Source: a virus
Length of the DNA stretch: 30,614 nucleotides
Virus record (IMG/VR): IMGVR_UViG_3300040751_001734
Span: 1-30,614 of that record
Reading direction: 5' to 3' (one strand)
Shown: one piece after another, positions 1-30,614 of the stretch
How the letters are laid out: every line of letters begins with the position of its first letter
Position numbering within the stretch: the first letter of the stretch is position 1
Notes under the pieces: generated by a model
The model's database searches: none
The model's input: the letters and a program-made list of their open reading frames with translations, nothing else
Told to the model about the DNA's origin: nothing
Translations under genes and position numbers: made by a program

Positions 1-750
1 TTCTGGTACTGTAAATATTATTGTTCCTTGTGCAACACCTTGTTCAGATATACCATCTTCATAATTAAATCCTGCATCCAATGTTTTTGAGGTCCTAATA
101 TTAAATGGCATATCAGGAGCATCAATTTCAAACTTATATGTTTGACCTCTATACAAAATTATTGTAGGTGTTTGTGTTAGTCCGTCTGGCGAAAATACAT
201 ATGCTTCGTTGTCAATATTTGTTTCTAAAGTAATTGTATATGTAGATTCTACAGCTTTACTTTGTCCAAATATTTGTACCGCTTGAGGGCCGTTTGGTAG
301 CCAATAGTATTCACGAAAGTTTACAAACATGTCCCAGTTTACATTAGGATTCCATGCATAGTATTCTTGACTGTTTAAAAAATTTTGATTTTCAACATTG
401 CCGCCAAAGTTTTTAATTTGATTGATATAATCATTATAATCTTTATAAAGTACAACGTTTCCAATATCGTTTTTAATAATAGTAGCAGGCTCTAGCTGAT
501 AGTCTTCTCTTTGTTTAGAAGTATCGCCAATATAATTGTCATCTGCTAAAAATGCTTTAGAATGTTTTCTTCCAAAGTACCCGTTAATTTTTTCAGCAAC
601 ACCTGGTCTTGTAACCTGATCTAATGTTGCTTCTAAAAACTTTTTGTTTACGCTAGTTCTAAAATATCTAGGTAATAGAGATGCACTGTTCCTTTTTTCA
701 TTATTACTTGTTGGAACTGGGGATTCATTCTGGTCGTCATTGTAGGCCAT
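1..750 (-). CDS. Giant virion structural protein, N-terminal 250 residues (partial)
   Basis: The gene enters from beyond the left edge; only its first 250 codons are here, with ATG at 750-748 overlapping the gp6 stop by one base (TAATG). The N-terminus contains LLPRYFRTSVNKKFLEAT, then FGRKHSKAF, YQLEPATI, YKDYNDYI and VNFREYYWLP. I recognise this series from very long structural proteins next to gp6 in marine T4-like phages. Residues about 195-250 (from ILYRGQTYKFEIDAP) look like a small beta-sandwich segment. In T4 the gene after gp6 is wedge protein gp7, so this may be a positional counterpart, but I see no direct gp7 similarity. Virion location is inferred from the family and the operon. 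Confidence 0.7.
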   Translation of the reverse strand, partial: MAYNDDQNESPVPTSNNEKRNSASLLPRYFRTSVNKKFLEATLDQVTRPGVAEKINGYFGRKHSKAFLADDNYIGDTSKQREDYQLEPATIIKNDIGNVVLYKDYNDYINQIKNFGGNVENQNFLNSQEYYAWNPNVNWDMFVNFREYYWLPNGPQAVQIFGQSKAVESTYTITLETNIDNEAYVFSPDGLTQTPTIILYRGQTYKFEIDAPDMPFNIRTSKTLDAGFNYEDGISEQGVAQGTIIFTVPE

Positions 751-3700
751 TAGTAGCTGCTACCTCCATTTGTACCGATAGAGTAGTTTGCAAAATTTGT
801 TTGCTCTACTGTAGTAGTTGAACTAGATACTACTCCTGTTGTATCATTATCAACTGTTGTAACAAGATCTCCACTTGATCTTAAACGAGATGCTGTTATT
901 GCATCAATAACTTCTATGTTATCTACTGTTGCACCGCTTACAAAAATTTCGTCTGCTTCAGACTTTACTTCAAATAAACTACCAAATGCTTGTGTTGACT
1001 GATTAGGAACAATAACAATAGATGCTAAATCTGGAGCAACACTGTTCATAATGAATGTTGCAAGCTCTTGGAAATAAAATGTTTCGCCAAACTCCCAATT
1101 TTCTAGTGCAAAATAACTATTAATTGCACTAATTACTCTTGCTTTAATTTCGTTATCATTAACAACAAGATCTGGATTTTTAACTATTTTAAATGTTGCT
1201 TGCAAATCACTAGCCGCCTTTGTTCCAAACAGTATTTTGTACTTAACAGGATGATAAATTACTTCGTCACTGATTGATTTAATCTTATTAATTTCCTGTC
1301 CAAAGTTATTAAACAAAGAATCGGTGCTAGGAGGCAAAGGTTTTTCATTTAATGATCCTTCTAACCAACGTCTATATGACGTATCATATGTTTTCGATAA
1401 CAGATATGTATCTATAATATTTGAACTACTAGGATCGATTCTGTTGCTTTCATCTGCTGCATGTTCGTATTGGAATTGTAGCTGATCTCTTCCTTTATAC
1501 GCACGGTAAGTTGTTAGTAGACTTAGTGCTTCGTCTGCTTCGTTATAAATTTTAAATACATCAGTTTCATGGAAGTAAAAGATAGTTTGATCTAAAAAGT
1601 TAATTAATCCAATTGTAGTGACTTCTGCTTCGTTAGCAAAAACTTGTATTTGTTTACTTGCTTGATCTACATATCTAAAATCTTCAACACCGTCTGCTGT
1701 TGTATACTGTTCTTGAAATATCCACTGATGTTTTATATTAGATGAAACAATATCTTCAAAGATATCAGGATTATCAATAACACCGTCATCATCAGAATCA
1801 AAGAAACCTACTTGAATCTTCTTACTATCTACATAACCTTCACGATCTCTGTATTCTTCTTGTAACTCTAAAGAGTATCCAATGTTGAGAGGTAGTAATC
1901 CTAATTTAGTAGTTGTTCCTGGACGTCTGTTTATAGGTAATATTGTAATTTTGTCTTTAACAATTTCACCAGTTTGAGGATTGTACACTTTGTCTGAACT
2001 ATCATAATAGAAACGTATTTCTTTATCGCTCTCAAACACATATCTTTGATTTCTATATGTTAGTGTATACTTTTCTCCGTCTGTTTCAAATAATAATAAC
2101 CAACTAGAATCTTGTCTTGTACTTGTAGTGTCTCCGGTCTTACCTGTACTAAATTCGCCATTAATATTTAGGTCACTATCTACAATAACTCTCCATAGTC
2201 CGGTGTTTACATCAAATCGTAATCCAAAACTTTTATATGCAAAGAACTGATCTATCATTCTAGTTTTAACATCATTTTCTAGTGTAGTTGCAAGTCTTGG
2301 AATTAATTGTTCTACTAATGCTCCTTCCGGAATAACATCATTAAACACAACCGGTCCTCTGCCGTTTGTTATATCTGTTCCTGGTCCAGAAACACTAACA
2401 ACTTTAGTCCATTTATATGTAGACGCATTAGGATGATCTGCAGGACCTTCCATAAGTTTTGACATATCGTCTAACATAAAATGATAGCCTTCTGGTGCAA
2501 TAAATTTTATTAAAGAACCAGGCGACACATACTTAAAATTATTACCTGTAAATGTGCCCAATCTTAATGATCTACCCGATTCTTGCAAATAACCTGTTGA
2601 CTGATTTAAACTTCTAGTTGTTTGCACCCAAGATGCATTTAGGTCACTTACTATAATTCTTGGAAATTGACTATAATAATAATTTTTAATTTTGATGTCA
2701 GATATAATAGGCTCTATTGTATTTTTTATAATACCTTCAATATCTGTTCTGGTAGTAAAATTAAACTGTGCTTTTGTTTTTAAGAATTGCGTATATAATA
2801 TTCCGTCTATACCAAATAGATTTGTTTTAGAATATTTTCCAGTTGCATCTAATAAATCAAAATATCTGCTTATGCCACTACTTGTTCTATTAACACTTTT
2901 TACTTTAATAATTTCTTGACTAACATTAAGCGGAGCAACATTATAATCTTCTCCAGTTACCATTCTATTCTGAGTATAATATGTAGCAGGTGCATTTGTT
3001 TTAATGCTTTCATTAGACTCTGAAGTAGCAGCATTAGATATTGTATATTTTAAATTAAGTCCAATAGTAAGTTTTTCAGTAGTGCCTGATTTAGAAATAT
3101 AAGGAACTGATATTGAAATCCCGATCATATCGTCAGGATTAATAATCATATTTCTATTATCTGAAATACGATAATAAACACGGAAACTACCTTTAGGAAG
3201 CTCACCAAACACACCGTCTGAGAAAATTAAACTAATTCTATCTTCAACACGAGTTAGTACACTATAAATGCTTCTGATATTTTTGTTTAAACTATTATAA
3301 ACAATATTGTTTCCTTCAACAGCATCGACTTTAGTCCATAGTTCGTTTTCTATACCTGCATTATCTAATCTATAAAGCCATACATCAGTATTGTTAACAT
3401 TTGTTGCATCAATAGCAACTGTTTGGTTAGTACTTGGCGTTTGAACAGAAAAATTTCCGGTATCTAAACGTCCTTGACGGAAATGTAGGAAATATCCAGT
3501 ATTGCTAGACGAAGCGCCTTGGCCGTCATCTCTATATAAGAACGAAAGATTGTTTCCAGGTAATGGTGGTTCTTCTATTATTTCACCGTTTGATACATCA
3601 GTTGAAACAATCTCAAACTGGCTGCTTTTTCCGTTAATATTTTTACTAAATCCGTAGTTAGGAATATCTGTATTTGTTGCATTAAATCTATACTGTTCTA

Positions 3701-4250
3701 CATTAATTCCATTAACTGAGTCTACTTTAATAGGACGACCGATAACACTATTTGCAGGTAATGCTGCATTTAAAACTTTTACAAACTGTTCATACCAATA
3801 CTGGTTAGAAACATCATTCCAAACAATAGTTTGACCACCTAGATTTACTCCATTAGAGTCTAAAATATTTTCCGATGTAGTAACACTTGCAAATTTTAAT
3901 AGTCCGTTTGCTGATTGATTACGCTTAGGATTATAAGAAAGTAAACGTGCTAAACGTAGTATACTTTCTCTACGCTCTGCAAGTTCTAGATAGTTTTCTC
4001 TTGCATTTAAATCAATACGGAAAGCAATGTTTTGTCCAAGGTAAGCAATAAGATCAATCAGTGCTAGATATTCTGAACTTTCAATGTAATCATTAAAGTC
4101 TTCTGGATAATTTTGACGTAGATAGTTAATCATTGTTCGACGTAAATTGTCGAAGTCATAACTTTGAAAATCTGCGTTGCGGAATGACTGGTAGACACGC
4201 TTCCAGTCTTCGGCTAGTAATAATCTATTTTGACGATCTGTAGTTGACAT
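750..4250 (-). CDS. gp6: Baseplate wedge protein gp6-like, enlarged
   Basis: gp6 forms the ring that joins baseplate wedges around the hub. The first 120 residues fit T4 gp6 closely in style: MINYLRQNYPEDFNDY, then SSEYLALIDLIAYLGQN, then RRESILRLARLLSYNP. The protein has 1166 residues against about 660 in T4, so roughly 500 residues are extra, apparently spread through the middle and C-terminal half (for example the Asp-rich FFDSDDDGVIDNPD near residues 815-828). A wedge-like segment near residues 1000-1115 (YHPVKYKILFGT to WEFGETFYFQEL) matches the conserved C-terminal part of the family. A late-promoter-like CATAAATA lies 25 bases upstream. The stop overlaps the next start by one base. Confidence 0.9.
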   Translation of the reverse strand: MSTTDRQNRLLLAEDWKRVYQSFRNADFQSYDFDNLRRTMINYLRQNYPEDFNDYIESSEYLALIDLIAYLGQNIAFRIDLNARENYLELAERRESILRLARLLSYNPKRNQSANGLLKFASVTTSENILDSNGVNLGGQTIVWNDVSNQYWYEQFVKVLNAALPANSVIGRPIKVDSVNGINVEQYRFNATNTDIPNYGFSKNINGKSSQFEIVSTDVSNGEIIEEPPLPGNNLSFLYRDDGQGASSSNTGYFLHFRQGRLDTGNFSVQTPSTNQTVAIDATNVNNTDVWLYRLDNAGIENELWTKVDAVEGNNIVYNSLNKNIRSIYSVLTRVEDRISLIFSDGVFGELPKGSFRVYYRISDNRNMIINPDDMIGISISVPYISKSGTTEKLTIGLNLKYTISNAATSESNESIKTNAPATYYTQNRMVTGEDYNVAPLNVSQEIIKVKSVNRTSSGISRYFDLLDATGKYSKTNLFGIDGILYTQFLKTKAQFNFTTRTDIEGIIKNTIEPIISDIKIKNYYYSQFPRIIVSDLNASWVQTTRSLNQSTGYLQESGRSLRLGTFTGNNFKYVSPGSLIKFIAPEGYHFMLDDMSKLMEGPADHPNASTYKWTKVVSVSGPGTDITNGRGPVVFNDVIPEGALVEQLIPRLATTLENDVKTRMIDQFFAYKSFGLRFDVNTGLWRVIVDSDLNINGEFSTGKTGDTTSTRQDSSWLLLFETDGEKYTLTYRNQRYVFESDKEIRFYYDSSDKVYNPQTGEIVKDKITILPINRRPGTTTKLGLLPLNIGYSLELQEEYRDREGYVDSKKIQVGFFDSDDDGVIDNPDIFEDIVSSNIKHQWIFQEQYTTADGVEDFRYVDQASKQIQVFANEAEVTTIGLINFLDQTIFYFHETDVFKIYNEADEALSLLTTYRAYKGRDQLQFQYEHAADESNRIDPSSSNIIDTYLLSKTYDTSYRRWLEGSLNEKPLPPSTDSLFNNFGQEINKIKSISDEVIYHPVKYKILFGTKAASDLQATFKIVKNPDLVVNDNEIKARVISAINSYFALENWEFGETFYFQELATFIMNSVAPDLASIVIVPNQSTQAFGSLFEVKSEADEIFVSGATVDNIEVIDAITASRLRSSGDLVTTVDNDTTGVVSSSTTTVEQTNFANYSIGTNGGSSY

Positions 4251-4274
4251 CTATCGCTTCCTTACTTTATACAA

Positions 4275-4282
4275 TATTTATG
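4275..4282 (-). promoter_or_regulatory. Possible late promoter (CATAAATA) before gp6
   Basis: Read on the minus strand, the 53-base gap before gp6 contains CATAAATA, one mismatch from the T4 late -10 consensus TATAAATA. Transcription would start about 18 bases before the gp6 ATG. It is a variant in an AT-rich spacer, so chance is a real alternative. Confidence 0.35.
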
Positions 4283-4302
4283 TTATTTAGAAAAGTGCGT
4301 AT

Positions 4303-4749
4303 TTAATTGATGAGTCCATTATTCTCATCAAATTTTAATACCATAGATTCAGAAATACTGTAGGGAAGATAGGTTAAATCGCATTCAATTTGTATGCCAG
4401 ATTCGTATGCTGATACGGCTATATTTTCAGCATTTACTCTTGGATCATAGTTGATTATTTCAGTAACGTTTTTTGCAATAGCGTTTTTTACTTGCGGCGT
4501 AAGAGGTTCAAATAGTACGTCCCAAATTATTGTTCCAAAATTAGGATTTTCTAATTTTTCGCCTTTACGTATATGAAAATGATTTATTAAGTCTTGTTTA
4601 ATTAATGCAATATCGTAAACAGTGTAACTGGTATTTTCAGGATTAACTGTAGTCAGCCCTCTGTAAGCACGGCTTTTAACCTGAGGTTTAGGACTTTCTG
4701 ATGACTCAACCCTAATATTTTTATACAAATCTTTTTCTATAGTACTCAT
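4303..4749 (-). CDS. gp25: Baseplate wedge protein gp25
   Basis: A 148-residue member of the gp25/GpW lysozyme-like family (T4 gp25 has about 132 residues). gp25 is a small wedge protein at the gp6-gp53 junction and helps trigger sheath polymerisation. The core is visible as DLINHFHIRKGEKLENPNFG at residues 53-72, followed by the family EP dipeptide in VLFEPLTPQ (residues 78-86). The first 35 residues are a basic/polar extension. It lies between the peptidase gene (17 bases upstream) and gp6 (52 bases downstream), matching the wedge assignment. A GATAAATA sequence sits only 7 bases before the ATG, too close for an ordinary leader. Confidence 0.93.
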   Translation of the reverse strand: MSTIEKDLYKNIRVESSESPKPQVKSRAYRGLTTVNPENTSYTVYDIALIKQDLINHFHIRKGEKLENPNFGTIIWDVLFEPLTPQVKNAIAKNVTEIINYDPRVNAENIAVSAYESGIQIECDLTYLPYSISESMVLKFDENNGLIN

Positions 4750-4766
4750 AGCAATATTTATCCGCT

Positions 4767-5531
4767 TTAAACTGTGCTATCATTACCAGCTTGTGCTGCT
4801 GCTGTACCGTCAATTGATACATCTGCTTCAGGAGGTAATGCCCAGTTACGTTTAACATGTTTTACATATTGTTTATCGCTGTTAAAACTATAGTTAGAAA
4901 TTTTAGCATCGTTGCCTTGATTTCCACCAAGTACTTTAATAGTACCGTTTGATGTTATTTCTTTAATAAATCCAATATGTCCGCCACTACGTGTTTTTGA
5001 TTTAAACACGACAATATCCCATTTACGGATCTGTGAAGTATCACGCCAGTTTACTTCTCCGCCATAATTTCCCCAACCTTGACTACTCATAGTTCTATTG
5101 CTAGGAAGACCGGCTGTAACTAATACCCAACTAACAAATGCTGAACACCATGCATATGCCATTTCGCTACTATCTCGAGTATAGCTTAAATTACAGGCTC
5201 TGTAACATTCAAGTATTCTTGGATTGCCTGGGTTTCCTCTTTCAGCCCAATCTTGAGTCAGTACATTATTAAGAATTGCATCTAGTCTTTCCCAACCAGG
5301 ATTTTCTGGAATAGGACCAGGTTCAACATCACCAGGAGCATAACCTCCGCCGCCGCCTGGACTATACGAGCCGCCGCCGTTATTTCCATTACCTCCGAAG
5401 TTTCTTGGATAGTCACCTTCTAGATCTAAATAATTAAATCTTCCACTTTCTAAAATATCGTTAGAATTTTCGTAATCTCTAGGTTCTAACGGATTAACTA
5501 CTACTGATGTTGGTACTAATACTTGACACAT
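4767..5531 (-). CDS. Tail-associated amidase/peptidase (NlpC/P60-CHAP type)
   Basis: 254 residues. An N-terminal arm (1-45) is followed by a Gly-rich linker (45-64) and a papain-like cell-wall hydrolase domain (about 80-235). The expected catalytic cysteine is C129 in AYAWCSAFVSWV, the histidine H185 in GGHIGF, and a polar third residue may be N204 in LGGNQGN. This pattern fits the TIGR02594-type peptidase family, which cuts peptide bonds in peptidoglycan. No signal peptide is seen, and the gene sits inside the baseplate operon, overlapping the gp5 stop by one base. I therefore infer a virion-borne enzyme for local wall digestion during DNA entry rather than a free endolysin. A lysis role is not excluded. 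Confidence 0.78.
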   Translation of the reverse strand: MCQVLVPTSVVVNPLEPRDYENSNDILESGRFNYLDLEGDYPRNFGGNGNNGGGSYSPGGGGGYAPGDVEPGPIPENPGWERLDAILNNVLTQDWAERGNPGNPRILECYRACNLSYTRDSSEMAYAWCSAFVSWVLVTAGLPSNRTMSSQGWGNYGGEVNWRDTSQIRKWDIVVFKSKTRSGGHIGFIKEITSNGTIKVLGGNQGNDAKISNYSFNSDKQYVKHVKRNWALPPEADVSIDGTAAAQAGNDSTV

Positions 5532-8155
5532 TATCCTAACCTCGGGTCATATGAATCAGGGTTTGGACTTTCAATCCAAGTCATATCCCATGTTCCATCT
5601 GCATTTTTCTTATTTTCAAGGTATCCTAAATCTTTAGGTCTACCTAAATCGTATCCTCTTGCTGTTCCTGCAATAGCCATACGCATGTTTCCTACAATGT
5701 CAGGTTTACCTAGGTCTCTATAACGTTCACCTAGATATGCTGCACACACAGCACATGAAGTTTCTACGTCTGTCAACAACACTGTTGGGTCGTCAACAAT
5801 AGTTACAGCAAAAGGATTGTATGCTTCTTTTGCTGGATCGTTTTGTGTAGGGTCGCTTTCGTCTTGTATAAGAGTTTCGTCAATTAAGCCTGCAAGTTTA
5901 CCATAACGTTGGTGATTTGCTTTACCTGTTAACTGAATTAATCCTCTACCAATAAACTTAGCACCATCACCTGGTGTTGTATTTCCTAGACCACGTCCTG
6001 TGCTGTTTCCTGGACCGTAAACTAATTCAAAGAATTGAGGATCATCTTGTTTAATCGTTGTAAGCTCTGCATCACTAACTTGTCTTGCTCCGCGGAAAAT
6101 ACTTCTAATTCTTTCATTACTAGTACCTCCGTATCCTCTTTCTGATTTTAATTGTAAGCCAGACTCTGTTTCAGCACATGCAATAGCAGCAAAAATTTCA
6201 TCAGTGTTGAATCCTGCAATTTCTCTAAGTTTTTGTGCAAAGATTCTAGTAAGTGCTTTCTTTTCGATTTCAACAGCCGGTGGATCAGGTGGTATGCTTG
6301 CAGCACCTTGTGACGAGTATCCAGTACTACCTTCAACTCCGGCGCCGCCGCTATTGTAAAAGCTAGGTTGTGATCCACTTTGAGCAAATGTTCCGCCCGG
6401 TCCTCTATTAAATGTATCAGGCGTAGCTGGTGGGTAACTTTCTCCAGTTTGTCCGCCTGCTCTAGTTTTTTCTGGAGTGTACTCTGCTGGATTAATATGT
6501 TCGTGTTCAAACCAAGGCTCAATCTGAGGAACGCGAGTAGTAGCAAATGCTACTTCCGGCGGAGTAGGATCAAACACATTTGGAGCTGCTGGTATAATAG
6601 CATTTGCTGGTTCTGGTGGTGCAGCTGGCTCTGCTCCTTGAATGTCAACATTTGCATCTGACTTAATTTGTGTATCGGAGGTTGACTTCATTCCAATAGT
6701 TGCTTCACTGTTAACTAATATACTTCCTACAGCCTTAACACCTATTGCATTACCCGATTGTATTTTTGTTGCTAACGAACTAATTTGACTTAGTTCTGCT
6801 TTTGTTTCTACTTTAATATTTCCAAGAGCTTTTAAATCGTATTCACCATCTGTTGTTAAACGTATATGACCGCAGCCTTCAATACCAACACTAGTTGTAC
6901 TTCCTATAGCAAGATGATCAGCAGAAAGAATACTTGTCTGTCCTTGCGCTGCGGTTTCTAAGTCTCCGTTAGCATATGCTATAAAATTTTCTTGTGCATT
7001 TAGAGATACATTTGTTCCCGACGAAACAGCCCAATCTTTACCTGCTACAAAATTAGTTGTTAAACTACTGTTTACTCTTACTGTTTCTGCAACTAGGTTA
7101 AAGTCTTTACTTGCTGTTAAATTAATATCTCTTGCTGCGGTAAAGTTTAAATCATTAGAACTGTGTACACTTACACTGTCTGCGGCATAGATATCAATTT
7201 TACCGTTACTAGTCATTTCTATCCAACTAGTTCCTCTACCGTTTGCAATATAAATTAAATCTTCTGAATTGTGTAATAATATTTGATGACCTGTTCTAGT
7301 TCTTAAACGCACACATTCATTATGAGGGATAGATCTATCACCTTCTTCACCGTTACGAACATTTGAATATTCCATTGGACTATCTTTTGGATGTCCTCTA
7401 CGTATAAGTTTATCATCGCCGTCGTCGAAAACTAGACTACTTCCACCGAGTCTACTACTAGGAATATTTGCTGTACCTTCGTGCGGGCCTTGAGGAGTAG
7501 AAGGAGCGCCATTTCTTTTATCCAACGGTCCAGGAGTTGAAATTCCGTATACATTACTAGGTGCTTCTCTCCTTGAACTAGATGATGTTAAACCTCTAAC
7601 TTCGTCGTCGATAAGACCTTGTGCTGCAAGTCTATTTGCAAAATCTTGATTTACAGGTTTAGGATATCTTGTAGGTTCTCTATCTGTAGGATTAGTAATA
7701 AACTTGTTGTATTCACCAACTGGAAGTTTTCTATTATTATCAGTAGTGTTAAACTTTGTAGTAACTCTAGGCTCTGGAATCATGAAGTTCATAAATTCGT
7801 CTTGAACACAACCTATCCAAAATCCTCTAGCCATATTGCCTTCTGCAAAAATAACTAATACTCTTGAACCAACATCAGGAGGAACAAACCAAAATCCATA
7901 ACTTTTTTGTGTAGTTTGGTATGAGTCATTCCTGTTATTACCGTTTAGTGGAGTAGTTCCATAAAACGGATTCATATATCGAACTGTGATTATTTGTCCG
8001 CTACGCTGTGGCTGGTTTCCTGAGCCTGAAGACTTTAATAATTCAACTTGAAGTCCTCCCATAAATTTTGGGTCAAGATGATTTACAACAACAGCTTCGT
8101 ACGGTCCTGGATTATCTAAAGGACGTTCGACGCCAGTTCGTCTTTCAGTAGGCAT
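5531..8155 (-). CDS. gp5: Baseplate hub/spike protein gp5-like with C-terminal GH19-like domain
   Basis: 874 residues against 575 in T4 gp5. An N-terminal OB-fold-like part (about 15-125) includes GSRVLVIFAEGNMARGFWIG. A middle repetitive beta region (about 320-505) has VgrG/gp5-style alternating strands, such as INLTASKDFNLVAETV. It is followed by a Pro/Ala/Gly-rich linker (505-630) and a catalytic domain (about 635-830). That domain, with IFAAIACAETESGL and FIGRGLIQLTGKANHQRYG, resembles GH19 chitinase/muramidase folds, with the Glu of AETESG the likely acid. T4 gp5 instead has a lysozyme in the middle of the protein, so the enzyme is different and placed at the other end. Trimeric cell-puncturing spike function is inferred from the family. 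Confidence 0.85.
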   Translation of the reverse strand: MPTERRTGVERPLDNPGPYEAVVVNHLDPKFMGGLQVELLKSSGSGNQPQRSGQIITVRYMNPFYGTTPLNGNNRNDSYQTTQKSYGFWFVPPDVGSRVLVIFAEGNMARGFWIGCVQDEFMNFMIPEPRVTTKFNTTDNNRKLPVGEYNKFITNPTDREPTRYPKPVNQDFANRLAAQGLIDDEVRGLTSSSSRREAPSNVYGISTPGPLDKRNGAPSTPQGPHEGTANIPSSRLGGSSLVFDDGDDKLIRRGHPKDSPMEYSNVRNGEEGDRSIPHNECVRLRTRTGHQILLHNSEDLIYIANGRGTSWIEMTSNGKIDIYAADSVSVHSSNDLNFTAARDINLTASKDFNLVAETVRVNSSLTTNFVAGKDWAVSSGTNVSLNAQENFIAYANGDLETAAQGQTSILSADHLAIGSTTSVGIEGCGHIRLTTDGEYDLKALGNIKVETKAELSQISSLATKIQSGNAIGVKAVGSILVNSEATIGMKSTSDTQIKSDANVDIQGAEPAAPPEPANAIIPAAPNVFDPTPPEVAFATTRVPQIEPWFEHEHINPAEYTPEKTRAGGQTGESYPPATPDTFNRGPGGTFAQSGSQPSFYNSGGAGVEGSTGYSSQGAASIPPDPPAVEIEKKALTRIFAQKLREIAGFNTDEIFAAIACAETESGLQLKSERGYGGTSNERIRSIFRGARQVSDAELTTIKQDDPQFFELVYGPGNSTGRGLGNTTPGDGAKFIGRGLIQLTGKANHQRYGKLAGLIDETLIQDESDPTQNDPAKEAYNPFAVTIVDDPTVLLTDVETSCAVCAAYLGERYRDLGKPDIVGNMRMAIAGTARGYDLGRPKDLGYLENKKNADGTWDMTWIESPNPDSYDPRLG

Positions 8156-11100
8156 TAAGTAACTCCTCCGGTTCGTGATATTGTGTTAACAGCACTATTA
8201 ACTTGGTTTCTTAAATCTTCAGATGACAAACTTGATGTTGCTGCATTTAAAGCAGAAGTTGCTTGCCCTGCAAGATTTTGAATACTACTTGTATCTAGTC
8301 CTGCTGTAAGCCCTCCAGCAGCAGATCTGATGTCCTCTGCAGATATTGGTAAGCCAGTAATATCTAAACTTGTAATTTGAGATTGTAAATCTCCAAGATT
8401 TAATTGACTAAATTGTGATTGTAAATCTCCTAATTGTCCTGATAAATTTAGTTCAGAAAATTGACTTGCAATATCACTAGGTATGTTTATTTGTTCACCG
8501 CCAAACGAAACATTTACATTTGGCATTATATCAGTGAATCCTACATTAAATGCATTTTGAAGTTTTTCTTCAACTGTTAAAGGAATATTAATAGCTTCTT
8601 GAACATTAGTAACAATACCACTTGCAAGTGTTGGATCATTATTAATATTATTAGCAGCATCGCCTTGTATAAACGGAGTATTTTCACCCGGGGTTCCTGA
8701 CTCTCCTGTGTCTAGAGGTTGGTTTGGTACTCTAAATGCTTTTAAAGTTTGTGTAAATGTTCCTCCACTAAATTCGTTATCTACTTGTGTTAACCTATAT
8801 AGACCACTAAATGCATTTACCGGAACACTGGAATTTGGAAACGATAGTAAACCATTGTCGCCGATGTCTACAGGCGTTCTAAAATTAATAATAAAATGTA
8901 CCTCGTTTCTTTGATAATCGAGAGAACCATCTGCGTTGATAGTAGGAACATTACCCGGACCACTACTATAGTTTCCCATGCCGCTGTCGGCTATAAAATA
9001 AGGATCTCCCATTATTTTCATTTCGATGTTAATCATGTCAACACCTTCAACAAGGGCTTTTTGAAATTGTCGAGCAACGGTTATTTCTGGAGTTTCTGTT
9101 CCTCTAGCGCCTCCGGCTCTATTTTCTTCGTTAGTATCTTCTACAACGGGAGCCGTTCCGCTTTGACTTACAACTTGATTTCCTGGATTTTCTACTAGAG
9201 TTGTTTGCTGAGTAGGAGCAACACCATCATTTGCCTGTGTTCTAGTATCGCTAGAACTCATGCCACCGTCAGCTCGTTTAGATTGAAAATATGCAAATTT
9301 AAAATCTATGCTAAAATCTAATATGTCTTTGTTTTTTCCTGTATAGATATAATTGTAAACTTTACTTACATTTCTTGCTATTTCTTCAGTACCGACTGTA
9401 GCTGTGCTAGGTTGTTGAAAATGACTACTTTGTACTTCGTACATTAATACACGATACACATAAATTTTTGGATTGTCGCCGGTTGCCGAAACAGAGTTAG
9501 TATTTTCTAATAAAAAGCATTGACTGTCAATTCTAAACCAAGGAATATTTCCTCGACCATTCTCTAATGTTGAAGCAGCAGCCTTTCCATACTCACTTAC
9601 TAGCACAAGTTCTTCAATAATTTTTTCAATTTTAGTGCCTTTTTTCCATTTAAAAGTTCGCAAGTCTTCAGATACTTGCATTGCGCCGCCGTTTGTAAAA
9701 ATCTTTTTAGTTTCGTCCCATTCAAACGCTGCAATGCCAAACGGGGTATCTCCGCCTTTAAATACACTAGATGCTATTTTGCATTTACCTATATCATTGA
9801 CTGTTGATTCGTTTTGTACTGTTTGTCTAATATTGTCAGCTGTTTGAGAACTTGCTTCTAGTCCTAACAGTCTACTTCTATATGCATTAAAATTGCTCGG
9901 AACTGGAACATTAGGATTTCCTGAAATACTTGCAAAAACTTCTTCGTCTGTTAGTCCTTCAGTACTTGCTAAACTGATAGTAGCTCTATTTGTGTTATCA
10001 GGCTGTCCGCCTTGAATACTAGATGCAGGGTCTTTTGGAAAAATTATAATGTATTCGTCTTGTTTACTAGTTGTTTGTGTTTGTGTTGCTTCTAATATTC
10101 TTGTATTAAGTAATGTTGTTAAACTCTTACCTCCAGTTTGTAAAAGTTCTACTAAATCATCGCCTTGTATTTCAACATCTGTTTTTGTGCTTTGAACAGT
10201 ATCTTGAAGTGTTTGTTCATTCCATGCAATAGCTCTAACATCATATGTACAACCTCCTTCGTTAACATTAAATTCCATATTAACTAATGTGATCGGAATT
10301 ACTCTTCTTAAATTTCCGTCTGTGCTAATTTTTCCATCATCGTCGTATCCTATCCATTCTATAATTAAGTAATACGGTGCTTTATTAAAATTAGTGATTC
10401 CTTTTTTCTGTGCAGCAACAATACAACTCTGCAGGAAAAGTCCCATACTGTATGGTTCAGTTACTTGAAATGAAATATTTGTTGCGTTTGATGTTCGTGT
10501 TCTAGTAGTTGGAGCAATAATAGCACCAATCTCTATATTATCTATAAAAAATTCTAACCCTTCGCCGCCTTCTGGTGTTGCTCCTTTTGTTGGGCCACCG
10601 CCGCTATTAATAATAACTGTTTCAGGAGTTGATCTCCTATAAGTATTAATCGGGTCATTTACTTCATCAGTGCTTAACATACCAAAAACAAATCTATAAT
10701 TTACACTGGCATATTTTTCTAAGACATTATCTAATGCATTTGGTGTTGAATATCCAGAAGTATTACTTCCGTTATAAGAAGATCCGTTGTTAGCTGATGT
10801 TGAACTTCCTGAGGATGGTGAAAAATCTAAAGAAAATTCTTGTTGTATAAAGTCATTAAATAAATCTTCAATTTGATCTTCTAACAAATTTTTAAAACTA
10901 GCACCGTCAAACTTTGCAATAGCATCGGTTAGTAGGCCGCCGCCTTCGTTTAGAACATTAATAGCATTTCCTAAATTAGACTGTGTTAGCCCCGAATTAA
11001 TAAGACCTTCAATGTCACTAGCAGCACCTGCTATTCCGTTTTCTAGATCTTGAGCAAACGCGGTAGCTTCAGATCTCAAAGAATCAACTTGCGAATTAAG

Positions 11101-11157
11101 TTTGTTCTGGATCTGATTTCCTAGATTATTCAAAGACCTAGTTGGATTAATTGCCAT
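8155..11157 (-). CDS. Large baseplate hub protein, probably gp27-like
   Basis: 1000 residues. Residues 1-110 are amphipathic helical (LNNLGNQIQNKLNSQVDSLR). A beta-rich body runs from about 150 (KYASVNYRFVFGMLS) to about 830, with YYLIIEWIGYDDDGK near 260-275. The stretch VDNEFSGGTFTQTLKAFRVP near 805-825 is the kind of motif that closes hub proteins of the gp27/gpD class. After it come 170 residues of helical repeats (GDLQSQFSQLN, GDLQSQITSLD). It lies between gp53 and gp5, and gp27 is the hub partner of gp5, which supports the call. T4 gp27 is only about 391 residues, so either extra domains are fused or this is a marine-specific hub protein. Assignment to gp27 is inference. Confidence 0.55.
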   Translation of the reverse strand: MAINPTRSLNNLGNQIQNKLNSQVDSLRSEATAFAQDLENGIAGAASDIEGLINSGLTQSNLGNAINVLNEGGGLLTDAIAKFDGASFKNLLEDQIEDLFNDFIQQEFSLDFSPSSGSSTSANNGSSYNGSNTSGYSTPNALDNVLEKYASVNYRFVFGMLSTDEVNDPINTYRRSTPETVIINSGGGPTKGATPEGGEGLEFFIDNIEIGAIIAPTTRTRTSNATNISFQVTEPYSMGLFLQSCIVAAQKKGITNFNKAPYYLIIEWIGYDDDGKISTDGNLRRVIPITLVNMEFNVNEGGCTYDVRAIAWNEQTLQDTVQSTKTDVEIQGDDLVELLQTGGKSLTTLLNTRILEATQTQTTSKQDEYIIIFPKDPASSIQGGQPDNTNRATISLASTEGLTDEEVFASISGNPNVPVPSNFNAYRSRLLGLEASSQTADNIRQTVQNESTVNDIGKCKIASSVFKGGDTPFGIAAFEWDETKKIFTNGGAMQVSEDLRTFKWKKGTKIEKIIEELVLVSEYGKAAASTLENGRGNIPWFRIDSQCFLLENTNSVSATGDNPKIYVYRVLMYEVQSSHFQQPSTATVGTEEIARNVSKVYNYIYTGKNKDILDFSIDFKFAYFQSKRADGGMSSSDTRTQANDGVAPTQQTTLVENPGNQVVSQSGTAPVVEDTNEENRAGGARGTETPEITVARQFQKALVEGVDMINIEMKIMGDPYFIADSGMGNYSSGPGNVPTINADGSLDYQRNEVHFIINFRTPVDIGDNGLLSFPNSSVPVNAFSGLYRLTQVDNEFSGGTFTQTLKAFRVPNQPLDTGESGTPGENTPFIQGDAANNINNDPTLASGIVTNVQEAINIPLTVEEKLQNAFNVGFTDIMPNVNVSFGGEQINIPSDIASQFSELNLSGQLGDLQSQFSQLNLGDLQSQITSLDITGLPISAEDIRSAAGGLTAGLDTSSIQNLAGQATSALNAATSSLSSEDLRNQVNSAVNTISRTGGVT

Positions 11158-11158
11158 A

Positions 11159-11461
11159 TTATATTCCTAGTGTTCTTTTTAAGGCTGCTTCTTGTGGTAT
11201 ATAAATTTTAACTCCTGGTATTAAATCAAACACAGGATCTTTTAGTACATCCATATTTCTTTGTGCAAATACCCACCAAAGTTTTGGTGTGCCGTATACC
11301 GCTTGGGCTAGCAAGTCAGGTCTGTGAGTGTAAATTGGTTCTATTTCATATAACGGATCGTCATCACTAGCTGGTATAGCTCGAATACGTAATATATCAA
11401 GATATTGATTTTGTTTTACTTTTGTACCATAATAGGGACTTGTTTTTTTATATGCCGACAT
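11159..11461 (-). CDS. gp53: Baseplate wedge protein gp53-like, short
   Basis: Exactly 100 residues, about half of T4 gp53 (196). The core is a LysM-like fold: YTHRPDLLAQAVYGTP at 44-59, LWWVFAQRN at 61-69, DPVFDLIPG at 75-83 and IYIP at 86-89. This order (bulky Trp pair, Asn, Asp-Pro, Pro-Gly, then Ile-x-Ile-Pro) is characteristic of gp53. gp53 binds gp25/gp6 and joins neighbouring wedges. Only one base separates it from the hub gene downstream, and its ATG overlaps the preceding stop by one base, so translation is probably coupled. The missing half suggests that the T4 C-terminal domain is not needed here. Confidence 0.88.
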   Translation of the reverse strand: MSAYKKTSPYYGTKVKQNQYLDILRIRAIPASDDDPLYEIEPIYTHRPDLLAQAVYGTPKLWWVFAQRNMDVLKDPVFDLIPGVKIYIPQEAALKRTLGI

Positions 11462-12303
11462 TAGATAAATCCTTCTCCGTCTAAGTCACCTTTGATAAAG
11501 GAATTTAAATTGAAGGAAGAAACTTTCTTTCTACTGTACATTGGTTGTACAGTAACAGCAAATTGACTTTGTGCAGGTACCCAACCTGTTTTTGCAGAAG
11601 TTTGTGCAGATCTACTCTGTCCTGTTGCGGCTTGAAAAATTTCTTCTTCTGTTAATGTATCTCCTACGTCAACATCCATAATATCACGAGAATCTGCAGA
11701 TCCGTTTAAGCCTGTTTTTATGTAATCTACATCTGCTGGTAAATCAATATTAAACGTTGTGACTACAACAGGAACATTATTAAAAACAAAATCGCCGTAT
11801 CCATTGAGTTTTACTATTGGTGGTGGGGCGCCTAAATTTTGACCCGCACCGTAAAACATTTTAGTTACACTTCTTAAATAATGTAGTACAGCAATCCAAT
11901 ATTTGGCGTCAACCGCATTTTCAACAAAAAAATCTCCTACAATAGTAAAGTTTTCAGTACTACTATTCTGGTAGTTGAAGAAAGGATAATTAGTATGTAT
12001 AGGTTGTAATGCATTATAATTAGCACTATGGTTCATAATAATAGACGGAGTATAAGGAAATACTAATCCATCTGTTTCTTTGAGTGGTGCAAGTATCGGA
12101 CTATTATTAAAGGCATCAATGTCTGGCAAACTAAGTCTTACTCGCCAGTCACTGTCATTAAATGAAGCCGTAGACGGAGTTTTAACATTGCCAGAAAGAG
12201 CGTTTCTTAAACTAGGTGTACCAAATAAGTCACCAAGGGGTCCTAGTTGTCCTTTGATACTTCCTACCGCTTTGTCTGCGAATCCTTTTAAAAAATTAGC
12301 CAT
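11461..12303 (-). CDS. Tail tube initiator/cap protein, gp48/gp54-like
   Basis: 280 residues; first gene of the leftward baseplate operon. The start is supported by AGGAGA 8 bases before the ATG (minus strand). Residues 50-230 form a beta-rich body with PFFNYQNSSTENFTIVGDFF near 105-125 and AKYWIAVLHYLRSVTKMFYG near 132-151. I associate this pattern with the proteins that cap the baseplate and start the tail tube (T4 gp48, 364 residues; gp54, 320 residues). A conserved end follows (FAVTVQPMYSRKKVSSFNL). Similarity to tail-tube folds explains both candidates, and I cannot tell gp48 from gp54. A late-type AATAAATA lies just upstream, overlapping the rightward gp55 promoter. Confidence 0.55.
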   Translation of the reverse strand: MANFLKGFADKAVGSIKGQLGPLGDLFGTPSLRNALSGNVKTPSTASFNDSDWRVRLSLPDIDAFNNSPILAPLKETDGLVFPYTPSIIMNHSANYNALQPIHTNYPFFNYQNSSTENFTIVGDFFVENAVDAKYWIAVLHYLRSVTKMFYGAGQNLGAPPPIVKLNGYGDFVFNNVPVVVTTFNIDLPADVDYIKTGLNGSADSRDIMDVDVGDTLTEEEIFQAATGQSRSAQTSAKTGWVPAQSQFAVTVQPMYSRKKVSSFNLNSFIKGDLDGEGFI

Positions 12304-12322
12304 TATGCATTCTCCTGTAAAG

Positions 12323-12330
12323 TATTTATT
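12323..12330 (-). promoter_or_regulatory. Late-type promoter (AATAAATA) for the baseplate operon
   Basis: On the minus strand this reads AATAAATA, one base from TATAAATA. Transcription would start near 12316, right at the Shine-Dalgarno of the 280-residue protein. It is the only late-like element ahead of the operon's first gene. It shares two bases with the -35 box of the opposing gp55 promoter. Confidence 0.5.
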
Positions 12331-12357
12331 GACTTTTTAAAGTACATAGTTTATAAT
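12329..12357 (+). promoter_or_regulatory. Sigma70-type promoter for gp55
   Basis: TTGACT (12329-12334), a 17-base spacer, then a perfect TATAAT (12352-12357). Transcription would begin near 12364, leaving about 15 leader bases with TTGGAGAA before the ATG at 12379. Such a strong match implies use of unmodified host RNA polymerase early in infection. Confidence 0.85.
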
Positions 12358-12378
12358 AAGATATCAATTGGAGAAAAT

Positions 12379-13209
12379 ATGAGAAAAGTAAATTACCTTA
12401 ACAATAAAGACATTTTAGCCGAAATACATAAGTCAAAGTCACGGTTTTGTAGCTTCATTGATCAGGACTATCACCAGTATGATATCATACTTACTGATGT
12501 TGAAAAAATCAACATCCGTACTATTGCAGAAGCAAAGCGTAACAAAGCAAAACGATTAGGTGATGCCGAGTATCAAAGAAGAAAGGCCAATGGTGAACGA
12601 GTAAAACAAGCAGAATGCGAAGTTGATTATAAAACTATCACTAAAGAAGAATTAATATTTCGCATTATGACGTTTGATCATGTTCCTGAAGAGCCTGGTC
12701 GTAAGAAAAATCCTAAAACTGTAGCAGATACAAAAGTGAAACTAAACTTTCCTCCATTCCAACATTATAAATTTGACGATGACGGCAATTTACAATGTGT
12801 AGGCAAAAGCCATTGGGTTGGCGGTATGGAAAACGGACACTTCAGTATGAAACATGCAAAGGCAACAGACAAACTTGCTATGATGTGGATGAAACTATGT
12901 GAACGCTATGCAACTAGAGGAAATGTACGAGGATATACCTACAATGACGAAATGCGAGGACAAGCAATACTACAACTTGCACAAATTGGCTTACAATTTG
13001 ACGAAAGCAAGTCAAATAATCCTTTTGCTTACTATACCGCTGCCGTTACTAATAGTTTTGTACGCATTATTAACATAGAGAAACGAAATCAAAATATACG
13101 TGACGACATATTAGAAATGAACCATATGAATCCTAGTTATACAAGACAGTCTCAAGGAGAATGGGAAGCAGCCGTAAAACGTGAAAAAGAAAATCAAAAT
13201 AATGGTTGA
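12379..13209 (+). CDS. gp55: Late-transcription sigma factor gp55-like
   Basis: gp55 is a minimal sigma factor that directs host RNA polymerase to TATAAATA late promoters. The N-terminus VNYLNNKDILAEI corresponds to T4's YVNNKELLQAI. The core near residues 214-240 (NPFAYYTAAVTNSFVRIINI, then EKRNQ) matches T4's NPHAYITQACFNAFVQRI region, the sigma-2-like DNA/core-binding part. The protein has 276 residues against 185 in T4: about 100 extra, mostly basic, residues lie between the two motifs (for example residues 50-130). The C-terminus ends in charged residues and lacks the hydrophobic clamp-binding tail of T4 gp55. It is followed by gp47/gp46 as in T4. Late motifs elsewhere in the window are its expected targets. 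Confidence 0.9.
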   Translation: MRKVNYLNNKDILAEIHKSKSRFCSFIDQDYHQYDIILTDVEKINIRTIAEAKRNKAKRLGDAEYQRRKANGERVKQAECEVDYKTITKEELIFRIMTFDHVPEEPGRKKNPKTVADTKVKLNFPPFQHYKFDDDGNLQCVGKSHWVGGMENGHFSMKHAKATDKLAMMWMKLCERYATRGNVRGYTYNDEMRGQAILQLAQIGLQFDESKSNNPFAYYTAAVTNSFVRIINIEKRNQNIRDDILEMNHMNPSYTRQSQGEWEAAVKREKENQNNG

Positions 13210-13234
13210 CAAAAGTGTACAAATATCGTATACT
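13206..13234 (+). promoter_or_regulatory. Sigma70-type promoter for gp47/gp46
   Basis: TTGACA (13206-13211), a 17-base spacer and TATACT (13229-13234). The -35 box includes the gp55 stop codon TGA (13207-13209). The predicted start near 13241 gives a leader of about 23 bases containing GAGGA (13251-13255), 8 bases before the TTG start of gp47. Confidence 0.85.
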
Positions 13235-13263
13235 TTAACACAGTATGATAGAGGAATTTTATC

Positions 13264-14274
13264 TTGTTTAAGAAAGCTGCCGTTTTTACGGATATACATT
13301 TTGGACTAAAAAGTAATTCAAAGATACACAATCAAGATTGTGAAGAATTTGTTGACTGGTTTATAGCACAAGCTAAGGAAAACGGTTGTGAAACCGGTAT
13401 TTTCTGTGGTGACTGGCATCACAACAGGAATAGTCTTAACCTTACAACCATGGACGCTACTATTCGTAGTTTAGAAAAACTAGGAAATAGTTTCGAACAG
13501 TTCTTTTACTTTCCTGGAAACCACGATTTGTACTACAAAGACAAGCGTGACATCCATTCTGTTGAGTTTGGCAAGTATGTGCCAGGCATAACAGTTGTAA
13601 ACGAAATTTTAGAAAAAGAAGATGTTGCACTTATACCTTGGTTAGTAGGTGACGAATGGAAACAAATAGAAAAAATTAAAGCCAAATATATGTTTGGACA
13701 CTTTGAATTGCCAAGTTTTTATATGAATGCTATGGTTAAGATGCCTGATCATGGAGATTTGCGACCACAACACTTTGTAAATCAAGATTATGTGTTTTCA
13801 GGACACTTCCATAAACGTCAAGTACAAGGTAAAATTCATTACATTGGTAATGCATTTCCGCACAATTATGCAGATGCATGGGACGATGAACGTGGCATGA
13901 TGATACTTGACAAAGAAAATAGTGAAGAACCAAGGTACATCAATTGGCCAGACTGTCCGAAATATAGAACTGTAAAATTGTCTCAGTTATTAGATCCTAA
14001 TTCGGATATCATTAAAAGTAAGATGTATTTGCGTGTTACTATTGACGTTCCGATTAGCTATGAGGAAGCACAGTTTATTAAGGAAACGTATATTAATCAA
14101 TACGATTGTAGAGAAATTACACTTATTCCTCAAAAACAAGTAGAAGAAATTACAACAGACGTTGACATTACACAATTTGAAAGTGTTGATCAAATTGTAA
14201 CGAATGAGATTGTAGCTATCGAAAGTGAGAGCTACAAAACAAAAACACTACTAGACATATACAATAATTTGTAG
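13264..14274 (+). CDS. gp47: Recombination nuclease subunit gp47 (SbcD/Mre11-like)
   Basis: 336 residues, the usual length (T4 gp47: 339). It is the metallophosphoesterase half of the gp46/gp47 complex, which resects DNA ends for recombination-dependent replication. Metal-binding motifs appear in order: D10 and H12 in FTDIHFG, D50 in CGDWHH, GNHD at 85-88, H146 in FGHFE, and GHFH at 180-183. The start is TTG: the nearest upstream ATG (13245) is out of frame, and GAGGA lies 8 bases before the TTG, so the protein begins MFKKAAVFTD. gp46 follows after 7 bases. Confidence 0.95.
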   Translation: MFKKAAVFTDIHFGLKSNSKIHNQDCEEFVDWFIAQAKENGCETGIFCGDWHHNRNSLNLTTMDATIRSLEKLGNSFEQFFYFPGNHDLYYKDKRDIHSVEFGKYVPGITVVNEILEKEDVALIPWLVGDEWKQIEKIKAKYMFGHFELPSFYMNAMVKMPDHGDLRPQHFVNQDYVFSGHFHKRQVQGKIHYIGNAFPHNYADAWDDERGMMILDKENSEEPRYINWPDCPKYRTVKLSQLLDPNSDIIKSKMYLRVTIDVPISYEEAQFIKETYINQYDCREITLIPQKQVEEITTDVDITQFESVDQIVTNEIVAIESESYKTKTLLDIYNNL

Positions 14275-14281
14275 GATTCCA

Positions 14282-16054
14282 ATGATTAGAATAAAAGATT
14301 TGACAGTTAAAAATTTTATGAGTGTTGGCAATCAAACTCAAGCGGTTGATTTTAACAAAGACAACCTTACCTTAGTGTTAGGAGAAAATCTAGACCAAGG
14401 AGGCGATGACAGCGGCTCGCGTAATGGTACAGGTAAAACAACTATTATTAATGCATTAAGTTATGCATTATACGGTCAAGCACTAACAAATATTAAACGT
14501 AACAACCTTATCAATAAAACAAACGGTAAAGGTATGTTAGTTACACTTCATTTCGAAAAAAATAATACTGATTACCGAATTGAAAGAGGACGGTCGCCTA
14601 ATGTACTAAAGTTTTTTATTAACGACCAAGAGCAAGAACTTATTGACGAGTCGCAAGGCGATAGTCGTAAAACACAAGAAGACATTAACGACTTGTTAGG
14701 TATGAGTCACGACATGTTTAAGCACGTTGTAGCACTCAACACCTATACAGAACCGTTTTTATCAATGCGAGCAAACGACCAACGTGCTATCATTGAACAG
14801 TTATTAGGTATAACAATACTAAGTGAAAAGGCAGAAGCACTAAAAGAACAAGTTAGACAAACTAAAGATCTAATTACTGAAGAAACTCTCAAAATTAATG
14901 CAATACAAAGTGCCAATGAAAAAATTGATGTTACAATTAGTAGTTTAAAGAGCAAGCAAAAAGCCTGGCTTGGTAAACAGTCTACAGATATTATAAAATT
15001 AAAAGAATCTATCGACGAATTAGAACGTGTAAACATTGAAAAAGAGCTCGAAGCACACGAACAATTAGCAAATTGGACTGAGATGAATAATGCTGTTACG
15101 GCTCTTAATAAAGAAAAAAGCACACTAGAGAGTGCATTACTACGTGCTACTAAATCTGTAGAAAAAGCAGAAAAAGACATCGCAAATCTCGAAGATGCTA
15201 CTTGTTATACTTGTGGTCAAGCACTACACGACGAGAAAAAGCAAGAAATTGAAGAACGAAAGAGCAAAGAATTAAATGATGCGATTGCATATCAAACTGA
15301 AGTTGCTGATAAACTAACTGAAGTTATCGAAGGCTTAACAGAAATTGGTAACATTAATGGTCGTCCTAATACGTTTTATGAAACAGCCAAAGAAGCATAT
15401 GAACATAGACAAAACGTTGATAGTTTAAGACAGGCTTGGCAGAATAAAAAAGACGAGGTTGATCCTTATAAAGAACAAATTGAAGACCTTGAACAAACAG
15501 CAATTCAAGATATTGATTGGACTATTGTAAATGATCTTAATAGTTTTAAAGACCATCAAGATTTTCTGTTAAAACTTCTTACAAACAAAGACAGTTTTAT
15601 TCGTAAGAAAATTATTGATCAGAATTTAATGTATCTAAACAATAGATTAACTTCTTACTTAGATAAATTAGGATTGCCGCATCAAGTAGTATTCCAAAAT
15701 GATCTAAATGTAGAAATTACACAACTTGGACAAGACTTAGATTTTGATAACTTGTCAAGAGGTGAGCGTAATAGATTAATTCTTGGTATGAGTTTTGCAT
15801 TCCGTGACGTTTGGGAGAGCTTGTATCAAAAAATTAATCTGTTGTTTATCGATGAACTTATTGATAGCGGTATGGATGCAAACGGAGTTGAAAATAGTTT
15901 AGGCATTCTTAAAAAGATGGGTCGTGAAGGCGAAAAGAATGTATACCTAATTTCACACAAAGACGAATTAGTCGGTCGTGTTAACAATGTAATGAAAGTT
16001 GTAAAAGAAAACGGATTTACAAGTTACGAAAACGACATTGAGATATTTGAATGA
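14282..16054 (+). CDS. gp46: Recombination nuclease subunit gp46 (SbcC/Rad50-like ATPase)
   Basis: 590 residues (T4: 560). The N-terminal ATPase half holds GSRNGTGKTT (residues 45-54) as Walker A. Long coiled-coil arms flank a zinc-hook CYTCGQ with C308 and C311. The C-terminal half has the ABC signature LSRGE (491-495) and Walker B LLFIDE with D524/E525. It pairs with gp47 to process DNA ends, and the arms dimerise through the hook. The stop overlaps the next ATG (ATGA), indicating coupled translation. The Walker A loop is preceded by an Asp/Gly-rich insert (DQGGDDSG) that is longer than in typical SbcC. Confidence 0.95.
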   Translation: MIRIKDLTVKNFMSVGNQTQAVDFNKDNLTLVLGENLDQGGDDSGSRNGTGKTTIINALSYALYGQALTNIKRNNLINKTNGKGMLVTLHFEKNNTDYRIERGRSPNVLKFFINDQEQELIDESQGDSRKTQEDINDLLGMSHDMFKHVVALNTYTEPFLSMRANDQRAIIEQLLGITILSEKAEALKEQVRQTKDLITEETLKINAIQSANEKIDVTISSLKSKQKAWLGKQSTDIIKLKESIDELERVNIEKELEAHEQLANWTEMNNAVTALNKEKSTLESALLRATKSVEKAEKDIANLEDATCYTCGQALHDEKKQEIEERKSKELNDAIAYQTEVADKLTEVIEGLTEIGNINGRPNTFYETAKEAYEHRQNVDSLRQAWQNKKDEVDPYKEQIEDLEQTAIQDIDWTIVNDLNSFKDHQDFLLKLLTNKDSFIRKKIIDQNLMYLNNRLTSYLDKLGLPHQVVFQNDLNVEITQLGQDLDFDNLSRGERNRLILGMSFAFRDVWESLYQKINLLFIDELIDSGMDANGVENSLGILKKMGREGEKNVYLISHKDELVGRVNNVMKVVKENGFTSYENDIEIFE

Positions 16055-16257
16055 GTGAACTTGAGAACGACACACACGACGAACTTGTGTTAGCATACTT
16101 AGAATATTTTAAGGCTAACGAAAAGTTTGAACAGAGAAAGTCTTATAGAACAAGACTTGCTGCTCGTCGTGCGTTGAGATCTCTAAGAGAACTTGCAAAA
16201 ACACGAATGGACGAAATACAAGACACATATTATTCAAAAGGCACCGAAGAAGAATAG
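16051..16257 (+). CDS. Small basic helical protein, function unknown
   Basis: 68 residues, overlapping the gp46 stop by four bases (ATGA). It is predicted to be nearly all helix: acidic at the N-terminus (MSELENDTHDEL), then YLEYFKANEKFEQRKSYR and a basic stretch RLAARRALRSLRELAKTR. I have a sense of similar small proteins near gp46 in marine T4-like phages but cannot name a family. In T4 the small gene 45.2 occupies a comparable place downstream of gp46; no similarity is claimed. Coupling to gp46 suggests expression with the recombination genes. The basic helix could bind nucleic acid, but that is a guess. Confidence 0.75.
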   Translation: MSELENDTHDELVLAYLEYFKANEKFEQRKSYRTRLAARRALRSLRELAKTRMDEIQDTYYSKGTEEE

Positions 16258-16276
16258 GCATTTTATAAGTAAGTTC

Positions 16277-16726
16277 ATGCAATGGACTTATGAAGGCAAA
16301 CCAGTTGATACAATACCAGACGAGTATGAAGGTTTTGTTTATCTCATAACCAATCTAACAACTGGGCAAAAGTACATAGGCAAGAAACTAGCAAAGTTTA
16401 AAACCACTAAGCCACCTCTCAAAGGCAAAAAGAATAAACGCAGAGGCTATAAAGAATCAGACTGGCGTGACTATTGGGGATCGTCAGACAGATTAAACGC
16501 AGATGTACAGGCACTAGGCCCAGAAAACTTCACAAGAGAAATATTATATCTTTGCAAAGGCAGAGGCGAAATGTCCTACATAGAGGCAAGAGAGCAATTT
16601 GACCGCCGTGTATTAGAGAGCGACGAGTATTACAATGGAATTATTAATGTTAGAGTTGGCGGTTCCGACAAATTGCGACAGGCATTGCTAGAACATAGCA
16701 TCAAGGCAAAACAATCCGACACATAA
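16277..16726 (+). CDS. Free-standing GIY-YIG endonuclease-like protein
   Basis: 149 residues from the ATG at 16277, giving the N-terminus MQWTYEGKPVDTIPDEYEGF. A TTG at 16193 in the same frame would add 28 residues inside the previous gene, but the shorter form begins where I expect this family to begin. The GIY-YIG core is FVYLIT plus KYIGKK (about residues 20-37). A lysine-rich loop, YWGSSDRLNAD, and a later Glu in YIEAREQFDRR (the likely metal ligand) follow. The family includes homing (Seg-type) nucleases and phage nucleases of unknown target. No intron splits a neighbouring gene. A hairpin-rich non-coding stretch follows immediately. Confidence 0.8.
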   Translation: MQWTYEGKPVDTIPDEYEGFVYLITNLTTGQKYIGKKLAKFKTTKPPLKGKKNKRRGYKESDWRDYWGSSDRLNADVQALGPENFTREILYLCKGRGEMSYIEAREQFDRRVLESDEYYNGIINVRVGGSDKLRQALLEHSIKAKQSDT

Positions 16727-17139
16727 GGTTAGCGGGCCAGTTCAAAAATACCGCTGTGGAAAAAGCATCCGTATAGGAGCACACGTAACATACTGAGCGG
16801 CATCCGGTAGTAGGATGTTTGATTAGTATAGGCGGAATGTCGGCTGTCGAAAAAACGCACAATGTACATAAAAACCGTATGCACAGGAACGAAGCAACGG
16901 GTAAAAGTATAGTGTATTAGCTATAATTTAGAAATTATTGCTTATAAGCTATATCTTGATGTCGACGTAGGTTGGGAAAGGTCAGAGCCCATTGTACAGC
17001 GCAAAATACCTACTTCCAAGTCTCGGCTGGTGGCGAACTCACATGAAGCTATTTTTGAGACAGGCTGGAACCGTAACAGGTTCCGTCTGACTGAAACAAT
17101 CTACATGAAACTTAAACATTAACACTTCGTGTTAATGTG
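16727..17139 (+). ncRNA. Candidate structured non-coding RNA, unassigned
   Basis: This 413-base stretch has no convincing gene. It contains many local stems: AGCGG/CCGCT (16731-16735 with 16751-16755), CATCC/GGATG (16801-16817), TAGCTATAA with TTATAAGCTA (16918-16951, one bulge), GTAGGT/ACCTAC (16967-16972 with 17008-17013) enclosing TGGG/CCCA (16973-16976 with 17088-100, i.e. 16988-16991), GTCTC/GAGAC (17020-17024 with 17057-17061), and an 11-bp hairpin with one bulge at 17061-17089 (loop GTAACA). It ends at a terminator-like hairpin. GC is higher than in neighbouring spacers. I did not find tmRNA, RNase P, tRNA or group I intron core signatures. No promoter of its own is evident, so it may be cut from the gp47/gp46 transcript. 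The strand is inferred from the terminator. Confidence 0.45.
17116..17138 (+). terminator. Rho-independent-type terminator
   Basis: A perfect inverted repeat, ACATTAACAC / GTGTTAATGT, with a 3-base loop (TTC, or a TTCG-type loop if the top pair opens). It is followed by GTTTTATC. The stem is strong but AT-rich and the T-run is only moderate. It would end rightward transcription from the early block before the late promoter at 17220. Confidence 0.65.
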
Positions 17140-17200
17140 TTTTATCATAATAACTTATATCATACAAACGAAGTGTATAGTTTGAGCGTTAGCGAAAACT

Positions 17201-17219
17201 TGTTTCGTGCAACGAAACA
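17201..17219. repeat. Inverted repeat abutting the late promoter
   Basis: TGTTTCGT, 3-base loop GCA, then ACGAAACA. The last base is immediately followed by TATAAATA. It could form a hairpin in read-through RNA or a protein-binding palindrome upstream of the promoter. Confidence 0.6.
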
Positions 17220-17227
17220 TATAAATA
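17220..17227 (+). promoter_or_regulatory. T4-type late promoter (TATAAATA)
   Basis: A perfect TATAAATA followed by C. The expected start is near 17234, leaving about 26 leader bases with AAGGA before the ATG at 17260. This is the cleanest late promoter in the window. Confidence 0.85.
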
Positions 17228-17259
17228 CACTTAACAAACTATCTTAAGGATAACTCAGA

Positions 17260-17892
17260 ATGAATGTTTATGATATTATTGCAGAAAAGAAAGATCTAGA
17301 CGAAGCACCTGTTGGCGCACTAAAACAGATAGGTAGACGTGTAGGTTCTAAAGCAGCTGGTATGGTTGGTATGAAACAAACAGCTGGCAATTTAAGTGGT
17401 AAGGCTGATACTGGAGCAGAAGCAAATCAACTACGCAAAGGGTTTTCTAACTTCTTAGGTCGTATGATGAAGTCTCCTAAAGAAGCTAACGCACAAGATT
17501 TAGCAAAATATCTGTCACAAAATGGTTATCCTGTAACATCGCTTAAAGGAATGAGTGGTGTACTAACTAAAAAGCAAATTGATCAAATTACTCTTAAGGC
17601 GGTTGCTGATAAAGCTGCCGGTGATGATGTTCCTGGAGTGGGCGGCGCTGCCGCACCGCAAAGCGGGCCACAAAGTGGAGGACAGGCTGCACCTGCTAAA
17701 AAACAAGGCGCTTTAAAATCTTTTGCCCAAGGATTTAAACAAGGTTCATCTGGAGATGCAACTACAGCAGCACCCGGCGGCACAGCAAATGCTGCTCCTG
17801 CTGATAAATCAGTTAAAATATCACCTGAGTTACAAAAGAAAATTAATAGTTTAAATCCGCAACAGAAAAAACAATTGGTAGGTATGCTATGA
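17260..17892 (+). CDS. Ala/Gly/Lys-rich protein, function unknown (virion candidate)
   Basis: 210 residues. The N-terminus is MNVYDIIAEKKDLDEAPVGA. A helical domain lies around residues 60-120 (FSNFLGRMMKSP, then LAKYLSQNGYPV and LTKKQIDQIT). A low-complexity linker rich in Gly, Ala, Pro and Gln (about 125-185) is followed by a short helical end (ELQKKINSLNPQQKKQLVGML). It follows a perfect late promoter, and its stop overlaps the next start (ATGA), so the pair is probably made together and late. The basic, low-complexity make-up resembles internal virion proteins, but no family is recognised and the role is unknown. Confidence 0.75.
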   Translation: MNVYDIIAEKKDLDEAPVGALKQIGRRVGSKAAGMVGMKQTAGNLSGKADTGAEANQLRKGFSNFLGRMMKSPKEANAQDLAKYLSQNGYPVTSLKGMSGVLTKKQIDQITLKAVADKAAGDDVPGVGGAAAPQSGPQSGGQAAPAKKQGALKSFAQGFKQGSSGDATTAAPGGTANAAPADKSVKISPELQKKINSLNPQQKKQLVGML

Positions 17893-19892
17893 GATTACAA
17901 GAAGTAACAGGATATAATTCACGAACAGCAAAAATACTAACAGAAGGATATCAAGACCTTACTGAAAGTCAAATACTATATCTTGGCAAGTTTGAAAAAG
18001 AGCTATGGCCACTTGTTGAACAATATGTAAAACTTGCTGAAGCAGAATTAACAAAAGATCAAATTATGAGCATCTTCCAAGGTGCTGAAGAAGTTGCAAT
18101 GGCAAGCGGCGATAATACAACTGTTGCTGGTAAGATTGGTAAAGGTGCAGCAGCAGCGGCTAAACTTCCAATTGATATTGCTAAAAAAGTTGATGCAAAA
18201 ATTAATGAACTAGGACGTATGGCACAAAATGCAGGTCCTGTAAAAAATGCTGATCAAAAATTTGAAGAACTTAAAAAACAAATTACCGCAAACAACAGCG
18301 ACAGTAAAATTGTACAAGGTATTCAAAAGATCAGTGATTGGGCTAAAGAAAATCCTGGCAAAGCATCACTTGCTGTTGGTATTCTAACTACTATGGCAGC
18401 ATTTGCAGGCGGTCCTGCAGGTGGTGCAGCAGCAGGTTTAATTCTACGTGCTTCTAAAGATTTACTACAAGGCGAAAAACTTTCAACAGCGGTTGGTAAA
18501 TCAATTAAGACTGGTGTTTATGGTGCTCTTGCTGGCCTAGCATTTAAAGAACTTACAGACAACATAGTTGACAACATTGCAACAGCGCAAAACGCAGAAC
18601 TAGATGCAATGGAAGCAGCAATGAAAGCAGAAAATTTCCAAAATGCAAAAGCAGATCTGTTTGCTGATCTAGGCATGGACGTTGATGCACTTGACGGTGC
18701 AAGTAGAATGAGAATGAGTGGTAACTTAAATCAGTTTTTCTATTCATATGATACTGTTATTCCACCTGACATGATGGCACAGTACAATGCTCTTGAAGCG
18801 GCTATGGACAGTGCAAAAGACTTTAGTCCAGAACATTATGCAGCAGCAGCTAAGTTTCACGACTTTATGGGTCAGCTAGTAAACAATCCTGAAGCAAAGA
18901 ACTTAACAGCAGCCTGGGACGCACTAAAAGAAATTCCTAAAGACAGTCTTTCAATAGGTAATTTAGAAACACTAATTGCACAAAGTGAATCCGGCGACGA
19001 AGTTTTAAAAGCTATTATGGATGCAGGCGGCGCAGCAGGCGCAGCAGCACAAGGTGCGTTACAAACTGTTGACGATAATGCTAAAAAAGCACAAAGATCA
19101 AAACCAGTTGATCCAGAAGTTAAAGATCAACTAGAGTTAGATCTCAAAGGCGGCGGGATGAATGAGCCTAAAGAGTCTCTTTCAATGGAAGAAAAATTTG
19201 AATTATATTTACTTGAAGCAGATCCTGCACAAGGAGAACTTCCGTTAGATAATCCTAATACATTTGGTGCAAAACTAAAACGAGGCGCCAAAGGACTAGC
19301 AGGCAAAGCAGCAGGGGCGGTTAAAGGCGCAGCAAGCGCAGCAGCAGGTGCTGTTAAACAAGGTGCTAAAGACTTAGGAAATAAAGTAACAGCTAACAAG
19401 CTAATGAAAACTTGGAAGTCAATGGGTGAACCATTAGACAGTGGAAGCATTGCTAATATACTACAAGATGCTGGTATAGGTGACGATCAGATTAAACAAA
19501 TTGGTCAAACACAAAAAGTTGAACTAGAACCAAGTGCAGAACCAGCAGATGAGCCAGCAGCAGATACCGGTACACAAACACCAGCAGCAGATGCTGGTAC
19601 ACAAACGCCATCAGCAGATGAGCCAGCAGCAGACAAACCAGCAGCAACATCAGGAACAGCAAAACGCAATCCTAAGATTAAAGTTGCTAAAGGTGCAGGA
19701 CAAATGGCAAAAGGATCTGACGGTGGAGATTATGTTTGGGCAGGCGCACAATGGATTAATAACTCAACAGCTAGAGTTGCAACAAAACAAATTGCAGCAG
19801 AGTTAGGTAATCCAGTACTTAAATCATTAGCAGACGAAATTAAAAAAGCAGGAGTTGCTGATCAAGTAAAGCAGATGCTCGCTCAAGTTTAA
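17889..19892 (+). CDS. 667-residue protein with glycine-zipper membrane-like segment, function unknown
   Basis: It begins MRLQEVTGYNSRTAKILTEG. Residues 158-187 (ASLAVGILTTMAAFAGGPAG and following) and 206-220 (SIKTGVYGALAGLAF) are hydrophobic and small-residue-rich, the pattern of membrane-inserting or glycine-zipper helices. A long helical middle follows. A second Ala/Gly/Lys segment (about 470-500, KAAGAVKGAASAAAG) and Ala/Asp/Pro/Thr repeats (about 545-590, ADTGTQTPAAD-like) come next. A compact end contains DGGDYVWAGAQWINNSTARV. It is translated with the preceding gene. The composition suits a protein ejected with DNA and inserted in the host membrane, but this is inference. Its stop overlaps that of the convergent 20095 gene. 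Confidence 0.75.
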   Translation: MRLQEVTGYNSRTAKILTEGYQDLTESQILYLGKFEKELWPLVEQYVKLAEAELTKDQIMSIFQGAEEVAMASGDNTTVAGKIGKGAAAAAKLPIDIAKKVDAKINELGRMAQNAGPVKNADQKFEELKKQITANNSDSKIVQGIQKISDWAKENPGKASLAVGILTTMAAFAGGPAGGAAAGLILRASKDLLQGEKLSTAVGKSIKTGVYGALAGLAFKELTDNIVDNIATAQNAELDAMEAAMKAENFQNAKADLFADLGMDVDALDGASRMRMSGNLNQFFYSYDTVIPPDMMAQYNALEAAMDSAKDFSPEHYAAAAKFHDFMGQLVNNPEAKNLTAAWDALKEIPKDSLSIGNLETLIAQSESGDEVLKAIMDAGGAAGAAAQGALQTVDDNAKKAQRSKPVDPEVKDQLELDLKGGGMNEPKESLSMEEKFELYLLEADPAQGELPLDNPNTFGAKLKRGAKGLAGKAAGAVKGAASAAAGAVKQGAKDLGNKVTANKLMKTWKSMGEPLDSGSIANILQDAGIGDDQIKQIGQTQKVELEPSAEPADEPAADTGTQTPAADAGTQTPSADEPAADKPAATSGTAKRNPKIKVAKGAGQMAKGSDGGDYVWAGAQWINNSTARVATKQIAAELGNPVLKSLADEIKKAGVADQVKQMLAQV

Positions 19893-20095
19893 AAGAACGG
19901 CATCTGCGTTTTCTTAGTTGTTTCTAGATTTTCTTCAACAATTTTACCAACAATTTCTCGATCTTCAGGACCCATATAAAATGCTTCTTCGTAAGTAAGT
20001 CCCCCACGCATATACCAACACATTTTTAAAAGTTCGTGTTTTAATTGCTTGGTTTCGTTTTCTAGGACCTTAACTTCTTGTAGGATCTCTGGCAC
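19889..20095 (-). CDS. Small tail-assembly protein (gp51-like position), probably a frameshift extension of the gp26-like gene
   Basis: 68 codons from GTG at 20095. The product is helical (VKVLENETKQLKHELLKMCW) followed by MRGGLTYEEAFYMGPEDRE and ends KKTQMPFF. I recognise this type from the small protein paired with gp26 in marine T4-like phages, usually compared with gp51, a baseplate-assembly factor absent from the finished virion; the naming is uncertain. The GTG start is weak: the nearest Shine-Dalgarno-like AAGGG is 14 bases away. The frame is open upstream through the gp26 stop to a slippery AAATTTT, so the main product is probably a 362-residue gp26-fusion made by -1 frameshifting. 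Confidence 0.75.
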   Translation of the reverse strand: MPEILQEVKVLENETKQLKHELLKMCWYMRGGLTYEEAFYMGPEDREIVGKIVEENLETTKKTQMPFF

Positions 20096-20128
20096 GGTCC
20101 ATGCTAGGACCCTTATCCGAAAAAATTT
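20096..20128 (-). promoter_or_regulatory. Predicted -1 programmed ribosomal frameshift signal
   Basis: Read on the minus strand, the end of the gp26-like gene is TCA AAT TTT TTC GGA TAA. It contains the heptamer A-AAT-TTT (20128-20122), which fits X-XXY-YYZ in the zero frame. After a 10-base spacer comes a perfect 5-bp hairpin, GGTCC / GGACC with loop TAGCAT (20111-20096). In the -1 frame a TGA just upstream (20137-20135) and the downstream gene define a short overlap window containing the heptamer. The shifted reading adds FRIRVLAWT and then the 68-residue gene. Confidence 0.7.
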
Positions 20129-20976
20129 GACTGATCAAATGTTATTGGAACATCATAAGTTTGAGGAACACCTTTTTCAACATCTTCGGCTCCTGCTTGA
20201 ACTTTTAAAGGTTTAAGAGAATACTTTGATTTTTGTTCTTCAAGGTGTTTAGTAATATTAGTAAAAAACTCTTTATCAGCATTTTTAATAAATTCGTCAA
20301 TGTGATTTCGATTTGTTACTTCTTCTTCACCAACAATAATTTTAGCAATACCTTGTGTCACCATTCCGACTGTAAGTTCTGTTAATTTAGCAAAACTATT
20401 AGTAAAGGCTTGAAGTTTATCTTCGTCAGATACAGATTCGTTATTAACTAAGTTAAAGATTCTCTGTTCTTCCATTGTTTGTATTGCACTTTTTGTAAAC
20501 TCTCTATAGTTTAAAGGACGTAAAACAACAGTCATTTCTCCAATTTGTACACTACTTACATATTGTAAATTAGCAAAGTTGTCTAGCATTTCTCGTAAAT
20601 CAACTTGGAATTGACGTTCTTCACCGAGTACTGGCACTTTTGTTGTAATAGTTAAAGTTTCTCCGTAAGTTGCCATACGAATAGCAATAAGTGCAGCGTC
20701 GATGTCGATGCTTGGCATTGACCATGCATCTTTAATGTTAGGTATACAGCTCTGAATAACGTCTACTGTGGCTTGGCCATTAAGCAAAGCATCCGGCGTT
20801 TTAAACGCTAATTCGTCTTTTGCTGTCATGGAGAATACAGGATATTCGCCTGTTTCTGTTGCCTCCAGTGCGCCATTAGGATAGAACTGTCCTTCTGAAG
20901 GAAGTCTAACATACAATTTAGGTTGCCTAAAATACTTCTGTAAAGGATTAGGACCTTGTGGCTTAATTTCTGGCAT
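20113..20976 (-). CDS. gp26: gp26-like baseplate/tail assembly protein
   Basis: 287 residues (T4 gp26: 208). N-terminal LQKYFRQPKLYVRLPSEGQF followed by FYPNGALE is typical of the T4 gp26 family, as are AKDELAFKTPDALLNGQAT (residues 52-70), SCIPNIKDAW and AIRMATYGETLTI. A C-terminal helical region follows. T4 gp26 is needed to build the baseplate hub. The Shine-Dalgarno GGAG lies 8 bases before the ATG, and a perfect late promoter is 44 bases upstream. It lies back to back with the tape-measure gene and carries a frameshift signal at its end. A chaperone role for the tape measure is therefore plausible; this last point is inference. Confidence 0.85.
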   Translation of the reverse strand: MPEIKPQGPNPLQKYFRQPKLYVRLPSEGQFYPNGALEATETGEYPVFSMTAKDELAFKTPDALLNGQATVDVIQSCIPNIKDAWSMPSIDIDAALIAIRMATYGETLTITTKVPVLGEERQFQVDLREMLDNFANLQYVSSVQIGEMTVVLRPLNYREFTKSAIQTMEEQRIFNLVNNESVSDEDKLQAFTNSFAKLTELTVGMVTQGIAKIIVGEEEVTNRNHIDEFIKNADKEFFTNITKHLEEQKSKYSLKPLKVQAGAEDVEKGVPQTYDVPITFDQSNFFG

Positions 20977-20987
20977 ATTTTTCTCCG

Positions 20988-20995
20988 TATAAATA
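20988..20995 (+). promoter_or_regulatory. T4-type late promoter for the tape-measure gene
   Basis: A perfect TATAAATA followed by C. Transcription would start near 21002, about 52 bases before the ATG at 21054. No strong Shine-Dalgarno precedes that ATG. Confidence 0.8.
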
Positions 20996-21019
20996 CATTA
21001 TAAAAGTATGTATCGTTTG

Positions 21020-21027
21020 TATTTATA
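21020..21027 (-). promoter_or_regulatory. T4-type late promoter for the gp26-like gene
   Basis: On the minus strand this is a perfect TATAAATA followed by C. Transcription would start near 21013, 37 bases before the gp26-like ATG. The element overlaps a 14-base palindrome TATATACGTATATA (21024-21037). Confidence 0.8.
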
Positions 21028-21053
21028 TACGTATATAACTCGGATTTAAAAGA

Positions 21054-24000
21054 ATGGCAGAAGAAGTAAAAATTGTCGATGTAGCTGGCGGACCCGCAGC
21101 AGAAGCAACCTTACAAAAGTTGTTAGATAGTATGCGCCGATTAGAAAAGGCCGCAGGAGGTTCTGGCGGCGGCGGAAGTGCAAGCTCAGAAGCGCAAAGT
21201 CAGTATAATCGAGCTGTCTCTGAAGGAACTAAAACACGTAAAGAAAATACAAAAGCTGTAGAAGAAGCTACAGAAGCTACTACTAGTTTTTCAAATGCAC
21301 TCGGAAGAGGCGTTGGCAAAATATTTGGAATGTTCACTAGTGTAATTGGCGCAGGCATAGGAATAGCACAAAATCTATTCGAAGCTTTTGGTGATGGTAC
21401 AGGTACACTAACAGATATGATACAAACCGTTCCATTAATAGGCGGTTTGTTAGCAAAATTAACAGCACCATTTGACGATGCATTAGATTCGTTTAGACAG
21501 TTATCTACAACAGGTGCAAGTTTTAACAACGATCTAACACAACTACGTGCTAGTGCCGCAGGTGCTAAAGTAAGCCTAGCTAGTTTTACTTCTTTCATGG
21601 CAGAAAACAGTGAGAAAATGGCTGCATTTGGTGGTACTGTTACACAAGGTGCGCAAGCATTTGCACGTAATAGACGTGCATTAAGAGCTCACGAACAAGA
21701 CTTATTAAACATGGGACTTTCGTTTGAAGATATTAACGAAGGTCTAGCCGATTATATGTATATGATGCGAGCAGGTAGTCGAGCTCAAACTAGAGATGCA
21801 ACTACTCAAGCAGCAGCCGCAGCATCGTACACAAAAAACTTAATGAAGCTGTCTAAACTAACTGGCGAAGATATTAAATCACAACAAGACGCATTAGCTC
21901 AACAAAGAATGAATGTTGCCTTCCAAAGAAAAATGGCAACTATGTCTACCGAAGAGCAACGCAGAATGAATATCTTAATGGCCGAAACCATGCAATCAGG
22001 TGGACAAACAGCGGTCAATGCATTAATGGCAGAATTCCTTAATATGCCAGCACTAACAGACGAGATGGCATTATATCAATCTAACTTTGGCGAGTCGATG
22101 AATGCTATTAGACGAGGACTAGCTTCTGTAACAGACGATCAAATTAGTGCTGCTCAGTTTGACGCACAAGCAAATCAACGATTGGTTGATATGTTGTCAG
22201 GACAAAGTGCCGCCGCCGACAGACTAGGAAGTTTGTTAGATGCTGCCGCAGCAGGTGCAGATGGACCCCTTGCAACTCTAAACGAAATGTTTACAAATGC
22301 AGGTATAAAATACACCGATTATCTTGATGCAAATGGCCGATTTGATAGAGAAAGGGCACTTGCAGATCTTGCAGCAGCAGAAGAAGAAAATGAAGAACGT
22401 AATAGTCTTACACGAGGACTAACAAATTTTCAAAATCAATTAAGAACACTTAGAGAAAAGTTAGAATTATATCTAATTGGCCCATTAGGTAATGCAATAG
22501 GTCCTGCGTTAGAAGGTCTAGCAACAGCGTTTGAAAACATGAACAATAGCGGTTTTGACGAAGTGTTTGAAACTGTTAGAACTATGATAGGCAACTTTGC
22601 AAATGATATTCAGACATTTGGATTTAAAGATGCACTAGGCAATTTATTAACTGATATCGGCGAAGCAGCAAAACCTGTATTTGATTCAATGATTCAAGAA
22701 TTAAAATCAATGATTTTTGGACAAACTAGGGAAGAAGTACAAGCAGAAATACAAGAAACAATTGATGCTTTAAGCACAGCAGAAACAGATCTTACATCGA
22801 AAATTGCTGAGATTAATGCAGACATGGCTAGAGGAAATCTAGATCCTGCACAAATGGCCGCAGCAAGACAAGATCTAGCAAACTACGAAGCCCAGCTAAC
22901 AAGAGTAAGAGACAGACAAACAGAAGCAAATACTCAATTTGATAATGCAGAAGGGTCTGCAGGATTAATGGGTGCAGCATTTAATACACTAAAAACTTTT
23001 GCTTCAGGACTAGCAACAACATTTTCAGAACTTGACACAAGTACATTACTTGTTATAGGTGCAGGAGCATTAGGTCTAGTTGGACTAGCTGTTGCACTTA
23101 AAGCGATTGCAGGACCAGCAGCACTTGTAATGGGTGCAATGGGTCTAGCAGCAGGCGGACTTGGATTTATGTTCCAAGGTGTATCAGCTGTTATTGATTC
23201 TATCACACAAGGCGTTGGAACACTAGCCGACGGTCTAGACAAACTTTCAAAAATTGATGGTAGTAATTTAAGTGTTGTAGGCGATGGTATTGGTGCTATT
23301 GCGCCACACTTAACTGATCTTGCTGTTGGAGGTGTTGTTGCATCGTTTATTAGTGACGGTGCATTTGAAAAACTAGCCGCAGGTATTACAGCACTCAACG
23401 GTGCGCAAACAGGCAACATGGCAACTGTTGGAGTTGGTTTAGACTCTATTCAAGCAGCACTATTAAAATTCTCTGCAAGTGCAATACTAACAAACTTTGT
23501 AGGCGGTAATGCATTACAAGATATTACAGCAGGTATTGATGCACTTAACAATGCTAAAACAGGCAACATGGCAACTGTTGCACAAGGATTAGATGCTGTT
23601 GACGGAGCATTAGCTAAATTTGCAGCCGCTTCATTTATTGCAAACTTTGTTACTAATGATGCACTTACAGCATTAGCAACTGGTATTACAGCACTTGATA
23701 GTGCAAGTGTAGCAAATATGGCTACGATTGCAGCAGGAATGGATGCCGTTGCTGTACCTTTAGCTAAATTTGCAGCAGGTGGTATTCTTGCAAGTCTAAT
23801 GAGCGATACCGCTTTACAAGATCTAGCAGGTGGTATTACAGCAATTGATAGTGCAGGAGTCACAAATATACCATTAGTTGCTTCTGCAATGGACATGCTT
23901 GCTGGTCCATTAGTAACAATGGCAGGTACAGGTGTTCTACTAAGATTTATTGGTGATAATAGTTTTGGTAATCTTGCATCACAATTAAGTCAATTTGAAA

Positions 24001-24620
24001 ATCTAAATCCGCAAACACTACACGAAGTAGGGCCTGCATTAAAAGCACTTAATGAAGGTATACAAGCATTTACAGGTGGAAGCGTACTAGAAAGTTTAGG
24101 CGGTGCTATCAGTGGATTCTTTAGCGGACTGTTCGGCGGCGACGAATATGAAGATCTAATTGAAGATCTTAAGAAGTTTGAAGAAGTTAATACACGTAAG
24201 ATTTACGAAGTTGGTCAAGGCTTACAAGGTATTGCTAATTTTGTTGGCGGCGAAGTAGACGTTGGTGATATTAGAATTGGCACTGATCAGTTACAACGTT
24301 TAAGCGATCTTACCAAAACACTTGACAGCGACTCAATAAACAGTTATAATGATGCTTTAGAAGAATTGGTTGAAACTTTGAAAAAATTAACTGATGAACT
24401 AGGTGAAAATGCTGGAGTACAAGGCGAAAGCAATGCAAATGTTGCTACATTGTTGAATAATTTAACTACAGGATCCAATGAGAGCACCGGAGACAAGCTA
24501 GATCAGTTAAATAGTACTATGACAGCGGTATTGATGACATTACAAACAAGTGGTAGATATACACGTCAAACTAGAGACGCAGCAAGAGCAGGCGCAAACG
24601 ATTTGCAAGCAGGATTTTAA
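21054..24620 (+). CDS. Tail tape-measure protein
   Basis: 1188 residues, mostly helical, the longest gene in this block and next to gp26/portal genes. T4's tape measure gp29 has 590 residues. Hydrophobic segments occur near residues 85-110 (KIFGMFTSVIGAGIGIAQNL) and 663-708 (LLVIGAGALGLVGLAVALKA and following), the usual sign of a protein that enters the host membrane on ejection. A helical region around 565-630 has coiled-coil character. Residues about 735-1020 are 50-residue repeats. The end, from LDQLNSTMTAVLMTLQTSGR to AGANDLQAGF, is a pattern I associate with marine T4-like phages. By the tape-measure rule of about 1.5 angstrom per residue, the tail would be up to about 180 nm, if the whole chain were extended. 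Confidence 0.75.
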   Translation: MAEEVKIVDVAGGPAAEATLQKLLDSMRRLEKAAGGSGGGGSASSEAQSQYNRAVSEGTKTRKENTKAVEEATEATTSFSNALGRGVGKIFGMFTSVIGAGIGIAQNLFEAFGDGTGTLTDMIQTVPLIGGLLAKLTAPFDDALDSFRQLSTTGASFNNDLTQLRASAAGAKVSLASFTSFMAENSEKMAAFGGTVTQGAQAFARNRRALRAHEQDLLNMGLSFEDINEGLADYMYMMRAGSRAQTRDATTQAAAAASYTKNLMKLSKLTGEDIKSQQDALAQQRMNVAFQRKMATMSTEEQRRMNILMAETMQSGGQTAVNALMAEFLNMPALTDEMALYQSNFGESMNAIRRGLASVTDDQISAAQFDAQANQRLVDMLSGQSAAADRLGSLLDAAAAGADGPLATLNEMFTNAGIKYTDYLDANGRFDRERALADLAAAEEENEERNSLTRGLTNFQNQLRTLREKLELYLIGPLGNAIGPALEGLATAFENMNNSGFDEVFETVRTMIGNFANDIQTFGFKDALGNLLTDIGEAAKPVFDSMIQELKSMIFGQTREEVQAEIQETIDALSTAETDLTSKIAEINADMARGNLDPAQMAAARQDLANYEAQLTRVRDRQTEANTQFDNAEGSAGLMGAAFNTLKTFASGLATTFSELDTSTLLVIGAGALGLVGLAVALKAIAGPAALVMGAMGLAAGGLGFMFQGVSAVIDSITQGVGTLADGLDKLSKIDGSNLSVVGDGIGAIAPHLTDLAVGGVVASFISDGAFEKLAAGITALNGAQTGNMATVGVGLDSIQAALLKFSASAILTNFVGGNALQDITAGIDALNNAKTGNMATVAQGLDAVDGALAKFAAASFIANFVTNDALTALATGITALDSASVANMATIAAGMDAVAVPLAKFAAGGILASLMSDTALQDLAGGITAIDSAGVTNIPLVASAMDMLAGPLVTMAGTGVLLRFIGDNSFGNLASQLSQFENLNPQTLHEVGPALKALNEGIQAFTGGSVLESLGGAISGFFSGLFGGDEYEDLIEDLKKFEEVNTRKIYEVGQGLQGIANFVGGEVDVGDIRIGTDQLQRLSDLTKTLDSDSINSYNDALEELVETLKKLTDELGENAGVQGESNANVATLLNNLTTGSNESTGDKLDQLNSTMTAVLMTLQTSGRYTRQTRDAARAGANDLQAGF
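23261..24160 (+). repeat. Six tandem 150-bp (50-residue) repeats inside the tape-measure gene
   Basis: The segment TGNMATV or an equivalent recurs with its codons at exactly 150-base steps: starts near 23261, 23411, 23561, 23711, 23861 and 24011. The consensus is roughly N-(x)-x-T-V-(x)-x-G-L-D-A-(x)6-K-F-(x)8-F-(x)3-A-L-x-x-L-A-x-G-I-x-A-L. A seventh, more distant copy (TRKIYEVGQGLQGI) follows near 24191, after 30 extra bases. Central copies share nearly identical DNA (AGGCAACATGGCAACTGTTG twice), so some duplication is recent. Confidence 0.85.
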
Positions 24621-24623
24621 TAA

Positions 24624-26369
24624 ATGAGTTGGAAAAAACACTTTACACCCGTTGATCAAATGTATGGACAATCTAGTCCATTTACAAAAGCTAGTGGTTC
24701 ACAACCGGGTCCTGCACGATCAAACTATTCATCGTATCTACCAGATGTATATGTAGGTTCACCTAATCGTATTGAACGTTACGGTCAATACAACACAATG
24801 GATTTAGATTCAGAAGTTAATGCTGCATTAGATATTTTAGCAGAATTTTGTTCTCAAAAGAATGGTCAAAATAAAACTCCATTTATTATGGATTTTAAAG
24901 AAACCGCTACAAATTCAGAAACAACTATCTTAGCAAAATATTTGCAACAATGGTGTAAACTACAAAATTTTGAAACACGTATGTTCCGTATTTTACGTAA
25001 TACATTTAAATACGGAGATTCATTTTTTATTAGAGATCCGGAAACTAAAAAATTGTTTCATGTTGATCCTGCAAAAATTACACGTATTATTGTTAATGAA
25101 AGTGAAGGTAAAGAGCCTGAACAATATGTTGTAAAAGATTTTAATTTAAATTTTAAAGAAATGGTAGCAACAACACCATTTCAAACTAATGGTAACGTTA
25201 CCGGGGGAGGGGACGGATACTTACAAGGCGGCGTTCGAGGAATGGTTGGCAATGTTAATACAAGTGCCGGAGGCGGACGTTTCCAACAAGAAGATAATGA
25301 AATTGCTGTAGATGCAGAACATGTAGTTCATTTAAGTTTAAGTGAAGGTTTAGATAATAACTTTCCGTTTGGTAATTCATTATTAGAAACAGTTTTTAAG
25401 GTATTCAAGCAAAAAGAATTGCTTGAGGATGCGATTATTATCTATCGTGTCCAACGTGCGCCGGAGCGCAGAGTATTTTACGTTGATGTGGGCAACATGC
25501 CGTCGCACTTAGCGATGCAATTTGTTGAAAGAGTAAAAACGGAAATCCATCAAAGAAGGATCCCATCGGCAACAGGGGGCGGTCAGAATGTCATAGACAG
25601 CTCATATAATCCTCTGTCAATCAACGAAGACTACTTTTTCCCACAGACCGCGGAAGGTAGAGGCTCAAAAGTTGAAACATTACCAGGAGGTACAAACCTT
25701 GGCGAAATTGATGATCTAAGATATTTTACTAATAAACTAGTACGTGGCTTACGAATTCCTTCAAGTTATCTTCCAACCGGACAAGATGACGGTGCTACAT
25801 CATTTCAAGATGGGCGTGTAGGCACAGCATACATCCAAGAATTGCGTTTTAACACATATTGCGAGCGTCTACAAAATCTTGTTATCGAAGAGTTAAATCA
25901 AGAATTTAAACGTTACATTTTAGAAAAAGGTGTTAACGTAGACATATCAATGTTTGATTTAAGATTTCAACCACCACAAAACTTTGCTGCATATAGACAA
26001 AGCGAAATTGATAATGCCCGTGTACCAACATATACACAGATGGCTCAAATACCATATATGTCAAATAGATTTGCACTTAAACGCTTCTTAGGCATGACAG
26101 ACGAAGAGCTTGCAGAAAACGAACGTTTATGGCGTGAAGAAAATGACGAAAACTTAGAACCACAACCAACTGATGCCAGTGCAGAAATGAGAGGTGCAGG
26201 TGTTAGTGGTGCAGGTATTGCATCAGATCTTTCAGGAACTGAAGACGAAGCCGGAGGCGAAATGGCTCCAGATATGGGAGGAGAAGCAACACCTCCAGAC
26301 ACAGCAACAGACCAAACTATAGGCGGCGGCGCAGGTGGCGGCGGCGCGGCAACAGACCAAACGATATAA
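24624..26369 (+). CDS. gp20: Portal vertex protein gp20
   Basis: 581 residues (T4: 524). gp20 forms the dodecameric portal through which DNA is packaged and which nucleates prohead assembly. Recognisable stretches are NTMDLDSEVNAALDILAEFC (about 53-72), KYGDSFFIRDPETKK (130-145), IIIYRVQRAPERRVFYVDVG (272-291) and LRIPSSYLPTGQDDGATSF (about 375-395). The C-terminus carries a Gly/Ala/Thr-rich tail with the phrase ATDQTI twice. Three bases separate it from the tape-measure stop. A tract around 25430-25680 is much richer in GC than the rest of the gene. A late promoter overlaps its stop codon. Confidence 0.95.
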   Translation: MSWKKHFTPVDQMYGQSSPFTKASGSQPGPARSNYSSYLPDVYVGSPNRIERYGQYNTMDLDSEVNAALDILAEFCSQKNGQNKTPFIMDFKETATNSETTILAKYLQQWCKLQNFETRMFRILRNTFKYGDSFFIRDPETKKLFHVDPAKITRIIVNESEGKEPEQYVVKDFNLNFKEMVATTPFQTNGNVTGGGDGYLQGGVRGMVGNVNTSAGGGRFQQEDNEIAVDAEHVVHLSLSEGLDNNFPFGNSLLETVFKVFKQKELLEDAIIIYRVQRAPERRVFYVDVGNMPSHLAMQFVERVKTEIHQRRIPSATGGGQNVIDSSYNPLSINEDYFFPQTAEGRGSKVETLPGGTNLGEIDDLRYFTNKLVRGLRIPSSYLPTGQDDGATSFQDGRVGTAYIQELRFNTYCERLQNLVIEELNQEFKRYILEKGVNVDISMFDLRFQPPQNFAAYRQSEIDNARVPTYTQMAQIPYMSNRFALKRFLGMTDEELAENERLWREENDENLEPQPTDASAEMRGAGVSGAGIASDLSGTEDEAGGEMAPDMGGEATPPDTATDQTIGGGAGGGGAATDQTI

Positions 26370-26372
26370 ATA
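26365..26372 (+). promoter_or_regulatory. T4-type late promoter at the end of gp20
   Basis: A perfect TATAAATA followed by C, containing the gp20 stop codon. The expected start, near 26379, falls on the ATG of the next gene (26378), so that gene would have no leader. The promoter may mainly serve genes from 26627 on. Confidence 0.7.
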
Positions 26373-26377
26373 CTACT

Positions 26378-26623
26378 ATGATACTACGTGAACTATTTTA
26401 TTACGACAAAGAAACATTAGATCCTATAGAAGACACTATGTATGACGAGGAGTCTGACACATCTCCTGTTGAATATGACGATACACGTAAAACAAGACTA
26501 ACCCTTAGTCAAATTAACAAAGTAAGAAAAGCTGCTGAACTACATACTAAAGAAGAAGCAAAAGATTTGCATTTTGTACGTCAAATGTACGGAATTGCTG
26601 CTAATGCAGAAGCTGCGGTATGA
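26378..26623 (+). CDS. Small conserved protein after gp20 (possible prohead core component)
   Basis: 81 residues: MILRELFYYDKET, a polar acidic segment (EDTMYDEESDTSP), then DDTRKTRLTLSQINKVRKAAE and a helical end with KDLHFVRQMYGIAANAEAA. I have an impression of this protein following the portal gene in other marine T4-like phages but know no function. In T4 the same place holds gp67, a small prohead core protein; the correspondence is by position only. There is no convincing Shine-Dalgarno, and the start lies on the predicted late transcription start. It ends three bases before the next gene. Confidence 0.75.
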   Translation: MILRELFYYDKETLDPIEDTMYDEESDTSPVEYDDTRKTRLTLSQINKVRKAAELHTKEEAKDLHFVRQMYGIAANAEAAV

Positions 26624-26626
26624 TAA

Positions 26627-27217
26627 ATGAAAAGAGCGTTTGTTTGTGGTAACGGCACTAGCCGTAACTTTATTTCAATAGAAGAATTAAAAAAACACGG
26701 TAAAGTATATGCATGTAATGCTGTATACCGTGAATCTCGACCTGATTACTTAATCGCTGTAGATCCTAAAATGATAGTTGAAATAACTTATAATGGATTT
26801 CAACTAGAAAACGAAGTATGGACAAATCCTAATAAACGATTTGACGGACATAAGTTTGAAAAGTTAAATTATTTTAATCCTTCAAAAGGTTGGTCAAGTG
26901 GACCAACAGCACTATGGTTAGCAGGACAGCATGTGTATGACGAAATATACATGTTAGGTTTTGACTTCCAGGGATTAGATAACGGAAAAAGATTTAATAA
27001 TGTATTTGCAGATACGCCTAATTATAAAAAATCTAATCAACCAGCAACATTTTACGGAAATTGGTTAAGACAAACTGAAACAGTAATTAAAGAAAACTCA
27101 AATATTAACTTTATAAGAGTAATACAGCCAGATAATTTCATACCTCCTCAGCTAAATAATTTTAGAAACTTTAGTACTTTACAAGCTAAAGATTTTGAAG
27201 AAAGACTGAAAAATTAA
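26627..27217 (+). CDS. Rossmann-type glycosyltransferase-like protein (GT42/DUF115-like), uncertain
   Basis: 196 residues. It starts KRAFVCGNGTSRNF (a GNGxS loop), then VYACNAVYRESRPDYLIAVD (residues 31-50), later SSGPTALWLAGQ (91-102) and DEIYMLGFDFQG (106-117). The order GNGxS, NxxY plus a D near the end of a strand, SGxxA, and a LxGxDF strand is what I know from alpha-2,3-sialyltransferases of GT42 and from DUF115 (MAF/MptE-like) proteins. Its donor and acceptor cannot be told. It sits inside the head operon with no regulatory break, so it may modify a virion protein or host surface. The structural resemblance is my reading, not a search result. Confidence 0.6.
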   Translation: MKRAFVCGNGTSRNFISIEELKKHGKVYACNAVYRESRPDYLIAVDPKMIVEITYNGFQLENEVWTNPNKRFDGHKFEKLNYFNPSKGWSSGPTALWLAGQHVYDEIYMLGFDFQGLDNGKRFNNVFADTPNYKKSNQPATFYGNWLRQTETVIKENSNINFIRVIQPDNFIPPQLNNFRNFSTLQAKDFEERLKN

Positions 27218-27224
27218 CCACTCT

Positions 27225-27248
27225 GGCCAAAATCGTGCATTTTTGGCC
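27225..27248 (+). terminator. Possible terminator or RNA hairpin
   Basis: GGCCAAAA, an 8-base loop, then TTTTGGCC, a perfect 8-bp stem seven bases after the stop of the 26627 gene. It is followed by TATTTC rather than a solid T-run, so it may be partial, or may stabilise the upstream message. Confidence 0.5.
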
Positions 27249-27270
27249 TATTTCTATGCATATATTTCCC

Positions 27271-27278
27271 TATAAACT
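27271..27278 (+). promoter_or_regulatory. Weak late-promoter-like element before the acidic core gene
   Basis: TATAAACT matches TATAAATA at six of eight positions and would start transcription near 27285, leaving about 44 leader bases with AGGAGA before the ATG at 27329. It sits after the hairpin at 27225, where a fresh promoter would be useful. Confidence 0.3.
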
Positions 27279-27328
27279 AAATATTATTGACAGCCTTACC
27301 ATAGGTAAATCATTTATAGGAGAAAATA

Positions 27329-28306
27329 ATGGCAAATCGCAACAAGTTTGAAGAAATGCTTGAGCGTCTAGTCAATGAAGACAAGGCAGGCGCAGAAGAG
27401 CTATTCCACGAAATCGTGGTAGAAAAATCAAGAGATATTTACGAATCACTACTAGAAGACGACTTAGACATCGAAGAAGAAACCGATGAAGAAGTTGAAG
27501 AAGCTAGTGACGAAGAAGTTGAAGAAGCAACTGACGAAGAAGTAGAAGAGTCAGATGACGAAGAAGTAGATGAAAACTTCGATCTAGACGAATTTGAAGT
27601 CGAAGCTGACCCAATGGATATGGGCGGTGATCCAGCAGACGATATGATGGGTGACTTAGAAGGCGGCGACGAAGAAGGTGAAGAAGGCGAAGAAGACGAA
27701 GGTGAAGAAGGCGATATGGAAGATCGTGTTGAAGACCTAGAAGATGCGCTAGAAGACCTAAAAGCAGAATTTGAAAAAATGATGGCCGGCGATGACGACG
27801 GCGAAGAAGATTCCGGCGACATGGATGACATGGACGACGGTGAAGAAGAGGCTGAAGAAGAGTCTCTATACTTTGGCGAAGCTGAAGATGAAGAAGTAGA
27901 AGAATCAGATGACGAAGAAGTTGATGAAGCGTCAGATGAAGAAGTTGAAGAAGGCGAAAAGTCAGCAACAGAACAAATGCGTGAATACGTAGAGAAAGTT
28001 GCAGGCGGTCACGGTGCTGAAACAAAAGGCAAAGGTGAAACAGCTGACAACAAAAAATCACCAGTAGCAGGCAAAAATGATATGGGCGGCACAGCCTCTA
28101 ACATCGTTGCAGGCGGCGAAGGTTCAGAAGCTGGTCCAAAAGGCGGACTAGGTGATGACAACGCTAAGGAAGAAAATGCAGGTAATGTAAATGTTCCAGG
28201 TGGTAAAGCATCTAAGTCAATGAAAGCTATGCCAAAAGGCCACGGCGCTGAGAAAAAAGGCGCAGGCGAAACAGCAGCTAATAAAAAATCAACAATTGGC
28301 AGCTAA
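27329..28306 (+). CDS. Highly acidic prohead core protein candidate
   Basis: 325 residues. The first 45 form a helix (KFEEMLERLVNEDKAGAEEL, then FHEIVVEKSRDIYESLL) of the sort I associate with core proteins between portal and protease genes in marine T4-like phages. An extreme Asp/Glu region (about 45-215) has 8-residue repeats of the type EEVEEA(S/T)D. The last 110 residues are Gly/Lys/Ala-rich, with two related segments, HGAETKGKGETADNKKS and HGAEKKGAGETAANKKS. By position it corresponds to T4 gp67/gp68, acidic core proteins degraded by gp21. Strong Shine-Dalgarno AGGAGA. The acidic part is expected to mimic DNA charge inside the prohead (inference). Confidence 0.7.
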   Translation: MANRNKFEEMLERLVNEDKAGAEELFHEIVVEKSRDIYESLLEDDLDIEEETDEEVEEASDEEVEEATDEEVEESDDEEVDENFDLDEFEVEADPMDMGGDPADDMMGDLEGGDEEGEEGEEDEGEEGDMEDRVEDLEDALEDLKAEFEKMMAGDDDGEEDSGDMDDMDDGEEEAEEESLYFGEAEDEEVEESDDEEVDEASDEEVEEGEKSATEQMREYVEKVAGGHGAETKGKGETADNKKSPVAGKNDMGGTASNIVAGGEGSEAGPKGGLGDDNAKEENAGNVNVPGGKASKSMKAMPKGHGAEKKGAGETAANKKSTIGS

Positions 28307-28319
28307 TAAGGAAGTTTGA

Positions 28320-28949
28320 ATGAGAAACTTACGAGAGCATTTGACATTTGACCAAGCAAACATGGTCGTAGAGTCTTCGGAAAACTCAAAAGGCGGCAAA
28401 GACCTTTATATGAAAGGTATTTGCATACAAGGCGGAGTACGCAATGCTAACCAGCGTGTATATCCTGTGAATGAGATTGGAAGGGCTGTCAAAACTCTCA
28501 ACGATCAAATAAGCGGAGGTTATAGTGTTCTCGGCGAAGTTGATCATCCAGATGGACTCAACATTAACCTAGACCGTGTAAGTCATATGATTACAGAAAT
28601 GTGGATGGATGGCCCAAATGGTTACGGCAAAATGAAAATTCTACCAACCCCTATGGGACAGCTAGTACAAACAATGCTTGAAAGCGGAGTTAAACTAGGT
28701 GTTTCATCAAGGGGCTCTGGTAATGTAGTAGAAGGATCAGGCGAAGTATCTGATTTTGAAATAATCACCGTGGACGTCGTGGCACAGCCTAGCGCCCCTG
28801 GTGCATATCCAACCCCAGTATATGAGCATTTAATGAATGCAAGGGGCGGTTATAAGGCATACGAACTTGCACAGGCAACAAAACACGACGATAAGGCACA
28901 AAAGTATCTTAAGGAATCGCTGGTTAATATAATCAGCAAACTCCAATAA
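28320..28949 (+). CDS. gp21: Prohead protease gp21
   Basis: 209 residues (T4: 212). This serine protease of the herpesvirus-assemblin type digests the prohead core and trims capsid proteins. H76 in LGEVDHPDG and S129/S130 in GVSSRGSG are the expected catalytic region, and VDVVAQPSAPGA (151-162) follows as in the family. Shine-Dalgarno AAGGAAG precedes the ATG; the gene starts 13 bases after the acidic core gene and is followed by gp22, exactly as in T4. Confidence 0.95.
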   Translation: MRNLREHLTFDQANMVVESSENSKGGKDLYMKGICIQGGVRNANQRVYPVNEIGRAVKTLNDQISGGYSVLGEVDHPDGLNINLDRVSHMITEMWMDGPNGYGKMKILPTPMGQLVQTMLESGVKLGVSSRGSGNVVEGSGEVSDFEIITVDVVAQPSAPGAYPTPVYEHLMNARGGYKAYELAQATKHDDKAQKYLKESLVNIISKLQ

Positions 28950-28964
28950 TGAGGAGAAAATAAT

Positions 28965-30065
28965 ATGTTGGATGCACTAAAAACACTGTTTGAGAACGAT
29001 GTAGTTTCTGAACAAGTGCGTCAAGAAATTGAAGAGGCTTGGGAAGCAAAGGTTAAAGAAAACCGTGTTGCTGCTACAGCTGAACTTCGTGAAGAATTTG
29101 CTCAGAAATATGAGCATGACAAAGCCGTAATGGTCGAAGCAATCGATAAAATGTTGTCTGAAAAGCTACAAGAAGAAATTGCTGAATTCCAAGAAGATCG
29201 CAAACAACTTGCAGAGCAAAAAGCAAAATATGCTGTTGCAATGCGTGAAAATGCAGATCTACTAAAAGGTTTTGTAATGGAACAACTTTCAAAAGAAGTT
29301 TCAGAACTACATGAAGATCAAAAAGCTATGGCAGAAAACTTTTCTAAGTTAGAAGAATTTGTTGTAGAAGCACTTGCTAAAGAATTAGCAGAGTTCCATG
29401 AAGACAAAAAAGACTTAGCTGAAACAAAAGTACGATTAGTACGTGAAGCTAAAACCCACTTCGCTAAGGTTAAAACTAGCTTTATCGAAAGAAGTGCTAA
29501 GGCTGTATCTGAAACTGTTGACAAAGCTCTTAAAGCAGAGATTGGTCAACTTAAAGAAGATATCGAAGAAGCACGTAGAAACGACTTTGGTCGTAAACTG
29601 TTTGAAGCATTTGCATCTGAGTACGCAGGAAGCTATCTAAATGAGAAATCAGAGACAGCTAAACTGATGAAAGTACTAGACGCAAAAGACAAGCAACTAG
29701 CAGAAGCAAAGAATTTTGCTGTTAAAGCTAAAAACCTAGTCGAAAGCAAAGAACAAGAAATCATGCGTATTAGCGATCAAGCTAGCCGCGCAAAGATTAT
29801 GAACGAACTGACAGCACCTTTGTCGAAAGATCAAAAGGACATTATGTCAGACTTACTGGAATCGGTACAAACAAACAAACTTCAAAGTGCGTTTGATAAG
29901 TACCTACCGGCTGTTATCGACGGTAACACTCCAGCCAAGAAAAAGGCAATATTATCAGAGGCAAAATCAATTACAGGCAATAAAGAAGAAACTAACGTTA
30001 GTAGTAATGCAAGAAAGGTAGATAGCAATGTGCTAGATATCCGTAAACTTGCAGGATTAAATTAA
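28965..30065 (+). CDS. gp22: Prohead scaffold protein gp22
   Basis: 366 residues (T4: 269), almost entirely helical with coiled-coil character. gp22 is the main internal scaffold around which gp23 assembles, and is cut to small peptides by gp21. Three related segments are visible: EIAEFQEDRKQLAE (71-84), EVSELHEDQKAMAE (111-124) and ELAEFHEDKKDLAE (140-153). The extra length over T4 is probably in this duplicated part. The end is basic/polar (NVSSNARKVDSNVLDIRKL). GAGGAG lies 8 bases before the ATG. It is preceded by gp21 and followed by gp23, the T4 order. Confidence 0.92.
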   Translation: MLDALKTLFENDVVSEQVRQEIEEAWEAKVKENRVAATAELREEFAQKYEHDKAVMVEAIDKMLSEKLQEEIAEFQEDRKQLAEQKAKYAVAMRENADLLKGFVMEQLSKEVSELHEDQKAMAENFSKLEEFVVEALAKELAEFHEDKKDLAETKVRLVREAKTHFAKVKTSFIERSAKAVSETVDKALKAEIGQLKEDIEEARRNDFGRKLFEAFASEYAGSYLNEKSETAKLMKVLDAKDKQLAEAKNFAVKAKNLVESKEQEIMRISDQASRAKIMNELTAPLSKDQKDIMSDLLESVQTNKLQSAFDKYLPAVIDGNTPAKKKAILSEAKSITGNKEETNVSSNARKVDSNVLDIRKLAGLN

Positions 30066-30075
30066 GGAGATAATA

Positions 30076-30614
30076 ATGTCAGAACTACTAGAAGGTCGCT
30101 GGCAGGAGACTAAAGACGCCCTATTAGAAGGCCTTTCAGGCAACAAGAAGTCAGTAATGGCTTCAACACTTGAGAACACTCGCAAGTATTTGTCAGAAAG
30201 TGCAACAGCAGGGGCAACTTCCGCCGGTAACGTAGCAACTCTAAACAGAGTTATTTTACCCGTCATCAGACGTGTAATGCCAACAGTGATCGCTAATGAG
30301 ATCGTTGGTGTTCAGCCTATGACAGGTCCAGTGGGTCAAATCCACACACTACGTGTTCGCTATAGCGACACAGCTGATAACGTAGTAGCAGGTGATGAGG
30401 CAATGAGCCCATTCAAAATTGCTGCTGCATATTCAGGTAATGATGATGACAGCAACCCAGCAGCTAACAGCACAGCAGCTTTAGAAGGTGCAGCTGGTAA
30501 GCGTATGTCAATTCAGATCTTGAAGCAAACAGTAGAAGCAAAAACCAGAAAGCTATCAGCTCGCTGGACTTTTGAAGCTGCTCAAGATGCTCAAGCTCAA
30601 CATGGAATTGATGT
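30076..30614 (+). CDS. gp23: Major capsid protein gp23, N-terminal part (partial)
   Basis: The gene runs off the right edge; 179 complete codons are present. The ATG at 30076 has AAGGAGA 7 bases upstream, and the protein starts MSELLEGRWQETKDA. Diagnostic gp23 segments follow: LNRVILPVIRRVMPTVIANE (about 55-74), VGVQPMTGPVGQIHTLRVRY (76-95) and KTRKLSARWTFEAAQD (about 155-170). A gp21-type cleavage sequence L-x-E occurs as YLSE at residues 38-41, so the mature protein may begin at S42. T4 gp23 is cut after residue 65, so the propeptide here is shorter. Confidence 0.96.
   Translation, partial: MSELLEGRWQETKDALLEGLSGNKKSVMASTLENTRKYLSESATAGATSAGNVATLNRVILPVIRRVMPTVIANEIVGVQPMTGPVGQIHTLRVRYSDTADNVVAGDEAMSPFKIAAAYSGNDDDSNPAANSTAALEGAAGKRMSIQILKQTVEAKTRKLSARWTFEAAQDAQAQHGID

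Follow-up and report, generated by a model that had tools for sequence, protein, structure and literature searches.

Three described protein groups come closest to the phage gene product analyzed here: the flagellin glycosyltransferases Maf (DUF115; central domain pfam01973, structure 5mu5), the sialyltransferases CstII/CST-I (GT42, PF06002; 1ro7, 2p56) and the MptE-like/archaeal HPPK enzymes (PF01973; 8sd5). In CstII, the catalytic histidine is H188, and the donor is bound by a G-N-G-x-S loop, an Asn residue and an S-G pair. In the head region of T4, gp67 and gp68 are encoded between portal and protease; in Prochlorococcus phage P-SSM2, one small gene occupies this place. Maf enzymes, composed of three domains, transfer CMP-activated ulosonic acids to Ser/Thr residues of flagellin and, in the case of CbMaf, transfer Kdo (+220 Da) to flagellin Ser/Thr, as described in PMC11339370. 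On the phage side, mycobacteriophage glycans are described on capsid and tail tube subunits, with phage glycosyltransferases implicated (as cited in PMC12619734), and the same source describes four core glycosyltransferase groups in moraphages. The likeness of the mycobacteriophage case (other hosts and other phages) to the clade described below would be one of virion glycosylation.

The window, i.e., the whole analyzed stretch of 30,614 nucleotides of virus record IMGVR_UViG_3300040751_001734, contains a 196-aa ORF with an ATG start, which occupies exactly 26627-27217 on the plus strand and is here named GT1. By its predicted fold, GT1 is a single-domain protein of the Maf/CstII/MptE group. 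Its best structural match is Maf, from which it differs in lacking the N- and C-terminal domains and in being encoded in a phage head operon. The G-N-G-x-S loop, N31, S-G and G-x-D elements of GT1 align with those of CstII/CST-I, which it also resembles in fold, but GT1 is shorter and has no evident counterpart of the catalytic histidine; MptE/archaeal HPPK shares the fold group, but has a different chemistry. The head genes of the window are arranged as follows.

24624..26369, plus strand: portal protein of T4 gp20 type, 581 aa (Portal_T4, 1.7e-110)
26378..26623, plus strand: p81, a small 81-aa head-operon protein directly before GT1 (phrog_13986, 2.9e-12)
26627..27217, plus strand: GT1, 196 aa, predicted DUF115/GT42-fold protein (profiles, conservation, predicted fold)
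27218..27328, no strand: intergenic gap of 111 nt (from ORF coordinates)
27329..28306, plus strand: acidic, core-like protein, 325 aa (slot of the 121Q and K64-1 "structural protein" genes)
28320..28949, plus strand: prohead protease of gp21 type (Peptidase_S77, 6.2e-27; phrog_207, 2.4e-58)
28965..30065, plus strand: scaffold-like protein (phrog_10922, unknown function, 3.1e-82; place of the annotated 121Q scaffold)
30076..30612, plus strand: major capsid protein judged from its position, truncated where the window ends (121Q capsid-protein annotation at that place)

The original prediction placed GT1 between portal and prohead protease, and this position is correct, but GT1 does not stand there alone, being preceded by p81 and followed by the 325-aa acidic protein. 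The portal, p81 and GT1 genes form a close-packed unit, from which the acidic gene is set apart by the 111-nt gap, and p81 precedes GT1 wherever contigs extend that far. The motif TATAAATA at 26365, just 5' of p81, was considered as a late promoter and carries no weight, with four copies in the window vs. 3.25 expected.

Cultured phages share this arrangement without GT1. Among the 663 phage records matching the protease, 60 were taken at even steps; the first six were Sinorhizobium phage Phosso (60.6%), Pseudomonas phage 30-2, Erwinia phage pEa_SNUABM_50, Escherichia phage 121Q, Pectobacterium phage CBB and Klebsiella phage K64-1, and the head regions were read for all of these except CBB. 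All five show the same order as the window (portal, small protein, acidic protein(s), protease); in 121Q and SNUABM_50 the scaffold and capsid genes follow directly, as in the window, phi30-2 and K64-1 look similar with less annotation, and in Phosso, unlike in 121Q and SNUABM_50, many genes intervene before the capsid gene is reached. No GT1 homolog was found in the head region of Phosso, phi30-2, pEa_SNUABM_50, 121Q or K64-1, or elsewhere in these phages at E 0.01. Where the window has GT1, four of these relatives have a 96-107-nt gap from p81 to the acidic gene, and in Phosso the slot is taken by a short ORF of opposite orientation. Across the whole phage collection searched, GT1 matched only HTVC008M (two records) and Mosig EXVC030M at E 0.01; these homologs are not beside head genes, so that no record of the collection has GT1 in a head operon. 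We take the pelagiphage homologs to be members of phrog_30607, a family with no function assigned. In HTVC008M (L002), the genes between two GT1-family homologs (752-1309 and 4180-4983) are one for a carbamoyltransferase, one resembling phytanoyl-CoA dioxygenase and two that lack annotation.

Uncultured relatives, by contrast with the cultured ones, carry GT1 in every sampled locus that spans this slot. The GT1 query yielded 41 loci in IMG/VR, all in the head operon as far as contigs extend: 40 relatives at 52-68% identity over at least 160 residues, and one (L043) that is 100% identical over the last 52 residues. As selection by GT1 itself is circular with respect to operon position, the protease served as the query of an independent scan, from which the best 80 of 599 loci, i.e., those nearest the window rather than the more distant members of the clade, were kept. 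Among these 80, GT1 is present in 56/56 loci having p81 plus the acidic protein or protease; four more are cut inside GT1 and retain the remainder of it, and the remaining 20 lack GT1, their contigs starting either within the acidic gene or at most 60 nt before it. Together, the 56 spanning loci, 38 GT-selected loci and the window give 95/95. A further alignment-based scan, again GT-selected, added 69 new loci, of which 64/64 have p81 or portal upstream and, where the contig leaves room, 54/54 have the acidic gene or the protease gene downstream. The bacterial genome-contig scan with GT1 gave five loci, all on MAG contigs, one of which (L133) repeats the ORF lengths of the head operon.

The gene is under strong purifying selection, with a median dN/dS of 0.058 and a maximum of 0.124 over 67 close pairs, which are not independent of one another. 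Across the 56 loci, GT1 distances correlate with those of the protease (Spearman 0.58) and the scaffold (0.67), neither value being reached in 999 permutations; the corresponding protease-scaffold value is 0.80. From the fixed slot and from distances that track those of protease and scaffold, it follows that GT1 is inherited vertically within the head operon. Thus, GT1 is a core head-operon gene of a large, mostly uncultured clade of jumbo T4-like phages, and its relatives, purifying selection and 41 invariant residues (start Met included) show that the ORF is real and not a chance frame.

Sequence-family searches give weaker indications. The sole Pfam match of the window GT1 is CST-I (PF06002; E 0.0018, 18.3 bits, under the 25-bit gathering cut-off), a family also matched by 16/56 relatives when E values of up to 1 are admitted (best 2.3e-4). 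DUF115/MptE-like (PF01973, gathering cut-off 34.6 bits) gives no match to the window GT1 at E up to 10, and a weak match in 16/56 relatives (best 6.3e-4). The originally proposed resemblance to GT42 and DUF115 is borne out by weak matches, but all of them lie below the Pfam cut-offs, and no Pfam family is reached at its cut-off by the window GT1. NCBIfam gave no match for the window GT1. The phage family phrog_30607 (unknown function) matches it in two stretches at 8.4e-28 and all 56 members at E up to 0.01 (best 8.1e-41), while phrog_4603, annotated as alpha-2,3-sialyltransferase, is matched by 48/56 members (best 6.7e-7). A PDB sequence search returned five CstII chains at non-significant E values of 0.22-0.34, with the GNGxS, N31, S-G and GxDF stretches in register in two CstII alignments (phmmer). 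The PDB profile search yielded nothing significant, and its top rows, ETV6 chains, were judged chance-like. Comparison of the GT1 profile with 24 bacterial Maf domains by hhalign gave a weak link (probability 20%, E 0.0011). We do not file GT1 as a member of GT42 or Maf, because some of the defining features tested were not found in it; judged by its predicted fold, it would work like them.

The motifs named in the original prediction are all present (G8-N9-G10-T11-S12, W89-S90-S91-G92-P93-T94-A95 and L110-G111-F112-D113-F114), and the elements of main interest are located as follows.

26648..26662, plus strand: G-N-G-T-S loop, residues 8-12, in phmmer register with the CstII donor loop; G8, N9, G10 and S12 invariant in 56
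26717..26719, plus strand: N31, aligned with an Asn of CstII; invariant in 56
26891..26905, plus strand: W-S-S-G-P, residues 89-93, invariant in 56; S-G aligned with CstII
26957..26968, plus strand: G-F-D-F, residues 111-114; G111 and D113 invariant in 56
27056..27073, plus strand: G-N-W-L-R-Q, residues 144-149; R or K at 148 in 96/96

The alignment behind these counts comprises 56 sequences (58 representatives were picked, L061 and L127 were omitted for doubtful starts, and L031 replaces the cut L030). Besides the residues listed above, the invariant set includes D46, N124, N125, N132, Y133, G144, N145, W146 and Q149. There is no invariant His in the whole alignment of 56 members, H102 being His in 52/56. 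Residue 148, within G-N-W-L-R-Q, is an arginine in 67 of the 96 copies and a lysine in the other 29, and is taken by us to lie roughly at the place of the GT42 catalytic His. Among 53 sequences of the paralog GT2, introduced below, 26 have H and 21 have Y at the equivalent position. For the GT42 catalytic His itself, GT1 shows no evident counterpart, the CstII sequence alignment stopping before that site.

The AlphaFold2 model built on the 56-row alignment (pLDDT 94.6, pTM 0.91) has a Rossmann-type fold. Its top VIA-align match is the Maf flagellin glycosyltransferase 5mu5 (Z 12.3, 169/196 residues, rmsd 3.6), with CstII 1ro7 at Z 10.3 (176 residues, rmsd 4.0) and Campylobacter sialyltransferase chains at Z 9.3-10.3; the archaeal HPPK of M. 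jannaschii (8sd5; Z 9.6, 134 residues) ranks below Maf and CstII, and thiamin pyrophosphokinase scores Z 8.9. In PDB, Foldseek ranks the sialyltransferase 2p56 of Campylobacter first (E 1.8e-3, prob 1.00), none reaching E 0.001, whereas in BFVD 20 viral proteins reach this value, including some annotated as DUF115- and MptE-like. A Rossmann glycosyltransferase fold had been set beforehand as the test of the original prediction, and the model indeed falls nearest to two such enzymes; the donor-loop residues aligned with CstII are invariant in 56/56. The role then proposed, glycosylation of a capsid protein or of a nucleotide-linked substrate, is partly supported, by the fold, the donor-loop residues and the operon slot (56/56 for each of the latter two). 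Against this stand the missing evident counterpart of the GT42 catalytic His and a fold that would also suit an MptE-type pterin diphosphokinase (Z 9.6), and the pointers to virion glycosylation are confined to gene position, the shared N-terminal module described below and a partial linkage to KdsA/KdsB. Enzymatic activity of GT1 is likely.

The same absence of an evident catalytic His would be expected if GT1 were a catalytically inert or repurposed fold serving as a head-core or assembly protein. Consistent with such a role, GT1 is encoded among core proteins, in every spanning locus, and evolves with the head genes; however, its loops aligned with the CstII donor loops are conserved, dN/dS is about 0.06, and a paralog with the same motifs adjoins another sugar enzyme, so that we consider an inert protein distinctly unlikely.

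Many GT1 copies carry an additional N-terminal module. An extension of at least 24 residues before the fold is found in 40/96 copies and is missing from the window copy and 55 others; 38/40 extensions start with M-x-K-(I/L/V)-D-K, after which S/T-x-Y-T-K-E-E-W and a basic helix come in most cases. In the model of one such copy (L067), the helix spans residues 11-40, and pLDDT falls over successive blocks of ten (92, 78, 54), leaving the linker uncertain. A module profile was run against 27,815 stop-to-stop ORFs, of which a complete 335-kb contig contributed 2,637 and neighbourhoods of these genes most of the others, and module-bearing ORFs were sorted into classes by profiles of the folds alone. 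At E < 0.01, 134 ORFs matched: 101 GT1 (81 distinct) and 33 GT8-like (20 distinct), with no match on any other protein among the 27,815 ORFs and none on GT2. Both D-x-D and G-D-Q occur in 19/19 sequences of the GT8-like enzyme, and 10/19 weakly match Glyco_transf_8 (PF01501; best E 7.1e-4), the first member scoring 14.6 bits vs. a cut-off of 24.3. Five contigs contain both GT1 and the GT8-like enzyme; by eye, and in this small number, the module is absent on both enzymes in three and present on both in two. On the 335-kb contig, both start with one variant, MKKYIPGETK..., which the module profile missed, and on G036 the variants of GT1 and the GT8-like enzyme differ. The extension was also considered as a T4-type capsid-targeting peptide cut by gp21 and set aside, L/I-x-E sites occurring in a few copies (L003, L053) and no such site being conserved (by eye). 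On the 335-kb contig (L371), ARAGORN places a tRNA-Arg (ACG) at 13136-13212, inside the GT8-like ORF 13052-13918; it sits in the linker between module and catalytic domain, and the reading frame passes through it.

A divergent paralog, GT2, lies in a fibre cassette and is related to GT1 with an hhalign probability of 99.9% at 23-29% identity (IMG/VR). Around GT2, among the best 80 of 107 loci kept, we found p433 in 64, a fibre-like protein in 74, a QueD-like gene in 80, the GT8-like enzyme in 79, KdsA in 16 and KdsB in 2. The two alignments of cassette proteins comprise 27 and 19 sequences, each drawn from about 50 distinct proteins. In L201, the fibre-like protein gives matches to families of virion structural proteins and of short tail fibres. 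Contigs C57, G034, G035, G036 and G038 carry both GT1 and GT2.

Kdo genes accompany GT1 in part of the clade. A KdsB-like CTP transferase (PF02348) is present on C57 (335 kb), on the related C77 (153 kb), on G003 and, with KdsA, on G013 (147 kb), which was chosen through KdsB; all four contigs carry GT1, and the KdsA-KdsB pair lies 78-88 kb downstream of GT1 where both are seen. The KdsA proteins of the 335-kb contig and of two GT1-carrying IMG/VR contigs exceed the NCBIfam KDO-8-P synthase cut-off. For phage KdsB, the best NCBIfam matches are Kdo cytidylyltransferase models, below their cut-offs, and all 13 PDB matches at E 1e-5 are Kdo cytidylyltransferases; among the 53 IMG/VR loci found with phage KdsB, 50 have KdsA in the locus. 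By eye, the phage-type KdsA-KdsB pair of L142 (12043-13543), L144 (2454-3885) and L145-L197 has recurring helicase-like, cupin-like and zinc-finger-like neighbours.

Phage-made CMP-Kdo as a universal donor was rejected: KdsA and PF02348 are missing from G034 (364 kb) and G035 (270 kb), which reach about 96 and 102 kb past GT1 and thus past the place of the pair, so that a phage supply of CMP-Kdo is not the general rule. KdsA and KdsB were likewise not found on G036 and G038, but these contigs extend for less than 78 kb beyond GT1 and stop before the usual place of the pair; the same short reach makes absence say little for nine of the initial ten IMG/VR contigs. In the five cultured relatives, KdsA and KdsB gave no match at E 0.001.

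These genes bear on the possibility that GT1 is a surface-glycan enzyme, either made late or packaged in the head and injected, that adds a Kdo- or sialic-acid-like sugar to host LPS or capsule, e.g., against superinfection. The donor that KdsA and KdsB of the phages make is the one standard for LPS, and CstII-type enzymes act on lipooligosaccharide. Viral kdsA/kdsB or kdsB are classed with LPS or lipid A genes in two virome papers (PMC10653327, PMC9529941), the first of which records kdsA/kdsB among viral genes of surface sea water. On the other hand, GT1 is fixed inside the head operon in all 56 protease-selected spanning loci, the pair is missing in other GT1 carriers, and the module is common to GT1 and an enzyme beside a fibre-like gene; we therefore regard action on host surface glycans as unlikely.

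The QueD-like gene beside GT2 in 80/80 of the kept loci (L203-L282) and FolE, present on five large contigs, point in another direction, namely that GT1 is an MptE-like pterin diphosphokinase or a related pterin enzyme, with GT2 working alongside QueD-like and FolE. QueC is absent from these five contigs or, on C57, a weak partial match, which accords with a pterin role, as do the MptE-like Pfam matches in 16/56 relatives and the fold match to M. jannaschii HPPK. Nevertheless, Maf and CstII fit better and over more of the chain, there is no pterin gene beside the head copy, and the module is common to GT1 and a DxD glycosyltransferase, which together make a pterin enzyme quite improbable. PF00303, the thymidylate-synthase family, which includes nucleotide hydroxymethylases, is represented on one known phage contig, G036, of seven records searched. 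Modification of phage DNA bases by GT1, in the manner of the T4 glucosyltransferases, would have a precedent in DNA-acting phage glycosyltransferases (PMC12619734), but this single occurrence, the head-operon position, and nearest folds that are protein or glycan transferases render it highly improbable.

We favour, tentatively and at a little below an even chance, the interpretation that GT1 is a virion-protein glycosyltransferase with the DUF115/GT42 fold, based on the Maf-nearest predicted fold, the position among head genes, the module shared with a fibre-side transferase and, in part of the clade, the Kdo genes; counting against it are the lack of any Pfam match at cut-off, the weak profile link to Maf, the absence of an invariant His, the lack of KdsA and PF02348 on G034 and G035, the QueD-like and FolE genes, the absence of the module from 56 of the 96 copies, the window copy among them, and from every GT2, the differing module variants on G036 and the overlapping S/T counts of the portal tails. 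The sugar that GT1 would bind in nucleotide-activated form and place on a virion protein during head building is probably a CMP-activated ulosonic acid, for instance Kdo, which the host or, in some of the phages, the phage's own KdsA and KdsB would supply. The N-terminal helix and linker may dock GT1 of many relatives and the GT8-like enzyme to a common partner or site. The more specific proposal, that two unrelated glycosyltransferases with a common docking helix, supplied with CMP-Kdo in part of the clade, give head and fibre proteins a Kdo-type sugar, is possible, if on the unlikely side.

The first candidate acceptor is the portal tail, so ranked because tails in the clade are richer in S/T/P/A/G than those of relatives without GT1. 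The window portal ends in a P/A/T/G-rich C-terminal tail with 30 of the last 45 residues being S/T/P/A/G, and the clade ranges from 22 to 35 (77 distinct tails) vs. 15-18 in five GT1-less relatives; this richness is mostly in P, A and G, and the S/T counts overlap (3-14 of 45 in the clade vs. 2-8 in the relatives). The end of the window portal (24624-26369) is a repeat-like tail, ATDQTI-GGGAGGGG-AATDQTI, and DQTI or DQTV ends several relatives' portals too.

Both the fold and phage virion glycosylation are already known. What appears new, in that neither a glycosyltransferase in a T4-like head operon nor the shared module was found in the literature searched (open-licence PMC), is a single-domain gene of predicted Maf/CstII fold that is fixed in a head operon of T4 type, together with a docking-like module common to two unrelated phage glycosyltransferases. 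The same literature yielded no virion proteome for the GT1 clade. If the favoured interpretation is true, virion glycosylation would be a core step of head assembly in a widespread group of aquatic phages rather than an accessory trait, and the module and linked KdsA/KdsB would offer handles (donor, partner enzyme, docking peptide) on particle modification.

Two further observations concern other parts of the window. Two copies of TATAAATA lie on opposite strands at 20988-21027, in the gap that separates a baseplate gene from a divergently oriented tape-measure-like gene, the window count of this motif not being above chance. At 4767-5531, on the minus strand, a separate 254-aa protein corresponds to the C-terminal part of the baseplate hub/lysozyme family (phrog_1259, 3.8e-16) and adjoins a larger protein of hub/lysozyme type, which has a separate endolysin match.
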